From: Kaistia dalseonensis
Lineage (GTDB): Bacteria; Pseudomonadota; Alphaproteobacteria; Rhizobiales; Kaistiaceae
Reading direction: 5' to 3'
NCBI RefSeq assembly: GCF_030814715.1
Contig: NZ_JAUSVO010000002.1
Coordinates: 744,001-808,000 of the forward strand
DNA: 64,000 nt
The notes under the pieces: model-generated
What the model was told of the DNA's origin: nothing
The model's input: the letters and a program-made list of their open reading frames with translations, nothing else
Databases searched by the model: none
Part shown: positions 1 to 64,000 of the stretch, piece after piece
Position numbering within the stretch: the stretch's first letter is position 1
Layout: each line of letters begins with the position of its first letter
Position numbers and translations under genes: made by a program

Positions 1-502
1 AATAACTTATGCCTTGGTTGGACATCGCTTACGTCGCGCCATCCGATTCCTCCGGAGTCAAGTGGCCACGTTCAAAAATTTTTCGCCCGCTACGCTTCCG
101 CACCGCTTTTGCGGCGACGCGAAGTGAAGCCTTTGACTCGCAAGGGTTTAGTCGGAAGGGGCGGCCGATCGGCCGACCCGTCGCCGGTCCGGGGTCGAAT
201 TATCTCGGTCATGAGGCGTTGCGGGGCACGGGGGGGCTGTGTATTTTCCCCCCATGGAGAAGGCGACGGAAGTTGTCTTCGACCAGTGCGTAGGAGCCGG
301 TCACGGCTTTGGGAGTGTTTTGTCCCTCCCGCCAGTAAAGAGTGTGACGGCTAGTGCAATCACCGACATTGAGTTTGTTTATTCTGTAGTTTCTACGCGT
401 ATTTTGTTGCCTTCCATTGAGAGGGCGCTCTCCAGACGCCAGCGTAGAGTTCAATTCTAGCATAGCCCTTACTTTGAATAGTGAGGGCATGAGGGAGATA
501 CG
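1..502. other. Intergenic region upstream of the replication operon
   Basis: No convincing gene lies in these 500 bases. The short open frames have no recognisable protein and poor codon periodicity. The stretch holds three GANTC sites (45-49, 55-59, 135-139), a run of seven G at 230-236 that can pair with six C at 248-253, and an AT-richer part at 360-420. I found no good match to a DnaA box, so I do not call it the chromosomal origin, although it precedes dnaA. It probably carries the promoter for the rhodanese-dnaA unit. Confidence 0.5.
369..397 (+). promoter_or_regulatory. Candidate promoter for the rhodanese-dnaA unit
   Basis: A TTGAGT hexamer (369-374) is followed after 17 bases by TCTACG (392-397), in the AT-richest part of the leading intergenic region. 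The -35 match is fair and the -10 match is weak. It would give a leader of about 100 bases before the rhodanese start. This is pattern matching only. Confidence 0.25.
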
Positions 503-949
503 ATGTCTCGTTCGCCAGCCGGAAGCTTTGCCGGCGATGTTTCACCGACAGAGGCCTGGGACGGCCTCTCGAGCGAGCCGCAGGCGATGCTGATCGATGT
601 GCGGACCCGCGCTGAGTGGGGTTACGTGGGCATTGTCGATCTGAGTGCGATCGGGAAGGAGACGCTGCTCGTCGAGTGGCAGAGCTATCCGGCGATGGAG
701 GTCAATGCCGACTTCGCCGACGTGCTCTCGGCCGAGCTCGAGCGTCGCGGCATAGGCCGCGAGACGGCGCTCTATTTCATCTGCCGGTCTGGTGCCCGCA
801 GCCTTGCGGCGGCGCGCGCCGTGGCGGCGGCCGGGTTCGATCGGTGTTTCAATATTGCGGGGGGCTTCGAGGGGCCCCTGGATGACGCACGGCACAGAGG
901 TCTCGTTGACGGCTGGAAAGCCGCGGGCCTGCCGTGGGTTCAATCGTAA
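503..949 (+). CDS. Rhodanese-like domain protein
   Basis: A 148-residue single-domain rhodanese homolog, expected to act on sulfur or a similar group in the cytoplasm. The active-site loop CRSGARS gives the catalytic Cys94, and the CH2A-like stretch IDVRTRAEW sits near residue 31. The ATG is preceded by a purine-rich GAGGGAGA, a good ribosome binding site. It ends 29 bases before the chosen dnaA start, so the two are probably co-transcribed. The family is recognised from the loop and the length. The real substrate (thiosulfate, persulfide or other) cannot be read from sequence. Confidence 0.85.
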
Positions 950-978
950 CTAAATTCAAACTGAGAAAAGGGGCTGCG

Positions 979-2487
979 ATGCGCGATGACAGGACGGGCG
1001 AATTCGGTTCGGGAGCTTCGGCGTTGCGGGCGATCGCTGTTGACGATGTGTCGTCGATGAGCGGCCGTGCCGATGCCGCGCTCTGGGAGCGGGTTAAGCG
1101 TCGCCTGAGGACGGAACTGGGCGAGGACGTCTTCTCGAGCTGGTTCGCGCGCGTCGAGTTCGAGGATTCTGATGGTGTCACCGTCAACCTGTCGGTGCCC
1201 ACGCGCTTCCTGAAGTCCTGGATCCAGTCGCATTATCTCGAGAAGCTGGTCTCGCTCTGGACGTCGGAGATGGAATCGATCCGCCGCGTCGAGCTGATCG
1301 TGCGCGGCGCCGTGCGTGCTCGCGCGCCGGTCAAGGTCGAGAAGCCCGTGCTGGTCGAGGAGGCGCCTCAGATCGCCCCGACGCTCCTGCCGACGGCTTC
1401 CGCGCCGATCCAGGCGGTTGCCCGCACCGAGGCCGATGGCGCCGGCTCGCCGGTCGATCCGCGCTTCACCTTCGAGACCTTCTGCGAGGGGACGGCGAAC
1501 CGCGTCGCCTATGCGGCGGCGCGCGCCGTCGCCGAGACGCCGGCCGGTCGGCCGACCCCTTATAATCCGCTCTACATCCACGCCGGCGTCGGGCGCGGCA
1601 AGACGCATCTGCTGCATGCGGTCGCGCAGGCGGCCCGCCAGGCCGATCCGAGCCGCAAGGTCGTCTATCTGACGGCCGAGCATTTCATGTTCCGTTTCGT
1701 GGCGGCGCTGAAGAACCAGTCGGCCATCGCCTTCAAGGAAGGCCTGCGCGAGATCGACCTGCTGCTGATCGACGATCTGCAGTTCCTGCAGGGCAAGTCC
1801 GTGCAGCAGGAATTCTGCCACATGCTGAACGCGCTGATCGACGGCGCGCGGCAGGTGGTGGTCGCGGCCGATCGTCCGGCGGCTGATCTCGAAACGCTCG
1901 ACGAGCGCGTTCGCTCGCGCCTTCGTGGCGGCGTGGCGTTCGAAATCGGTGCACCGGATCTCGATCTGCGTCGCCAGATCCTGAAGAGCCGCTATGTGGC
2001 GGCGCAGGTCCAGAATAATGGCGTCGACGTGCCGGATACGGTCATCGAATATGTCGCGCAGTCTGTGGTCTCGAACGGCCGCGATCTCGAAGGCGCGCTC
2101 AATCGCCTCGTCGCGCAGTGGCAGTTCACCAACCAGCCCGTGACGATGGCGTCGGCCGAGATCACGCTGCGCGATCTCGTCGGTGCGCGCGAGCCGCGCC
2201 GCGTCAAGATCGAGGACATCCAGAAGATCGTCGCGATCCACTACAACGTCTCGAAGGCGGACCTGCTTTCGAGCCGCCGCACGCGGACGATCGTGCGCCC
2301 GCGCCAGATCGCCATGTATCTTTCCAAGACGCTGACGCCGCGCTCGCTCCCCGAGATCGGACGTCGCTTCGGCGGCCGCGACCACACCACCGTCCTGCAC
2401 GCCGTGCGTAAGGTCGAGGAGCTGATGCAGGGCGACAAGCACCTCGCCGAGGAAGTCGAGCTGCTGAAGCGGATGATCGACGAATAG
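979..2487 (+). CDS. dnaA: Chromosomal replication initiator protein DnaA
   Basis: DnaA binds origin DNA boxes and melts the origin in an ATP-dependent way. This 502-residue protein has domain I at about residues 32-100, a variable linker rich in Pro and Ala (111-158), an AAA+ core with the P-loop AGVGRGKT (202-209) and Walker B LLLIDD (261-266), and the C-terminal helix-turn-helix signature GGRDHTTV near 465-472. The first P-loop residue is Ala rather than Gly. I chose the ATG at 979 because GAAAAGGGG lies just upstream. An in-frame GTG/ATG-type start at 934 would overlap the rhodanese gene and adds a tail that is not DnaA-like. Its 192-base gap to dnaN is free of genes. Confidence 0.97.
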
Positions 2488-2679
2488 GCGGAAGCGCCGC
2501 TGCGGGTCGTCGGCGTTTCGCGGGGCGGGCTTCGGCCCGTTCCCTTTACGAAGCGCGCATGGCCCCTTGCGTTCCGTCCCGGAACCGGCCAATTTCCACG
2601 GTCCGTACAGGGCGCAAATGCCCGCCTCTTTCGGTGCCGCGCCCAAAGCGCGGCCTTTCTGTCAAGGTTTCTGCGTTCC

Positions 2680-3801
2680 ATGAGAGCGACCCTCGAGCGA
2701 TCCAATCTCCTCAAGTCCCTCAATCACGTCCACCGTGTGGTGGAACGCCGCAATACGATCCCGATCCTCTCCAACGTGCTCCTGCGCGCGACGGGATCGA
2801 CGCTGACGCTGAAGGCGACGGATCTCGATCTCGAGATCCTGGAGACGGTGCAGGCCGATGTTGGCCGGGCCGGCGCCACGACGGTTCCCGCGCACATGCT
2901 CTACGACATCGTGCGCAAGCTGCCGGATGGATCCGAGGTCGTGCTCGAGACGTCCGCCGACGGCCAGACGCTCTCGGTCCGGTCGGGCCGCTCGAACTTC
3001 TCGCTGCAGATGCTGCCGGAATCGGATTTTCCCGATCTGACCACGGGTGAATTCCCGGTCCGCTTCACGCTGCCGGCTTCGAGCTTCAAGACGCTGATCG
3101 ATCGCACGCAGTTCGCGATTTCGACCGAAGAGACGCGCTATTATCTGAACGGCATCTATCTCCACACGCCGACGATCGAGGGCCGCACTGTGCTGCGCGC
3201 GGTCGCGACCGACGGCCATCGCCTGGCGCGCGCGCAGACCGTGGTGCCGGCCGGCGCCGAGGGCATGCCCGGCGTGATCATCCCGCGCAAGACCGTCGGC
3301 GAGATCCAGAAGCTGCTGGAGAATTCCGACGAGGCGGCGACGATCGAGATTTCCGATACCAAGATCCGCGTCACCTTCGGCCCGGTCGTGCTGACCTCCA
3401 AGCTGATCGATGGCACCTTCCCGGACTATGCCCGCGTCATTCCGCAGGGCAATGACAAGCTGCTGAAGGTCGATCGCGGCAGCTTCACCGCCGCCGTCGA
3501 CCGCGTCTCGACGATCGCGAGCGAACGCGGCCGCGCCGTCAAGCTCGCCCTCTCCTCCGAAGGCCGGCTGGCGCTGACCGTCAACAATCCGGATTCCGGT
3601 TCCGCGACCGAGGAACTCGACGTCGACTATGATTCCGATCCGATCGATATCGGCTTCAATTCGCGCTACCTGCTCGATATCAGCGCGCAGCTGAAGACGG
3701 ATACGGCGCTCTTCCGGCTCGCGGATCCCGGTTCGCCGACGCTGATCCAGGACGATGGCGACGAAGACGCGCTCTATGTCCTGATGCCGATGCGCGTGTG
3801 A
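2680..3801 (+). CDS. dnaN: DNA polymerase III sliding clamp, beta subunit
   Basis: The beta clamp forms a dimeric ring that tethers the replicative polymerase to DNA. At 373 residues it has the standard family length and begins with the typical N-terminus followed by VVERRNTIPILSNVLL. The C-terminus ends in the clamp-like YVLMPMRV, which lines the protein-binding pocket. It follows dnaA on the same strand and its TGA overlaps the GTG start of recF by four bases, which indicates translational coupling within a dnaN-recF unit. Confidence 0.97.
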   Translation: MRATLERSNLLKSLNHVHRVVERRNTIPILSNVLLRATGSTLTLKATDLDLEILETVQADVGRAGATTVPAHMLYDIVRKLPDGSEVVLETSADGQTLSVRSGRSNFSLQMLPESDFPDLTTGEFPVRFTLPASSFKTLIDRTQFAISTEETRYYLNGIYLHTPTIEGRTVLRAVATDGHRLARAQTVVPAGAEGMPGVIIPRKTVGEIQKLLENSDEAATIEISDTKIRVTFGPVVLTSKLIDGTFPDYARVIPQGNDKLLKVDRGSFTAAVDRVSTIASERGRAVKLALSSEGRLALTVNNPDSGSATEELDVDYDSDPIDIGFNSRYLLDISAQLKTDTALFRLADPGSPTLIQDDGDEDALYVLMPMRV

Positions 3802-4970
3802 TCGCGGACGACCCCATCGCCGCGCCGCAGGTTGCGCGCATCATCCTCGCCGATTTCCGCTCCTACGAGGCCTTGGACCTGACCGTCCATGGCCGCCTCG
3901 TGGCGCTCTCGGGCGAAAACGGTGCCGGCAAGACCAATCTGCTCGAAGCGCTCTCCCTTTTCACCGCCGGCCGCGGCCTCCGTAGGGCGGATCTCTCGGA
4001 GATCGTGCGGATCGGCGCTCCGGGCGGCTTTGCCGTGTCGATCCATCTCAGGACCGGCCATGACGAGGTTCGGCTCGGCACGGGCCTCGAACGTCAGCCG
4101 GGCGGCGAGTTCGGCAGCCGGCGCTGCCGGATCGATGGCGCGGCGGCCTCCTCGCCCGCAGCCTTCGCAGATTATCTCCGCATCGTCTGGCTGACCCCGG
4201 CGCTGGACGGGATCTTCTCCGGCTCCGCCGGCGACCGCCGGCGCTTTCTCGATCGGCTGGTGCTCGCCGTCGACGCGCGGCATGGCAGCCGGGTCAATGC
4301 CTATGACCGCGCGCTCCGCTCGCGCAACAAGCTGCTGGAAGAACCAGCCCCCGACCGGTCCTGGCTCGATGGCATCGAGGCGGAAATCGCCGAACTCGGC
4401 ATCGCGGTCGCCACGATCCGCAGCGAGACGGTGGCGCGGCTCGCGGCGCTGATCGCCGAGGATCGCGACGACAGTTCGCCCTTCCCCTGGGCCGATATCG
4501 AGGTCGAGGGCAAGGTCGAGGAATGGCTGGCTCTCGGCCAAAGCGAGGCGGTGGCGCGGTTCCGGACGGCCCTGCGGGATGGCCGTCCGCGCGATGCTTC
4601 CGCCGGCCGCGCCCTGATCGGCCCGCAGACCAGCGATCTGAAGGTTCGCCACGGGCCCAAGGACGTACCCGCCGACCGCGCCTCGACCGGGGAGCAGAAG
4701 GCGCTCCTCGTCGGCATCATCCTCGCGCATGCGCGGCTGGTGGCGCGGATGAGCGGCATCGCGCCGATCGTGCTCCTCGACGAGATCGCTGCCCATCTCG
4801 ATCCGCGCCGCCGCGCGGCACTGTTCGAAGCGCTCGATCGGCTCGGCGGGCAGGTCTTCATGACCGGCGCCGATCCCGCGCTCTTCGCCGAATTGCCGCA
4901 ATCGTCGGAGATATTCCTCGTCAAGCCGGGACGGATCGATACGATTCCGGCAGGAGGAAATGCATCATGA
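3798..4970 (+). CDS. recF: DNA replication and repair protein RecF
   Basis: RecF is an SMC-like ATPase that loads RecA at gaps in DNA. The 390-residue protein has the P-loop GENGAGKT (residues 39-46), an N-terminal DFRSYEALDL typical of RecF, and a C-terminal Walker B region LLDEIAAHLD preceded by a signature-like STGEQKALL. The start is GTG, in a GTGA overlap with the dnaN stop. The alternative in-frame starts would remove the conserved N-terminal strand. Its own stop overlaps the ATG of the next gene in the same four-base fashion. Confidence 0.95.
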   Translation: MIADDPIAAPQVARIILADFRSYEALDLTVHGRLVALSGENGAGKTNLLEALSLFTAGRGLRRADLSEIVRIGAPGGFAVSIHLRTGHDEVRLGTGLERQPGGEFGSRRCRIDGAAASSPAAFADYLRIVWLTPALDGIFSGSAGDRRRFLDRLVLAVDARHGSRVNAYDRALRSRNKLLEEPAPDRSWLDGIEAEIAELGIAVATIRSETVARLAALIAEDRDDSSPFPWADIEVEGKVEEWLALGQSEAVARFRTALRDGRPRDASAGRALIGPQTSDLKVRHGPKDVPADRASTGEQKALLVGIILAHARLVARMSGIAPIVLLDEIAAHLDPRRRAALFEALDRLGGQVFMTGADPALFAELPQSSEIFLVKPGRIDTIPAGGNAS

Positions 4971-5590
4971 CCGGCCTGTCCATTTCGGGTCTGCTGATCT
5001 TTGCGGCCGCGCTCTTCGTCGCCGCCTTTTCGCCCGGGCCCGGTATTGCCGCGATCCTGGCGCGTGTGCTCGGCCGTGGACGCCATGGTGCCGTGGCCTT
5101 TACCGCCGGCATGGCGATTGGCGACGTGGTCTGGCTTTCGTTCGCCGTCCTCGGCCTCGCCATGCTGGCGCAGACCTTCCACGAGGTCTTCACGGTCATC
5201 AAATATGCCGGCGCGGCCTATCTGCTCTATATCGCCTACAAGATGTGGACGGCGCCTGCGCGGCCGCCGGCCCTTGTCGCCGATCAGCGTCGCGAAAGCA
5301 CGTTGCGCCTGTTCCTCGCCGGCCTCGCGGTGACGATGGGCAATCCGAAGACGATGATCTTCTATCTGGCGCTTCTGCCCAACATCGTGGACCTGACCCG
5401 TGTCGACGGGCTCGCCTTCGCCGAGCTGGCCGTGGTGACGCTCGGCGTGCTCGCCCTCGTCTTCGGCTTCTACATCGTTTTGGCGCTCCGGGCGCGGCAG
5501 CTGATCACGAGTCCCAAGGCGGTCCGCCTCGTCAACCGCGGCAGCAGCGCGGTGATGGCCGGCGCGGCGGTGGCGATCGCGACACGATAG
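4967..5590 (+). CDS. LysE/RhtB-family amino acid exporter
   Basis: A 207-residue membrane protein of the LysE translocator family, which export amino acids or related solutes across the inner membrane. Hydrophobic segments fill most of the chain, with the family hallmark FSPGPGIAAILARVLGRG near residue 20 and GNPKTMIFY near residue 125. The start is the ATG within an ATGA overlap with the recF stop, with CAGGAGGA ten bases upstream inside recF. The coupling to recF is unusual for an exporter. The substrate cannot be inferred. Confidence 0.85.
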   Translation: MTGLSISGLLIFAAALFVAAFSPGPGIAAILARVLGRGRHGAVAFTAGMAIGDVVWLSFAVLGLAMLAQTFHEVFTVIKYAGAAYLLYIAYKMWTAPARPPALVADQRRESTLRLFLAGLAVTMGNPKTMIFYLALLPNIVDLTRVDGLAFAELAVVTLGVLALVFGFYIVLALRARQLITSPKAVRLVNRGSSAVMAGAAVAIATR

Positions 5591-5693
5591 AGCCGTCGGG
5601 CCTTATGCTTTGCCGGGGTGTGCCCTTCATGCGTGAAAAGCGCGGGTGAAGGGTCTAGCATCCGGCAAACGAATCAATTGACCCGGATGATCC

Positions 5694-7499
5694 ATGCCGC
5701 TTACGCGTGCCCGCGCGGCGCTCAAATCCGTCTTTGGCTATGACGATTTCCGACCCGGCCAGGATGAAGTGATCGGGGCCGTGCTGTCGGGCGAGGATGT
5801 CCTCGCCGTGATGCCGACCGGCTCCGGCAAATCCATGTGCTACCAGCTTCCGGCCGTGGTCGATGGCGGGCTGACCGTCGTCGTGTCGCCGCTGATCGCG
5901 CTGATGCGCGACCAGGTGCAGCAGATGGGCCATGTCGGTGTCTCGGCGGCGACGCTCAATTCCAGCAATGGCGATGAGGCCAATCGCGAGACGCTGCGCC
6001 GGATCCGCGCCGGCGAGGTGTCGCTGCTCTTCGTCTCGCCCGAGCGGCTTGCCGGTGACGGGCTGGTCTCGCTGCTGGCGGCCTCTAAGGTGAAGCGCCT
6101 TGCGATCGACGAAGCGCATTGCGTTTCGCAATGGGGGCATGATTTCCGCCCGGAATATCGCCAGCTCGCCTCCGTGCGCGAGGCGCTCGGCCAGGTCCAG
6201 GTGGTGGCGCTGACCGCGACGGCCGATGCGGCGACGCGGGGCGACATCGTCAGCCAGCTCTTCCCGCGCCCGCCGCGCGTCGTGGTGCATTCCTTCGACC
6301 GGCCGAACATCCATCTGCGCTTCGAAGCGAAGGAGCGGCCCCGCGCGCAGATCGAGGATTTTCTCACGCGCCACAAGGGCGATAGCGGCATCATCTATGC
6401 CGGCTCGCGCGACAAGACCGAGAAGCTCGCCGATTGGCTGACCGGCAAGGGCATCCGGTCCGTCGCCTATCATGCGGGGCTCGATCCGGCCGTCCGGGCG
6501 CGCCATCAGGACATCTTCCTGCAGGAGGACGGCGTCGTCGTCGTGGCGACGATCGCCTTCGGCATGGGCATCAACAAGCCGGATGTCCGTTTCGTGGTCC
6601 ATGCCGACATGCCCTCGGGCGTCGAGGCCTATTACCAGGAGATCGGCCGCGCCGGTCGCGACGGGCTGCCCGCCGATACGCTGACGCTCTACGGCATTGA
6701 GGATATCGCCTTTCGCCGGCGGCAGATCGACGACAAGGCAATCAGCGAGGCGCAGCGCCGCGTCGAGCAGCGGCGGCTTTCAGCCATGATCGATCTCGCG
6801 GAATCGGCGACCTGCCGTCGCCAGACGCTTCTCGCCTATTTCGGCGAGCAGCGCGGCCCCTGTGGCGCCTGCGATCTCTGCCAGGGTGGCGCGGAGCTCG
6901 TGGACGCGACGATCGATGCCCAGAAGGTGCTTTCGGCCGTCGCGCGCACCGGCCAGCGCTATGGCGCGGCCCATCTGGTCGATATCCTGCGCGGCGAGGC
7001 GACCGATACGATCCAGCGCCAGGGCCATGACCAGATCAAGACATTCGGCGTTGGCACGGACAAGAGCGCCCATATCTGGCGCACCATCATCCGGCAGCTC
7101 TTTGCCGCCGGCGCGCTCGCCGAGGCGAGCGAGGAACATGGCGGCTTCCGCCTGACGGAGCAGGGCGACGCCATCATGCGGGGGCGCGAGACGATCGCGC
7201 TGCGCAAGGTCAAGGATGCGCCGGCCCGGCGGGCGCGGATGTCCTCGACGAGGGAAAACCGCACCGATGGCCTCGATACGGCCGCCGCGGCGCTGTTCGA
7301 GCAATTGCGGGCGCTCCGCCGCGAGATCGCGCAGGATGAAGGCGTTCCGGCCTATATGGTCTTTCCCGATCGCACGCTCATCGAAATGGCGGAGAGCCGG
7401 CCGGCTTCGCTCGATGAGATGCGTGCGGTGCAGGGCGTGGGTGAGCGCAAGCTCGTCCTCTATGGCGAGGCCTTCCTCGACGCGATCGGCTCAGCCTGA
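5694..7499 (+). CDS. recQ: ATP-dependent DNA helicase RecQ
   Basis: RecQ is a 3'-5' DNA helicase in recombination and repair. The 601-residue protein contains the P-loop PTGSGKS (41-47), the DEAH box IDEAHCVSQWGHDFRPEY (about 138-155), a helicase C domain with the QEIGRAGRDG motif, the RQC zinc cysteines (CRRQTLLAYF through CGACDLC) and a C-terminal HRDC domain that ends in QGVGERKLVLYG. It is full length. It overlaps the convergent dedA gene by nine bases, so no terminator separates the two. Confidence 0.96.
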   Translation: MPLTRARAALKSVFGYDDFRPGQDEVIGAVLSGEDVLAVMPTGSGKSMCYQLPAVVDGGLTVVVSPLIALMRDQVQQMGHVGVSAATLNSSNGDEANRETLRRIRAGEVSLLFVSPERLAGDGLVSLLAASKVKRLAIDEAHCVSQWGHDFRPEYRQLASVREALGQVQVVALTATADAATRGDIVSQLFPRPPRVVVHSFDRPNIHLRFEAKERPRAQIEDFLTRHKGDSGIIYAGSRDKTEKLADWLTGKGIRSVAYHAGLDPAVRARHQDIFLQEDGVVVVATIAFGMGINKPDVRFVVHADMPSGVEAYYQEIGRAGRDGLPADTLTLYGIEDIAFRRRQIDDKAISEAQRRVEQRRLSAMIDLAESATCRRQTLLAYFGEQRGPCGACDLCQGGAELVDATIDAQKVLSAVARTGQRYGAAHLVDILRGEATDTIQRQGHDQIKTFGVGTDKSAHIWRTIIRQLFAAGALAEASEEHGGFRLTEQGDAIMRGRETIALRKVKDAPARRARMSSTRENRTDGLDTAAAALFEQLRALRREIAQDEGVPAYMVFPDRTLIEMAESRPASLDEMRAVQGVGERKLVLYGEAFLDAIGSA

Positions 7500-8099
7500 T
7501 TTATCGATCGACCCGGTCGTTCCGAGGCTGGCTTGCCGGCGCATGAACCAGCGGCGGCCGAGATGCCCCGCGGCGACGACCGCGAGCCCGATGGCGAGGG
7601 CGATCACCACCTTGGTCTCGATGCCGTGCAGGCGCCCGGCATAGCGCTCGATCAGCTGCCCGAAGAGATAGCCGATGCCGGTGATCAGTGCTGCCCAGAC
7701 GATCGCGGCGCTGACGTTGAGGACGGTGTAGAGGCCGGCCGGAACACCGGCGATGCCGATTGCGATCGGGCTGATCGTGCGCACGCCATAGGTGAAGCGG
7801 AAGCCGAGGATGAACAGCACGCGATGCGTCTTGATCAGCTCCAGCACCTTGGCAAAGGCGGGCCGCTCGACCTGCTTCTTGACCAGCCTGGTGTCCGCGA
7901 AATAGCGGCCGAGATAATAGAGCAGCTGGTCCGACGTCAGAGAGCCGGCAAAGGCCGCGAGGAAGACACCGTAAGGGTCCATCACGCCCTGATGGGCGAG
8001 AAACCCAGCCGCAATGAGCACGCTGTCGCCTTCGATGATCACGCCGAAATAGACGACGATGAGCCCGTAGGTCGCGAGAAAGCCTTCGATCCAGTGCAT
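7491..8099 (-). CDS. DedA/SNARE-associated (VTT domain) family membrane protein
   Basis: A 202-residue inner-membrane protein of the DedA superfamily, whose members act in lipid-carrier recycling and membrane homeostasis. Seen here are the N-terminal hydrophobic hairpin with GVIIEGDSVLIAAGF, the middle GSLTSDQLLYYLGRY and the conserved arginine-containing stretch FRFTYGVRTISPIAIG. The last part holds two further transmembrane segments. It is convergent with recQ and divergent from gyrB. The precise lipid substrate is not known from sequence. Confidence 0.85.
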   Translation of the reverse strand: MHWIEGFLATYGLIVVYFGVIIEGDSVLIAAGFLAHQGVMDPYGVFLAAFAGSLTSDQLLYYLGRYFADTRLVKKQVERPAFAKVLELIKTHRVLFILGFRFTYGVRTISPIAIGIAGVPAGLYTVLNVSAAIVWAALITGIGYLFGQLIERYAGRLHGIETKVVIALAIGLAVVAAGHLGRRWFMRRQASLGTTGSIDKSG

Positions 8100-8282
8100 G
8101 GTTCCGTTCGGTCTTGCGGCACCGGAGACGGCCAGGGTGCGCTTTGGTCAGGATCGACGTCCGCACGCTCCGGCGCAAGCGGCAAAAGCGAAATCCCCCG
8201 CCACCTTCCAGCCGTGTTTATCCGATAGGGTCGAGGGTGTAATTCCGCTGTTGAAGCAATATATTAGCACTACGATTCGACT

Positions 8283-8306
8283 TGTCGCGCGCGCGAGCGC
8301 GCGACA
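8283..8306 (+). promoter_or_regulatory. Perfect GC stem-loop in the gyrB leader
   Basis: A 10-bp perfect inverted repeat (TGTCGCGCGC and GCGCGCGACA) flanks the tetraloop GCGA, which fits the stable GNRA type. It ends five bases before the AAGGAAG ribosome binding site of gyrB. The stem is an alternating CG tract, so the same DNA could extrude as a cruciform or flip to Z-DNA under negative supercoiling. What it does is inference. Confidence 0.6.
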
Positions 8307-8323
8307 CCTCCAAGGAAGCCTGA

Positions 8324-10753
<2,430 letters not shown>

Positions 10754-10779
10754 GCCGGCTTATTGACTGCCGGCCATCG

Positions 10780-10816
10780 CCGCCCGTCTGGCCCGTCTCG
10801 ACGGGTCCGCGGGCGG
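10780..10816 (+). terminator. Candidate terminator after gyrB
   Basis: CCGCCCG (10780-10786) pairs with CGGGCGG (10810-10816), with an inner CCCGT-CTCG-ACGGG hairpin and a small internal loop. The following bases are only modestly T-rich (GGTTGTTTG), so termination efficiency is uncertain. Confidence 0.35.
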
Positions 10817-10879
10817 ATTCCGGTTGTTTGACGATCCTTACCCGACTCATCATCGAACGGATGGGGCCGGCGGTCTTGC

Positions 10880-11935
10880 TCAGCCCGCTTTGCCCATGAC
10901 GAGCGACAGCGGCGGCGGATCGCTCTCGCCGCCGACGAGATGCATCGGCCAGATCTCCTGGACCACGGGGCCGGGATAGAGATCCCGATAGGCGGGCATC
11001 AGGCCGAGCATCGCCTCGGCGAGGCGGCGGCCCATGTCGAACAGCGAGACCTCGAAGCAGGTCAGCGTCGGCGACAGGAAGCGCGCCTGCGGGCTCCGTC
11101 GGAAGCCGATGACCGCCATGTCGCGTCCCGGCATCAATCCCGCATCATGCAGCCGTCGATAGGCGCCGATCGCCATGATCTCGTTGACGAGCAGCATGGC
11201 GGTCGGGCGTTCCGCGAGCGCGAGCAGCCGGTCGGTCGCGCCATAGCCGCCTTCCTCGCTGGTCTGGTCGGCGCGGATGACGAACTCGGGCCGGTAGGGA
11301 ATGCCGGCCTCGGCCATCGCCCTGCGATAGCCATCGGCGAAGACATAGCCGAGATTGATGTCGTTGCCGGTGTTGATGAGACCGATCCGGCGATGGCCCC
11401 GCGCGACGAGGCGGCGGACCGATTCGGCGGCCACGCCCTCAAAATCGAGATCGATCCAGGAATGCGGTCCGCCGGACAGGCTCCGCCCGAGTGCAACGAA
11501 GGGAATCTCGCGCTCGATCAGATAGTCGATGCGTTCGTCATGGCGCTGCGTCGCGGAGATGAACAGCCCGTCGACGAAGCGACGCGAGACGACACGGCGC
11601 ACATAGTCGCACGGGTCGTCGTCAAAGGGGCAGGGCAGGATGATGAGATCGAGATGGTGCTGCGCGAAGACCGATTGCACGCCGTCATAGACGCTCATGA
11701 AGAACGTATCGCCGTGGAGGCTGGTCTCGCGATTTGTCTCGATCATGAAGCCGACGGCATTGGTTGTGCCCTGGCGCAGGCTGCGTCCCGACTGATTCGG
11801 CGCATAGCCGAGTTCGGCAGCCGCCTTCAGCACGCGCTCCCGCGTCTCGGCATTGACGTCGGCGCGGCCGTTCAGGGCACGCGAGACGGTCCCGATCGAA
11901 ATGTTCAGGTGCCGGGCAAGTTCGCGGATGCTCAC
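10880..11935 (-). CDS. LacI-family transcriptional regulator
   Basis: A 351-residue repressor with an N-terminal LacI helix-turn-helix (SIRELARHLNISIGTVSRAL, then NAETRERVLKAAAELGY, residues 2-45) and the minor-groove YAPNQSGRSLR hinge, followed by a periplasmic-binding-protein-like effector domain. It is divergent from the sugar operon that starts at 12181, and two LacI-type palindromes lie in the 245-base gap. It is therefore very likely the local repressor, relieved by a sugar or sugar derivative handled by that operon. The effector is unknown. Confidence 0.93.
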   Translation of the reverse strand: MSIRELARHLNISIGTVSRALNGRADVNAETRERVLKAAAELGYAPNQSGRSLRQGTTNAVGFMIETNRETSLHGDTFFMSVYDGVQSVFAQHHLDLIILPCPFDDDPCDYVRRVVSRRFVDGLFISATQRHDERIDYLIEREIPFVALGRSLSGGPHSWIDLDFEGVAAESVRRLVARGHRRIGLINTGNDINLGYVFADGYRRAMAEAGIPYRPEFVIRADQTSEEGGYGATDRLLALAERPTAMLLVNEIMAIGAYRRLHDAGLMPGRDMAVIGFRRSPQARFLSPTLTCFEVSLFDMGRRLAEAMLGLMPAYRDLYPGPVVQEIWPMHLVGGESDPPPLSLVMGKAG

Positions 11936-12066
11936 GCGGATCGATCTCCTTCAGCCCTGTCCGCCCGGCCGTGCCGGCGCGGCACGGACGGCGCTTCCTG
12001 GCATCGTCGATGGTGGGTGTACAACCGCGCAGCGGCACTTGTCCATTCGTGCCTACATCCGCGCTC

Positions 12067-12095
12067 TTGACAAGAGGCGATCTTCATTGTGTGAT
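12067..12095 (+). promoter_or_regulatory. Sigma-70 type promoter of the sugar operon
   Basis: A perfect TTGACA (12067-12072) is followed after 17 bases by TGTGAT (12090-12095), which matches the -10 consensus at four of six positions. Transcription should begin near 12102, at the centre of the first operator. The leader would be about 80 bases. Confidence 0.6.
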
Positions 12096-12109
12096 CGTAA
12101 ACGTTTACG
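12096..12109. promoter_or_regulatory. LacI-family operator O1
   Basis: CGTAAACGTTTACG is a perfect 14-bp palindrome with the central CG typical of LacI/GalR-family operators. It abuts the -10 element and covers the expected start site, which is the classical place for repression. Confidence 0.75.
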
Positions 12110-12122
12110 GCTCTCTTGCGGC

Positions 12123-12144
12123 GCACCGAAAACGTTTGCGGTGC
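12123..12144. promoter_or_regulatory. LacI-family operator O2
   Basis: A 22-bp palindrome (GCACCGAAAACGTTTGCGGTGC without its last two bases is already diagnostic) has a single mismatched pair around a central CG at 12133/12134. Its centre is 31 bp from the centre of O1, close to three helical turns, so two repressor dimers could bind on one DNA face. Confidence 0.65.
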
Positions 12145-12180
12145 AGCAAATGAGGACAGAGCCGCGGGAGGAGACCTGGA

Positions 12181-13203
12181 ATGCAACGTGCCGTTTTGAT
12201 CGGCTGCGGAGCTATGAGCCGTGCCTGGCTCGAGGCCGCGAAGACGATCGACAATCTCGAAATCGTCGGTCTTGCCGATATTGATGCCAGCCGTGCTTCT
12301 GCGCGGGCTGCCGAATTCGGCCTCGACAAGGCCGTGATCGCGACCGATATCGACGAACTGATCGCCAAGACCAATCCCGACATCGTCTTCGACGTCGTCA
12401 TCCCCGGCGCGCGTCATCGCATCGTCTCGACGGCCTTGGCCGCGGGCTGCCATGTCCTCTCCGAAAAGCCGATGGCGGAGACGCTCGACGAGGCGCGAGA
12501 CCTGATCCGCCGCGCTGAAGCCGCCGGCAAGCTGCATGTCGTTGTCCAGAACCGCCGCTATATCGAGGGCGTCCGCCGCATCCGCCGCGCGCTCGCCGCG
12601 GGCGTCATCGGCGACGTGACCAGCCTTCACTGCGATTTCTTCCTCGCGCCGCATTTCGGCGGTTTTCGCGAAGAGATGGACCATGTGCTCCTGCTCGACA
12701 TGGCGATCCATACCTTCGACGCCGCGCGCCTGATGGCCGGCGCGGCGCCCTCCGCCGTCTATTGCCGCGAATGGAACCCGAAGAACTCCTGGTACAAGCA
12801 GGGCTCCTCCGCCTCCGCGATCTTCGAGTTCGGCGATGGCGTGATCTTCAACTATCGCGGCAGCTGGTGTGCCGACGGGTTCCGCACGAGCTGGGAGAGT
12901 GCCTGGCGTATCGTGGGAACCAAGGGTTCGCTCGTCTGGGACGGGCATGACGATATTCGTGCCGAGATCGCCGGGACGGCGATCGACGGCCTGTTCTCCG
13001 AGGTGGTCGCTGTCGAGCTTCCTCCCCTCGCCGCGTCCGATCGCACCGGCGGCCACCTCGGGGTCATGCAGGACTTCATCGCCGCCACGCGTGGCGGCCC
13101 CGTGCCGGAGACGGTCGGGTACGAGAACATCAAGAGCCTGGCCATGACCTTCGGCGCGATTGAAAGCGCCGAGACCGGCCGCCGGGTCGACGTGATCATC
13201 TAG
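12181..13203 (+). CDS. Gfo/Idh/MocA-family oxidoreductase
   Basis: A 340-residue NAD(P)-dependent dehydrogenase expected to oxidise a sugar or polyol in the cytoplasm. The Rossmann start VLIGCGAMSRAWLEA and the EKPMAE motif (residues 98-103, with the catalytic-type Lys) are diagnostic. HTFDAARLMAG lies in the substrate domain. It is the first gene of the operon under the LacI-type operators, with GGGAGGAGA upstream of its ATG. It is followed within ten bases by the isomerase gene. The substrate is unknown. Confidence 0.88.
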   Translation: MQRAVLIGCGAMSRAWLEAAKTIDNLEIVGLADIDASRASARAAEFGLDKAVIATDIDELIAKTNPDIVFDVVIPGARHRIVSTALAAGCHVLSEKPMAETLDEARDLIRRAEAAGKLHVVVQNRRYIEGVRRIRRALAAGVIGDVTSLHCDFFLAPHFGGFREEMDHVLLLDMAIHTFDAARLMAGAAPSAVYCREWNPKNSWYKQGSSASAIFEFGDGVIFNYRGSWCADGFRTSWESAWRIVGTKGSLVWDGHDDIRAEIAGTAIDGLFSEVVAVELPPLAASDRTGGHLGVMQDFIAATRGGPVPETVGYENIKSLAMTFGAIESAETGRRVDVII

Positions 13204-13212
13204 GAGCAGACC

Positions 13213-14118
13213 GTGAGCAATCCCGCCCTCGACATTCGTATCGGCACCATGATCAAGGGCAATCTGCCCGATCCGGCCGCCTATGTTCGCCAGATCCTGC
13301 CGCTCGGCTTCGAGTCGATCGAGCCCTTCTTCTGGCAGACGATCGGCAACAAGGACATTCCCAAGCTCGCCGCCGAGCTCAAGGATGCGATCGGCGATGC
13401 CGACGTGAAGATCGACACGCTCGGCATGTTCGGCAATCCGCTCGAGACGACCGATATCGACCAGCAGACGCTCGAAGGCTGGAAAACGCTGATCGACAAT
13501 GCCCATCTCTTCGGCGCCAAGACGATCGCCGGCTTCACTGGCCGCATCCGCGGCAAGTCGATCGAGGAGAGCCTGCCGCGCTACAAGGAAGTCTGGAGCG
13601 ATCTCGCCAAGCGCGCCGCAGACAAGGGCGTGCGCCTCGCCTTCGAGAATTGCGCCATGGACGGCAACTGGGCTACGGGCGACTGGAACATCGCGCATAA
13701 TCCCGACGCCTGGGAGCTGATGTTCAACGAGACGCCGGACGACAATATCGGCCTCGAATGGGAGCCGTGCCATCAGATGGTCTATCTGATCGACCCGATC
13801 CCGCAGATCCGCAAATGGGCGCCGAAGATTTTCCACGTCCACGGCAAGGACGCGACGATTCGCTGGGACGTGATCCGCGAGAGCGGCGTGTTCGGGAAGT
13901 TCCCCTTCGTGCAGATGCGCTCGCCCGGCTTCGGCGACAGCGACTGGGCACGCGTGATCAGCGAACTGCGCCTCGCCGGCTACAAGGGCTGCATCGACAT
14001 CGAAGGCTGGCACGATCCGGTCTATCGTGATGCGCTCGAAATGACCGGTCAGGTCCGCTCGCTCAACTATCTGAAGGAGGCCCGTGGCGGCGCCGCCTTC
14101 GTGCCGAACCCGAGCTGA
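13213..14118 (+). CDS. Sugar phosphate isomerase/epimerase (xylose isomerase-like TIM barrel)
   Basis: A 301-residue protein of the AP endonuclease 2/xylose isomerase-like fold, which commonly isomerises or epimerises ketoses or inosose-type compounds. The carboxylate and His metal ligands of the barrel are visible as FENCAMDG, LEWEPCH, FHVHGKD and DIEGWHD. The start is GTG, because the TAGGAG that overlaps the upstream stop codon is placed correctly for it and the N-terminal strand RIGTMIKG follows. It shares the operon with the oxidoreductase and the ABC importer, which suggests catabolism of the imported sugar. Confidence 0.85.
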   Translation: MSNPALDIRIGTMIKGNLPDPAAYVRQILPLGFESIEPFFWQTIGNKDIPKLAAELKDAIGDADVKIDTLGMFGNPLETTDIDQQTLEGWKTLIDNAHLFGAKTIAGFTGRIRGKSIEESLPRYKEVWSDLAKRAADKGVRLAFENCAMDGNWATGDWNIAHNPDAWELMFNETPDDNIGLEWEPCHQMVYLIDPIPQIRKWAPKIFHVHGKDATIRWDVIRESGVFGKFPFVQMRSPGFGDSDWARVISELRLAGYKGCIDIEGWHDPVYRDALEMTGQVRSLNYLKEARGGAAFVPNPS

Positions 14119-14138
14119 ACGCCGGGTCCTGAGGAGAC

Positions 14139-14162
14139 GATCCGCCGGCCCGCCGGCGGATC
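14139..14162 (+). promoter_or_regulatory. Intergenic stem-loop before the binding-protein gene
   Basis: A perfect 10-bp stem (GATCCGCCGG with CCGGCGGATC) closes a CCCG tetraloop between the isomerase and the binding-protein gene. There is no U-run, so it is more likely an mRNA processing or stabilising element than a terminator. Confidence 0.5.
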
Positions 14163-14222
14163 GGGACGAGAAGCCGACGCGCTTGAGGAAGCGTAGACGA
14201 CCAAATTCACGTGGAGGAGAAC

Positions 14223-15443
14223 ATGAAGAAAACCCTAGTTCTGATCGCGGGGGCGCTCGGCCTTCTCGCATCGACGGCGATAGCCTCGGCCGAGGATGTC
14301 ACGCTGAACGTCTGGACCATCGATCGCCAGTCGGATCCCGGCTACAACTACGTCATGGCGGACGAGTTCACGAAGCTCCATCCGAACATCAAGTTCAACA
14401 TCAAGCATGTCGAGTTCGCCGATTGGGCAAACGACATCATGCGCGCCGTGGCGACGGGCACGCAGCCTGATATCGCCTATGTCGACAATCCCAACACGCC
14501 GTTCCTGTCGTCCAAGGGCGCGCTGCTCGACCTGACGCCGTATCTCAAGGATTCGACGATCGTCGACACGACGAAAATCTTCCCGGGACCGCTCTCGACC
14601 GTCACCTGGGATGGCAAGGTCTATGGCCTCCCGCGCGGCTCGAACACGATTGCGCTCTACTATAACGCCGACATGTTCAAGGCCGCCGGCCTCGACCCGG
14701 ACAAGCCGCCGCAGACCTGGCAGGAACTCTACGATACGGCCAAGAAGCTGACGGATCCGTCCAAGAACGTCTATGGCCTCGCCTTCTCCGCCAATGGCAA
14801 TGAGGAAGGCACCTTCCAGTTCCTGCCCTGGGCGCAGTCGACCGGCGCCGATTTCGACCACATCTCCGATCCCGGCGCGGTCCGTGCGCTCGAGATGTGG
14901 CAGAAGATCATCGACGAGAAGCTCGCCTCGCCGGATACGCTGATCCGCGGCCAGTATGATTCGATGGCCACCTTCAATGCGCAGAACGCCGCCATGGGCA
15001 TTTCCGGCCCCTGGGAGCTGCCGCGCATGTCGAAGGACGCGAAGTTCGATTTCCGCGTCGCATTGCTTCCGACCGAGAAGGAAGGCGACAAGCGCGCCTC
15101 GGCGCTCGGCGAAGGCAACAATGTGATCTTCGCCAAGACCCAGCACCCGAAGGAAGCGTTCATGTACCTCGAGTACATGTATTCGCAGATGCCGCGTGTC
15201 TGGAACGAGTTCGGCTTCCTGCCGTCCTATCCGGTCGAGGCCAAGGACCCGAAATGGTCGGCGCAGTATGAAGTCTTCGCCGAATCCATGAAGTATGCCC
15301 GCGCGCGCGGTCCCTCGCCCGACTGGGCGAAGATCTCGAAGGCGATCTCGACCGCGATCCAGGCCGCGCTGACCCATCAGACCGATGCGCAGACCGCCCT
15401 GAACACGGCTCAGACGACAATCAACGGCGTCCTCGGCAAGTAG
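14223..15443 (+). CDS. Sugar ABC transporter substrate-binding protein (family 1)
   Basis: A 406-residue periplasmic binding protein of the MalE/UgpB type. It begins with a Sec signal peptide (MKKTLVLIAGALGLLASTA, with probable cleavage after ASA near residue 23) and continues with LNVWTIDRQSDPG, the usual first strand. The ATG at 14223 follows GTGGAGGAG, so the in-frame GTG at 14211 is part of the ribosome binding site and not the start. Two permeases follow. Hairpins on both sides suggest that it is expressed more than its neighbours. The ligand is a sugar or polyol, not further identifiable. Confidence 0.92.
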   Translation: MKKTLVLIAGALGLLASTAIASAEDVTLNVWTIDRQSDPGYNYVMADEFTKLHPNIKFNIKHVEFADWANDIMRAVATGTQPDIAYVDNPNTPFLSSKGALLDLTPYLKDSTIVDTTKIFPGPLSTVTWDGKVYGLPRGSNTIALYYNADMFKAAGLDPDKPPQTWQELYDTAKKLTDPSKNVYGLAFSANGNEEGTFQFLPWAQSTGADFDHISDPGAVRALEMWQKIIDEKLASPDTLIRGQYDSMATFNAQNAAMGISGPWELPRMSKDAKFDFRVALLPTEKEGDKRASALGEGNNVIFAKTQHPKEAFMYLEYMYSQMPRVWNEFGFLPSYPVEAKDPKWSAQYEVFAESMKYARARGPSPDWAKISKAISTAIQAALTHQTDAQTALNTAQTTINGVLGK

Positions 15444-15458
15444 GCCGCGCCTCGCCTC

Positions 15459-15491
15459 GGGCTTCAGCCGTAGTCGCGGCTGGAGCCCTTT
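15459..15491 (+). terminator. Partial terminator/attenuator after the binding-protein gene
   Basis: A 12-bp stem with one G-T pair (15459-15470 with 15477-15488, loop of six bases) is followed by TTT. In ABC importer operons such a leaky hairpin commonly lets most transcripts end after the binding protein. Here it stands 15 bases after the stop codon. Confidence 0.5.
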
Positions 15492-15531
15492 CTCGCAAGG
15501 CCGCCCTGCCTGCACATGCCGGGTATCGACT

Positions 15532-15551
15532 GGCCGCCATCTTGGGCGGCC
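15532..15551 (+). promoter_or_regulatory. Second intergenic stem-loop before the permease genes
   Basis: GGCCGCC (15532-15538) pairs with GGCGGCC (15545-15551) around a six-base loop. It may act together with the preceding hairpin in RNA processing. No U-run follows. Confidence 0.35.
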
Positions 15552-15618
15552 CTGACGGTTCCGGCGCAGCACGGCGGATCAGCCATGGCGCTCGTCCCCA
15601 CCTCAACGGAGCCCGCCC

Positions 15619-16521
15619 TTGTCGTCCATCTTTCGCAGCGCCCATGACGGCCGCGGGTTCGATATCGCGCTCGCACTTCTGGCCCTGGCCTATCTGCTGG
15701 TCTTCTCGGCCTTTCCCCTCGTCTACAACATCCTGATGTCGTTTCAGGAAGTGGACATGTTCAGCCTCGCTTCGCTGAGCCGCCCCTTTGTCGGCCTGGC
15801 GAACTACATGACCCTGTTCGCCAATCCGGATTTCTGGCCGATCATGGGCAATACGGCGCTGTTCGTCGTGCTCTGCATCACGTTCCAGCTTCTGTTCGGC
15901 TTCGGCCTGGCGCTGTTCTTCCAGCAGGATTTCTTCGGCGCGAGCTATCTGCGCGGCTTCTTCCTCGCCGCATGGATCATCCCGGCGCTGGTCGCCGGCG
16001 CGGTCTGGAAATGGATCTTCGCGGGCGATGCCGGCGTGCTGAACTATCTGCTCTCATCGGTAGGGCTGATCGACCAGAAGATCTTCTGGCTCTCGAACCC
16101 CGCCATTTCGCTCTATTCGGTCATCATCGCCAATATCTGGCTCGGCATTCCCTTCAACATGATCCTCCTCTCGGTCGGCCTCGCCGGCATTCCGAAGGAC
16201 ATGTATGAGGCCGCGGCACTCGATGGCGCGGGGCCGTGGAAGCGCTTCTTCTTCATGACGCTGCCGATGATGCGCTCGACGCTCGGCGCCGTGATCTCGC
16301 TCGGCATCATCTTCACGTTGCAGCAGTTCGATCTCTTCGCCTCGCTGACCCAGGGCGGACCGGCCAACGCCTCGAACGTCGCGCAATACTGGTCGTGGCA
16401 GCTGTCGTTCCAGACCTATGACATCGCCTCGGGAAGCGCTGTCTCCGTGCTGATGCTCGGCTTCGTCATCGTAGTCGCCTTCATCTATGTCCGCTCCACG
16501 CGGCACGAATACAGCGCCTGA
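15619..16521 (+). CDS. Sugar ABC transporter permease (MalF-like)
   Basis: A 300-residue inner-membrane permease with about six transmembrane segments and the ABC permease EAA loop EAAALDGAGPWKRFFFMTLP (about residues 196-215), the docking site for the ATPase. The start is TTG at 15619, since CAACGGAG is close upstream and no ATG precedes the first membrane segment in frame. It lies 175 bases after the binding-protein gene. It is the first of two permeases and ends ten bases before the second. Confidence 0.9.
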   Translation: MSSIFRSAHDGRGFDIALALLALAYLLVFSAFPLVYNILMSFQEVDMFSLASLSRPFVGLANYMTLFANPDFWPIMGNTALFVVLCITFQLLFGFGLALFFQQDFFGASYLRGFFLAAWIIPALVAGAVWKWIFAGDAGVLNYLLSSVGLIDQKIFWLSNPAISLYSVIIANIWLGIPFNMILLSVGLAGIPKDMYEAAALDGAGPWKRFFFMTLPMMRSTLGAVISLGIIFTLQQFDLFASLTQGGPANASNVAQYWSWQLSFQTYDIASGSAVSVLMLGFVIVVAFIYVRSTRHEYSA

Positions 16522-16531
16522 GGACGAACCC

Positions 16532-17344
16532 ATGAAACGCTATGTGCTCTTCGTCGTCGCGCTGTGCTTCCTGGCGATCTATCTCTTTCCGCTCTACTGG
16601 ATGTATCTGACGGCGTTCAAGCCGTCCTCGGAGACCTTCACCTACCCGCCGACCTTCTGGCCGACGCATCCGCAGTTCAATTTCGTCCAGACCTTCATCG
16701 ACAAGAAGATGGACGTCTATCTCTGGAACTCGATGGTGATCGCCGTCGGCACGACGATCATCGCGGCGCTGATCGGCACGGGCTGCGCCTATGCGCTCGC
16801 CCGCGTTCGCTCGCTCGGCATGGATATCGTGCTGTTCCTGGTGCTGATGATGCAGGTGTTGCCGCCTTCACTGATGGCCACGCCGATCTTCGTGCTGTTC
16901 AATCAGGTCGGCCTGATCGCGACGCCCCGCTTCGCCGTCGTGCTCGCCCAATCGGCCAAGGTGCTTCCGCTCTTCATCGTGCTCTGCCGGACCTCGTTCA
17001 TGCAGATCCCGAAGGAGCTGGAGGAGGCGGCGCGCGTCGACGGCGCGTCCCGTCTCGGCGCCTTCCTCAGGATCGCCGTGCCGCTCGCGCGCAATGGCAT
17101 CCTGGTGACGTCGGTGCTGATCTTTCTCCAGTCGTTCGGCGAATATGTCTATTCGCGCTCACTGATCTCGCAGGAGGACCTGCAGACGGCGACCGTCGGG
17201 CTGATGAACTTCATGGGTCCGAACACGACCGACTGGAACGGCATCATGACCTATGCGGTCATCTATGTGACGCCGATCCTGATCGTGTTCATGCTGCTGC
17301 AGCGCAAGATCGTCAGCGGCCTCACGGCTGGCGCCCTGAAATAA
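16532..17344 (+). CDS. Sugar ABC transporter permease (MalG-like)
   Basis: A 270-residue permease with an N-terminal transmembrane segment (FVVALCFLAIYLFPLYWMYL) and the EAA loop ELEEAARVDGASRLGAFLRI. I take the ATG at 16532, eight bases after AGGACG, because an upstream in-frame start at 16487 would overlap the previous gene and adds a non-hydrophobic tail. It is the last gene of the operon. No ATPase gene follows: the next gene is on the other strand 13 bases later. Confidence 0.9.
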   Translation: MKRYVLFVVALCFLAIYLFPLYWMYLTAFKPSSETFTYPPTFWPTHPQFNFVQTFIDKKMDVYLWNSMVIAVGTTIIAALIGTGCAYALARVRSLGMDIVLFLVLMMQVLPPSLMATPIFVLFNQVGLIATPRFAVVLAQSAKVLPLFIVLCRTSFMQIPKELEEAARVDGASRLGAFLRIAVPLARNGILVTSVLIFLQSFGEYVYSRSLISQEDLQTATVGLMNFMGPNTTDWNGIMTYAVIYVTPILIVFMLLQRKIVSGLTAGALK

Positions 17345-17356
17345 TGGGCGGCGGCC

Positions 17357-17869
17357 TCACTGTCGGATCAGCGTGGTCTCCACGCTGCCGACGGGCAGGC
17401 CCATTGCATAGATGACGGCGCGGTTCAAAATCGCGCCGCGTCCGCCGCGCTCGATCCTGTCCTCGAAATGCAGGCGCACCGTCACGCCGGATTTCTGCTT
17501 CATGTCGATATTGTAGGAGAGGTGGATGGCATCGGGCTCGACCCGCACATCCGCCTCGCCGACGACGTCCTGCCGTGTGCCGGCATAGCGCCCCGGACCT
17601 ATCTTGCGGAAGCGCCAGGTGCGCCGGTCCATATGGCCGTCGTCGAAACGGAAGATCTGGTCGAGTACGAACTGGTCGCCCGATTGATGGCCGCTCGTCG
17701 TCACGAGAAAGCGGCGATCCAGTCCGATGATGGCGCTCTGGAACCGGCCACGGCCGACGGCGCGGCCAAAAAAGGCCTGCTCCAGCCCGGTCTGGGCCGC
17801 ATCGACCTGAATGCTGCCGTTTGCGGCGAGCATCATGAGCGCAACCGAGAGAATGCGGATCGCTTTCAT
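17357..17869 (-). CDS. DUF3833-like exported protein
   Basis: A 170-residue protein with a signal peptide (residues 1-24, ending near VDA) and a beta-rich body. The pattern FFGRAVGRGRFQS, LDRRFLVTTSG, LDQIFRFDDG and RRTWRF followed by DVVGEADV matches what I know of DUF3833. Most members are lipoproteins, but no lipobox cysteine is visible here, so this one is probably free in the periplasm. Its function is unknown. It is convergent with the sugar operon and ends 13 bases from it. Confidence 0.65.
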   Translation of the reverse strand: MKAIRILSVALMMLAANGSIQVDAAQTGLEQAFFGRAVGRGRFQSAIIGLDRRFLVTTSGHQSGDQFVLDQIFRFDDGHMDRRTWRFRKIGPGRYAGTRQDVVGEADVRVEPDAIHLSYNIDMKQKSGVTVRLHFEDRIERGGRGAILNRAVIYAMGLPVGSVETTLIRQ

Positions 17870-17940
17870 GCGGCCCCCGGGAACGACAGCGCCTGTCGAG
17901 CCCGGACATCCTACCGCATTGGGCGCAATGCGCCAGCGGC

Positions 17941-18408
17941 TCAGGCCGCGTTTGAAGCCGTTGCGCTGCCCGTCAGCACGGCGTAGAGCGCCGTCTGGTC
18001 GTTCGAGGCGCGAAGCTTGGTGGCAAGGCCCGGTTCGCGCAGCAGCCGCGCGATGCGCGCAAGTGCCTTCAGATGGTCTGCCCCGGCGCTTTCGGGCGCC
18101 AGGAGCAGGAAGATGAGGTCGACCGGCTGGTCATCCAGGGATTCGAAATCGATCGGTTTGACGAGGCGGGCAAAGACGCCATGAATGCGCGTCAGCGACG
18201 GCAACTTGCCATGGGGAATGGCAATACCATTGCCGACGCCTGTCGATCCCAGCCTCTCGCGCTGCAGAAGCGTGTCGAAGATCTGCCGCTCGTCGAGACC
18301 GGTCAGCTTCGCCGCCTTTTCCGCCAGTTCCTGGAGGGCCTGCTTTTTGCCATTCGCTTTCAGCGCCGGGACAATCGAATCCGGGCTGATGAGATCGCTG
18401 AGGTCCAT
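17941..18408 (-). CDS. ptsN: PTS IIA-like nitrogen regulatory protein PtsN (EIIA-Ntr)
   Basis: PtsN is a phosphoryl acceptor of the PTS-Ntr chain that links nitrogen and potassium status to regulation. The 155-residue protein has the phosphorylated His66 in GIAIPHGKL, and DLIFLLLAPESAGADHLKAL further on. I start it at MDLSDLISPD (ATG 18408). An upstream in-frame start adds 13 unrelated residues. It follows hpf at 100 bases, and rpoN is further upstream on the same strand, the usual rpoN-hpf-ptsN order. Confidence 0.93.
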   Translation of the reverse strand: MDLSDLISPDSIVPALKANGKKQALQELAEKAAKLTGLDERQIFDTLLQRERLGSTGVGNGIAIPHGKLPSLTRIHGVFARLVKPIDFESLDDQPVDLIFLLLAPESAGADHLKALARIARLLREPGLATKLRASNDQTALYAVLTGSATASNAA

Positions 18409-18508
18409 GGCTTGGTTCAAAATGCCTCGTTCAAACCTTCGGTCCAAGACCCGTCGTTTCGACGCGCTCCCCGAGCGCGTCGAATTCGTGCTCCGACTTT
18501 AAGCGGAA

Positions 18509-19105
18509 TCACTGTCCGACGGAATCCCCTTTGCCGGCCTGCGCCGGGTCGATCCACCCAATATTTCCATCATGCCGGCGGTAAATGACGTTGACACCGC
18601 CGTGACCGGCATGACGGAAGACGATGACCGGCGCGTTGGCGAGGTCCATCGCCATGACCGCGCCCGACACGGAAAGCGTCTTGAGCGTCTTTGTTTCTTC
18701 GGCGATCACCATCGGGCTGTAGTCAGCCGGGATCTCCTCGTCCTCGTCCGGGGTGGCGGCGAGAACGACATAATTCGCCGCCTCCGCGTCGACGCCGTTC
18801 CTGGCGTCGTGGTGGTGGTCCTTGAGCCGGCGCTTGTAGCGCCGCAGGCGCTTGTCGATGCGCTCCGCCGCCTGCTCGAAGGTCGGATAAATCTCGTGGC
18901 CACGCCCCTCGGCCTGCAGATCAGCGCCGCTGTCGAGATGCAGCGCGCAATCGACGCGGTAGCCGCTACCGTCGCGTTCGAGCACGACACGGCCCGAGAA
19001 GCCTCCGTCGAAATATTTGGCGATAGCAGCGCCCATACGCGTTTCGACATGCGTGCGATAGGCGTCGCTGATCTCGATATTCTTGCCGGAGATGCGGAGA
19101 GACAT
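18509..19105 (-). CDS. hpf: Ribosome hibernation promoting factor, long form
   Basis: A 198-residue HPF/RaiA-family protein that dimerises or inactivates 70S ribosomes in stationary phase. The N-terminal domain (MSLRISGKNIEISDAYRTHV) covers about residues 1-95. After an acidic linker, the C-terminal dimerisation domain (PMVIAEETKTLKTLSVSGAV, ending in HGGVNVIYRRHDGNIGWIDP) marks the long form. It lies between rpoN and ptsN. The 266-base gap upstream leaves room for its own promoter. Confidence 0.93.
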   Translation of the reverse strand: MSLRISGKNIEISDAYRTHVETRMGAAIAKYFDGGFSGRVVLERDGSGYRVDCALHLDSGADLQAEGRGHEIYPTFEQAAERIDKRLRRYKRRLKDHHHDARNGVDAEAANYVVLAATPDEDEEIPADYSPMVIAEETKTLKTLSVSGAVMAMDLANAPVIVFRHAGHGGVNVIYRRHDGNIGWIDPAQAGKGDSVGQ

Positions 19106-19371
19106 GGATTTCGTACCCCTTGGTCCTCGTTGCGAACCGAGGCTGCTCTGCGCGTGCGCAGATTGCGGCCCCGCCGGGCACTAACGACTACCGGCATCCA
19201 AAGCCTGCCAGCGTTTTGGGCCGATGATCGACCCTGTCTCGCAGGCCTCCGATACCTTCGGCGCCGCGCCCTTCTAGTGATGGCTGGTCAGGAAGTCAAG
19301 AAAACGCCCCAGCCGAGACCATCATGTCCTGAAGCTGGGCATCCGTCGAGGGCAAGGCAAGGGTAAAGCGA

Positions 19372-20928
19372 TCAACGCGAGGTGACCGCCGCCGAGAGCT
19401 TTTCGCGCCGGCGCTGGACGGAAGAGGGGATCTTGAGGGCTTCGCGATATTTCGCGACCGTGCGACGTGCAATGTCGATGCCGGAATCGCGCAGGAGCTT
19501 CACCAGCGTATCGTCGGAGAGGACGTCGTCGACGCTCTCCGCATCGATGAGCGAGCGAATGCGGTGGCGGACCGCCTCGGCCGAATGGGCCTCGCCGCCT
19601 TCCGACGAGGCGATCGCCGATGTGAAGAAATACTTGAGTTCGAAGATGCCGCGCGCGGTCGCCATGTACTTGTTCGAGGTGACGCGCGAGACCGTCGATT
19701 CATGCATGCCGATGGCTTCGGCGACCGTCTTCAGGTTGAGCGGCCGGAGGTGCTGGACGCCATGGGCGAGGAAGGCGTCCTGCTGGCGAACGATCTCGGT
19801 CGAGACCTTCAGGATGGTCTTGGCGCGCTGGTCGAGGCTCTTCACCAGCCAGTTGGCGGTTTGCAGGCATTCGGCGAGATAGGCGCGGTCGACATCCTTC
19901 TTCGATGTGCGCGCCACCGTCGCATAATAGGACTGGTTGACGAGAACACGCGGCAGCGTCTCGGTATTGAGCTCGATCAGCCAGCTGCCGTCGGGGGCGG
20001 CCCGCACGATCACGTCCGGCACGATCGCCTGGATCGGGACCGTGTCGAAGGCAGCGCCGGGCTTGGGGTTCAGCGCCCTCAGTTCGGCGATCATCTCCGC
20101 CAGGTCTTCATCGTCGACGCCGCAGATCCGCTTCAGCGCGTTGAAATCGCGCCGGGCCGCAAGGTCGAGATGGGCGATCAGCGCCGCCATGGGCGGGTCG
20201 AACCGGTTGCGCTCGCGCAGCTGGATCGCGAGGCATTCCGTCAGGTTGCGCGCGCAGACGCCTGTCGGCTCGAAGCTCTGCAACAGAGCGAGCGTTTCCT
20301 CGACGAGCTCGACGGGCGCGCCGAGGCGATCCGCGATCGCTTCCACATCGCCGCGCATGTAGCCGGCCTCGTCGACCTCGTCGATCAGCGCATAGCCGAT
20401 CAGGCGCCGGGTCGGGTCGCCGATTGCAAGGCCGAGCTGGTCGGCCAGGAGATCGGTCAGCGACCGCTGCTCGGCGACGAAGGCCTCGAGATTATAGTCG
20501 TCCGAGCTGACGGACTGACGCGTCGATGGCGTCGACCACGGATCGGTCGCTGGCATCGGCGTGGATTCGCCCGAAGCGCGGCCGTGATCGTCCGGGAAGA
20601 CGTTGGCGAGATCGGTATCGAGCCGGTCAGCGATCGCATCCGGCGATATTTCGAGCCGCGTCTCCAGCCAGTCCGGACGACCATCCTCCGCATCCGCGGC
20701 GCTGGCACGATCCTCGGCGAGCTCTGCGGCGCGATCGGGCTCGGAGACACTCTCGGCCCGTTCCTCGCGCTCGTCGCGCTCCAGAAGCGGGTTCCGCTCC
20801 AGCTCGGCGTCGACATAGGTGACCAGATCGAGATTTGACAGTTGAAGCAGCTTGATGGCTTGCATCAGCTGCGGCGTCATCACAAGAGACTGGGTCTGCC
20901 GAAACTCGAGTTTGGGCGAAAGTGACAT
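19372..20928 (-). CDS. rpoN: RNA polymerase sigma-54 factor RpoN
   Basis: Sigma-54 directs RNA polymerase to -24/-12 promoters that need enhancer-binding activators. The 518-residue protein begins with the Gln-rich region I (MSLSPKLEFRQTQSLVMTPQ, then LMQAIKLLQLSN), has an acidic region II and ends with the RpoN box as ARRTVAKYREALKIPSS. It is full length. It lies 74 bases after lptB on the same strand, the typical lptB-rpoN order of proteobacteria. Confidence 0.97.
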   Translation of the reverse strand: MSLSPKLEFRQTQSLVMTPQLMQAIKLLQLSNLDLVTYVDAELERNPLLERDEREERAESVSEPDRAAELAEDRASAADAEDGRPDWLETRLEISPDAIADRLDTDLANVFPDDHGRASGESTPMPATDPWSTPSTRQSVSSDDYNLEAFVAEQRSLTDLLADQLGLAIGDPTRRLIGYALIDEVDEAGYMRGDVEAIADRLGAPVELVEETLALLQSFEPTGVCARNLTECLAIQLRERNRFDPPMAALIAHLDLAARRDFNALKRICGVDDEDLAEMIAELRALNPKPGAAFDTVPIQAIVPDVIVRAAPDGSWLIELNTETLPRVLVNQSYYATVARTSKKDVDRAYLAECLQTANWLVKSLDQRAKTILKVSTEIVRQQDAFLAHGVQHLRPLNLKTVAEAIGMHESTVSRVTSNKYMATARGIFELKYFFTSAIASSEGGEAHSAEAVRHRIRSLIDAESVDDVLSDDTLVKLLRDSGIDIARRTVAKYREALKIPSSVQRRREKLSAAVTSR

Positions 20929-21002
20929 GGGTACGCGGCGGGCCCTTGGGAGTGGTCCAAGTCTTGCTTGTGCCCTCTTTGGTAACGTATCCTACGCTGC
21001 AT

Positions 21003-21818
21003 TCAAAGCGTAAATTGCTCGCCGAGATAAAGACGGCGAACGTCCGGGCTTGCGACGATATCGGCCGGACGGCCTTCCATCAGCACTTCGCCGGAATGGA
21101 TGATATAGGCGCGGTCGATCAGGCCGAGCGTCTCGCGGACATTGTGATCCGTGATCAGCACGCCGATGCCGCGCGCCGTCAGATGGCGCACCAGAGCCTG
21201 AATATCGCCGACCGCGATCGGGTCGATGCCGGCGAAGGGTTCGTCGAGCAGCATGAAGGAGGGGCGGCTCGCCAGCGCGCGCGCGATCTCGCAGCGTCGC
21301 CTCTCACCACCTGAAAGTGCGATCGCCGGCGACTTCCTCAGATGGGAAATGTGGAACTCGGCCAGGAGCGAATCGAGCTCTTCCTCGCGCCGGCGGCGAT
21401 TGGGCTCGACGATCTCGAGCACGGCGCGGATGTTCTGCTCGACCGTCAGGCCGCGGAAGATCGAGGTTTCCTGCGGCAGGTAGCCGATGCCGAGCCGGGC
21501 GCGGCGATACATCGGCAGATGCGTGACGTCGTGTCCGTCGAGATCGATCCGGCCATAATCGGCCTTGATCAGCCCCGTGATCATATAGAAGATCGTGGTC
21601 TTGCCGGCGCCGTTCGGGCCGAGCAGGCCGACCGCCTCGCCGCGCGAGACCGCGAGACTGGCGGAATTCACCACGCGCCGGCGGCGATAGCTCTTGCCGA
21701 GCCCGTGCGCGACCAGCCAGCCAGGACCGCCCGCATCGACCTCGTAACGCGTGGCCTGCTCGGCATCCAAGCCGACCCCGTCATGGTCCTGGTAGTAGCC
21801 AGACACGATCAGCGACAC
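21003..21818 (-). CDS. lptB: LPS export ABC transporter ATP-binding protein LptB
   Basis: LptB powers extraction of lipopolysaccharide from the inner membrane with LptFG. The 271-residue protein has the P-loop GPNGAGKTT, the signature LSGGERRR and Walker [13 protein letters not shown], plus the LptB-type C-terminus. About 35 residues precede the usual start, as in other alphaproteobacteria, or the true start may be internal. It lies downstream of lptA (61 bases) and upstream of rpoN, so LPS transport and rpoN may share a transcript. Confidence 0.95.
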
Positions 21819-21879
21819 TCCGGGTGTGGGTTGGGCCTCAGGGCGCGATCGTTTCGGCGCGAGGCGTCTTTGTGCCGGC

Positions 21880-22527
21880 TCAAGGCGTCTTGGCCGGAGC
21901 CGCGCCGCCGGGGGCTGCAGCGCCCGGTGTCGAGCCGGGCGTGAAGATGCCGCGAATGCGGGCGCCCGGCTTCTGGTCGACGCGCGCGCGGCCCGTCGTC
22001 ATATCCCAGACCAGCCTGTCACCGGTGATGACGTTCGGCCCCTGGCTCAGCACGACATTGCCCGACAGCGTAACCAGCTTGCCGACCATATCGACGACAG
22101 CGGTCTCGCCGGTTGCCGTCTGATCACCGGAATTGACATAGACCTTGCCGCTGGCCTCGATGCGGGTGAAGTCGCCCGCGCCCGGCAGGCCACTCGACGG
22201 GGCTGCCGCAGCGGCGGGCGCCGCGGCCGGCTTCGCGTCACCATTGCCGCCGGACCCTGCCGAATAGATCGCGATCTTGCCGGCCTTGAGCACGGAATCG
22301 CCCCGCGTCACGGTGACGTTCCCGGTGAAGGTCGAAACGCGCTGGCCATTCTTCTCGACGACGTCGAGTGAATCGGCCTCGACATTGACCGGGCCCTTGG
22401 ACCCGCTCTGGAATCCCTTGAACATGCTGTCGCCGGGCGTCGGCGTCTGGGCGCGCACCTCGGCGGAAAAGGCCAGCATGGGAACGAAGGCGAGGGCGAG
22501 AAAGAGGCGTGCAGTCGAAGAGGTCAT
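21880..22527 (-). CDS. lptA: Lipopolysaccharide transport periplasmic protein LptA
   Basis: LptA forms the periplasmic bridge for lipopolysaccharide. The 215-residue protein has a signal peptide (residues 1-26, ending VRA) and the OstA-like repeats [26 protein letters not shown] and [11 protein letters not shown] loop rich in Ala and Pro near residues 95-115, and an Ala/Pro tail, interrupt the jelly-roll fold. Its ATG overlaps the lptC stop by four bases (ATGA), which indicates translational coupling. Confidence 0.9.
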
Positions 22528-23237
22528 TCGGTCACCGGGCTGGCAGCGCGTTTCTTGGATGGGTCCGATTCGTCGGGCAGAGCGTATGTTACCTTCACAC
22601 CGTTTCGAAACGATATACGCTTGCCACGGTCCTGCACTTCGACATTGTTAGCCTTGATCGTGCTGCCCTGCGAGGAGATTTCCAGCGGCTTGTCGGACCG
22701 CATCGTCCCCGACTTCATGTCGATATCGGCCGAGGCGAGCGAGCCGTCTATGCCGGTGGTGGTCGAGAGCGTGATCTGGTCGTCGAGAACCATGCGCTCG
22801 CTATCGGCATAATAGGTGCCGCTCGCCGCCTTCACCTTGGCGGTCTGGTCGTCCCCCAGCCCGATCGTCGCGCCGATATTCTGCAGCGTGACGATCTTGG
22901 TGTTCTTGAGCGATTGCTCGGCCCGGTCCGCCCGCAATTCGTACGCGCGCCCGCCGCTCATGAAGCCCGAGACGTGGGGGTCCTGCATGACGATCGCATT
23001 GCCGCTGATGTCGATCGAACCGAAGGCGACATTGGCCGGTAATTGCGGGAGCACGTAGACATAGCCAATGAAGCCGACCGCCCCCAGCACGGCGAAAAGG
23101 GGCAGGGCGATCTTCAGGATCCGAACGCGCAAGCTGTGGCGACGGGCGGCGCGGTACCGCTCGTCCATGTCGGGGCGAGACTCGGCGAGCCAATCGACCT
23201 GGCTGTCTTCGTGGCTCGATGTCCGCACCGAATTCAT
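22524..23237 (-). CDS. lptC: LPS export protein LptC
   Basis: LptC is a bitopic inner-membrane protein that passes lipopolysaccharide to LptA. The 237-residue product has a cytoplasmic N-terminus, a single transmembrane segment near residues 42-62 (ILKIALPLFAVLGAVGFIGY) and a periplasmic beta-jellyroll. The ATG at 23237 follows GGAGAG six bases upstream, so I prefer it to an in-frame start 24 codons earlier. The gene order is lptC-lptA-lptB-rpoN, with a four-base overlap to lptA. Confidence 0.85.
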   Translation of the reverse strand: MNSVRTSSHEDSQVDWLAESRPDMDERYRAARRHSLRVRILKIALPLFAVLGAVGFIGYVYVLPQLPANVAFGSIDISGNAIVMQDPHVSGFMSGGRAYELRADRAEQSLKNTKIVTLQNIGATIGLGDDQTAKVKAASGTYYADSERMVLDDQITLSTTTGIDGSLASADIDMKSGTMRSDKPLEISSQGSTIKANNVEVQDRGKRISFRNGVKVTYALPDESDPSKKRAASPVTE

Positions 23238-23323
23238 ACGCTCTCCAACTGCTGTAGCGCCATAGAAGCCAACAATATGGATATTCGACGACGAACCTGT
23301 CTGCGACATATGTCACAGCACGG

Positions 23324-23938
23324 TCACGAATGCGCGAAAATGTCCTCTTCGGCCCATCCGGCGAGATCGAGCGCAGCGCGGGTCGGCAGGAAGCGGAAAC
23401 ACTCGGCCGCCAGTCCAACTCGCCGTTCGCGCGCAAGACGTTCGTCCAGGCGAGCTTTGAGTGCATGAAGATGTAGAACATCTGACGCAGCATAAGCAAG
23501 CTGTGCGTCGCTGAGTGTTTCGGCTGCCCAGTCCGAACTCTGTTGTTGCTTGGAAAGATCGACGTCGAGCAGTTCCTTGACGAGATCCTTGAGGCCGTGG
23601 CGATCGGTATAGGTGCGTGTCAGTCGGGAGGCGATCTTGGTGCAATAGATCGGGGCGACCTCGATGCCGAACGTCTTGCCGAGGACGGCAACATCGAATC
23701 GTGCGAAATGGAAAATCTTGACGACCTCAGGATCGCTCAGCAGGCGGACGAGGTTCGGCGCCTCGGTCTGGCCGGGCGCGATCTGCACGACATCGGCGGT
23801 TCCGTCGCCGGGCGACAACTGCACGACGCAGAGCCGGTCGCGATGCGGGTTGAGGCCCAGCGTCTCGGTGTCGATCGCGACCGAGGCGCCATAGCGGGAG
23901 AGATCGGGCAAATCGCCGCGATGCAGGCGTATCGTCAT
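23324..23938 (-). CDS. Ribonuclease D-like 3'-5' exonuclease (short form)
   Basis: A 204-residue DEDDy exonuclease likely acting on RNA 3' ends. Seen here are VAIDTETLGL (Asp23 and Glu25), FHFARFDVAVL and YAASDVLHLHAL, the three exonuclease motifs with the motif-III Tyr and Asp. The HRDC domains of enterobacterial ribonuclease D are absent, a common alphaproteobacterial form. It lies 86 bases upstream of lptC on the same strand and may begin that transcript. Confidence 0.85.
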   Translation of the reverse strand: MTIRLHRGDLPDLSRYGASVAIDTETLGLNPHRDRLCVVQLSPGDGTADVVQIAPGQTEAPNLVRLLSDPEVVKIFHFARFDVAVLGKTFGIEVAPIYCTKIASRLTRTYTDRHGLKDLVKELLDVDLSKQQQSSDWAAETLSDAQLAYAASDVLHLHALKARLDERLARERRVGLAAECFRFLPTRAALDLAGWAEEDIFAHS

Positions 23939-24060
23939 GGCGCGCTCCTCGTGAGGTTATGATCCTGGACTATCGAGCAGGTGTCCTAGCGAAGCGCGGG
24001 AAAATCTGCAATGACGCGACGTAGTCAGGCAGACCGTGACGCTCAGGGAAGGAAACGGCC

Positions 24061-25080
24061 ATGGTGAAACTCGCAGGCGAGCCGGCAGTGCCGCCGGTCA
24101 GATGGGGCATCCTCAGCACGGCGCGTATCGCGCGCCAGCGCGTCGCCCCGGCCATGCTGAAGAGCGAGTCGACCGTGATCGCTGCGGTAGCCTCGCGCTC
24201 GCTCGACAATGCCCGCAATTTCGCCGGCGCCTTCGACATCCCCAAGGCCTACGGCTCCTATCAGGAGTTGTTCGACGATCCCGAGATCGACGTCATCTAT
24301 AATGCGCTGCCGAACAACCTGCATCTCGAGACGACGTTGGCGGCGCTGGCGCGCGGCAAGCATGTGCTCTGCGAGAAGCCGCTCGGCATGAGCCGCGCGG
24401 AGGCGGAAACGTTGAAGGCGGCGGCCGGGCCGCTGCTGGTCGCCGAAGCCTTCATGATCCGCCATCATCCGCAATGGCACGAGGTCCGGCGGCTGCTCAG
24501 GGCCGGCCGCATCGGCCCGGTCCACACCGTCCAGACCTTCTTCTCGTTCCTGAACATCGATCCGAACAATATCCGCAACAAGCCGGAGACCGGCGGCGGC
24601 GCGATCCTCGACATTGGCTGCTATGCCATCGCCTCGGCACGCTTCATCTTTGAGGCAGAGCCTGTGCGCGTGATGGCGCTGATCGATCGCGACCCCGTCA
24701 TGGGGACGGACCGTTCCGTCAGCATTCTCGCCGATTTCGGTGAGGGGCGTCAGTTCTCGGCAAGCCTTTCGACGCAGGCCTTCCGCCATCAGCGCGTCGG
24801 CATCATCGGCACGGAAGGCCGCATCGAGATGCCGACCCCCTTCTCGGCGCCGACCGACGAGACGACGACGATCGGGATCGACATCCACGGACCCGGCCAG
24901 CCGCTCGATACACTGACCATTCCCGCGGTCGACCAATATGCGCTGCAGGTCGAGGCGTTCTCGCGCGCGGTGCGCGGCACGGGCCCATGGCAATACGGGA
25001 TCGACGATGCGCTCGCCAATATGGCGGTGCTCGACGCGCTTTTCCGCTCGGAGAAATCCGGGACCTGGGAGCGGCCCTGA
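24061..25080 (+). CDS. Gfo/Idh/MocA-family oxidoreductase
   Basis: A 339-residue NAD(P)-dependent dehydrogenase with the Rossmann start RWGILSTARIARQRVAPAM and the EKPLGM motif (about residues 107-112). The C-terminal substrate domain contains GGGAILDIGCYAIASARFIF. The ATG follows GGAAACGGCC, a moderate ribosome binding site. It resembles predicted sugar or inositol-type dehydrogenases, but the substrate is unknown. It is a different subfamily from the oxidoreductase at 12181, and no obvious operon partner is present. Confidence 0.82.
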   Translation: MVKLAGEPAVPPVRWGILSTARIARQRVAPAMLKSESTVIAAVASRSLDNARNFAGAFDIPKAYGSYQELFDDPEIDVIYNALPNNLHLETTLAALARGKHVLCEKPLGMSRAEAETLKAAAGPLLVAEAFMIRHHPQWHEVRRLLRAGRIGPVHTVQTFFSFLNIDPNNIRNKPETGGGAILDIGCYAIASARFIFEAEPVRVMALIDRDPVMGTDRSVSILADFGEGRQFSASLSTQAFRHQRVGIIGTEGRIEMPTPFSAPTDETTTIGIDIHGPGQPLDTLTIPAVDQYALQVEAFSRAVRGTGPWQYGIDDALANMAVLDALFRSEKSGTWERP

Positions 25081-25096
25081 GGCCGCCGGACGGGCG

Positions 25097-25126
25097 CTTG
25101 AACCTGCCCGCCTCGACGACCATATT
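25097..25126 (+). promoter_or_regulatory. Candidate heat-shock (RpoH, sigma-32) promoter of hsp20
   Basis: CTTGAA (25097-25102) is followed after 17 bases by CCATATT (25120-25126), which fits the alphaproteobacterial RpoH promoter pattern. Start of transcription would be near 25133, giving a leader of about 70 bases that may fold over the AAGGA ribosome binding site. Confidence 0.55.
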
Positions 25127-25201
25127 CTGCAGGCGGGATCGTTTCCGCCGGATGCCTCCAAGAGGGTCCGAAGACAAGGTCGCTGGTGGAAGGACTTTGT
25201 A

Positions 25202-25630
25202 ATGTCGCGTGTTTCAGCATTTTCGAGCCCGTTGCTTCTGGGGTTCGACGAGATCGAGCGTGCGCTCGACCGCGTCGCCAAGGCATCGGGCGACGGTTAC
25301 CCGCCCTACAATATAGAGCGGGTGGCAAAGACGGATGCGCGCGATGAATGCCTGCGGATCACGCTGGCGGTCGCGGGGTTTCCCCGTGAAGCGCTGGAGG
25401 TGACCGTCGAGGAGAACCAACTCGTCATTCGTGGCCGTCAGACCGACGATCGCGAGCGGGTCTATCTCCATCGGGGCATTGCGGCACGGCAGTTTCAAAA
25501 GACCTTCGTGCTGGCCGATGGCATCGAGATCATTTCCGCCGAACTGAAGGATGGGTTGCTCGCCATCGACCTCGCACGGCCGACGCCCGAGCGGATCGTC
25601 CGCAGGATCGAGATCGGCGTTCGCGATTGA
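25202..25630 (+). CDS. Hsp20/IbpA-family small heat-shock protein
   Basis: A 142-residue chaperone that holds unfolding proteins for refolding by the DnaK system. The alpha-crystallin domain covers about residues 35-130, with YPPYNIERV at its start, FPREALEVTVEENQLVIRG in the middle and LKDGLLAIDLARP at its end. The ATG follows AAGGAC seven bases upstream. It sits in front of the DUF1150 gene, the standard order in Rhizobiales, and behind a candidate RpoH promoter. Many proteins of this class form large oligomers. Confidence 0.9.
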   Translation: MSRVSAFSSPLLLGFDEIERALDRVAKASGDGYPPYNIERVAKTDARDECLRITLAVAGFPREALEVTVEENQLVIRGRQTDDRERVYLHRGIAARQFQKTFVLADGIEIISAELKDGLLAIDLARPTPERIVRRIEIGVRD

Positions 25631-25669
25631 GGTCGTCGATCTCTGCTCGCTCAATCGAGGAGTTAAATC

Positions 25670-25921
25670 ATGTCTGATGCACGTATCGTTGTTTCACCCG
25701 AGAGCCTCGCCGGCCTCGGCCACGGTCAACTCGCCTTCGTCAAGGCGGTCAAGTCCGAGGATATCAAGGCTCTGTTTCCCGATGCGCCGCCCTTGGCGCC
25801 GGGCCAGAATTTCTGGGCGCTGCTCGATGCGAGCGGCACGCCGCTCATGGTGTCCGATAGCCGCGAGGCTGTCGTGATGAACGCGCATGAGCACGATCTG
25901 GAAGCCGTCAGCCTCCATTGA
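25670..25921 (+). CDS. DUF1150 family protein
   Basis: An 83-residue protein without signal peptide or membrane segment. The stretch APPLAPGQNFWALLDASGTP and ending VVMNAHEHDLEAVSLH are recognisable DUF1150 features. It lies 39 bases after the Hsp20 gene with a clear ribosome binding site (GAGGAG), so the two are co-transcribed. DUF1150 proteins have no known function. The constant association with Hsp20 suggests a role in proteostasis. Confidence 0.8.
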   Translation: MSDARIVVSPESLAGLGHGQLAFVKAVKSEDIKALFPDAPPLAPGQNFWALLDASGTPLMVSDSREAVVMNAHEHDLEAVSLH

Positions 25922-25939
25922 AGTCCGCGTCGGGCGCGC

Positions 25940-26488
25940 TCAGCGCGCCCAGATCGTGAGCGTAACGCCGGCGGCGGGATCGAGATCGATCGGCGCGCCG
26001 GCGTGAAGGCCATGCCCGGCGAGCAGCCTCTCCACCGACCCAGCCGCCCAGGCCCGTGTGAAGGCCGGCGTTCCGTTCGGGATCGTGACGCCCTTCTTGC
26101 GGGCGAGGTGGAAGGCGTCGAAGCCAAGGCTCAAGAAGAGATCGTTGACCCGGCGTCCGCCCGGCACGGCGATCAGGCCGCCTTGCGGCGCCGCCAGGCG
26201 CAGCGCTTCGCCGAGTGAAGCCCGCCCCGGATTCCACCACCAGCCATCATCGCGCTTCTCTATGCCGTTCGCCCGCGAGGAAACGATCATGCGCGGGCGT
26301 CCGCGCGTGTTCTCGTTGACCTCGTGGCCGATCCGGCCGACGACGACCAGCGCGGCACGGTCGAGTTCGGCCTGGAAGCGCGCCCAGTCCGCCTCGTTGC
26401 GCAGGCTTTCCGGCGTCAGGCCGTCTTCGCCGGCGATGCAGTCATTGTCCGAAATAATGGCGTGGCCATGGATCTGGTAACGAGACAT
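25940..26488 (-). CDS. Dihydrofolate reductase-like protein
   Basis: A 182-residue protein whose pattern fits the DHFR/RibD reductase fold: HAIISDNDCIAGEDG near the start, ALVVVGRIGHEV for the nucleotide-binding strand, RMIVSSRANG, and IAVPGGRRVNDLFL for the second glycine-rich loop. The catalytic-type Asp and the substrate residues are not typical of folA, so it is more likely a RibD-like or folate-independent reductase. It is convergent with DUF1150. I infer the family from these patterns only. Confidence 0.55.
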   Translation of the reverse strand: MSRYQIHGHAIISDNDCIAGEDGLTPESLRNEADWARFQAELDRAALVVVGRIGHEVNENTRGRPRMIVSSRANGIEKRDDGWWWNPGRASLGEALRLAAPQGGLIAVPGGRRVNDLFLSLGFDAFHLARKKGVTIPNGTPAFTRAWAAGSVERLLAGHGLHAGAPIDLDPAAGVTLTIWAR

Positions 26489-26568
26489 GCGCGCATCCGC
26501 TCAATGAGCCGCCCGGCACGATAGCCGGGCGGGTAGTATTCGGCGCGGCGCCACGGGAGAGATCGCGC

Positions 26569-28986
26569 CTAAGTGCGGAGCACGGCCCCCGTCGCCTTCG
26601 AAACCTGGGCCACGATTTTCGCGGCCACGGCTTCGATCTCCCCATCCGTCAACGTCTTCTGCGTCGGGCGCAGCGTGACCTCGATTGCGACCGACTTCTT
26701 GTCCGCCCCGAGCGCGGCGCCCTCGAACAGATCGAACACCGATACGGTCGAGATCAGCACCTTGTCGGCCGACTGGGCCGCCTTGATGATCTTGGCGACC
26801 TCGACCGAGCGGTCGACGACGAAGGCGAAGTCGCGCGTCACGGGCTGGAACGGCAGCAGGTCGAGTGGCGGCTTGGTGCGGGTCGGGCGTGCACGCGGCG
26901 CCGGAATCGCCTCGAGAATCAGTTCGAAGCCGACGAGCGGCCCCTCCACGTCGAGCGCTTCGAGCGTCGCGGGATGGAACTCGCCGAACCATCCGATCAC
27001 ATTCTGCGGTCCAAGCTGGATCGTCCCGGAACGGCCGGGATGGAACCAGGCCGGACCACCCGCAATGATCTGGAACTTCTCGACCGGAGCGCCGAGCGCG
27101 TCGAGCAGCGCCAGTGCGTCGGCCTTGGCATCGAACACGGAGACCGGCGGCGCCTTGCTCTGCCAATGGCGGCCGGAACCATTGACGTTCGCCGTATTGC
27201 GGCGAACGCCGGTGGCGGCGGTAAACTGCTCATTCGGCTTCGTGCCGCGGAAGATCTGGCCAACCTCGAACAAGGCGAGATCCGAAATGCCGCGATCGGC
27301 ATTGCGCTGGGCCGCCAGCACCAAGCCCGGCAGCAGGCTGGGCCGCATGTCGGTCATATCAGTCGAGATCGGATTGGCGAGCGCCAGCGCCGGTGCGCCG
27401 CCGCCAAAGGCCTCCGCCACCGCCTTCGCCACGAAGGACCAAGTGACCGCCTCGACGAGGCCTCGCGTCGCAAGCGCGCGCTTGGCGCGTCGCGTGCGCA
27501 ACTGGCCGAGCGAAATCGCGGGCTTGCCGGCATGTTCCGATTTGGGCAGCGGCGTCGATGGCACGCGGTCGACGCCGAGAATGCGCATGACCTCCTCGAC
27601 CAGATCGGCCTTGCCGTCAATATCGGGACGCCAGGATGGCACGCCGACGGTCAGCGAAGGCGCGTGGCCCGAAACCGTGAAACCGAGCGCGGTGAGCACG
27701 CGGCGGATTTCGTCCTCGGACGGGTCGATGCCGACGAGGCGCTTCACCTCCGAGATCGGGAAAGCGATCGAGAGCCGCGGCTCGGGGATATCGCCCGCGA
27801 CGAGAATGTCGCTCGGCGTACCGCCGCAAAGCTCCAGCACCAGCCGCGTCGCGAGATCGAGCCCAGGCACCATGAAGGCCGGGTCGACGCCGCGCTCGAA
27901 GCGATAGCGCGCATCCGTGTTGATGCCGAGCTTGCGCCCCGTCTGGGCGATGTTGAGCGGCTCCCAGAGTGCCGATTCGATCAGCACGTCGACCGTGGCT
28001 TCCGAGCAGCCCGAAGCCTCGCCGCCCATGATCCCGGCGAGCGATTCGACGCCATTGTCGTCGGCGATGACGCACATGCTCGAATCGAGCGTATAGGTCT
28101 TGCCGTCGAGCGCCATTAGCGTCTCGCCGTCCCGGGCGCGGCGGACGGTCAGGCCGCCCTGCATCTTGGCGGCGTCGAACACATGCAATGGCCGGCCGCG
28201 ATCGAAGGTCAGGTAGTTGGTGATGTCGACCAGCGCATTGATCGGGCGCAGCCCGATCGCGCGCAGCTTCGCCTGCAGCCATTCGGGCGACGGGCCATTC
28301 TTCACGCCGCGCACGAGGCGGAGGCCGAAGGCGGGGCAGAGCGACGGCGTATCGCCGAATTCGAGCGTCACGCCGGTCGATACCGGGCCTTGTCCCGGCA
28401 CGGGCGCGACCGCGCCGTCCTTCAGCGTGCCGAGGCCCGCTGCCGCCAGATCGCGCGCGACGCCGTAGACGCCGAGACAGTCGGAGCGGTTGGGCGTGAT
28501 GGCGATGTCGATCACCGGGTCGGCGAGCCCGGCCCAATCGGCATAGCGAACGCCGACCGGCGCATCGGCCGGCAGCTCGATGATGCCGTCATGATCGTTC
28601 GAAAGCTCGAGCTCGGCGGCCGAACAGAGCATGCCATGGCTCTCGACGCCGCGGATCGTGCCGACCGAGAGCGTGATGTCCTTGCCGGGAATATAGGTGC
28701 CGGGCGGGGAGAAGACGCTCTTCATGCCGGCGCGTGCATTCGGCGCGCCACAGACGACCTGCACCGGATCGCCGGAGCCTGTGTCGACCATGCAGACCCG
28801 AAGCCGATCGGCATTCGGATGCTGAACCGCGGACACGACATAGGCGATGGTGAAGGCGCCGAGCGTCTTCGCCTTGTCCTCGACGCCTTCGACTTCCAGG
28901 CCGACCCGCGTCAGCCCGTCCGTGATCGCGTCGAGCGAGGCGGACGTGTCGAGATGCTCTTTGAGCCAGGAGAGAGTGAATTTCAT
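26569..28986 (-). CDS. pheT: Phenylalanine--tRNA ligase beta subunit
   Basis: PheT is the large subunit of the alpha2-beta2 phenylalanyl-tRNA synthetase, with the editing and tRNA-binding domains. The 805-residue protein has an N-terminal tRNA-binding (EMAP-like) domain, the B3/B4 editing domain, the B5 domain and the C-terminal ferredoxin-fold anticodon-binding domain ([20 protein letters not shown], then FAFVVDR). It is full length. It lies ten bases after pheS on the same strand, so the two are co-transcribed and co-translated. Confidence 0.97.
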
Positions 28987-28996
28987 GTTTCTGCCC

Positions 28997-30091
28997 TCAG
29001 CTGCTCAGGCCGCCGACCAGCGTCGGCAGATCGAGGGGACGGAAGCCGTAATGGGCGAGCCAGCGATGATCGGCGTCGAAGAAGGCGCGCAGGTCCGGCA
29101 TGCCGTATTTCAGCATGGCGATGCGGTCGATGCCCATGCCGAAGGCGAAGCCCTGATATTCGTCCGGGTCGAGGCCGGCGAAACGGATCACGTTCGGATG
29201 GACCATGCCGCAGCCAAGGATCTCCAGCCAGTCGTCGCCCTCGCCGAAGCGCACCTCGTTGCCGACGCGCTTGCAGCGAATGTCGACTTCCATGGACGGC
29301 TCGGTGAAGGGGAAGAAGGACGGACGCATGCGCATCTCGACCTTTTCGACCTCGAAGAAGGCGCGGCAGAATTCCTCCAGCAGCCATTTCAGATGGCCGA
29401 CATGGCTGGTCTTGTCGATCACCAGCCCCTCGACCTGATGGAACATCGGCGTGTGGGTCTGGTCGCTGTCCATGCGATAGGTGCGGCCGGGCGCGATGAT
29501 GCGGATCGGCGGCGTCTGCGACTGCATGGTGCGCATCTGCACGGGCGAGGTGTGCGTGCGCAGCAGCAGGCGTTCGCCCTGCTCATCCGGATTGAAGAAG
29601 AACGTGTCGTGCATTTCCCGCGCCGGATGGCCGACGGGGAAGTTCAGCGCCGTGAAATTGTAGTGGTCGGTTTCGATATCGGGCCCTTCGGCGACCGAGA
29701 AGCCCAGATCGGCGAAGATCGCCGTCAGTTCGTCGATGACCTGGCTGACCGGATGGACACGGCCGCCCTCCAGCGGGCTCTGGCGCACCGGCAGCGTGAC
29801 GTCGACGGCCTCGGCGGCGAGGCGTTCGGCGAGGCCGGCTTCCTTCAGGATGATCTTGCGGGCGGCGAGGGCTTCGGTGATGCGGTCGCGCAGGCCGTTC
29901 AGGGCGGGACCAGCGGTCTTGCGCTCGTCGGGCGTCATCGCGCCGAGGCCCTTCAGACGCTCCGAGACGGAACCCTTCTTGCCGAGCGCAGCGACGCGCA
30001 CGACTTCGAGCGTCGCTTCGTCGGAAGCGCCGTCGATGGCCGTGCGAATCTCGGCTTCGAGACTTTCAAGGTCGGACATTTCATTCCTCAT
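28997..30091 (-). CDS. pheS: Phenylalanine--tRNA ligase alpha subunit
   Basis: PheS is the catalytic subunit that charges tRNA-Phe. At 364 residues it has the coiled-coil N-terminus (residues 1-85), [10 protein letters not shown], the class II motif 2 region [12 protein letters not shown] and the motif 3 region [17 protein letters not shown]. The substrate loop [12 protein letters not shown] matches the family. It is full length. It follows rplT at 157 bases on the same strand, after a stem-loop. Confidence 0.97.
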
Positions 30092-30221
30092 GGGCGCGTG
30101 GCGCGCCGGATCAATCAGTGTTCGATCCGATGAGAAATGCTCGCCGGATCACGCCGAACGCCGCGCCGCGGGATCGCGACGACGGCTCGATTGCGTTTTT
30201 CCGGCCCCGGAAAGTCCGGTT

Positions 30222-30245
30222 GGACGCCGCCTTGCGGCGGCATCC
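30222..30245 (-). terminator. Stem-loop just after rplT
   Basis: A 10-bp stem with one G-T pair (30222-30231 with 30236-30245) closes a tetraloop that reads GCAA on the minus strand (GNRA type). It starts four bases after the rplT stop. No U-run follows directly, so it may be an RNA-processing or partial termination element rather than a full terminator. Confidence 0.4.
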
Positions 30246-30248
30246 GGC

Positions 30249-30617
30249 TTAGGCGGCCTTGAGGGCGCCTTCGGCCTGAGCGACCAGCGCCTTGAAGGCC
30301 TCCGGCTGGCTGATTGCCAGCTCGGCCATCACCTTGCGGTCGACCTCGATACCAGCCTTTGCGAGGCCGTCGATAAATCGGCTGTAGGTCAGGCCCTCGG
30401 ACACCTCGCGGACGGCAGCGTTGATGCGCTGGATCCACAGGCCGCGGAAGCTGCGCTTCTTGGCCTTGCGGTCACGGAAGGCGTACTGGGCGGCCTTGTC
30501 GACCGCTGCCTTCGCTGTCCGGATGGTATTCTTGCGACGACCGTAGAAGCCCTTGGCGCGCTTCAGGGTCTTCTTGTGCTTGGCGTGTGCGGTTACGCCC
30601 CGCTTCACTCGCGACAT
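30249..30617 (-). CDS. rplT: 50S ribosomal protein L20
   Basis: L20 binds 23S rRNA and is essential for early large-subunit assembly. The 122-residue basic protein begins [20 protein letters not shown] and has the conserved [20 protein letters not shown] segment. The length is standard. It lies 27 bases after rpmI and is followed by a stem-loop. In many bacteria L20 also binds the rpmI leader to repress this operon. Confidence 0.97.
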
Positions 30618-30644
30618 GGTTCAGATCTCCAGGTAAGGGGGCGG

Positions 30645-30848
30645 TTAGCCGTTCAGGAACTGCTTGACGATCTTCGCGTCCGCATCCGACAGCGTGGTGG
30701 TGCCACGCGCATTGCGGATGAACTTGGCGGTACGCTTGATCATCCCGTGCCGCTTGCCAGCCTGGGCGGTCTTGACCTTGCCGGTCGCAGTGAGCTTGAA
30801 GCGCTTCTTCGCTCCGCTCTTCGTCTTCAACTTGGGCATTTTGCTCAT
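30645..30848 (-). CDS. rpmI: 50S ribosomal protein L35
   Basis: L35 is a 67-residue basic ribosomal protein. It begins [20 protein letters not shown] after a short MSK-type start and carries the [10 protein letters not shown] segment typical of L35. The tail is slightly longer than in other phyla. The 328-base gap to infC contains a candidate promoter near 31012-31040 and a leader of about 155 bases before this gene. Confidence 0.95.
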
Positions 30849-31011
30849 CCTTAATCATGCGCCGAAAACGGAATGCGCCGCACCGCCTGTCTCTCGACAT
30901 TCGGTCTTGCGGCGTCGCTTCGGCATGGAAGCATTCGTGAGCCGACGCGGCATGCCCTGAAAGATTGCTGACATCAGCATCCCTCGCGCCGGGCGGCTCG
31001 GAAACGGCGGC

Positions 31012-31040
31012 GTTATAGCGGGCGCGTGCGGTCTGCACAA
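31012..31040 (-). promoter_or_regulatory. Promoter for rpmI-rplT
   Basis: On the minus strand TTGTGC (-35, 31040-31035) and TATAAC (-10, 31017-31012) are 17 bases apart. Transcription would begin near 31005. The -10 is strong and the -35 is weak. The resulting leader of about 155 bases contains inverted repeats that could carry an L20-type control site. Confidence 0.5.
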
Positions 31041-31176
31041 GCTCCCACAGGTCGGATTCGAGCGCCCTTTGCGGCGCCGCCTCATCAAATCCAACAAAGC
31101 CGCCCCGAATCCGATCCGGAACGGCGATTCTCTGGCATCGAAACGGCAAGGCTGTTCCCCGCCGGCGATCGACGCC

Positions 31177-31716
31177 TCAGCGCGGTGCAAGCACCATGAT
31201 CATCTGGCGGCCTTCGAGCTTCGGCTCCGCCTCGACCTTGGAGATTTCCGCCGTCTCGTCGCGCACGCGCTCCAGAAGCTTCATGCCGAGATGCTGGTGC
31301 GCCATTTCGCGACCGCGGAAGCGCAGCGTCAGCTTGACCTTGTCGCCTTCTTCAAAGAAGCGCTTGATGGCCTTCATCTTGACCTCGTAATCGTGGTCAT
31401 CGATGGCGGGGCGCATCTTGATCTCTTTGACTTCGACGATCTTCTGCTTCTTGCGGGCCTCGTTGGCCTTCTTCTGCGTCTGATATTTGAAGCGGCCGAA
31501 ATCGAGAATCTTGCAGACCGGCGGCTCGGAGTTCGGCGAGATCTCGACGAGGTCGAGGCCGGCTTCCTGGGCCATGGCCAATGCTTCATCGAGCGGCGTC
31601 AGACCGACATTCTGGCCGTCCTGGTCGATGAGCTGAATTTCTCGGATACCGCGTATTTCGCGGTTGATGCGCGGCCCGTCCTTGCTGGGCGGCGGCGCTT
31701 TGAAGGGACGGCGAAT
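31177..31716 (-). CDS. infC: Translation initiation factor IF-3 with an AUU start
   Basis: IF-3 binds the 30S subunit and rejects wrong initiator codons. The 179-residue product starts [20 protein letters not shown], followed by [15 protein letters not shown], then [20 protein letters not shown] and the C-terminal [14 protein letters not shown], that is, complete. No ATG, GTG or TTG lies in frame before residue 46. The stop TAG is only five codons upstream, so the start must be the ATT at 31716-31714, with AGGAG nine bases upstream. AUU is also the E. coli infC start, which lets IF-3 repress its own mRNA. Confidence 0.93.
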
Positions 31717-31728
31717 GGGGACATGCTC

Positions 31729-31899
31729 CTATGATATTGACGGATCTGGCCGGATTGGAAAAACACACAAGACCCGCAGATAAAAGCCCGTCATGCTGCA
31801 ACGAAGCCTAGCGCGGATCGATCGGGTCCAATATGCCCGGACAGGAGGCAGAAATTCCGCGAATATGCCGCGAAAGTCAACCAAAAGCAGGCGGTACAT
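31729..31899 (-). CDS. Possible 56-codon leader open reading frame of infC
   Basis: A short frame starting at ATG 31899 with a strong GGAGG eight bases upstream (31908-31912) runs to a TAG at 31731-31729. The TAG overlaps the infC ribosome binding site (TAGGAG). Its peptide, beginning MYRLLLVDFRGIF, has no known match and codon use is unlike the neighbours. It is in the same frame as infC and could couple its translation to infC. It may also be chance. Confidence 0.3.
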   Translation of the reverse strand: MYRLLLVDFRGIFAEFLPPVRAYWTRSIRARLRCSMTGFYLRVLCVFPIRPDPSIS

Positions 31900-31950
31900 G
31901 GTGGTTTCCTCCGGCCGGATCAAGGTTTTTCGCTTCGGGACGCATGATTG

Positions 31951-32718
31951 ATGCAATTGGAACACAATAGCTTTGTTGTCGGCGCCGATGCTGCGGCGCG
32001 AGAGATCGCCGTGCTGCAGCGCGGCGGGAATGGCCCCGGCATATTTTTCCTCGGCGGCTTCATGTCGGACATGCGCGGCTCCAAGGCCGAGGCGCTCGAT
32101 CATTGGGGCGCCGAACACGGCCGCGCCGTGACGCGCTTCGACTATTCGGGGCATGGCGCATCGGGTGGCGCTTTTGCGGACGGCACGATCTCGCGCTGGC
32201 TCGAGGAGGCGGAGGCGGTCTTCACACGCTTCACGACGGGTCCGCAGATCCTCGTCGGCTCGTCCATGGGCGGCTGGATCGCCGTTCTGCTCGCGATCAG
32301 GCTCGGCAAGCGCGACCCCGCCCGCGTCGCGGGGCTGGTGCTCCTCGCTCCGGCGATCGATATGACCGAATCGTTGATGCTGGCGCGGATGCCGGAGGCG
32401 GCAAGGCTGGAGATGGAGACGACCGGCGCCTGGCGGCAGCCGAGCGCCTATTCGGACACGCCCTATCTGATCACAAAGGCATTGATCGATGATGGCCGCC
32501 AGCATTTACTGGGCGAAACACCGATCGCGATTGGCGCGCCGGTCCACATCATCCAGGGCGTCCTCGACGAGGATGTGCCGTGGGGCCATGCTGTAGACCT
32601 TGTTTCGCGCCTCGCGCAGGACGATGTCGTACTGACGCTGATCAAGGATGCCGGCCATCGGCTTTCGCGGCCGGAGGATCTTTCCAGGATCGTCGCGGCC
32701 GTCGAGGCGATCGCATAG
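31951..32718 (+). CDS. Alpha/beta-hydrolase family protein
   Basis: A 255-residue cytoplasmic hydrolase. The nucleophile elbow GSSMGG gives Ser105 and the late DAGHRLS supplies the His, with an acidic residue in LDEDVPWGHA. The oxyanion region is FLGGFMSDM. I start it at ATG 31951 rather than the TTG one codon earlier. Its substrate is unknown: carboxylesterases, lipases and acyl-transfer enzymes share this pattern. It reads divergently from infC and upstream of a molybdoenzyme pair at 56 bases. Confidence 0.8.
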   Translation: MQLEHNSFVVGADAAAREIAVLQRGGNGPGIFFLGGFMSDMRGSKAEALDHWGAEHGRAVTRFDYSGHGASGGAFADGTISRWLEEAEAVFTRFTTGPQILVGSSMGGWIAVLLAIRLGKRDPARVAGLVLLAPAIDMTESLMLARMPEAARLEMETTGAWRQPSAYSDTPYLITKALIDDGRQHLLGETPIAIGAPVHIIQGVLDEDVPWGHAVDLVSRLAQDDVVLTLIKDAGHRLSRPEDLSRIVAAVEAIA

Positions 32719-32773
32719 CGGATCGAACAACCGGTCTGGACCCGGATCCAGTCGGCGAAGCACAGGAGCAACC

Positions 32774-33379
32774 ATGGCAACGCGAGGATTCATCGGTAAG
32801 CGCCCCGCCGACGAGATCGGCAACCGCCTGCCGCCCGGACAATATCTGACCGAGGATTTCCCGGTTCTGTCGGCCGGGCCGACGCCGCATGTGCCGCTGG
32901 AGAAATGGTCGTTCACGATCAAGGACGGTGTCCGCCCCGTGGCGACCTGGAATTGGGATGAGTTCGCCAAGCTGCCGCACGTGAAGCTGACGCGCGACAT
33001 TCACTGCGTGACGAAATGGTCGAAGTTCAACACCGCCTGGTCCGGCGTGATGATTGACGACATCCTCGCCGAAGCCGGCATCGCGGCGCCGAGCGCGTTC
33101 ACGCTCGCCCATGGCTCGGACGGCTACACGACCAATGTGCCGACCGCCGACCTGATCGACGGCAAGGCGATGGTTGCGACCGCCTATGAGGGCAAGCCGA
33201 TTACGGCCGACCATGGTGGTCCGGCGCGACTTCTCGTGCCGCATCTCTATTTCTGGAAATCGGCCAAATGGGTCACCGGCCTTCAGTTCACCCAGCGCGA
33301 CGAGGCCGGTTTCTGGGAACTGCGCGGCTATCACATGTATGGCGATCCGTGGCGGGAGCAGCGCTTCACCGGTGACTGA
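32774..33379 (+). CDS. Sulfite oxidase-like molybdopterin-dependent oxidoreductase, cytoplasmic
   Basis: A 201-residue member of the sulfite oxidase/YedY molybdopterin fold. The cofactor-ligating Cys78 sits in DIHCVTKWSK, followed by GVMIDDILAEAG and PHLYFWKSAKW. There is no signal peptide or Tat motif, so unlike periplasmic MsrP it should remain in the cytoplasm. The ATG follows CAGGAG. It overlaps the ferredoxin reductase-like gene by eight bases, so the two are co-translated and probably form an electron-transfer pair. The substrate is unknown. Confidence 0.8.
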   Translation: MATRGFIGKRPADEIGNRLPPGQYLTEDFPVLSAGPTPHVPLEKWSFTIKDGVRPVATWNWDEFAKLPHVKLTRDIHCVTKWSKFNTAWSGVMIDDILAEAGIAAPSAFTLAHGSDGYTTNVPTADLIDGKAMVATAYEGKPITADHGGPARLLVPHLYFWKSAKWVTGLQFTQRDEAGFWELRGYHMYGDPWREQRFTGD

Positions 33380-34148
33380 TTCCGTGACCGTTCCGATCCA
33401 GCCGCAGCGCCTTCTCTGGCAGGAGGCCGTTGTCGAGGCCATCACGGTCGAGACGCCGAGCGTCAAGACCTTTCGCCTCCGTCCGCCGCAATGGCCCGGC
33501 TTTCGCGCCGGCCAGCATGTCGATGTGCGCCTGACCGCGCCCGACGGCTATCAGGCCGAGCGGTCCTATTCGATCGCTTCCGCGCCGGAAGAGGCCGGCA
33601 CGCTCGACCTCACGATCGAGGAACTGGAGAATGGCGAGGTCTCGCCGTTCTTTCACGAGGTCGTGGAAGTGGGCGACACGATCGAACTGCGCGGACCGAT
33701 TGGCGGCCACTTCATCTGGGAAAAGAGCCTCGGTGGCCCGATCCTGCTGATCGCCGGCGGCTCGGGCCTCGTGCCGCTGATGTCGATCCTGCGTCATCGC
33801 GCGGCCGTAGCGCCGGATGTCCCGGCCGTGCTGGTCTACTCGGCCCGTCGCTACGACGACATGATCTGGCGTGAGGAATTGTTCCGCCGCGCCGGGACAG
33901 AGCCGCAGTTCAAGCTGATCGCCACCTTGACCCGCGAGGCGGCGGCGCACGAAGGAATTCGTCACGGCCGCATTGACGCCGCGCTGATGGAGGCGGCACT
34001 TGCCGCCCTTCCTGCCGGCGAGGGGCCGAAGCTCACCTATATTTGCGGCTCCACGCCCTTCGTCGAGACAGCGGCCACGCTGGCGCTCGGCGCGGGGCTT
34101 CCATTCGCAAGCGTGCGTACCGAGCGCTATGGCGGCATGGGGCGATAG
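33372..34148 (+). CDS. FAD/NAD-binding ferredoxin reductase-like oxidoreductase
   Basis: A 258-residue flavoprotein reductase that would pass electrons from NAD(P)H to the preceding molybdoenzyme. The FAD site shows RSYSIASAP, the pyridine nucleotide site GGSGLVPLMSIL, and the C-terminal YICGSTPFVE. No iron-sulfur domain is present. Start is GTG at 33372, overlapping the previous stop by eight bases. Another GTG at 33384 is possible. It is a two-gene unit with the molybdoenzyme. Confidence 0.85.
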   Translation: MTDSVTVPIQPQRLLWQEAVVEAITVETPSVKTFRLRPPQWPGFRAGQHVDVRLTAPDGYQAERSYSIASAPEEAGTLDLTIEELENGEVSPFFHEVVEVGDTIELRGPIGGHFIWEKSLGGPILLIAGGSGLVPLMSILRHRAAVAPDVPAVLVYSARRYDDMIWREELFRRAGTEPQFKLIATLTREAAAHEGIRHGRIDAALMEAALAALPAGEGPKLTYICGSTPFVETAATLALGAGLPFASVRTERYGGMGR

Positions 34149-34163
34149 ACGTCTCGCCCTGTT

Positions 34164-35045
34164 TCAGCCACGCCAGCTCTGGCTCTCCCAGAGCGCGCGG
34201 AGCGCGTCGCGATAGGTCGGATAGCGTAGCGTCACGCCGAGATCGTCGATCAGGCGATTGTTCGAGACGCGCTTGTTCTCGCCATAGAAGGATCGCGCCA
34301 TCGGCGTCAGCGTCGCGGTCTCGAATGGAATGTCGGGAAGTGGCGGATAGCCGGCGAGCGCGGCCGCATAGGCAACGACATCCTGCGGCGGCGCCGGCTC
34401 GTCATCCGTCACGTTGAAAATGCCGCTCGCCCGCCGCTCGGCAGCGGCCTCGATCACCATGGCGATATCCTCGACATGGATCCGGTTGAAGACCTGGTCC
34501 GGCTTGACGAGCCGGCGCGCCGTACCCCCGGCCAGATGAACAAACGTATTGCGCCCCGGCCCATAGATGCCGGCAAGGCGCAAGATGGCAAGCGGCATGC
34601 GCCGCGCGCTGGCGAGGTCCTGCCAGTCGGCTTCGGCGGCGACGCGTTCGAGAGAGCGGCGCGAGACCGGGCGCGGCACCGTCGTCTCGTCGACCCACGC
34701 CCCGCCATGGTCGCCATAAACGCCGACGGTCGAGAGATAGCCGATCCAGCCGAGATTGGCGGCGGCGACCAGGTCGTCGTGATAAAGCCGAAGCGCGGGA
34801 TCGCCCGCCTCGCCCGGCGCGATCGATTGGACGAGGTGCGTTGCGCGGTGAAGAGACTGCGTGACGGCGTCGTTGCGCACCACGCCATCGAAGAGAAGCG
34901 CATCGATACCTTCGGCGCGCAGGCTCTCGGCCTTCTCGGCGGAGCGAACCGTGCCGCTGATCGATGCATATCGGCCGCGCGCGCGGCGGACGAAAGCCGT
35001 CGCCGAGAAGCCGAGGCCGAAGATGAAGAGATGCTGATCCGCCAT
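34164..35045 (-). CDS. NAD-dependent epimerase/dehydratase-like SDR protein (YeeZ-like)
   Basis: A 293-residue extended SDR. The Rossmann start LFIFGLGFSATAFVRRA has an unusual GLGFSA dinucleotide loop, typical of the YeeZ subgroup, and LSTVGVYGDHGGAW and IYGPGRNTFVHL follow. The catalytic Tyr is in VGVYGDH. Function is predicted only to the fold level. It is convergent with the molybdoenzyme pair and upstream of the alkyltransferase gene on the same strand. Confidence 0.75.
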   Translation of the reverse strand: MADQHLFIFGLGFSATAFVRRARGRYASISGTVRSAEKAESLRAEGIDALLFDGVVRNDAVTQSLHRATHLVQSIAPGEAGDPALRLYHDDLVAAANLGWIGYLSTVGVYGDHGGAWVDETTVPRPVSRRSLERVAAEADWQDLASARRMPLAILRLAGIYGPGRNTFVHLAGGTARRLVKPDQVFNRIHVEDIAMVIEAAAERRASGIFNVTDDEPAPPQDVVAYAAALAGYPPLPDIPFETATLTPMARSFYGENKRVSNNRLIDDLGVTLRYPTYRDALRALWESQSWRG

Positions 35046-35136
35046 GGAGGCTCCGGGCGCTGCGTGTGCCCGGATTTAGGATCGAACTGGCCGCCGCTTC
35101 AAGACGTCGAGCCGCGATCCGTCGCCTTTCCGGCGA

Positions 35137-36033
35137 TCAGTCGTCCGCGCGGCCCGAAACGCCGGCCTCCCAGCCGAGAATGGCGCGCTTGCGCGTCAGT
35201 CCCCAATGGTAGCCGGTGAGCGCGCCGGACTTTCCAAGGATGCGATGGCACGGCACCACGAAGGAGATCGGGTTTCGCCCGACTGCGGCGCCGACGGCCC
35301 GCGCCGCCTTGGGATGATCGATCTTTTCCGCGATCTGGGAATAGGTCGCGACACGGCCGAGCGGCACGCCGAGCAGGGTCTGCCACACGCGCACCTGGAA
35401 ATCGGAGCCGATCAGCACCAGACGGAGCGGCGTCTCCGGCCGCCAGCGCTCGGGCTCGAAGATGCGCGCGGCGTAGCAGGCCGTGGCCGCCTGGTCTTCG
35501 ATATAGTCGGCGCAGGGGAAGCGCCCCTGCATGTCGAGGAGGGCGGCCCGCTCGTCGCCAAGATCGGCGAAGGCGAGGCCTGCGAGGCCGCGATCCGTGA
35601 TCATGATCAGCGCATGGCCGAAGGGCGAATTGTGGAAGCCCCAGCGGATGACGACACCTTCTCCGCGCGCCTTGTAGGCGCCGGGGCTCATCGCCTCATG
35701 GGTGACGAAGAGATCATGCAGCCGGCCCGGGCCGGAGAGGCCCACCTCATAGCTCGTATCGAGGATAGAGGCGTCGTCGGCGAGGAGCGCGCGGGCACGG
35801 TCCAGCGTATGGGCCTGGATGAAGGCCTTCGGCGAGAGGCCGCACCAGCGCGTGAAGAGCTTCTGCAACGCCAGCGGGTTCATGCCGACATGGGCGGCGA
35901 GGCGATCGAGCGAAGGCTGCTCCCTCCACCGTTCGGTCATGAACTCGATCGCGCGGCGCACGATCTCATAATCGGATTCAGGACCAGCCGGTGGGGCCGG
36001 ATCGGCGCTGGCAAGCGCGGTTGCGATGTTGAG
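35137..36033 (-). CDS. AraC-type HTH fused to methylated-DNA--cysteine methyltransferase
   Basis: A 298-residue two-domain protein. Residues about 30-130 form an AraC-type helix-turn-helix (LDRLAAHVGMNPLALQKLFT, then LSPKAFIQAHTLDRARALL). Residues about 210-290 are an MGMT domain with the acceptor Cys in PCHRILGKSGALTGYHWGL. Unlike E. coli Ada, it has no N-terminal zinc methyl-phosphotriester domain. The ATG at 36033 follows AAGGA. It presumably repairs O6-methylguanine and may regulate a response. Confidence 0.85.
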   Translation of the reverse strand, partial: LNIATALASADPAPPAGPESDYEIVRRAIEFMTERWREQPSLDRLAAHVGMNPLALQKLFTRWCGLSPKAFIQAHTLDRARALLADDASILDTSYEVGLSGPGRLHDLFVTHEAMSPGAYKARGEGVVIRWGFHNSPFGHALIMITDRGLAGLAFADLGDERAALLDMQGRFPCADYIEDQAATACYAARIFEPERWRPETPLRLVLIGSDFQVRVWQTLLGVPLGRVATYSQIAEKIDHPKAARAVGAAVGRNPISFVVPCHRILGKSGALTGYHWGLTRKRAILGWEAGVSGRADD

Positions 36034-36110
36034 CATGGCGGTCGTGTCCTTCAACGATGCGCCCAATCTAGTGACGCCGTCGATGGCGCGACACCCGATT
36101 CCTGCATGGT

Positions 36111-36602
36111 TCAGGCCCGGCGCGTCGCCGCCAGCGCATCGGAGAAGTCGTTCGCGAAGCTTTCGCGGTCATCGGGATTGAGAAAGCCGCCGATCGAAAG
36201 GCTCTTGCCGTGCGACGTCAGCGCCATCCGCGTGATGCCCCAGTCGGGAACGCGGTCGACCTCGAGCCGCGCCCAATAGGGATTGAAGCGGAATTCCTGC
36301 GTCCGCCCATTGGCGGCGATGCGGCGCACCAGCAGTTCATGTGCGGTCATCTCGACGATCTCGCATGCCCGCGCCGCGCGATAGTTGAGGCGGAAAGCGA
36401 TCTGGATCGCCAATATGTCGAGCCCGAAGAAACCGGCGATGGGCCAGGCGCCCATCGACCAGAACAGCAACCCACTCGCAAAGCATGTGCCGCCGATGAA
36501 CATCAGCAGCAGCGCGAAGCCGCGCGGGCTCAGCGATCGATAGGGCTTCAGGGTGGCGGCGAACAGAACGGTCCGCGCTTCATCGTCATTGCGGTCGGTC
36601 AT
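36111..36602 (-). CDS. DUF2244 domain membrane protein
   Basis: A 163-residue protein with two N-terminal transmembrane segments (FALLLMFIGGTCFASGLLFW and AWPIAGFFGLDILAIQIAF) and a C-terminal soluble region with the DUF2244-type motif ELLVRRIAANGRTQEFRFNPYWARLEV. Function unknown. It is divergent from nth with a 22-base gap, so the two promoters overlap. Confidence 0.8.
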   Translation of the reverse strand: MTDRNDDEARTVLFAATLKPYRSLSPRGFALLLMFIGGTCFASGLLFWSMGAWPIAGFFGLDILAIQIAFRLNYRAARACEIVEMTAHELLVRRIAANGRTQEFRFNPYWARLEVDRVPDWGITRMALTSHGKSLSIGGFLNPDDRESFANDFSDALAATRRA

Positions 36603-36624
36603 GGCGGATCATTATAGAAGGGCC

Positions 36625-37323
36625 ATGTCGAAATCCCAGCCCTCGTCGCGTCCGCCGCTCGTCCGCAAGGCGAAAAGCCCGAAGCCCTTCAGCAAGGCCG
36701 AGGTGACGGAGTTCTTCGCCCGCTTCGCGGCACGCGAGCCGGAGCCGAAGGGCGAGCTCGAATATCTCAATCCCTTCACGCTTCTGGTTGCCGTGGTGCT
36801 CTCGGCCCAGGCGACCGATGCGGGCGTCAACAAGGCGACGCGCGCGCTCTTCAAGCTCGCCGACACGCCCGAGAAGATGGTGGCGCTCGGCGAGGAGGCC
36901 GTGCGTGAACACATCAAGACGATCGGCCTCTTCCGCACCAAGGCGAAGAACGTCATCGCGCTCTCCCGGCAATTGATCGCCCTGCACGGCGGCGTCGTGC
37001 CGCGCGATCGCGACGCGCTCGAGGCGCTGCCCGGCGTTGGCCGCAAGACGGCGAATGTCGTGCTGAACATCGCCTTTGGCGAGCCGACCATGGCCGTCGA
37101 CACCCATATTTTCCGGGTCGGCAACCGCACGGGCCTCGCACCCGGCAAGAATGTGCTCGAGGTCGAGATGGCGCTCGAACGCATCGTGCCTGACCAGTTC
37201 CGCCTGCATGCCCATCACTGGCTGATCCTGCATGGCCGCTATGTCTGCAAGGCGCGCAAGCCCGAATGCCCCGCCTGCATCGTCGCGGACCTCTGCCGCT
37301 ATCCCGACAAGACCATCGCCTGA
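36625..37323 (+). CDS. nth: Endonuclease III
   Basis: Endonuclease III removes oxidised pyrimidines and cleaves abasic sites. The 232-residue protein has the helix-hairpin-helix LPGVGRKTANVVL, catalytic Lys in that motif and Asp in VDTHIFRV, and the [4Fe-4S] cluster loop C-x6-C-x2-C-x5-C (CKARKPECPACIVADLC). I start at the ATG 36625 preceded by GAAGGG. An upstream in-frame start would overlap the divergent gene. The N-terminus has about 20 extra residues rich in Lys and Pro. Confidence 0.95.
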   Translation: MSKSQPSSRPPLVRKAKSPKPFSKAEVTEFFARFAAREPEPKGELEYLNPFTLLVAVVLSAQATDAGVNKATRALFKLADTPEKMVALGEEAVREHIKTIGLFRTKAKNVIALSRQLIALHGGVVPRDRDALEALPGVGRKTANVVLNIAFGEPTMAVDTHIFRVGNRTGLAPGKNVLEVEMALERIVPDQFRLHAHHWLILHGRYVCKARKPECPACIVADLCRYPDKTIA

Positions 37324-37327
37324 ACGA

Positions 37328-37774
37328 TCAGAACCCGCGCGCCATCGCGGCGGCGAAGATCGGGATCAGCAGGAAAATCGTCGCCTCGATATGGAGATAG
37401 CGCCGCGCGCCGGCAATTTCGGCCGGGGCCGGCATAAAACCAGGCTCGCTTTCGGCCCGCCGCCTCCAGGCGAGGATTCTGCGCGTCGGTGGGATCGAGA
37501 GCAGGCCGATCGCCGCGAAACACGCGATCTTGGCCCAGAAAGAGTGACTGGCGAAATAGAACTCCCAGCCCTTCAGCCCGAAGAAGACGCGCGAAAAGCC
37601 GACGATCAGGATCAGGCCGGCGACGATGCCATAGATCATGTCGAGCCTGGCGAGCCGCTTCAGTCGCGCCAGATCGAGGTCCTGCTTGAGCCAGACCAGT
37701 TCGACGGCGAGGATCGCGAACAGGATGAAGACGAGGAGATGGTGGACGATCGCGAGCAGTAGGTCGGTGATCAT
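37328..37774 (-). CDS. DUF2214 family membrane protein
   Basis: A 148-residue inner-membrane protein with about four transmembrane segments (LLLAIVHHLLVFILFAILAV, MIYGIVAGLILIVGFSRVFF, IACFAAIGLLSIPP and IEATIFLLIPIFAAAM). The HH in VHHLLVF and the RLARLDMIYG linker are family features. Function is not known. It is convergent with nth and ends four bases from it. Confidence 0.72.
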   Translation of the reverse strand: MITDLLLAIVHHLLVFILFAILAVELVWLKQDLDLARLKRLARLDMIYGIVAGLILIVGFSRVFFGLKGWEFYFASHSFWAKIACFAAIGLLSIPPTRRILAWRRRAESEPGFMPAPAEIAGARRYLHIEATIFLLIPIFAAAMARGF

Positions 37775-37849
37775 GCTGGCTTTCCCGGTGGCGGGGACGG
37801 AGCCGCAAGGTGCCAGAAGCGGTCCTCGCTGTGAATGGCAGCCGCGGTC

Positions 37850-38536
37850 TCAGACCTGCGACATGCGGACCGGGACCGAGCCGGTCAGGCGCTTGTGCAG
37901 ATGCGTCATGAAGGCGGTGGCGAAAAGCGGCGTCAGCAGGTTGACGACGGGGATCGCCAGGAAGAGCGCAATGACGAAGCCGCCGAGGAGCACGGTGACG
38001 GCATTTTCGCGCCGCAGCGCCCGCGCCTCCTCGACGGAGCGGAAGCGCGCCGCCGCAGCCTCGAAGAATTCGCGGCCGAGCAGATAGCCGTTGCCGATGA
38101 AGAAGGCGACCAGATTGACGCCCGGCACCAGCAGCAGGACGAGGCAGACGAGATTGACCGCGATCACCGTCAGCGTGAAGCCGAGCGTGCCGATCAGGCT
38201 CGCCGAAAAGGAAAGGCCCCGGCCCGGCGGGTCAAAGGGATAGTGCGTCGTCTCGACCAGGCTCGCTATGTCGTCGGAGAAGAGTCCGGCCATCAGCGCG
38301 GAGACCGGCGCGATGAGGAAGCAAAGGCCGACGACGAGCCCGAAGCCGGTCACGATGGCAACAGAGGTCTCGATCCAGGGCTGGCTCGGCCAGGTCGCAA
38401 AGTGAAGCACGAGCGCCTGCAGCCCGAACCAGGCGAGGATCAGCAGCAGGATCGTGAGGCCCAGCGACTTCCAGAGCACCGAACGGAACGGCGGGGTCAG
38501 GATCTCGTTCAGGGCCAGCCAGGCGGCGGTCAGCAT
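37850..38536 (-). CDS. EI24/CysZ-like membrane protein
   Basis: A 228-residue membrane protein with four or more transmembrane helices, and the GNGYLLGREFFEAAAARF motif that follows the third helix, typical of the EI24/CysZ superfamily. CysZ members transport sulfate, but the enterobacterial CysZ context (cysK) is missing, so the specificity is open. The gene lies 76 bases upstream of the DUF2214 gene on the same strand. The start is ATG with a GAG-rich leader. Confidence 0.75.
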   Translation of the reverse strand: MLTAAWLALNEILTPPFRSVLWKSLGLTILLLILAWFGLQALVLHFATWPSQPWIETSVAIVTGFGLVVGLCFLIAPVSALMAGLFSDDIASLVETTHYPFDPPGRGLSFSASLIGTLGFTLTVIAVNLVCLVLLLVPGVNLVAFFIGNGYLLGREFFEAAAARFRSVEEARALRRENAVTVLLGGFVIALFLAIPVVNLLTPLFATAFMTHLHKRLTGSVPVRMSQV

Positions 38537-38712
38537 GTATCTCGGCCTCGTCGCGTCGGGTTCGGATTGCTCGGTCGAGCGGTTGGGAGATGGGATCTGC
38601 CCATGGTCCCCGCAAGGATTTCAACGGTTGCACGGCGTAGGACCGGCTGTATAGTCCGCCCCCGTCAACCTTCCCGCCTGGGCGTTCGGCCCGGCCTCAT
38701 CAGGATCTCTTC

Positions 38713-39717
38713 ATGACGGAAGCCCGTTACGACGTTCTCGGGATCGGTAATGCGATCGTCGACATTCTCGCGCGGGCGGAAGACGATTTCCTCGTCGAGC
38801 AGAAGCTCACCAAGGGCTCGATGCGCCTGGTCGACATGGTCGAATCGAAGCGGCTCTATGCCGCCATGGGTCCGGCGATCGAGGCGTCGGGTGGTTCGGC
38901 CGGGAACACCGTCGCCGGCATAGCCTCTCTCGGCGGTCGCTGTGCTTATGTCGGCAAGGTCGCCGATGACGATCTCGGCGCGGTCTATCGCCACGACATG
39001 CGGGCGATCGGCGCCCGCTTCGATGTGCCGCCGCTGACCGACGGCACGCTGCCCACGGCGCGGTCGATGATCTTCATCACGCCCGATGGCGAGCGCACGA
39101 TGAACACCTATCTCGGCGCCTGCCATGCGCTCGGGCCGGACGACATTGACGAGGCGCTGGTCGCCGACACCAAGATCACCTATTTCGAAGGCTTCCTCTG
39201 GGACGCGCCGAGCGCGCGCGACGCCTTCGCCAAGGCCGCGTCCATCGCGCACAAGGCGGGGCGGCAAGTGTCGCTGACACTGTCGGACGCCTTCTGCGTC
39301 GATCGTTTCCGCAGCGATTTCGGCCGCCTGCTCCGCGACGGGACGATCGATATCGTCTTTGCCAATGATGCCGAGATCAAGTCGTTCTACCAGACGTCGA
39401 GCTTCGGCGCCGCGCTCGACGCGCTGCGCTCCGAATGCCGGATCGCGGCCGTGACCGTGGGCTCGGAAGGCTCGTTCGTCGTGACGCCCGATGGCATCGA
39501 GCAGGTCCCCGCGACGCGCGTCGAGCAGGTCGTGGATACGACCGGCGCCGGCGATCTCTACGCGTCGGGCTTCCTCTACGCGGTGGCGCGGGGTCTCGAT
39601 CTCCCGACGGCCGCGGCACTCGGCGCATTGGTGGCGGCCGAAGTCATCACCCATGTGGGCCCGCGCCCGGCCGTTCCGCTGCTCGATCTGGCCCGGCAAT
39701 CGGGTTATCCCCTCTGA
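38713..39717 (+). CDS. PfkB-family adenosine kinase
   Basis: A 334-residue carbohydrate/nucleoside kinase of the ribokinase family. The N-terminal GIGNAIVDILARAEDDFL, the GGSAGNTVAGIASLGG glycine-rich loop and the C-terminal DTTGAGDLYASGFLYA with the catalytic Asp are typical of adenosine kinase. It would phosphorylate adenosine to AMP. The ATG follows CAGGATCTCTTC. It is a single-gene unit just upstream of the tRNA-Leu. Confidence 0.85.
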   Translation: MTEARYDVLGIGNAIVDILARAEDDFLVEQKLTKGSMRLVDMVESKRLYAAMGPAIEASGGSAGNTVAGIASLGGRCAYVGKVADDDLGAVYRHDMRAIGARFDVPPLTDGTLPTARSMIFITPDGERTMNTYLGACHALGPDDIDEALVADTKITYFEGFLWDAPSARDAFAKAASIAHKAGRQVSLTLSDAFCVDRFRSDFGRLLRDGTIDIVFANDAEIKSFYQTSSFGAALDALRSECRIAAVTVGSEGSFVVTPDGIEQVPATRVEQVVDTTGAGDLYASGFLYAVARGLDLPTAAALGALVAAEVITHVGPRPAVPLLDLARQSGYPL

Positions 39718-39732
39718 TCGTCACATCGACGA

Positions 39733-39761
39733 TTGACAAGCCGGCGGAGGCCCCTTAAGCA
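39733..39761 (+). promoter_or_regulatory. Promoter of the tRNA-Leu gene
   Basis: A perfect TTGACA (39733-39738) is followed after 16-17 bases by a weak -10 (TTAAGC or TAAGCA). Transcription would start near 39767, five bases before the tRNA. Confidence 0.45.
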
Positions 39762-39771
39762 TCCCGCCGTC

Positions 39772-39856
39772 GCCCAGATGGCGGAATTGGTAGACGCGCT
39801 GGTTTCAGGTACCAGTGATGAAAGTCGTGGAGGTTCGAGTCCTCTTCTGGGCACCA
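39772..39856 (+). tRNA. tRNA-Leu (anticodon CAG)
   Basis: An 85-base class II tRNA including an encoded 3' CCA. The acceptor stem GCCCAGA pairs with TCTGGGC (39846-39852). The D stem is GCG/CGC, the anticodon arm CTGGT-TTCAGGT-ACCAG gives the anticodon CAG (39806-39808) for the codon CUG, the long variable arm marks a leucine tRNA, and the T loop reads TTCGAGT. CUG is the most used leucine codon in such GC-rich genomes. Confidence 0.95.
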
Positions 39857-40242
39857 TTTCCCAATACAGAGCCTGTCAAGAGGCTCCGGAAATCGGCAGA
39901 AATGCGATGAAATCGGACCCTGCGGGGTCCGATGTCGTTTAGGGCATTCCATTGGCAGCCGATGGATTTGGGGCGCGGTGATGGATGTCATCAACGGCGC
40001 ATGCGCTGATGCCGCGCGCCGGCATAGCGATTCGAGACGCGGGGCCCAGCCGAGGATCAATGCGGGCTTGCTGTCGGCGTTCCGAGCCTTTCGGCCGTCC
40101 TCGCTATCGGGGCGTGAGTCTGCGATCGACTTCGCCATGAGGACAGGGCCGGCGGAGAAGCCGCGCCATTGCGCTTGACGCATGTATATTGCTTCGGCTT
40201 CAGTCCAGATGATCAAAGCGACCCATTCTCGAGGGATCACCC
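39857..40242. other. Intergenic region after tRNA-Leu
   Basis: No gene is visible in these 386 bases. Near the tRNA the short hairpins GAGCC/GGCTC and the perfect 9-bp one at 39912-39933 occur. The rest has no clear open frame. It includes the start region of the small protein at 40243. No att-like copy of the tRNA 3' end is repeated in it, so there is no sign of an integrated element here. Confidence 0.5.
39912..39933 (+). terminator. Candidate terminator of tRNA-Leu
   Basis: A perfect 9-bp stem (ATCGGACCC with GGGTCCGAT) with a TGCG tetraloop starts 56 bases after the tRNA and is followed by GTCGTTTAGG, a poor T-run. The geometry fits a terminator, the tail does not. Confidence 0.4.
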
Positions 40243-40449
40243 ATGACCGAAGGGCAAAATGACCAGGAGCGCGGGACCCCTTATCACCCCGAAGAAATGC
40301 GGGCGAGCTGGGATCTGAAAGTGGGAAAGAGCATCACCCTGCAAGGGAGTGCGCGGTGGACGCCGGCCGGCGTCGTCACGGCCGGCCTCGCCGCTTCGGG
40401 CATGCTGCTCGCGCTGACCGCGCTGGTCCGCGCCGCGCGGCGACCGTAA
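40243..40449 (+). CDS. Small membrane protein of unknown function
   Basis: A 68-residue protein with a charged N-terminal part (MTEGQNDQERGTPYHPEEMR) and one C-terminal transmembrane segment (VVTAGLAASGMLLALTALVR). The ATG follows GAGGGA. No family is recognised. It stands alone between the tRNA and msrB. Confidence 0.5.
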   Translation: MTEGQNDQERGTPYHPEEMRASWDLKVGKSITLQGSARWTPAGVVTAGLAASGMLLALTALVRAARRP

Positions 40450-40688
40450 GCGCGCAATCTACGGCTCGTCGTGCGCGGGCTGTCCGTTTGATACGCTTCG
40501 ATAGTCCAGCCCAAGCAGCCTTCTGCTGCCGCCGCGGATCGGTTGCTGTCGACAACAGAGGCGACGGCAGGGCCGCCTTCCCTCAGTCGAAGGACATCGA
40601 GATCCCCATCAGCAGGCGGCTTGGCCGAGACTGGCGGCGGCGGCGGGCGAGACCTATTTAAGACGCTCACCCCAAAGGAGATGATGCG

Positions 40689-41090
40689 ATGTCGGCAGCA
40701 GCGGCGACGTTTGTTCGGACGGATGAGGAGTGGCGGCGCCTCCTGACGCCGGAGCAATATTACATCATGCGCCAGCACGGCACGGAGCGGCCCGGCAGCT
40801 GCGCGCTGCTCCATGAAAAGCGCCAGGGCAGCTTCACCTGCGCCGGCTGCGGCCAGCCGCTTTTCGCATCGGACGGCAAGTTCGAGAGCGGCACGGGCTG
40901 GCCGAGCTTCGGCGCCCCGATCGAAGGCTCGGTCACGACCACAGTCGATCGCAGCCATGGCATGGTGCGCACGGAGGTCTCCTGCAGCCGCTGCGAGAGC
41001 CATCTCGGCCATGTCTTCGACGATGGTCCGCCGCCGACGTTCCTGCGCTATTGCATCAATGGCGTGGCGATGAATTTCGAGCCAGCCTGA
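40689..41090 (+). CDS. msrB: Peptide-methionine (R)-S-oxide reductase MsrB
   Basis: MsrB reduces methionine-R-sulfoxide in proteins with thioredoxin as donor. The 133-residue protein has the four zinc cysteines (CAGC at 51-54 and CSRC at 99-102), the GTGWPSF motif and the catalytic Cys122 in RYCINGVAMNF. It is full length and without signal peptide, so cytoplasmic. The stop lies six bases from the convergent lipase gene. The ATG is preceded by AAAGGAGATG. Confidence 0.95.
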   Translation: MSAAAATFVRTDEEWRRLLTPEQYYIMRQHGTERPGSCALLHEKRQGSFTCAGCGQPLFASDGKFESGTGWPSFGAPIEGSVTTTVDRSHGMVRTEVSCSRCESHLGHVFDDGPPPTFLRYCINGVAMNFEPA

Positions 41091-41095
41091 CCGCG

Positions 41096-42298
41096 CTATT
41101 GGGCCTCGCAATCGCTGGGCGGCGGCAGGCCGTTGAAACGGTCGGCGATCCAGGCGACGGCCTGCCGGGTCGCCGCCTTCCCCATCGCCTCGTGATTGGC
41201 GCCGGGGATCATGATGAAGCGTACGGCACGGCGCCGACTGCAGAGGACATCGGAATAGAGTTCGGTGATCAGCGGCCGCACGATCTTGTCGGAGGCGCCT
41301 TGCGCGAGGAAGACGGGCACGCCCGGCGGCGTGATGCCGGGCGTATTGCCCTCGATCAGGTCGCGCCAAGGCTGCGTGGTCGTGACGTCGCGGCTCAGCA
41401 AGCTGTTCTGCTGGAAGAGCTGGTCGGCGAGCACGAGGCGAAGCTTGTCATGGGCGCTCTTCGTGCAGGTGTCGGCGATGCGCGGCATGATCAGCACGAC
41501 GCGTTTGTCGATGGCCGAGGTGATCGGCAGGCCATAGACATTCGACCATGACCAGAGCGCATAGGCCGACAGGACGCGGCCGACGATGCTACCCACATCG
41601 GCCCTGATCAGGGAACCGAGCTCCGTCGGTGGCGCCGAGGCCGCGATGCCGACGATCTGGAGCGTCGGCGCATAGCTCTTGGCGATCTGGCCGGCGAAGA
41701 GCGCCGCATGGCCGCCTTGCGAATAACCCCAGGGCACGACGCGCGGACTGGCGGGAACCTGCGGCATGGTCATGGCCGCGCGCACGGCATCGAGCACGGC
41801 GCGCCCTTGGCTATCGCCGACGAGATAGGGATGAAACCCCGGCGTGCCGAGGCCGGGATAGTCGCTCGCCGCCACGACATAGCCGCGCGCCAGGAAATCC
41901 GCCAGGCCGGCTATGTGGTCGTAGCGCGCGGGATCGAGCGAGGGCGCGCAATGCTGGGCAACCCCGGTCGTGGGATGCGCCCAGGCGACTACGGGCCAAC
42001 CGCCAACAGGCGGGAGGCCCTGCGGCACGATGATGATGCCCGATACGGCGATCGGCTCGCGCCGCACGCCGACCGAGCGATATAGGATCCGGTAGGCCGC
42101 GGCCGCCCCGGATGGCGGCACGATCGGCGTGGCGCGGATGAGCGTGCCCGGCTTGCCGACGAGCTCGGTCGGGCTCGCGGCATAGAACGCGTCCTGGGCC
42201 TTTGCTGCGGCGAGGCCGAGGCCAAGCACCAGCAGGGTCGCGAGTGCCCTGAGCGCCGAACCGATGCAAACTCGTTCAATACGATCCGAAAACAGCAT
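41096..42298 (-). CDS. Secreted lipase-family alpha/beta hydrolase
   Basis: A 400-residue exported hydrolase related to secretory lipases. An N-terminal signal segment (about residues 12-35, ending AAAKAQ) is followed by the YRILYRSVG region, the DYPGLGTPGFHPYL motif and the nucleophile elbow GYSQGG (about residue 195). The C-terminal GANHEAMGK supplies the His. A conserved CTKSA and SDC-type cysteines may form a disulfide. It acts outside the cytoplasm on esters or lipids; the substrate is not known. It is convergent with msrB. Confidence 0.82.
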   Translation of the reverse strand: MLFSDRIERVCIGSALRALATLLVLGLGLAAAKAQDAFYAASPTELVGKPGTLIRATPIVPPSGAAAAYRILYRSVGVRREPIAVSGIIIVPQGLPPVGGWPVVAWAHPTTGVAQHCAPSLDPARYDHIAGLADFLARGYVVAASDYPGLGTPGFHPYLVGDSQGRAVLDAVRAAMTMPQVPASPRVVPWGYSQGGHAALFAGQIAKSYAPTLQIVGIAASAPPTELGSLIRADVGSIVGRVLSAYALWSWSNVYGLPITSAIDKRVVLIMPRIADTCTKSAHDKLRLVLADQLFQQNSLLSRDVTTTQPWRDLIEGNTPGITPPGVPVFLAQGASDKIVRPLITELYSDVLCSRRRAVRFIMIPGANHEAMGKAATRQAVAWIADRFNGLPPPSDCEAQ

Positions 42299-42654
42299 TA
42301 GCGCCCCACGACCGCCTCATCGTAATCCGTCGACCTTCTAGCGCAGATCTTGCCGCTTGGACATGACGTGGCGGCATCTGGGCATGGAGAGGGCGCAATG
42401 TTGGCGGCTGCTCCACGGCAAGGAGTACGCAGCCCCGACCTGCGATAGCGGGAGGTGGGCGCGGTCGTCGCATCCAGGATGACGGCCCCGGAACGATGGG
42501 CATGGCAACTTGTCCGATGTGGGCGCCAAAACGGTCGCATCGAGGCCCCGAACAGGCCATGATCCGGGGCCAGATTGGGGAGGAGTGGCGGCCGGCGCTT
42601 GTATCGGGCGACGGAGAGGGCCACATCATCCGTTGATTGAAAAAGGCGGAGACG
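42299..42654. other. Divergent intergenic region between lipase and small membrane protein genes
   Basis: These 356 bases hold the promoters of the lipase gene (left) and the protein at 42655 (right). A 7-bp inverted repeat GGCCCCG/CGGGGCC is at 42544-42571. No gene or clear consensus promoter is seen. Confidence 0.4.
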
Positions 42655-42996
42655 ATGGCGACCTATCGCGCATTCTACATTTCGGGACCGAATTCGAGCT
42701 GGAAGGACAAGCTCAGGCTCGCTGCAGCCGTGATTGTCGGCGGAGCGATCCTGGTGGGTGCCCTGATCCTCTCGCTCAGCCTGGCGCTGATCCTGGTTCC
42801 GATCGGATTGATCGCCTACGCATTCCGCCGTCAGATCCTGCGCAGCATGCTCGGCTCGCTACAACGTCAGCAGCAGCAGCAACAGCGGACGCAGTCGCCT
42901 GAGCCCGAACGCACGGATTTCCGCAGCGACGGGGCCGGCCCGACCATCGAGGCCGACTACACCGTGATCGACATCGAGCGGCGCGACCGGCGCTGA
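42655..42996 (+). CDS. Small membrane protein with a glutamine tract, unknown function
   Basis: A 113-residue protein with a 40-residue hydrophobic hairpin (AAAVIVGGAILVGALILSLS, then LALILVPIGLIAYAF) and a cytoplasmic-looking tail with six consecutive Gln (about residue 70). The ATG at 42655 follows GGCGGAG. The C-terminus reads DYTVIDIERRDRR, a form I have seen in unannotated Rhizobiales proteins, but no family can be named. Confidence 0.6.
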   Translation: MATYRAFYISGPNSSWKDKLRLAAAVIVGGAILVGALILSLSLALILVPIGLIAYAFRRQILRSMLGSLQRQQQQQQRTQSPEPERTDFRSDGAGPTIEADYTVIDIERRDRR

Positions 42997-43045
42997 GGGC
43001 AACCCCTCGATGGCTCATGCGTTGTCCTCGAAAGAGGAGAAATGC

Positions 43046-43219
43046 ATGGCCATTCACGCAACTGATCGCGCTGCCCGCGCCGGGGCTCCATCCGCGCCGC
43101 TTATCAGCAAGACTGATGCACGGCAGGCCGTCGCGCCCCACCAGCTTCGCTATATGCTCATCATCGGCACGATTGCCGTGATCGTCGGCTTTGCGGTCGT
43201 CTACATGCGGATCGCTTGA
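43046..43219 (+). CDS. Small single-pass membrane protein
   Basis: A 57-residue protein starting at ATG 43046 after AGAGGAG, with a C-terminal transmembrane segment (YMLIIGTIAVIVGFAVVYM). An in-frame longer start at 43010 lacks a ribosome binding site. Similar small TM proteins often sit near stress genes. Function unknown. Confidence 0.5.
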   Translation: MAIHATDRAARAGAPSAPLISKTDARQAVAPHQLRYMLIIGTIAVIVGFAVVYMRIA

Positions 43220-43407
43220 AGTTGATCGCTGCGCCGACGCGGCGGGTCTACGATCTCTCCAGCCGCCGAGCGCGGCACCGATCGCCTGCGGAAGCATGAC
43301 CTCCGCGCGACGAGGCGGCGAACGATCCCGCCCCGTGACACGCCTGACCATCTTCCCCGGTGACCGGACCGCGTTTGATTGGGTGCGGCCGTTCAATGGA
43401 GGATGTC

Positions 43408-43761
43408 ATGCAGACCATGATGGACCGAACGAGCCTCAAGAAGGCCGTCGAGGGCAACAATGCCGCGCTCTGGACGGGCATGTATGCCGATGATGCCGAG
43501 GTGCGCGTCATCGACCAGGACCATCCCCCGAGCAAGCCGCTGGTCCTGAAGGGCAAGAAGGCGATCGGCGCCATGTACGACGATATCTGCGCGCGCAAGA
43601 TGAAGCATCATCTCGACGAGAGCGTGATCGAAGGCGACCATCTCGCCTTTGCCGAGACCTGCACCTACGACAATGGCACCAAGGTCTATTTCAGCGCGAT
43701 GGCGGAACTGAAGAACGGCAAGATCAGTCGCCAGACCAACATCCAGGCCTGGGATCGCTGA
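43408..43761 (+). CDS. SnoaL/NTF2-like fold protein
   Basis: A 117-residue small alpha+beta protein. The helix-rich first half (LKKAVEGNNAALWTGMYADDAEV) and the later FAETCTYDNGTKVYFSAMAE plus GKISRQTNIQAWD fit the NTF2-like cone, used by many ligand-binding or scaffolding proteins. The ATG follows GGAGG. Catalytic residues are not evident. It is convergent with the ATP-grasp operon. Confidence 0.7.
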   Translation: MQTMMDRTSLKKAVEGNNAALWTGMYADDAEVRVIDQDHPPSKPLVLKGKKAIGAMYDDICARKMKHHLDESVIEGDHLAFAETCTYDNGTKVYFSAMAELKNGKISRQTNIQAWDR

Positions 43762-43767
43762 TCCCGT

Positions 43768-43801
43768 GGAGGCGTGGTCCGCCCCGCCGGGTCACGCCTC
43801 C
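43768..43801. terminator. Shared terminator-like hairpin between convergent units
   Basis: GGAGGCGTG (43768-43776) pairs perfectly with CACGCCTCC (43793-43801), with a loop of 16 bases. It overlaps the stop codon of the ATP-grasp gene (43792-43794) and lies just after the NTF2-like gene, so it may end transcripts from both sides. There is no long T-run. Confidence 0.45.
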
Positions 43802-45243
43802 AGCCGGTCGACGAACCAGCGTGTCAGCTCGATCCAGACCTGGTCCTTCTCGGCCGCATCCTCGATGCCGTGCTCGATATTGGGATTGTCGTTGACCTCG
43901 ATGACGAAGAAGCCATCGTCGGTCTGCTTGATGTCGACGCCGTAGAGGCCGTTGCCGATCAATTGCGCTGCGCGGAGCCCGATATCGATCACCTCCGGCG
44001 GCGCCTCGCCGATCGTCATGGAGCGCAGGCCGCCTTCGAGCGCCTTGCCGTTCGGCTGGTGCTTGACGATCTGCCAGTGGTGCTTCGCCATCGTATATTG
44101 GCAGACGAAGAGCGGCTTGCCGCCGAGGACGCCGACGCGCCAGTCGAAATCGGTCGGCATGAACTTCTGCGCCAGCAGCAGGTCGGTATCCTTGAACCAC
44201 GCCTTGGCGAGTTCATCGAACTCCGCCGCATTGCCGACCTTCTTCACGCCGCGCGAGAAGGAGGAATCCGGGATCTTCACCACGAGGGGAAAGCCGAGCT
44301 CGTCGGCGGCGCGCTCCATGTCGCCATGGCTGGCGAGGATCACGGTCGGCGGCACGGCGATGCCGTTTCCGGTCATCAGTTCCTGCAGATAGACCTTGTT
44401 GGTGCAGCGGATCATCGAGATGGGATCGTCGATGACGGGCATGCCCTCCTGCACGGCGCGGCGGGCGAAGCGGTAGGTGTGGTTGTCGATCGAGGTCGTT
44501 TCGCGAATGAACAGCGCATCGAATTCGGCGAGCCGCGCCAGGTCCTTCCGCGTGATCGGCTCGACCTCGACGCCCATCTTCTCCGCGATGCGCGCCCAGT
44601 GCTTGAGTGAGGCGAGGTTCGAGGGGGGCATCTTCTCGCGCGGATCGTGCAGCACCGCGAAGGAATGGCGCGGTGGCGTCCGCGTCTTGCGCGAGCGCCA
44701 TTCGCGCCGCGTACGGTCGTGCAGGGCCTTGTGGAAGAAGGCGAGCTCGTCCGGAGCGAGCCTGGTGATCGAAACCGCCGCGAGCTTGCGGATCTCGGGC
44801 CGGCTCGTCTCCTCGATCGTCACGTCCAGAACCGGACAGCGGAACCAGTCGAACAGCAGCCGCGCGAAACGGTCGAAACGCTTGTCGGCGCAGATGCCGA
44901 ACATCACCAGGAGCCGCGCGGGGATTGCCCCGTCCTCGTGCCGCGCCTTGACGAGCTGGTCTTCCAATTCTGGCAGCGCCTGCGCGTAGAGCGAGCGATC
45001 GGCGAGGTCGATCATCGTCTCGACGGTCGGCACCACCCGGTGGCCGCGCGCGCCGGCGAGCAGCGAGGCGTAATAGCCCCGGCTTTGATAGGCGAAGGAG
45101 CGCGACAAGTTGATGATCTTGGGACGCGAGCCGCGAAAGAGATTGGTCCGCGCAAGATAGTCCTTGGTCGTGATGACCTTGTGCGGCGTATCTTCGTTGG
45201 GGAAGTCCTTGGGATGATCGACCAGTATGACCCAATCGGACAT
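43792..45243 (-). CDS. RimK-family ATP-grasp ligase with N-terminal RLAN-like domain
   Basis: A 483-residue amidoligase-type protein. The C-terminal ATP-grasp domain (about residues 280-475) has the glycine-poor ATP loop VVKIPDSSFSRGVKKV and the metal-binding VIEVNDNP with Glu449 and Asn451/453. The N-terminal 150 residues fit the RLAN domain that accompanies this RimK subgroup and differ from true RimK. It would join an amino acid to a peptide or metabolite through an acyl-phosphate. It starts three bases after the GNAT/C39 gene, so the two are translated from one mRNA. The substrate is unknown. Confidence 0.85.
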   Translation of the reverse strand: MSDWVILVDHPKDFPNEDTPHKVITTKDYLARTNLFRGSRPKIINLSRSFAYQSRGYYASLLAGARGHRVVPTVETMIDLADRSLYAQALPELEDQLVKARHEDGAIPARLLVMFGICADKRFDRFARLLFDWFRCPVLDVTIEETSRPEIRKLAAVSITRLAPDELAFFHKALHDRTRREWRSRKTRTPPRHSFAVLHDPREKMPPSNLASLKHWARIAEKMGVEVEPITRKDLARLAEFDALFIRETTSIDNHTYRFARRAVQEGMPVIDDPISMIRCTNKVYLQELMTGNGIAVPPTVILASHGDMERAADELGFPLVVKIPDSSFSRGVKKVGNAAEFDELAKAWFKDTDLLLAQKFMPTDFDWRVGVLGGKPLFVCQYTMAKHHWQIVKHQPNGKALEGGLRSMTIGEAPPEVIDIGLRAAQLIGNGLYGVDIKQTDDGFFVIEVNDNPNIEHGIEDAAEKDQVWIELTRWFVDRLEA

Positions 45244-45246
45244 AGT

Positions 45247-46437
45247 CTACCTCTGCTTGAGAACGACTGCGGCACGCAGCGGTTCCCGGCCCCAGCGGGC
45301 CATGCGTTCGAAATCGGCATAGGGAATCGGCAGGTTGGCGGCGTCGGCATGCGTCTCCAGCTCGCGATCCTCGACCCATGGGTCGTGGACGAAGAGATGG
45401 CGGCCGTCATCGCCGACCACGAGGATCCAGTGGGGCACCTTCTTGCCGAACATGGCATAGGCCGACACCAGCACGATGACGAGCGCGCCCTCGGCGAGCG
45501 CGGCGCGGATCGCCTCGACATCGAGCGGCGTGTGAAAGATCGGAATGTCGAAGGCGATCGTCTGGCGACGAAAATCCTCCTGCGCCAGCGTCATGACGCG
45601 GCGCTTCTCGGGATCGCGCACGGAATCGAGGAAGAGCGATCCGTCGCGGCTGACATGCACGGCGGCGGCAAGGCCGTTGCGCGCGGCCGAGACGGCAAGG
45701 CCGTGCGGATCGCAGCCGCCGACGCCCGACATCATGAACACCGTCGTTGCCTGCCGCCAGAGCTTGATCTCCTCGACGGGCGCGAGCGTGTAATCCGGCC
45801 GGAAATGGGCGAGCGCCATCATCACGCAGCACGGGCCGCAGGTGAAATCCGTCGTCTGCTCGTAATAGGGCACGGCGGTGGAATGACCGGCGCCGCGCAG
45901 GCGCTTCTCATAGCGCAGCGCGTTGGCGTGATCCTCGTAATAGTCGAGATAGCGCCCGATGCGGCGAAAGCCGAGCCGTTCATAGAGGCGGATCGCGCCG
46001 GGATTATCCTCGCGCACCTCGAGGCGCAGCACGATGCGGTCACGCGCAAAGGCGAGCCGCTCGGCCTCCGCCATCAGGGCTTCGCCAATGCCGGCGCTGC
46101 GCCGGTCGGGCGCCACCGCGATCGAATAGAGGCGCGCCATGCCGGTTCCGGCGCGGAAGAGCAGCAGCGCATAGCCGACGAGGTCGCCGTGCGGTGTCTG
46201 GGCCACGGCGAGCGCGGCGGTCGGCGCATCGACCAGCTTGCGAAAGCTGCGCCTCGACATGCGGTCGCCCGCGAAGCAGCGTTCTTCGAGATCGACCAGC
46301 GCGTCGACATCGGCGACCACGGCCAGCCTCAGCGCAAAAAGCGTTGATCTGTCGGCGGGCGCGGAGCCGGCCATGCGTGCAGGAACGCCCATTGCGGCCG
46401 TCCACCAAGGCGATGCGCCGGGGGTTCGGCGCGTCAT
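45247..46437 (-). CDS. GNAT acetyltransferase fused to C39-like peptidase domain
   Basis: A 396-residue fusion. Residues about 35-180 are a GNAT acetyltransferase (RLYSIAVAPDRRSAGIGEAL is the acetyl-CoA loop, LEVREDNPGAIRLYERLGF the terminal segment). Residues about 186-370 are a C39-like peptidase: Gln194 and Cys200 in EQTTDFTCGPCCVMM, His336 in VPHWILVV, Asp352 in HDPW. I keep the ATG at 46437, though ATGs at 46392 or 46374 are possible. Its fusion to a GNAT and its partner ATP-grasp ligase suggest an acylated small peptide or protein as a common substrate. Confidence 0.85.
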   Translation of the reverse strand: MTRRTPGASPWWTAAMGVPARMAGSAPADRSTLFALRLAVVADVDALVDLEERCFAGDRMSRRSFRKLVDAPTAALAVAQTPHGDLVGYALLLFRAGTGMARLYSIAVAPDRRSAGIGEALMAEAERLAFARDRIVLRLEVREDNPGAIRLYERLGFRRIGRYLDYYEDHANALRYEKRLRGAGHSTAVPYYEQTTDFTCGPCCVMMALAHFRPDYTLAPVEEIKLWRQATTVFMMSGVGGCDPHGLAVSAARNGLAAAVHVSRDGSLFLDSVRDPEKRRVMTLAQEDFRRQTIAFDIPIFHTPLDVEAIRAALAEGALVIVLVSAYAMFGKKVPHWILVVGDDGRHLFVHDPWVEDRELETHADAANLPIPYADFERMARWGREPLRAAVVLKQR

Positions 46438-46470
46438 CGACCAAGCGTTTCGGCCGCAATTGCGGCGACG

Positions 46471-47433
46471 CTAAGGCTGGGCGGGATTGCTCGGCGCGAC
46501 TTCCTCGGCGAGTTCGTCGGGCACCCCCGGCGGCGTGCGGGTCTGCTCGCGGAAGAATATGAAGAGGCCCGAGGCGATGATGATCGCCGCTCCGATCAGT
46601 ACGCTCATCTTCGGCGTGTCGTTGAAGAAGATGTAGCCGAAGATTACCGCCCAGATCAGCATCGTATACTGGTAGGGCACGACCACAGAGGCGGGGGCGA
46701 GCTTCAGCGAACGGTTGACGCAGAAACTCGCGAACAGGGCGACCACGCCGAGGAGCAGCAGCAGCGCCAGATCGCGCGGGGTCGGCGTAACCCACTGGAA
46801 GGGTGCGAGGACCGCGCCGGCCAGGAAAGCCGCGCCGGTCGAGAAGACGAGCAGCGTGCTGTCGGCCGTCCCGCGCAATTGCCGCGTCACGATCATCAAT
46901 ACGGAATAGACGAAGCTGCCGGTAATCGCGATCAGCGCCGGCCAGCTCAATGTCGACGAGGACGGATTGAGCACGATGATCACGCCGACGAAGCCGACCA
47001 GGATCGCGGCCCAGCGGGCGCCATCGATCTTCTCCTTCAGGAAGATCGCGGACATGGCCGCGACATAGATCGGGCCCGCGAGATAATAGGTCATCGTGTC
47101 GGCGAGCGGCATGTAGCTGACCGCCCAGTAGAAAAAGCCGATCTCGGTCGTCGAGAGCGCGACGCGCAGCAGTTGCAACCCCCGATGCGGGGCGTGGAGC
47201 AGGGCGCCGATGCCGCCATCGCGATGGGCGAAGGGCGCCAGCACGATCAGCGCGCCGAGCGAGCGGACGAGCAGGATCATGCCGACGGAATAGGCCCCGA
47301 CCAGCCATTTCCCCATCGCGTCATTGATCGAATAGAGCAGGATGCCGAGCACCATCAGCCCGATGCCGAGAGTGGTTCCCGACAAGGCGAAGGATGACGA
47401 GTGGGAAGCAGCGGGGCGAGGCAAGGACGACAT
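46471..47433 (-). CDS. EamA/DMT-family transporter
   Basis: A 320-residue inner-membrane protein with ten predicted helices in two EamA repeats (GIGLMVLGILLYSINDAMGK at the start and FCVNRSLKLAPASVVVPYQY in the second half). Members are often exporters of metabolites or amino acids. It ends 33 bases before the GNAT/C39 gene on the same strand and is probably the first gene of that operon. The ATG at 47433 is preferred over a TTG two codons earlier. Confidence 0.85.
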   Translation of the reverse strand: MSSLPRPAASHSSSFALSGTTLGIGLMVLGILLYSINDAMGKWLVGAYSVGMILLVRSLGALIVLAPFAHRDGGIGALLHAPHRGLQLLRVALSTTEIGFFYWAVSYMPLADTMTYYLAGPIYVAAMSAIFLKEKIDGARWAAILVGFVGVIIVLNPSSSTLSWPALIAITGSFVYSVLMIVTRQLRGTADSTLLVFSTGAAFLAGAVLAPFQWVTPTPRDLALLLLLGVVALFASFCVNRSLKLAPASVVVPYQYTMLIWAVIFGYIFFNDTPKMSVLIGAAIIIASGLFIFFREQTRTPPGVPDELAEEVAPSNPAQP

Positions 47434-47754
47434 GAGCAATTCTGGCGATTGAACCGGCAGCTTGCACAGACATTGTGCGATTTCAATAAGGCGGCTAGAA
47501 GAATGTGATCCAGTCGGTCAAATCTCGCGTTCAACAGCGCTCCCGACACGGTCAAATCGAATTTTCAGTTGCTTTTTCGGTGCGAAACCCGCATATACGC
47601 GGCGACGATCATCGTGATCGCGCTGTTCCATGCGCTGAAAATGCATGGTTCTGACCCGCCTGAAGCGGGGCACGACCCCGTCCTCTGATCCTTTCGCGCG
47701 TGGGTCATGACTTCAGACGAGTGCCAAGAGCACTCGCATATTTAGGCTTACTTC
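47434..47754. other. Divergent intergenic region between transporter and DEAD-box helicase genes
   Basis: The region has no gene. On the plus strand it forms the leader of the helicase gene. It includes an AT-rich part (47545-47600), a GGGGC/GCCCC-type hairpin near 47668 and a 7-bp hairpin just before the TTG start. A cold-shock type long leader is plausible. Confidence 0.4.
47718..47736 (+). promoter_or_regulatory. Stem-loop in the leader of the DEAD-box helicase gene
   Basis: CGAGTGC (47718-47724) pairs with GCACTCG (47730-47736) around CAAGA. It ends 18 bases before the TTG start and is next to the TTAGG ribosome binding site (47742-47746). It could regulate translation with temperature. 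Confidence 0.4.
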
Positions 47755-49023
47755 TTGGATCAATTGAACAATTTCGCGGATTTGGCCCTTGCCGAACCGC
47801 TCCTGCGTGCGCTTGACGTGGCCGGCTTGGTTAAGCCGACGCCAATCCAGGCGCAGGCAATCCCCGCCCTTCTCGAAGGTCGCGACATGCTCGGCATAGC
47901 GCAGACCGGAACGGGCAAGACGGCGGCCTTCGGCCTGCCACTTCTCCAACATCTTTCGCGTCGTGCCGACGGCCTCGAGCCGAAGAGTGTTCGTGCTCTC
48001 ATTCTTGCGCCGACGCGCGAACTGGCCATCCAGATCGATGCTGAACTGCGCAAATACGCGAAGTTCCTCGGCATTCGTCACGCGCTCGTCTTTGGCGGCG
48101 TCGGCCATCAGCCGCAGATCCGCTCGCTCGAAAAGGGCGTCGACATTCTCGTCGCCACGCCGGGCCGTCTGCTCGATCACCTGCAGGCGCGCGTCGTGCG
48201 CCTCGACAAGGTGACCCATCTCGTCCTCGACGAGGCGGACCGCATGCTCGACATGGGTTTCGTCCGTGACGTGATGAAGATCGTGGCGCTGCTGCCGCAG
48301 GATCGGCAGTCGCTCCTGTTCTCGGCCACCATGCCGGCCGAGATCGCGCAATTGTCGCGCAAGCTCCTGAAGGATCCGGTCCGGGTCGAGGTGACGCCCG
48401 AGGTCGTGACCGTCGAGCGGATCGAGCAGCGGCTCTACCGCGTTCCGGCAGGCGACAAGCGGCATTTCCTCGTCGATCTCCTCCAGGATCTGGCGATGCA
48501 TCGGGTCATCGTCTTCACGCGGACCAAGCACGGCGCCGATCGCGTCGCGCAGCATCTGCAGAAGGCGAAGATCGAAACGCTGGCGTTGCACGGGAACAAG
48601 TCCCAGGGCGCGCGCCAGAAGGCTCTCGAAGGCTTCAAAGATGGCAGCCTTCGCGTACTCGTCGCGACTGATATTGCGGCGCGCGGCATCGATGTCGCCG
48701 ACGTGACCCATGTCGTGAACTTCGACCTTCCGGATGAACCGGAAGCTTATGTCCACCGCATCGGCCGGACCGCAAGGGCGGGTCGGAGCGGATTGGCCTA
48801 TTCTCTGTTTGACGCTGGCGAAGCATCGCGGCTGAAGGCGATCGAACGGCTGATTCGCCGTCCGATTCCGGAAGTCGTGACGAATTTTAAAGCCCCTCCT
48901 GCCGCTCCTCGCGCCGCTGTCGATTTGCAGCGGGGTGAAAATTCGGCACGCGATGGGCAGCCGATGGAACAAAAGAGCAAGAAAAACCGGTGGCGTGGCC
49001 AACAACGCCGCCGGGCCGCTTGA
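47755..49023 (+). CDS. DEAD-box RNA helicase (RhlE-like), UUG start
   Basis: A 422-residue ATP-dependent RNA helicase that unwinds RNA structures in the cytoplasm, commonly in ribosome assembly and cold shock. Motifs: QTGTGKTAAF, PTRELA, ATPGRLLDHL, DEADRMLDMGF, SATMPAEI, ATDIAARGID, HRIGRTARAG. The C-terminal tail ends with a basic patch (KSKKNRWRGQQRRRAA). No ATG is available at the N-terminus and an in-frame TAG lies four codons upstream, so the start is the TTG at 47755. It is followed by cspA at 53 bases. Confidence 0.92.
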   Translation: MDQLNNFADLALAEPLLRALDVAGLVKPTPIQAQAIPALLEGRDMLGIAQTGTGKTAAFGLPLLQHLSRRADGLEPKSVRALILAPTRELAIQIDAELRKYAKFLGIRHALVFGGVGHQPQIRSLEKGVDILVATPGRLLDHLQARVVRLDKVTHLVLDEADRMLDMGFVRDVMKIVALLPQDRQSLLFSATMPAEIAQLSRKLLKDPVRVEVTPEVVTVERIEQRLYRVPAGDKRHFLVDLLQDLAMHRVIVFTRTKHGADRVAQHLQKAKIETLALHGNKSQGARQKALEGFKDGSLRVLVATDIAARGIDVADVTHVVNFDLPDEPEAYVHRIGRTARAGRSGLAYSLFDAGEASRLKAIERLIRRPIPEVVTNFKAPPAAPRAAVDLQRGENSARDGQPMEQKSKKNRWRGQQRRRAA

Positions 49024-49076
49024 CGACGCGACTGTCGTTAGCAAAGTTCACTACCGCCAGATTGAAGGAGATTTCC

Positions 49077-49283
49077 ATGGCGACGGGTACTGTGAAGTGG
49101 TTTAACGCGACCAAGGGCTACGGATTCATCCAGCCCGATCAGGGTGGTCAGGATGTTTTCGTGCATATCAGCGCCGTTGAGCGCGCTGGTCTGTCGACCT
49201 TGCGCGACGGCGCCAAGATCTCGTACGAGCTCGAGACCGATCGTCGTGGCAAGACGTCCGCGACGAATCTGAAGGTCTCCTAA
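49077..49283 (+). CDS. Cold-shock protein (CspA family)
   Basis: A 68-residue cold-shock domain RNA chaperone with RNP1 KGYGFIQPD and RNP2 DVFVHIS. It begins [14 protein letters not shown] after the strong GAAGGAG. The length is standard. It sits between the DEAD-box helicase and the IF-1 homolog, and these three together suggest cold-shock translation control. It probably binds single-stranded RNA to melt secondary structure. Confidence 0.95.
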
Positions 49284-49297
49284 GGAAAATAAGACCC

Positions 49298-49579
49298 ATG
49301 GCGAAGGAAGAAGCGCTCGAATTCGAGGGGACGGTCGTCGAGGTTCTCCCCGACGCGAAGTTCCGGGTTGAACTCGAGAACGGGCATGTCGTCGTCGCCT
49401 ACACCGCGGGCCGGATGAAGAAGAACCGAATCAAGACGCTGGCGGGCGACCGCGTAACCGTCGAGATGACGCCATACGATCTCGATCGGGCGCGGCTGGT
49501 CTTCCGGCACAAGGGTGACGCGGTGGCTCCGCCCACCTCGAAAACACCCTTCCGTGGCGGGGCGGCGCGGCGTCGCTGA
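49298..49579 (+). CDS. infA: Translation initiation factor IF-1-like protein with C-terminal tail
   Basis: An S1/OB-fold protein with the IF-1 core ([20 protein letters not shown], then [20 protein letters not shown] and [12 protein letters not shown]) in residues 1-72. Unlike the 72-residue canonical IF-1, it has a basic extension of about 20 residues ([17 protein letters not shown]). It lies 14 bases after cspA and is followed by a strong terminator. It may be the cold-shock IF-1 paralog or the only IF-1; another copy elsewhere cannot be excluded. Confidence 0.85.
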
Positions 49580-49606
49580 CATCCGACGCTGGGTTTGACG
49601 AATCCC

Positions 49607-49637
49607 GGCCGGCGCGAGCTATCGCGCCGGCCTTTTG
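49607..49637 (+). terminator. Intrinsic terminator after the cspA-infA genes
   Basis: A perfect 11-bp GC-rich stem (GGCCGGCGCGA with TCGCGCCGGCC) with a GCTA loop, followed by TTTTGTTG, starts 28 bases after the infA stop. It is a strong factor-independent terminator. Confidence 0.9.
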
Positions 49638-49699
49638 TTGTGCGCCGCAGCGAAACGAGGCCGGAAACGGGCGATTGCCCACAAGGCTCTTGCATCGCG

Positions 49700-49896
49700 A
49701 AACGGATGCCCTTATTCTGCCTTTATCGCATCGAGCGGACGAGATGGTCTGGATTGATGTGTTTGAACTCTATTGAAGTTATCTGATACGTCTTTCTAGT
49801 TGGAATTGATGAGTTCGGGCATTTTTGGTCCGGGCAAGAGGTTATTAGTATTAAGATATAGATGTGCCGCCGGCCCTTGGCCGGCGGTTTCTTTTT
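49700..49896 (+). ncRNA. Possible small RNA between two terminators
   Basis: Between the infA terminator (49607-49637) and a second strong terminator (49867-49896) there are 230 bases with no open frame. The part from about 49700 to 49860 is strikingly AT-rich for this genome (for example TTGAACTCTATTGAAG and GTTATTAGTATTAAGATATA). A terminator with nothing annotated before it is a common sign of a small RNA gene. The boundaries and promoter are unknown. Confidence 0.3.
49867..49896 (+). terminator. Second intrinsic terminator with no annotated gene upstream
   Basis: CCGCCGGCC (49867-49875) and GGCCGGCGG (49879-49887) form a perfect 9-bp stem with a CTT loop, followed by TTTCTTTTT. It is strong and directional. 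It does not belong to the upstream infA terminator, so an RNA should end here. Confidence 0.88.
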
Positions 49897-50036
49897 GTGC
49901 GTTGCGATGAGCGGCGAGGCCATCTTTCCCATCGCGACCGGCGCGGCTATAGCTGCGAGGCCCGTGCGGCTCGATCGCGCGGCGCGGAGGACGGCATTTT
50001 CGACAGCAGGGAACCGAGGTTCCAGGGAGAAGGCTT

Positions 50037-50504
50037 ATGCTGAAGGCGCTTCGCAGCTTCCTTTCCGAACTGACCGGCGCCGATGAAGAACGGCGTTTCA
50101 GCGAGGACGACCATCGGCTGGCTGCGGCCGCGCTGCTCTATCATGTGATCGCCGTGGACGGCTCGGTCTCCGAGAAGGAACGGACGCGGCTGCATGATCT
50201 GCTGAAGGCGCGCTATGCGCTTGCCGAGGAAGAGACCGAGGACCTGATCCGCGAGGCGGAGACGGCCGATGACGAGGCCGTCGATCTCTATCGCTTCACG
50301 AGCATCCTCAAGGATCGCCTCGACGATGACGGCCGCGAGCAGATCATCGCCATGATGTGGGACCTCGTCTACCAGGATGACCACGTGCATGAATTCGAGG
50401 AGAACGTGATCTGGCGGGTCGCGGAACTCCTGGGCGTTTCGAGCCGCGAGCGCATCCGCCTGAAGAAGATCATTCAGTCGGGCGGCGCGCCGGTCCTGAG
50501 CTGA
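50037..50504 (+). CDS. TerB-family tellurite resistance-like protein
   Basis: A 155-residue cytoplasmic helical protein of the TerB family (LAAAALLYHVIAVDGSVSEK near the middle of helix 1, DDDGREQIIAMMWDLVYQDD for the acidic helix and the DHVHEFEENVIWRVAELLGVS part). TerB proteins bind metal ions and act in membrane or stress complexes; other ter genes are absent here, so a lone TerB is likely a stress sensor. The ATG follows GGGAGAAGGC. Confidence 0.85.
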   Translation: MLKALRSFLSELTGADEERRFSEDDHRLAAAALLYHVIAVDGSVSEKERTRLHDLLKARYALAEEETEDLIREAETADDEAVDLYRFTSILKDRLDDDGREQIIAMMWDLVYQDDHVHEFEENVIWRVAELLGVSSRERIRLKKIIQSGGAPVLS

Positions 50505-50577
50505 GGACCGGCATTGGCGGATTGAGAACGATCGTCTAGCATCGGCGATATCACCTTGTTGCGCCGCAGCGGAGCCG

Positions 50578-51306
50578 ATGAAGCCGCCCGTCCTGATCGT
50601 CCTCCATCAAGAGCATTCCACCCCCGGCCGTGTTGGCCAGCGGCTAGTCGCTCGGGGGCATAAGCTCGATATTCGCCGGCCCCGCTTCGGCGATGCCCTC
50701 CCTGCGACGCTCGACGGGCATGCCGGCGCGATCGTCTTCGGCGGCCCGATGAGCGCCAATGACGATGAGCCCTATGTCCGCGGCGAGATCGACTGGCTGC
50801 GGGTTGCGCTGGCCGAGGAGGCGCCGCTCCTCGGCATATGCCTGGGCGCGCAGATGCTCGCCCGCCATCTCGGCGCCAGGGTCAGCCGGCGGCCCGATGG
50901 GCTGGTCGAGATCGGCTATTATCCGCTCCGCGCCACCGAGGCTGGCCAGGCGCTCTGCACCTGGCCGCAGCAGATCTACCAGTGGCACAATGAAGGCTTC
51001 GAACTGCCGGCCGGCGCGACGCTGCTCGCGGCGGGCGATCTGTTCCAGAACCAGGCCTTTCGCTACGGGCCGTCCGCCTTCGCGTTCCAGTTCCATATCG
51101 AGCTGACGCTGGCCATGATGGTGCGGTGGACGACACGCGGCGCCGAGCGGTTTTCGCTGCCGGGAGCCCAGGAGCGCCGCCATCATATCGAGGGCCGGGC
51201 GCTCTACGACGTCGAGAGTTCCGCCTTTCTCGACGCGTTCCTCGATGTCTGGCTCGCTCTGCCGCGGCAGGGCCGCGACGCCCGCCTCGGCATGGCGGCG
51301 GAATAG
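50578..51306 (+). CDS. Class I glutamine amidotransferase-like protein
   Basis: A 242-residue protein with the amidotransferase triad: Cys88 in LLGICLGAQ, His173 and Glu175 in FQFHIEL. The N-terminal VLIVLHQEHSTPGRVGQ and WHNEGFELP complete the type found in GuaA-like or gamma-glutamyl hydrolase-like stand-alone enzymes. No synthase partner is adjacent, so it may be a hydrolase or a carbon-nitrogen ligase partner. The ATG follows GGAGCCG. Confidence 0.8.
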   Translation: MKPPVLIVLHQEHSTPGRVGQRLVARGHKLDIRRPRFGDALPATLDGHAGAIVFGGPMSANDDEPYVRGEIDWLRVALAEEAPLLGICLGAQMLARHLGARVSRRPDGLVEIGYYPLRATEAGQALCTWPQQIYQWHNEGFELPAGATLLAAGDLFQNQAFRYGPSAFAFQFHIELTLAMMVRWTTRGAERFSLPGAQERRHHIEGRALYDVESSAFLDAFLDVWLALPRQGRDARLGMAAE

Positions 51307-51330
51307 CCGGAACGGGCCGAGGCACCGCTC

Positions 51331-51362
51331 GGGCCCTCATCGCCATCGGCGATGGCGGGCCC
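51331..51362. terminator. Hairpin between convergent amidotransferase and SDR genes
   Basis: GGGCCC (51331-51336) and GGGCCC (51357-51362) enclose CATCGCC/GGCGATG with an ATC loop, giving a long stem. It sits 25 bases after one stop and 28 before the other gene's stop, and may stop transcripts from both sides. No T-run follows. Confidence 0.4.
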
Positions 51363-51389
51363 GAAGAGGCAGGGCGGCCAAAGTCGAGG

Positions 51390-52199
51390 TTACAGGCCGG
51401 GCCACATCCCGCCAACGAGTCTCAGATTGGCGCCGGTGATGTAGCTGGCGCGCGGGCTGACGAGGAACGAGACGGCGTCGGCGATTTCTTCGAGCGTTCC
51501 GACCCGCCCCAACGGAACGTCGGCAAACATCGGCAGCACGATCCGCTCGATGTCCGGCCATGGCGCGTCCGCCGCCAGCCCTTCATTCAACGCGACTTTG
51601 CGGAAGGCTTCATCGAGGCTGGCGCTATGGATTGTTCCCGGCGAGACGGTGTTTGCCGTAATGCCGTCCAATGCGACGGCCTTCGCCAGCGAGGCCGTCA
51701 TGGCGATCATGGCCGCCTTGGCTGCAGCATAGTCCGGCCTTCTGGCCGGCGGCATCAAAGCCGCAAGGCTGGAGATGTTGACGATCCTTCCCCATTTTGC
51801 CGCCCGCATGCCCGGCAGCAGGCGGGTCGTGACCCGCACCGCGGCGAGGACGTTTCGATCATAACCCGCTGCCCATGTCTCCGGGCGGGTCGTTGACCAG
51901 TCCTCCGTTTCGCCGGAACCGCCCGCATTGTTGATCAATATCTCGACTGGCCTCACGAGGGCCTGCGTCTGGTCGACGAGACGTTGCACGTCGCCTTCGT
52001 GGGTCAGATCGCCGACCACGGCGTGGGCACGGCCGCCTCGACCCTTGATATCCTCGGCGACTTCCTCGGTTCTTGTTCGGTTGCGACCGTGGACGATTAC
52101 GATCGCGCCTTCTCGCGCGAGCCCCCGGGCGATTGCTTCGCCGATCCCTTTACTGCTGCCGGTGATCAGAGCGACCTTGCCGTCTAGGTTCAAATCCAT
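51390..52199 (-). CDS. Short-chain dehydrogenase/reductase
   Basis: A 269-residue classical SDR oxidoreductase. The nucleotide loop TGSSKGIGEAIARG, the NNAG motif in ILINNAGGSG and the catalytic Tyr-x3-Lys as PDYAAAKAAMIA are present, with Ser in VNISSL. I start it at MDLNLDGKVALITG (ATG 52199, GGGGAA upstream); an ATG five codons further (52214) is possible. It is divergent from hxlR with a 48-base gap, a layout in which the regulator often controls the dehydrogenase. The substrate is unknown. Confidence 0.82.
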   Translation of the reverse strand: MDLNLDGKVALITGSSKGIGEAIARGLAREGAIVIVHGRNRTRTEEVAEDIKGRGGRAHAVVGDLTHEGDVQRLVDQTQALVRPVEILINNAGGSGETEDWSTTRPETWAAGYDRNVLAAVRVTTRLLPGMRAAKWGRIVNISSLAALMPPARRPDYAAAKAAMIAMTASLAKAVALDGITANTVSPGTIHSASLDEAFRKVALNEGLAADAPWPDIERIVLPMFADVPLGRVGTLEEIADAVSFLVSPRASYITGANLRLVGGMWPGL

Positions 52200-52247
52200 C
52201 GCATGTTTCCCCATATGCCTGTCCGGAGCCCATAGAAGGACAGGTCG

Positions 52248-52628
52248 ATGGAAGAGGCCATTACGCACCTTAAAGTGCCCATCGAGCACGAAGACCGGCG
52301 CACTTGTCTTGGCCCGGACGGATCGGCGGCGCATGTTTCCCGAGTTATCCAGATGCTGAGTGGACGATGGAAGCTGCCGATCCTGTTTCGCCTGTTCGCA
52401 GAACCGACGATGCGGAGCTCGCAATTATTGCGGGATATACCGGGGATCTCACAGAAGATGCTGACGCAGCATCTCAGGCAATTGGAGCAGGACGGCCTGG
52501 TCGCAAGGCAGGATTTCCAGGAGCAGCCGCCGCATGTCGCATATGAAGTGACCGCTTCCGGCCGGGCGCTCATGCCGGCGCTGATCGCGGTGAGGGAGTT
52601 CGCGCGTCAACACACTGAGGCGGAATGA
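52248..52628 (+). CDS. HxlR-family transcriptional regulator
   Basis: A 126-residue winged-helix regulator with VIQMLSGRWKLPILFRLF for helix 1 and the wing, then SQLLRDIPGISQKMLTQHLR for the recognition helix, and a DGLVARQDF wing. The Cys20 at the start (RRTCLGPDGSA) is typical of redox- or quinone-sensing HxlR proteins such as YodB. It is divergent from the SDR gene with overlapping promoters. It probably senses electrophiles and controls its neighbour. Confidence 0.9.
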   Translation: MEEAITHLKVPIEHEDRRTCLGPDGSAAHVSRVIQMLSGRWKLPILFRLFAEPTMRSSQLLRDIPGISQKMLTQHLRQLEQDGLVARQDFQEQPPHVAYEVTASGRALMPALIAVREFARQHTEAE

Positions 52629-52762
52629 TGAATGCCGGGCTTGCCGCGCGAAAGGCGGCCCGGCAACGGCGTGAGGGTCCGTCCTGCCGGCCCCGGGGGG
52701 CAGCGGGCGCATGCCAAGCTTCGTGCCCATGATAGCCTCGGGCCGCGATCGCCGTTGCAGAA

Positions 52763-52778
52763 TGCGAGAGGTCTCGCA
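52763..52778. repeat. Operator-like palindrome in the intergenic region
   Basis: TGCGAGA-GG-TCTCGCA is a perfect 7-bp inverted repeat with a two-base spacer. AGAGGTC here also recurs inverted as GACCTCT at 52792-52798. It could be a regulator binding site. Confidence 0.35.
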
Positions 52779-52948
52779 AATTGCAATGCGCGACCTCTGA
52801 ATCGAACGTTAACCTTACCTAGATGTGGCGATTTTCAGTCGAACTTGATCCAGATCTGGTGGCTCATGACGCCGATCGGCTTGGCAGGCGGATTGCGACT
52901 GTAAGGCCAAGCTGATGTTCAGGTATTGCGTAGTCAGCTCGATTCGGA

Positions 52949-52992
52949 CGGAGAGGGGTTACAACCGAGACCCCCGGGCCAACCCCTCTCCG
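52949..52992. repeat. Perfect 12-bp inverted repeat with 20-base spacer
   Basis: CGGAGAGGGGTT (52949-52960) matches AACCCCTCTCCG (52981-52992) exactly as an inverted repeat. It lies 107 bases before the kinase start. It can be a stable hairpin, part of a leader or an operator. Confidence 0.5.
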
Positions 52993-53098
52993 CTCCGCCC
53001 TGATATCCCCTTGCGTCCTCTGCCGACACCGGGTTGAGATAGGGCTGCGACGAGGTCCCTTGTCGCGTGACATCCCTCCCAGTCCGGAACGCCCGTTC

Positions 53099-53992
53099 AT
53101 GTCGGACCACAGAGATCCGCGCGCCCTCGCCGCGTCGCTCGCCTTCTGGAGCAGGCCGGTCGATCCCCAGCCCCTGCCGGGCGGGCTCACCAACACCAAT
53201 TTCGTCGTCGAGGATCAGGGGCGCAAATTCGTCGTCCGCATCGGTGGCGATATTCCCGTGCATGGCATCGTGCGGGCGAACGAACTTGCGGCCAGCCAGG
53301 CGGCCGCGTCGGCCGGCGTTTCGCCCATTGTCGCCTATGCCGAGCCCGGTGCGCTGGTCATGGATTTCATCGAGGGCAGCACCTTCACGCCCGAGGACAT
53401 CCGCGATCCGCGCAACCTGCCGCGGCTGGTCCAGCTCGTTCGCCGGGCGCATCGCGATATTCCGCGCTTCTTCCGCGGCCCGGCGCCGATGTTCTGGGCC
53501 TTCCAGGTGATCCGCGACTACACCCACCAGCTCGAGGACGATGAGAGCCATTATCTGCCGATGCTGGTCGACCTGCTCGATGCGGCCGACCGGCTCGAGG
53601 TCGCCGTCGGCCCGATCGAGCTGGTCTTCGGCCATAATGATCTTCTGGCCGCCAATTTCATCGATGACGGCACGCGGCTCTGGCTGGTCGACTGGGATTA
53701 TGCCGGCTTCAACTCGCCGCTCTTCGATCTCGGCGGTCTCGCCTCCAACAGCGCGCTCGGCGAGGACGCGCGCGACAGGCTGCTGGAACTCTATTTCGAG
53801 CGGCCGGTCACCGACGAGCTGCGCCGCAAATCGGCCGCGATGACGGCAGCCTCCCTGCTGCGCGAGGCGATGTGGAGCATGGTGTCCGAAATGCACAGCC
53901 CGCTCAACTTCAACTACGAAGCCTACACCCACGAATATCTCACGCGCTTCAAGGCGGCGCTGGCGCTGTTCGATGTGATGGAACGCACATGA
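53099..53992 (+). CDS. Choline/ethanolamine kinase-like phosphotransferase
   Basis: A 297-residue APH/choline-kinase fold protein. The Brenner motif GHNDLLAANFI and the metal-binding WLVDWDYAGF are present, with GGLTNTNFVVEDQGRKFVVR for the nucleotide loop. I start it at ATG 53099 (MSDHRDP); an upstream TTG frame start adds 13 residues. It overlaps the flavoprotein gene by four bases (ATGA). It may phosphorylate choline, a methylated amine or a related compound, in line with its partner. The substrate is inferred. Confidence 0.8.
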   Translation: MSDHRDPRALAASLAFWSRPVDPQPLPGGLTNTNFVVEDQGRKFVVRIGGDIPVHGIVRANELAASQAAASAGVSPIVAYAEPGALVMDFIEGSTFTPEDIRDPRNLPRLVQLVRRAHRDIPRFFRGPAPMFWAFQVIRDYTHQLEDDESHYLPMLVDLLDAADRLEVAVGPIELVFGHNDLLAANFIDDGTRLWLVDWDYAGFNSPLFDLGGLASNSALGEDARDRLLELYFERPVTDELRRKSAAMTAASLLREAMWSMVSEMHSPLNFNYEAYTHEYLTRFKAALALFDVMERT

Positions 53993-56439
53993 CCGACCTT
54001 CCCTCATCCGCCAAGATCGTCATCATCGGCGGCGGCATCGTCGGCGCATCGGTCGCCTTTCATCTGGGCGCCATGGGCGTGAGCGACGTGCTGCTCCTCG
54101 AGCGCGGCAAGCTCACATCCGGCTCGACCTGGCATGCCGCCGGCCTCGTCGGACAATTGCGCACATCCGCCAACATCACCCAATTGCTCGGCTATTCGGT
54201 CGCGCTCTATGACCGGCTCGAAGCGGAGACCGGGCAGGCGACCGGCTGGAAGCGAAATGGCGGCCTCCGCCTCGCCTGCAATCCCGAGCGCTGGACCGAG
54301 GTGAAGCGGCAGGCGACGACCGCGCGCTCCTTCGGTCTCGAAATGCACCTGCTGTCACCAAAGGAGGCGCAGGACCTCTGGCCGCTGATGCAGATCGACG
54401 ATGTCGTCGGCGCGGCCTTCCTGCCGACCGACGGGCAGGTGTCGCCATCCGATATCTCGGCCGCGCTCGCCAAGGGCGCGCGCATGAAGGGCGTGACAAT
54501 CCGCGAGGGCGTCAGCGTGCTCGATGTCGTGGTCGAGGATGGCAAGGTCGCGGCGGTGGTGACGGATCAGGGCCAGGTCGAATGCGACAAGCTGGTGATC
54601 TGCGCCGGCCAGTGGTCGCGCGAGATCGGGCGGCTCGCCGGGGTCAACATCCCGCTCGTCTCGGTGCAGCACCAATATCTGATCACCGAGCCGGTGCCGG
54701 GCGTCACGCCCGGCCTGCCGACGCTGCGCGATCCCGATCGGCTCACCTATTGGAAGGAAGAGGTCGGTGGGCTCGTCATGGGGGGCTACGAGCCCAATCC
54801 CAAGCTCTGGGACGTCGATCCGCTGCCGAGCGATTTCGAATTCCAGCTGCTCGAAAACGACCTCGACCATTTCGAGCCGATCATGGAGCAGGCGCTCGGC
54901 CGCGTGCCGGCGCTGGGCGAGGTCGGCATCCGCCAGTTCATCAACGGCCCCGAGAGTTTCACGCCGGATGGCAATTTCATCCTCGGCGAAGCGCCGGAGG
55001 TGAAGAACATCTTTGTCGGCGCCGGCTTCAACGCCTTCGGCATCGCGTCCGGTGGCGGTGCCGGCATGGCGCTGGCGGAATGGGTCGCCAAGGGTGCGCC
55101 GCCCTTCGATCTCTGGCCGGTCGACATCCGCCGTTTCGGCCGCAATCACCAGGATCTCGGCTGGATCCGGACACGCACGCTCGAAGCCTATGCCAAGCAC
55201 TACACCATGGCCTGGCCATTCGAGGAGCATCATTCTGGCCGCCCGCTCCGCCGCTCGCCGCTCTATGACCGGCTGAAGGCGGAAGGCGCGGCGTTTGGCG
55301 AAAAGCTCGGCTTTGAACGCGCCAATTGGTTTGCGGACCTCGCGGCGGGCGAGGTGCCGGAGGATCACTATACCTATGGCCGGCAGAACTGGTTCGGCGC
55401 CGTTGGCCGCGAGCACAAGGCCGCGCGCGAGGCCGCCGTCCTCTTCGACCAGACTTCGTTTGCCAAGTTCGAGCTCGTCGGCCGCGACGCGGAAGCCGCG
55501 CTCTCCTGGATCGCCGCGAACGACGTGGCGAAGCCCGTCGGCCATCTCGTCTATACCCAGATGCTGAACGATCGCGGCGGCATCGAATGCGACCTGACCG
55601 TCTCCCGCCTTGCCGTCGACAAATATTACGTCGTCACCGGCACCGGCTTCGCGACGCACGACTTCCACTGGATCGCGTCCAACATTCCGGCCGGGATGGA
55701 TGCGCGCCTTTCCGACGTCACCTCGCAATTTGCGACGCTCGTGCTGATGGGGCCGAAGGCGCGCGAGATCCTGTCGGGGCTGACGCGCGACGACATCTCG
55801 CACGCGGCCTTCCCCTTCGGCCGCGCCAGGCCGTTGCAGATCGCCGGCTGCCCGGTTCTGGCGCTTCGTGTCACCTATGTCGGCGAGCTCGGCTGGGAGC
55901 TTCACGTGCCGACCGAATTCGCGCTGACGCTCTACGAGGCGCTCATGGAGGCCGGACGCCCGCTCGGTCTGCGCCTTGCCGGCTATCGCGCGATTGAATC
56001 GCTCCGCCTCGAAAAGGGCTATCGCGCCTGGGGCGCCGAAATTGGCCCCGATCATTCGCCGCTGGTCGCCGGCATGGGCATGTTCGTGAAGCTCAAGAAG
56101 CCGATACCGTTTCTCGGCCGCGCCGCGATCGAGGCGCAGGCTGCCCGGCCGCTGCCGCGCCTGCTCGCCGCCTTCACCACCGTCGATCCCTCGCTCGTCC
56201 TGCTCGGGCGCGAGACGATCTATCGCAATGGCGAGCGCGTCGGCTGGCTCGCCAGTGGCGGCTATGGCTACACGGTCGAAAAGCCGATCGGCTATGGCTA
56301 TGTCCGCAATCCGGCGGGCGTAGACCGCGACTACGTGCTCACTGGTGCCTATGAGCTGGAAATCGCCGGCGAACGCTATCCGGCGGAGGTCCATCTCGAC
56401 GCGCTCTATGATCCGCAAGGATCGAAGATACGAGCCTGA
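53989..56439 (+). CDS. FAD-dependent dimethylglycine/sarcosine dehydrogenase-type flavoprotein
   Basis: An 816-residue two-domain enzyme. Residues about 10-400 are an FAD DAO domain with the GGGIVGA nucleotide loop (14-20) and GSTWHAAGLVG, where His49 fits the covalent flavin attachment of dimethylglycine and sarcosine dehydrogenases. Residues about 430-800 are a GcvT-type folate domain (GcvT and GcvT C-terminal). It would demethylate a methylated amine and pass the one-carbon unit to tetrahydrofolate. It is translationally coupled to the kinase gene. Confidence 0.88.
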   Translation: MTDLPSSAKIVIIGGGIVGASVAFHLGAMGVSDVLLLERGKLTSGSTWHAAGLVGQLRTSANITQLLGYSVALYDRLEAETGQATGWKRNGGLRLACNPERWTEVKRQATTARSFGLEMHLLSPKEAQDLWPLMQIDDVVGAAFLPTDGQVSPSDISAALAKGARMKGVTIREGVSVLDVVVEDGKVAAVVTDQGQVECDKLVICAGQWSREIGRLAGVNIPLVSVQHQYLITEPVPGVTPGLPTLRDPDRLTYWKEEVGGLVMGGYEPNPKLWDVDPLPSDFEFQLLENDLDHFEPIMEQALGRVPALGEVGIRQFINGPESFTPDGNFILGEAPEVKNIFVGAGFNAFGIASGGGAGMALAEWVAKGAPPFDLWPVDIRRFGRNHQDLGWIRTRTLEAYAKHYTMAWPFEEHHSGRPLRRSPLYDRLKAEGAAFGEKLGFERANWFADLAAGEVPEDHYTYGRQNWFGAVGREHKAAREAAVLFDQTSFAKFELVGRDAEAALSWIAANDVAKPVGHLVYTQMLNDRGGIECDLTVSRLAVDKYYVVTGTGFATHDFHWIASNIPAGMDARLSDVTSQFATLVLMGPKAREILSGLTRDDISHAAFPFGRARPLQIAGCPVLALRVTYVGELGWELHVPTEFALTLYEALMEAGRPLGLRLAGYRAIESLRLEKGYRAWGAEIGPDHSPLVAGMGMFVKLKKPIPFLGRAAIEAQAARPLPRLLAAFTTVDPSLVLLGRETIYRNGERVGWLASGGYGYTVEKPIGYGYVRNPAGVDRDYVLTGAYELEIAGERYPAEVHLDALYDPQGSKIRA

Positions 56440-56529
56440 ACGAGTGGTCCCTGCGGCGCCGCCGTCGCCTCGCGTGCAAGGGGGCAAGCGGTGTGTCGTC
56501 GCAATTGCCCCGCCTCTTGCGCTCGATGG

Positions 56530-56558
56530 TTGACAGATAGGGCGGGGAGGTATTCGTT
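56530..56558 (+). promoter_or_regulatory. Candidate promoter of the iron importer genes
   Basis: A perfect TTGACA (56530-56535) is followed after 15 or 17 bases by weak -10 candidates (TATTCG or TTCGTT). A start near 56563 fits a 35-base leader. Confidence 0.35.
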
Positions 56559-56583
56559 CGCTCGAACAATCGGCAATAATAAC

Positions 56584-56598
56584 ATAGAGTTATTCTAA
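56584..56598. promoter_or_regulatory. Inverted repeat resembling an iron control element
   Basis: ATAGAGTTATTCTAA contains TAGA/TCTA half-sites separated by five bases, near-palindromic, and overlaps the binding-protein start codon. It resembles the TTTAGAA-N3-TTCTAAA pattern bound by Irr in Rhizobiales, but is imperfect. The 13-mer GTTATTCTAATGT at 56589-56601 recurs at 59368-59380. Confidence 0.35.
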
Positions 56599-57620
56599 TG
56601 TATGACGTCACGCGGCGTCAGTTGATTGCAGGCGCCGGACTTGGCGGCGTGGCGATCCTTTCGGGTGCGGTGCTGCCGGCGCGCGCCGACACGGTCCGTC
56701 TCGCCCTTTACAATGGCCAGCACCGTCCGCCGGTCGAGGCGCTGGTCGCCGCCTTCACGCAGGCGACGGGCATCGAAGTCGCCACCCGCAACGGCAACAG
56801 CGCACAACTCGCGAGCCAGCTGATCGAGGAAGGGCCGAATTCGCCGGCCGATGTCTTCTGGTCGGAGGAAAGCCCATCGCTCGCGGCAATCGCCGAAAAA
56901 GGCCTGCTCGTGCCGCTCGCCGCCGACACGCTGGCCGCCGTGCCCGAGACCTATCACGCGAAGGACGGCACATGGACCGGCGCGACGGCGCGCTGCCGCG
57001 TCGTCGTCTATAACAAGAGCATGATCGAGCCCGCATCGCTGCCGCCCTCGGTGCTGGATTTCGCGGCGGAAGCCTGGGCCGACAAGGTCGCCTTCGCGCC
57101 GAACAGCGGCGCCTTCCAGCAGCAGATCGTTGCCGTCTCGCTGCTCAAGGGCCGCGACGCTGCGCTCGCCTGGCTGAAGGGGCTGAAACAATATGGCCGC
57201 GTCTATAATTCCGACTCGGCCGCCGTCGAGGCGGTGGAGAGCGGCGAGATCGAGACGGCGCTGAGCAACAATTACTACTGGCATGCACTCGCCCGCGAGA
57301 TCGGTGCCGACGACATGCAGTCGGCGATCCACAATATCGGCCATGGCGATCCCGGCACGCTGATCACGGTCTCCGGCGCCGGCGTGCTGAAGACCTCGAA
57401 GAACGCGGACGCCGCGCAGAAATTCGTCGCCTTCATGGTGAGCGCGGAAGGGCAGGCGGCCATTGTCGGCGCGATCGCCGAATATCCGCTGCGGCCGGGT
57501 GTCGTCTCGCCGTTCCCGCTGACGCCGTTCGACCAGCTCGACCCGGCGCCGGTCACGCCGGCGCAACTCGGCACCGCCGAGGATGCGCTCGCTCTGCTGC
57601 GCGAGGCGGACCTGGCTTGA
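56598..57620 (+). CDS. Iron(III)-type ABC transporter substrate-binding protein (FbpA-like)
   Basis: A 340-residue periplasmic binding protein. It has a twin-arginine-like N-terminus (DVTRRQLIAGAGLGGVAIL) and cleavage after PARA near residue 30. The body has the FbpA-like NGQHRPPVEALVAAFTQATG and SEESPSLAAIA, the YYWHALAREIG region with two tyrosines, and the GTLITVSGAGVL lobe. It would bind ferric or a related metal chelate outside the inner membrane. The permease follows ten bases later and no ATPase is found. Confidence 0.85.
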   Translation: MYDVTRRQLIAGAGLGGVAILSGAVLPARADTVRLALYNGQHRPPVEALVAAFTQATGIEVATRNGNSAQLASQLIEEGPNSPADVFWSEESPSLAAIAEKGLLVPLAADTLAAVPETYHAKDGTWTGATARCRVVVYNKSMIEPASLPPSVLDFAAEAWADKVAFAPNSGAFQQQIVAVSLLKGRDAALAWLKGLKQYGRVYNSDSAAVEAVESGEIETALSNNYYWHALAREIGADDMQSAIHNIGHGDPGTLITVSGAGVLKTSKNADAAQKFVAFMVSAEGQAAIVGAIAEYPLRPGVVSPFPLTPFDQLDPAPVTPAQLGTAEDALALLREADLA

Positions 57621-57630
57621 GGCACCCTCG

Positions 57631-59226
57631 ATGAGCGAGTTTCTCGGCGAGGTTCCGGGCGGGGTCGTCCCGGCGCGCCGCCGCTGGCGCCGCGTCGGCC
57701 GCCCGTCTTTGCTGCTCATTCTCGCCGCCCTGGTGCCGACAGTGCTGATCGCGCTGCCGGTGGTCTATGTGCTGATCCGCTCCTGGGATGCAGGCTGGAG
57801 CGGCATCGTCGCCGAATTGCTGCGGCCGCGCACGGTGCTGCTGTTCGTCAACACGACGACCCTGACGGTCTGCGTCACGCTCTTCTCCGTCCTCATCGGC
57901 TTTGCCGCCGCATGGTGCACGGAGCGCTGCGACCTGCCCATGCCCGCGCTCTGGCGTGTGCTCTGCAGCCTGCCACTGGCCATGCCGGCCTTTGTGGCGA
58001 GCTTCGCGTGGAAGTCGCTCGGGCCGGAATTCCAGGGACTGCCCGGCGCCATCCTGATCCTGACCATGGAGAGCTTCCCGCTGGTCTTCCTGCCAGCGGC
58101 GGCGGCCTTGCGCAGTATGGATCCCGGCATGGAGGAGGTCTCCCGCTCGCTCGGTCATGGGCCATGGCAGAGCTTCGTGGCGATCGTGGTACCGCGCATG
58201 CTGCCGGCACTCGGCGGTGCAGCCCTGCTGGTGACGGCGCATATGCTGTCCGAGTTCGGCGCGCTGTCGCTCCTGCGCGTGCAGACATTCACGACCGCGA
58301 TCTTCCAGCAATATGAGCTGCAATTCGACAACGCCTCGGCGGCGGTGCTCTCCGCCGTGCTGATGCTGCTCTGCCTGCCGGTGGCCTGGGCCGAGATGCG
58401 GCTGCGCAAGGGCGCCCGCTTCGCCAAGGTCGGCCGCAATACGGCGCGGCGCGGATCGCCCGTGCGCCTCGGGCGCGCCAAGCCGCTCATCATGCTGGTG
58501 TTCGTCCTGCTCGCCATCGTCTCGCTCGGCGTGCCGTTCGGCCGGCTGCTCTATTGGCTGGTCAAGGGCGTTTCTGCCGGGCGCGGGCTCGATGCCATCG
58601 TGCCCGCTCTCTGGGGCTCGCTGTCGCTCGCCATTCCCGGCACGCTCGTCACGACGCTGGTCGCGCTGCCGCTGGTCTTGCTGGCGTTGAAGAGCCGCGG
58701 CCCGATCGCGCGTCTCGCCGATCGCCTGCCCTATATCGTGCATGGGCTGCCCGGTCTCGTCGTCGCGCTGGCGCTGGTCTATATCGCGATCCGCGTCTTG
58801 CCGGCCGTCTACCAGACATCCACGCTGGTTTTTGCCGCCTATGCGATCCTGTTCATGCCGCTTGCGCAATCCGCGATCCGCGCTTCGGCGGAACTGGTGC
58901 CGCGCGAGATCGAAGAAGTTGCACGAACACTCGGCCGCGGCCCGGCGGCCGCCTTCCTGTCGGTAACACTGCCGGCGCTGGCGCCCGGCCTTGGTGCCGC
59001 GCTCGCGCTCGTGGCGCTGGAACTGATGCGCGAGCTGACCGCCACGCTGATCCTGGCGCCGACCGGCGTTACCACGCTCGCGACCGAAGTCTGGTCGCAT
59101 ACCAATGACAGCGCCTATGCCGCCGCCGCGCCCTTCGCGGCCATGCTGGTGTTGATCTCGGGCGTGCCTGTCTATTTCTTCACGCTGCGCACCTTGAACG
59201 GCCAGCGTTCGCGCGCCGTGTCGTAG
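57631..59226 (+). CDS. Iron ABC transporter permease (FbpB-like)
   Basis: A 531-residue permease with two fused ABC-permease halves and about twelve transmembrane helices. Each half has an EAA-type loop: MEEVSRSLGHGPWQSFVAIV in the first and EIEEVARTLGRGPAAAFLSV in the second. The two-in-one structure is typical of FbpB. I start it at ATG 57631 (MSEFLGEVPGG), since an upstream start at 57583 overlaps the previous gene. There is no fbpC after it, the next gene is 248 bases on. Confidence 0.87.
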   Translation: MSEFLGEVPGGVVPARRRWRRVGRPSLLLILAALVPTVLIALPVVYVLIRSWDAGWSGIVAELLRPRTVLLFVNTTTLTVCVTLFSVLIGFAAAWCTERCDLPMPALWRVLCSLPLAMPAFVASFAWKSLGPEFQGLPGAILILTMESFPLVFLPAAAALRSMDPGMEEVSRSLGHGPWQSFVAIVVPRMLPALGGAALLVTAHMLSEFGALSLLRVQTFTTAIFQQYELQFDNASAAVLSAVLMLLCLPVAWAEMRLRKGARFAKVGRNTARRGSPVRLGRAKPLIMLVFVLLAIVSLGVPFGRLLYWLVKGVSAGRGLDAIVPALWGSLSLAIPGTLVTTLVALPLVLLALKSRGPIARLADRLPYIVHGLPGLVVALALVYIAIRVLPAVYQTSTLVFAAYAILFMPLAQSAIRASAELVPREIEEVARTLGRGPAAAFLSVTLPALAPGLGAALALVALELMRELTATLILAPTGVTTLATEVWSHTNDSAYAAAAPFAAMLVLISGVPVYFFTLRTLNGQRSRAVS

Positions 59227-59367
59227 AGTCCACATCAGACGATCGCTGTCGCCCCTGCGTTGACGCCCACGTCATCGATAGAGGACTAAGTGTCGCCGCA
59301 TTTCGCTGTCATTCATATAAGCATATTACGTTCGGTCGATCGTGAATGACTGAGCGGAATATGTCGT

Positions 59368-59380
59368 GTTATTCTAATGT
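59368..59380. repeat. Second copy of the 13-mer found at the iron importer start
   Basis: GTTATTCTAATGT occurs here and at 56589-56601, in both cases in AT-rich DNA close to a gene start. In this copy the TAGAG half-site of the palindrome is not conserved. Nearby GTCATTCA (59308-59315) and TGAATGAC (59343-59350) form an 8-bp inverted repeat. Confidence 0.4.
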
Positions 59381-59474
59381 TGTTATGTAGTTAGAGAGCA
59401 TTAACCAAGGAAGAAATCGGGAGTGTTTTGGCGGGTATGGGGGTACATGTCGAAACAGAGTAGAGACCAAGCCC

Positions 59475-60890
59475 ATGACGAATTTCGCCCGGTCCGCCGC
59501 TGTCCGGCGGCGCGAATTCACCATGCCGGTGGATCGACACCCTCCGGCCAATGTGCTTCAGCCGCTTCGTCAGTCTGATGAAGACCTGATCATCCGTGTG
59601 CCTTCCCAAAAGGAAGACGCCGCACCGATAGAATGGCCTGCACCGGCCGATGTGGCGGCGGATTCGCCGTTGCTCGAAAATCTGGCCTCGGAGCTCGAGG
59701 CGGCGCTGATGAGCGATCTCCAGTCCGTCGCGTCGCTCTGGCCCGGCGAGGCGCCGCGCCGCACGGCGCCACTCCTGTCGGAGCCCGACCTGTTCGCGGC
59801 CGAGTTTCCCGAGATTCCACTCGAGGCCATCCGCAACGGCGACGCGCCCGATCATGATCGGCTCGCCATCGAGCTGCTCCTGTCGCGGGCGAGACCCGAT
59901 GGCGCGCCGTCTCCGTCTCTGCAGCAGCGCCAGGAGGCGTTTGCCGAGGCTCTGGCCGCCAGCATGGCTCATGAAGAGCCCGTGCCGGAACCACCGCGCG
60001 CTCAAGTCCGGGCACCGCGCCGTGTGCCGCGTCCCGAGAGCGCCGCGGTCGAGCCCGCGCAGCCGACGCGAGTGGATGGATCGGGAGGCGTGCTGCGCTT
60101 CAGCCGGAAGATCCTGCTTGCCGGCGGGCTTGTCCTGCTCTTCGGCGGCGGCGTGCTGCTGACCGTTCAATCGGTTACGGCCAATACGGAGACGGGCCCG
60201 ACAGCGCTCGATCCGTCGGCGACGGCCAGCATTGCGCCTCCGGCCGCAAAGGTCGAGGCGCCGCAGAAGCAGTCCTATGACAGGGCAGCACAGGATCAGG
60301 CTCTGGCGGAGCCGCCGCAGCTTCGCCCGACGGACATGCTGCCGGCGCCGGGCGCGACCGCCGACGCTGCGGGAACAGAGCCGGTTCAGGCCGATTCATC
60401 GGCCGCCCAAGCAGCATCTGCCGCCCAAGCAGCCTCGGCGACGAAGACCGATATGGCCAAGCCGGTCACGGTCGCATCCGCGCCTTCAGCGGATATGGTG
60501 AGGGCCGACAATGACCCGGTTCAGGGTCCGTCCGGCAAGGCCGCCGCTTCGGCCGCCTCGCCCGCTGGATCAGAACTGGTCGCATCCGTGCCGCAGGCGA
60601 TTGCCCAGCCGCTCGTGATGGATACGGCTGCGGCACCGGCGACCGTGATGCGCAAGAAGACGACGCAAGCCGTCGGCGCCCTGGCGGCCGGTCCGGCCCG
60701 CATCACCAGCGGCGTCAAGATGCGCAGCAATCCGGACAATGGCGCGCCCGTCGTGGCGCTGCTCGGTGCCGGCGACAATGTCAGCATCGTCCAGTGCAAG
60801 GGATGGTGCGAAGTGACCTCAGGCGACAAGCGCGGCTTTGTTTTCCAGCGCTTCCTCGCCCCAGCCTCGACCGTCACAGCGTCCGAGTAG
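59475..60890 (+). CDS. Membrane-anchored SH3-domain protein
   Basis: A 471-residue protein with a long Pro/Ala-rich cytoplasmic N-terminal region (residues 1-205), one transmembrane segment (ILLAGGLVLLFGGGVLLTVQ, about 213-232) and a periplasmic region with low-complexity Ala/Ser/Thr sequence, ending in a bacterial SH3 domain (RITSGVKMRSNPDNGAPVVA, then GDNVSIVQCKGWCEVTSGDK) in the last 65 residues. SH3 of this type often binds peptidoglycan. The ATG at 59475 is followed by a basic RRREF stretch. Codon use is normal. Confidence 0.75.
   Translation: MTNFARSAAVRRREFTMPVDRHPPANVLQPLRQSDEDLIIRVPSQKEDAAPIEWPAPADVAADSPLLENLASELEAALMSDLQSVASLWPGEAPRRTAPLLSEPDLFAAEFPEIPLEAIRNGDAPDHDRLAIELLLSRARPDGAPSPSLQQRQEAFAEALAASMAHEEPVPEPPRAQVRAPRRVPRPESAAVEPAQPTRVDGSGGVLRFSRKILLAGGLVLLFGGGVLLTVQSVTANTETGPTALDPSATASIAPPAAKVEAPQKQSYDRAAQDQALAEPPQLRPTDMLPAPGATADAAGTEPVQADSSAAQAASAAQAASATKTDMAKPVTVASAPSADMVRADNDPVQGPSGKAAASAASPAGSELVASVPQAIAQPLVMDTAAAPATVMRKKTTQAVGALAAGPARITSGVKMRSNPDNGAPVVALLGAGDNVSIVQCKGWCEVTSGDKRGFVFQRFLAPASTVTASE
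60402..60437 (+). repeat. Tandem 18-bp repeat in the SH3-protein gene
   Basis: Two adjacent units of GCCGCCCAAGCAGC plus four variable bases encode AAQAAS twice, in the periplasmic low-complexity region. It is a site where copy number could vary between strains. Confidence 0.7.
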
Positions 60891-60904
60891 GACGGAAGAG
60901 GCCT

Positions 60905-60950
60905 GCCGGCATGTCGTACCGCGTTTTTGTCGGGTGACATGCCGGCCTTT
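60905..60950 (+). terminator. Terminator after the SH3-domain gene
   Basis: GCCGGCATGTC (60905-60915) and GACATGCCGGC (60936-60946) form a perfect 11-bp stem with a 20-base loop, followed by CTTTCTGCC. The T-run is short, but the position, 14 bases after the stop, fits. Confidence 0.55.
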
Positions 60951-61094
60951 CTGCCGGAGACCGAGGCGCGCGTCGCGCCACCGGTGCTCTCAGCCGGCGC
61001 TATTACCTTCTGATCGTTGGAATTCTTCGCTCGGGCCGCGCTTCACTCGGCGTGAAAATGCTCTAGCATGCCGCCCGTAACAAGGACGGCGCAT

Positions 61095-61556
61095 ATGCTC
61101 ATCGAACAACGCTTGCAGTCACTCGGCCTCGTACTTCCCGAGGTGCCGACCCCGGTCGGGACCTATCTTCCCTATGTCCAGATGGGCAATCTCCTCTTCA
61201 TGTGCGGGCAGGGGCCGCTGCTGCCGGACGGCACCAATGCGCTCGGCAAGGTCGGCGGCGACGTGACGCTCGAGCAGGGCTATGAACGCGCCCGCATCAC
61301 CGGCCTGGTGATGATCTCGGTCATGAAGAAGGCGCTCGGCGATCTCGATCGCGTGGTCCGCATCGGCAAGATCCTCGGCATGGTCAATTGCGTGCCGGAG
61401 TTCGGCGGCCACCCGCAGGTCATCAATGGCTGTTCCGACCTCTTCCTCGAAGTCTTCGGCGAGAAAGGGCGTCACGCCCGCTCCTCGGTGGGCATGTCGT
61501 CCTTGCCCGGCAACATGACCGTCGAGATCGAGGCCGTGGTCGAGGTCGCCCCCTAG
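61095..61556 (+). CDS. RidA/YjgF-family protein
   Basis: A 153-residue protein of the RidA (YjgF/YER057c/UK114) family, which hydrolyse reactive enamine/imine intermediates. Family features are YLPYVQMGNLLFMCGQGPLL, the GMVNCVPEFGGHP and the HARSSVGMSSLPGNMTVEIE with the Arg that binds the carboxylate. It belongs to the longer YjgF subgroup. The start at ATG 61095 follows AAGGAC. It is a single gene. Confidence 0.88.
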   Translation: MLIEQRLQSLGLVLPEVPTPVGTYLPYVQMGNLLFMCGQGPLLPDGTNALGKVGGDVTLEQGYERARITGLVMISVMKKALGDLDRVVRIGKILGMVNCVPEFGGHPQVINGCSDLFLEVFGEKGRHARSSVGMSSLPGNMTVEIEAVVEVAP

Positions 61557-61615
61557 CCACGTTTCCTTCACGCGAAGCGGTATCCACGTCGCTCGGAAAC
61601 GCTCCAGGTGCGGCC

Positions 61616-62413
61616 TCAGGCCAGTTCTGGATAGCCGCGCTCGATCGCGAAATCGCGCATGGCCGTGCAGCGCGCATAGTCGGCGAGGTCCAGCCGTTCG
61701 AAACCAGCGATGAGCAGGGCCTCGCTTATGGCGGCGAGCGCCGGATCGGCGACTGTGTCCTCGATTGCCTGACGCAGGCGTTCGAGGTCGGCGTCGCTGG
61801 TCGTGGCGGACGTGATCACCGGCAGGCCTGGAGCCGGAGCCGTGGCGCCGACATCCTTCAAGCCTGCGACGATCTCCGGCTCGCTGCGCGCGATGAGTGC
61901 GAGGGTGACGCAGTCGATCGCCGCAATGTCGGCGGCACCACCCAGCACGGCCTCGATCGAGCGCCGATGCGCGCCCGTCTCGACCGTCGCACCGAAGAAG
62001 CGTCCATCGGTCTGGAGTGGCGCGACGAGCGCCCGCAGCCCGTTATAGCCGGATTGGGAATCGCGGCTGTTGAATGCGACAGTCCGGCCCCGAAAATCCG
62101 CGATACCGTCGAGCGCGAGGTCCTTCCGCGTGACGAGCCGGCTGCGATAATCGCTGCCAGTGCAGCCTTCGGCCGCGTAGCAGAAGGCGCCGACCACGCG
62201 GACATGGTGCGACAGCCCTTGGACCAGAGGGTAGCCGCAAGCCTGGCTGATGAGGAGGTCCGGCGCGCGCCAATGGGCGGCGAGGTCATCCGGCCATGCC
62301 AACTGGGCCGGTACATCGGCAAGGCCGCGCTCTGCCAGCTTGGCGGCTAGCACGCCCCAGAAGCGCTCGACTGCTGCTGGGTCGACGCCATACATGGGCA
62401 GCGAAGCGATCAT
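61616..62413 (-). CDS. PhnD-like phosphate/phosphonate-type ABC binding protein
   Basis: A 265-residue protein of the PhnD periplasmic-binding fold (MIASLPMYGVDPAAVERFWG, then VTRKDLALDGIADFRGRTVA and NSRDSQSGYNGLRAL). It has no signal peptide, so it is probably cytoplasmic or the true start is elsewhere. In other organisms similar lone proteins bind small anions. Its ATG overlaps the stop of the desaturase gene by four bases (62410-62413), so it is translated with it. No ABC permease is near. Confidence 0.75.
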   Translation of the reverse strand: MIASLPMYGVDPAAVERFWGVLAAKLAERGLADVPAQLAWPDDLAAHWRAPDLLISQACGYPLVQGLSHHVRVVGAFCYAAEGCTGSDYRSRLVTRKDLALDGIADFRGRTVAFNSRDSQSGYNGLRALVAPLQTDGRFFGATVETGAHRRSIEAVLGGAADIAAIDCVTLALIARSEPEIVAGLKDVGATAPAPGLPVITSATTSDADLERLRQAIEDTVADPALAAISEALLIAGFERLDLADYARCTAMRDFAIERGYPELA

Positions 62414-63408
62414 GCCGCGTGGTTCGGTTCCGTCCCCTCACCCGCCGCCAATCGGCTGGGCGCGCGGCCGAAGGGGTGGCTCGGGCGATCATGCGGCGTG
62501 AAAAGATAGCGCCGTGCGACGTCGAAATAGGTCCGGTAGACGAGGCCGTCATTCTCGGCGATCAGCCGCTCGCGATTGGCGCGATACCAGGCGGGCAGCT
62601 CGTACCACGGCTTGGTCGGCAGTGCGTGATGGGCGGCGTGGAGATTGTTGAACAGGAACAGCGGCCCGAGCAGCCACGATCCCTCCACGATGGCCGTCCG
62701 CTCGATCACATTGGCCTCGGCCCGGTGTTCGGCAAAGGAGCGGATGAGCAGGATGGCGGTGCCGGGATAGACGATCGCGAAGAGATAGAAAGCGAGGTTC
62801 ATGTCGGCGACGAAGACGAGCCAGGCCAGAACTGGCGCGACATGCAGCAGATGCGCGCTCCAGATGCGGCGCGTGGTTCGATCGCCGGCCCAGATCTTCC
62901 CCGCCTCGTCGCGCAGGAACCGTCCGATATTCCAGAATGGTCCGATCAGCATCCGCCCCGCGAGCGTCGATTGCGCCCAGACCAGCGCGCGGCCGATCGG
63001 GCCGAGCGAGCGCCAGCCTTGCTCCGACCAGTAATAGGATTCCGGATCGTCGAGCGGATCGGTCAGGCGGTCGTCGACATGATGGATGAGATGGGAGATC
63101 CGGTAGCTCTCATAGGGAAGCCAGAGCGACAGTGGGATCGAGGCGAGCTGGCGGTTCAATCCGCGCCAGCGGGTCGGGTGGCCGTGCAGCATTTCGTGCT
63201 GCAGCGAAGAATGCGCCGTGATCAGCACGGCGCCGACGAGTGATACGAGCCAGAGCGGCATGGCGGCATGAAAATAGGTCACCGCTGCCCAGCCGAAATA
63301 GACGGCGAGGACCAATGTGAGCGTCGGCCATTCTATGGCATGGGCCGAAGCGCGCACCGCCTCGGCGATCCGGGCGTCACGCGCGCTTTCCTGGGTGATA
63401 TCGGACAT
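62410..63408 (-). CDS. Membrane fatty acid desaturase
   Basis: A 332-residue membrane-bound di-iron desaturase/hydroxylase. The three His boxes are HEMLH (HSSLQHEMLHGHP), HLIHH and HAAHH (NNLHAAHHALP), with membrane segments between them (LTLVLAVYFGWAAVTYFHAA). The start at ATG 63408 (MSDITQESA) is preferred; the upstream frame adds 25 residues. It probably introduces a double bond or hydroxyl into a lipid chain. It is the first gene of a two-gene unit with the PhnD-like protein. Confidence 0.85.
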   Translation of the reverse strand: MSDITQESARDARIAEAVRASAHAIEWPTLTLVLAVYFGWAAVTYFHAAMPLWLVSLVGAVLITAHSSLQHEMLHGHPTRWRGLNRQLASIPLSLWLPYESYRISHLIHHVDDRLTDPLDDPESYYWSEQGWRSLGPIGRALVWAQSTLAGRMLIGPFWNIGRFLRDEAGKIWAGDRTTRRIWSAHLLHVAPVLAWLVFVADMNLAFYLFAIVYPGTAILLIRSFAEHRAEANVIERTAIVEGSWLLGPLFLFNNLHAAHHALPTKPWYELPAWYRANRERLIAENDGLVYRTYFDVARRYLFTPHDRPSHPFGRAPSRLAAGEGTEPNHAA

Positions 63409-64000
63409 GGAGGCTTTCGAAAGGATCGGTGAAGGCAGGACTGACAATGCGTCGGCTAGACAGCCGGCCGGGCCAGACAACACGAATCCGCGGGGCGAAA
63501 GCCGGACGAAATCCCCGTAAAACCGCGCGACTCAGCGCATCGAGTGTGATATGTGCCGCGGCGTTTCGCAACGCCCGGCTGCGTTCGCGCGGCAGGTCGG
63601 TCCGTGCTTCGTGCAGTGACCGGATGCGCTCTCAGTAACGACATCATCAAAACGTCCGTCGATCGGGACATGGCGTGCGGTGAAGGCCCGCGCCTAGTTT
63701 CAGCCGGGATCCTACACGGGCGCGGCCAAGCCGGCGTTCCAATTTTCCGAGGCGCTGAGAACGGCTTGCTCCCATTGCGCGCAAGCCGGCAATGAATTCG
63801 CCCTGACGGCACGGCCTCGCCGATCACGAAGCCGTGAGGCTGTAACGAAACTGGCGGCGCGTCCGTATTGCCTATCGAGACCGAGCGCCAACGCCGCGAA
63901 GGCCGCTCCCGAATACATCGAGATCATAGCGCCGCGTCTTCGTCGCGACGTTCAGAAGATCGGAGACCGCAAGGTCACCGAACGCCTCGCCATGGCCCGA
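63409..64000. other. Right-edge region, possible partial phasin-like frame
   Basis: No confident gene is seen. On the plus strand a frame without stop runs from 63698 to the window end (101 codons). It reads SEALRTACSHCAQAGNEFAL and later YIEIIAPRLRRDVQKIGDRK, somewhat like phasins, but no normal start codon exists before the ATG at 63992, and the middle is poor in typical codons. It may be a degraded or frameshifted gene continuing to the right. Confidence 0.2.

Follow-up and report, generated by a model that had tools for sequence, protein, structure and literature searches.

A RimI-like acetyltransferase and an RLAN-domain RimK-type ligase form a conserved gene pair in Kaistia dalseonensis and many other proteobacteria

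N-acetylglutaminylglutamine synthetase (TIGR03103, 'trio_acet_GNAT') provides the NCBIfam precedent for a GNAT acetyltransferase and an ATP-grasp domain working together, in this case to make an N-acetylated dipeptide. The closest relatives of the locus described here, domain by domain, are the RimK, LysX and ArgX ligases, which share its ATP-grasp core, and the RimI and Ard1 acetyltransferases, which are its nearest GNATs. The Pfam families PF14401 and PF08443, with GNAT-PF11814 partners, already cover the locus, and all are matched above the Pfam cut-offs. A DUF3335 (PF11814)-GNAT fusion is mentioned in an excerpt of PMC10318531, a paper that cites the Iyer et al. 2009 amidoligase survey. 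The locus thus belongs to a recognized kind, one to which no function has been assigned. The original prediction had called it uncharacterized, which is accurate as regards function – our literature search, within the terms it used, found no paper giving the GNAT-RLAN-ligase pair one – though the families had already been named. The organization that we observed has a core made up of the GNAT and the ligase, with an optional C39-like peptidase domain and the EamA transporter as a local neighbor.

The window, a 64,000-nucleotide stretch of contig NZ_JAUSVO010000002.1 from K. dalseonensis, contains the following features (window positions unless stated otherwise).

46471-47433, minus strand: EamA transporter (PF00892, 2.7e-27, two stretches); a neighbor, judged to lie outside the unit
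45247-46437, minus strand: GNAT/C39-like peptidase fusion, 396 aa (PF00583, 4.9e-17; PF11814 DUF3335, 3.4e-79); first core gene, its C39 part accessory
45901-46341, minus strand: RimI-like GNAT domain, approximately residues 33-179; conserved partner of the ligase
45256-45873, minus strand (contig positions 789256-789873): C39-like cysteine peptidase domain (DUF3335) with Q194, C200, H336 and D352
43792-45243, minus strand: RLAN plus RimK-type ATP-grasp amidoligase, 483 aa (PF14401, 1.2e-40; PF08443, 1.3e-8); second core gene
44728-45165, minus strand (contig positions 788728-789165): RLAN domain (PF14401), an extra N-terminal domain ahead of the RimK-like core
43870-44400, minus strand: ATP-grasp domain, residues 282-458, with K283, K323, H389-W390-Q391, D437, E449 and N451 (profile match and residue conservation)
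43360-43761, plus strand: SnoaL-like gene (PF12680), for which unit membership is not claimed

Frames and Pfam domains alike bear out the predicted order of EamA, GNAT-C39 fusion and ligase on the minus strand, with gaps of 33 and 3 bases. The 33-base gap rests on the annotated start of the fusion, since residues 1-28 have a pLDDT below 50 in the predicted structure and the first possible start in many homologues lies near residue 32; in K. adipata the frame has the same length as in the window.

The ligase scored 139 bits against PF14401 (cut-off 25), with the RLAN domain lying ahead of the ATP-grasp domain, and 35.2 bits against PF08443 (cut-off 21). It contains the predicted VIEVNDNP motif, and K283, K323, D437, E449 and N451, which we take to be the ATP and metal residues of the ATP-grasp fold, are kept in 132 of 132 alignment rows. 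An HWQ motif (residues 389-391) is invariant in the same alignment. A structure search with the predicted model found ArgX, LysX and RimK, and also Ddl, to be the nearest solved folds, and the top match was ArgX in complex with the carrier LysW. Identity to RimK, LysX and ArgX is 18-22%, with TM-scores of 0.75-0.84 by target length. The ligase differs from these enzymes in its extra RLAN domain, its invariant HWQ and its score of 77 bits (78 in the genome scan) against TIGR00768, the RimK family alpha-L-glutamate ligase model, whose cut-off of 143.4 was reached by no gene of the K. dalseonensis genome. The RLAN domain itself was assigned no fold, as the top 50 matches of the full ligase model span 297-327 columns, a length that corresponds to the ATP-grasp core. 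An N-terminal domain unlike RimK had been predicted; the RLAN domain is indeed present, but it precedes a RimK-like core of ~300 residues rather than replacing the RimK N-terminus.

Both by profile and by fold, the nearest relatives of the GNAT domain are RimI and Ard1 N-alpha-acetyltransferases. E140 is present in 132 of 132 rows, and N145 and Y166-Y167 are also conserved. The window GNAT departs from RimI and Ard1 in being fused to a C39 domain and in scoring 79.5 bits (82.5 in the genome scan) against TIGR01575 (RimI, cut-off 86.4). The genome encodes another RimI-like protein elsewhere, also just below this cut-off at 85.6 bits. Resemblance to TIGR03103 is weak, at 37 bits where the cut-off is 569. 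In contrast to that synthetase, the window encodes its ligase separately and with an RLAN domain.

We observed that the ligase and the GNAT are neighbors far beyond the window. A GNAT gene adjoins the ligase gene in 128 of 133 ligase loci, with a placement that varies (upstream on the same strand, divergent or downstream). Among the five exceptions, L044 and L148 are cut by sequence ends, with only 92 and 2 upstream bases, respectively. The other three have enough flanking sequence: L047 (the second ligase copy of its own genome), L147 (from Pseudomonas aeruginosa) and L169, whose genome carries a GNAT-C39 gene elsewhere. In a sample of 299 genomes of the phylum, 56 have the RLAN ligase and 47 have DUF3335; both occur in 46 (hypergeometric P of 4e-43, relatedness ignored), with the two lying within 3 kb of each other in 44 of these 46. 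In each of the 10 genomes that have RLAN but lack DUF3335, a GNAT adjoins the ligase.

In one genome (G303) a single 659-amino-acid open frame encodes both the GNAT and the RLAN ligase, in a layout resembling TIGR03103, beside a separate GNAT-C39 gene. No other fused frame occurs in the 133 loci, and in a search of 289 genomes of the class, 33 of which gave a match, it alone is unbroken. In two further genomes (G404 and G517) the match extends along the fused protein but contains one internal stop, and because of this stop we counted them as neighboring genes. Two other apparent ligase fusions, L127 (861 aa) and L105 (681 aa), were rejected as out-of-frame read-in beside a normal GNAT-C39 gene. 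Phage records yielded four matches, over only 42% of the query. Once the ligase family, the GNAT-C39 family and frames antisense to them were set aside, a search for other co-conserved neighbors in 68 loci (63 with the ligase) returned as its largest recurring families only ones at varied distances and on either strand.

The conserved unit is thus a RimI-like GNAT and an RLAN-domain RimK-type ligase, side by side in many proteobacteria with intact active-site residues. This is two genes rather than the three originally proposed, as EamA adjoins the pair in Kaistia only. The predicted pairing of the ligase with a GNAT/C39 protein survives as a conserved, once-fused pair with intact active sites, with the amendment that C39 is optional and the partner is often, rather than always, a GNAT-C39 protein.

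The DUF3335 domain of the fusion is a strong match to its family (PF11814, 265.5 bits; cut-off 25). The predicted Gln194-Cys200-His336-Asp352 set beside the GNAT is present, and all four residues are invariant in a 33-row alignment. Across 89 C39 domains and a reference row, Q, C and H never vary; position 352 is D in 87 of the 90 and E in 3. All three active sites are conserved; the loss of peptidase and ATP-grasp residues in most homologues, which would have spoken against the original prediction, was not seen. The domain itself is less constant. Among ligase loci with an adjacent GNAT, it is carried by that GNAT in 82 and absent from it in 46, and its distribution on the ligase tree needs 20 changes, at least 10 of which are forced by well-supported branches. 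That tree is of a quick kind with long branches, does not separate gain from loss of C39, and leaves out one short row (L078). Given the 46 loci and the forced changes, the C39-like domain is an accessory gained or lost many times, and the many lineages that lack it suggest that it is dispensable for synthesis.

We next consider what the pair makes. That it forms or edits an amide-linked product, as originally predicted, is probably the best reading of a conserved, once-fused pair with intact active sites. More specifically, we propose, at about an even chance of being right, that a RimI-type N-alpha-acetyltransferase and an RLAN RimK-type ligase together yield an N-acetylated amide or dipeptide. 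The GNAT would acetylate an amino acid or short peptide at its amine, a cap that may also block self-polymerization of the capped compound. The ligase would then use ATP to activate the capped carboxylate as an acyl phosphate and couple this to a second amino acid through the latter's amine, which would give the N-acetylated amide or dipeptide. In lineages that have it, the C39-like cysteine peptidase may cut or recycle this product. The GNAT-ligase frame of G303 makes this two-gene reading firmer. Counted against it are the distance of the GNAT from TIGR03103, the three ligase loci with enough flanking sequence that lack a neighboring GNAT, the limits of the ligase tree and the substrates of solved relatives, which for both domains include protein ends or carrier proteins besides small molecules. 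Tentatively, and with less confidence, this could be a widespread metabolite of Proteobacteria made by a two-enzyme pathway, with the fused cysteine peptidase serving as a recycling switch that is optional and has appeared or disappeared at least 10 times. With two core genes, a dispensable peptidase and an incidental transporter, a biochemical test becomes much simpler: two purified proteins and an amino-acid screen.

Protein tailing is a rather unlikely alternative, in which the ligase would tail a protein C-terminus or side chain, the GNAT would acetylate a protein N-terminus as RimI does and the C39 domain would take off what the ligase had added, so that the two would be writer and eraser in the manner of RimK and RimB. 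The nearest solved relatives of the two domains (RimK/LysX/ArgX and RimI/Ard1) are consistent with this, and RimB trims RimK products in Pseudomonas, according to an excerpt of PMC12239564. However, RimK-type tailing, from its known chemistry, would consume the incoming amine and therefore leave no new amine for the GNAT to cap; the genome has its other RimI-like gene; and the fused frame of G303 weakens this reading slightly. The tail of ribosomal protein S6 ends in GGAE in all 6 Kaistia genomes without the pair, and in those with it ends in GAAE in 7 of 8 and in GAE in the window; this difference of one residue near the end could favor tailing but may only follow descent, and all 14 genomes have tails of one kind, alike apart from that residue. 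We took the difference probably to follow descent, and S6 tails are not supported as a substrate signature.

A ribosomal peptide or carrier-protein pathway, with the ligase acting on a small precursor or LysW-like carrier, the GNAT modifying it and the C39 domain cutting it free, is improbable. The carrier-bound ArgX structure that tops the ligase fold matches fits such a pathway, as does the release of leader peptides by C39 peptidases in other systems (in an excerpt of PMC8939145). Against it stand the dispensable C39 domain and the small-ORF comparison (BLAST with a low-complexity filter, E of 1e-3), in which, within 2.5 kb of the ligase at 63 loci, no family of 20-90 amino acids recurred at three loci or more, though very short or diverged ones could escape.

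A three-gene biosynthesis-and-export unit, with EamA exporting the product, is highly improbable: the shared strand, the short gap and the position of EamA beside the GNAT-C39 gene in all 8 pair-bearing genomes among 14 Kaistia genomes (G007 has its ligase on a different contig) are outweighed by the other 6, in which EamA lies between the same flanks and the pair is absent. Four same-family relatives with the unit (G016, G017, G018 and G020) encode the EamA orthologue elsewhere, at 49-54% identity. Across 125 non-Kaistia loci, of which 11 have less than 3 kb of upstream sequence, the first 4.8 kb from the ligase are free of EamA homologues; the only three EamA-like frames in these loci are more distant. 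In 14 loci outside Kaistia a six-transmembrane frame lies upstream on the same strand, and none matches EamA. We therefore rejected the transporter as a third gene: it is a local neighbor and not part of the unit. A transporter not conserved next to the pair in relatives is also what the original prediction had named as grounds for its own refutation. Export of the product loses its support along with it, as we found no evidence that the product leaves the cell.

The split within Kaistia, 8 genomes with the pair and 6 with matching empty sites, provides a natural comparison for metabolomics. The SnoaL-like gene follows the same split, being present in the window and in 6 of 6 retrieved pair loci and absent from 6 of 6 empty Kaistia sites.

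The three minus-strand genes lie at the positions originally predicted, with intergenic gaps of 33 and 3 bases:

46471-47433, minus strand: EamA transporter (Pfam EamA, two matches)
45247-46437, minus strand: GNAT-C39 fusion (Pfam GNAT and DUF3335, the latter being the Pfam 'Peptidase_C39 like' family)
43792-45243, minus strand: ATP-grasp ligase (Pfam RLAN and RimK-like ATP-grasp)

The size of the 33-base gap hinges on the annotated fusion start, because residues 1-28 have pLDDT below 50 in the AlphaFold model and the earliest possible start in many fusion homologues is near residue 32.

The predicted partnership between ligase and GNAT is real and old. Within a set of 133 ligase loci – assembled after removing three repeated records, with some near-identical loci kept – a GNAT of the same kind adjoins the ligase in 128. 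Two of the five other loci (L044 and L148) have only 92 and 2 bases of upstream sequence and are uninformative, leaving L047 (own second copy), L147 (P. aeruginosa) and L169, whose genome carries a GNAT-C39 gene elsewhere, as real exceptions. The GNAT may lie upstream on the same strand, divergently or downstream of the ligase, and the pair has therefore been kept through rearrangement. RLAN occurs in 22 and DUF3335 in 11 of 61 related genomes. Across 299 genomes sampled from the phylum, RLAN was identified in 56, DUF3335 in 47 and both in 46 (hypergeometric P 4e-43, relatedness ignored), and the two lie within 3 kb of each other in 44 of these 46.

One genome of the same class (G303) encodes the GNAT and RLAN ligase in a single 659 aa open frame (L154:8553-10532), tail to tail with a separate GNAT-C39 gene. 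This is the sole GNAT-ligase fusion frame in the 133 loci and the only stop-free one among 33 matching genomes in a search of 289 genomes from the class. In another genome, both RLAN ligases (L163, L164) have a divergently oriented GNAT of their own, C39-fused in one case and not in the other. The window's genome also encodes a second RLAN ligase (L002:550-2004; G000:C2:405922-407376) that is 37% identical, keeps the ATP-grasp residues and has no adjacent GNAT; its upstream neighbour encodes a 257 aa protein with no Pfam match.

The original prediction included the transporter in the unit and suggested from this that the product is exported. Our comparisons contradict the first claim and do not support the second: the EamA transporter is outside the unit. 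An EamA orthologue is present in all 14 Kaistia genomes (60-69% identity in the 13 besides the window's), while the pair is present in eight, including one in which it is divided between contigs, and missing from six. In those six, EamA lies between the helicase and the gene at 42637, and no pair sequence separates it from the latter; in the window and six fetched pair-bearing Kaistia loci, this site is occupied by the pair and a SnoaL-like gene (PF12680, 43360-43761, plus strand). The SnoaL-like gene is missing at all six empty sites and may have been gained or lost in one block with the pair. Elsewhere, the EamA orthologue is located away from the pair in G016 (same family, fusion plus ligase) and in G017, G018 and G020 (GNAT plus ligase). 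EamA matches were confined to the nine Kaistia loci among 101 loci searched to 4.5 kb. Scanning 125 non-Kaistia ligase loci to their sequence ends, 11 of which have less than 3 kb upstream, identified three EamA-like frames, all over 4.8 kb away from the ligase. Upstream same-strand frames with six TM segments occur at 21 of the 133 ligase loci; seven are the Kaistia EamA.

The C39 peptidase domain is accessory to the pair. It is present on 82 of the 128 ligase-adjacent GNATs and absent from 46; at one locus (L041) a separate C39 gene sits beside the GNAT. In 10 of the 56 RLAN genomes DUF3335 gave no match; the ligase has a neighbouring GNAT in every one of these. The fusion label requires 20 changes on a quick tree of 132 ligases, which has long branches and does not distinguish C39 gain from loss; at least 10 of these changes are forced by well-supported branches, and a single clade of fusions was rejected (p-AU 1.5e-61). 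Two DUF3335 proteins lack a recognised GNAT (L181:8245-9339 and L182:12189-13397); neither has a Pfam match in its first 150-190 residues, and both genomes also carry the usual pair.

The predicted peptidase set and the ATP-grasp residues are kept across homologues. Q194, C200, H336 and D352 are invariant in a 33-row fusion alignment; in a wider set of 89 C39 domains along with the reference row, the first three do not vary, and position 352 holds D in 87 rows and E in 3. Ligase residues K283, K323, R247, D367, R369, H389, W390, Q391, D437, E449, N451 and N453 are invariant in 132 rows. E140 is present in all 131 GNATs and in the reference row; N145 and Y167 are each found in 131 of these 132 rows. 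We take the roles of these residues to be those general to their folds. AlphaFold models (mean pLDDT 86.9 for the ligase, 85.9 for the fusion) place the ligase core nearest to ArgX with LysW, LysX, RimK and D-Ala-D-Ala ligase, though the ligase differs from RimK in having an extra RLAN domain in front. RimI and Ard1 are the top fold matches of the fusion, and profile searches of solved structures returned the same relatives for both proteins.

A survey by Iyer et al. in 2009 reportedly predicts amidoligase systems of this kind. Term searches found no literature naming both gene products together, the match for RLAN with ATP-grasp concerning a mouse decarboxylase; as far as these searches show, the description 'not characterised' holds for the pair's function, while the families themselves are already named in Pfam. 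One paper describes DUF3335 as frequently fused to GNAT domains, citing Iyer et al. 2009 (PMC10318531), and another describes RimK-RimB and Rlo systems, in which an ATP-grasp ligase is partnered by an aspartic peptidase (PMC12239564). Because the families are in Pfam and the fusion has been described, the pair is a new instance of known domain families lacking an assigned function.

From the conserved domains, the GNAT would acetylate an amine and the ligase would form an amide. An N-alpha-acetyl cap added by the GNAT would block the amine of one partner and leave its carboxylate free for the ligase, yielding an N-acetylated amide that the C39 domain may trim or recycle – a role in keeping with a hydrolase that is dispensable and is joined to the capping enzyme. 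N-acetylglutaminylglutamine synthetase provides a precedent, combining a GNAT with an ATP-grasp domain to make an N-acetylated product. We consider it less likely that the pair instead acts on the tail of a cellular protein: tails of S6, a possible substrate, are of the same kind in 14 of 14 Kaistia genomes (one near-end residue differs between those with and without the pair), the window's genome has another RimI-like gene, and RimK-type tailing would presumably yield no new amine for capping. A carrier or ribosomal-peptide pathway is more doubtful still, since a search within 2.5 kb of 63 ligase loci found no small-ORF family (20-90 aa) common to three or more of them.

For the proposed N-acetylated amide, N-acyl glutamate-like compounds are suggested by a single case: in Legionella adelaidensis, a GCS2-type ligase and an N-formylglutamate amidohydrolase come next after the RLAN ligase. 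The 9-kb record (L148) is labelled plasmid and also carries the chromosomal-looking genes fur and bamE.
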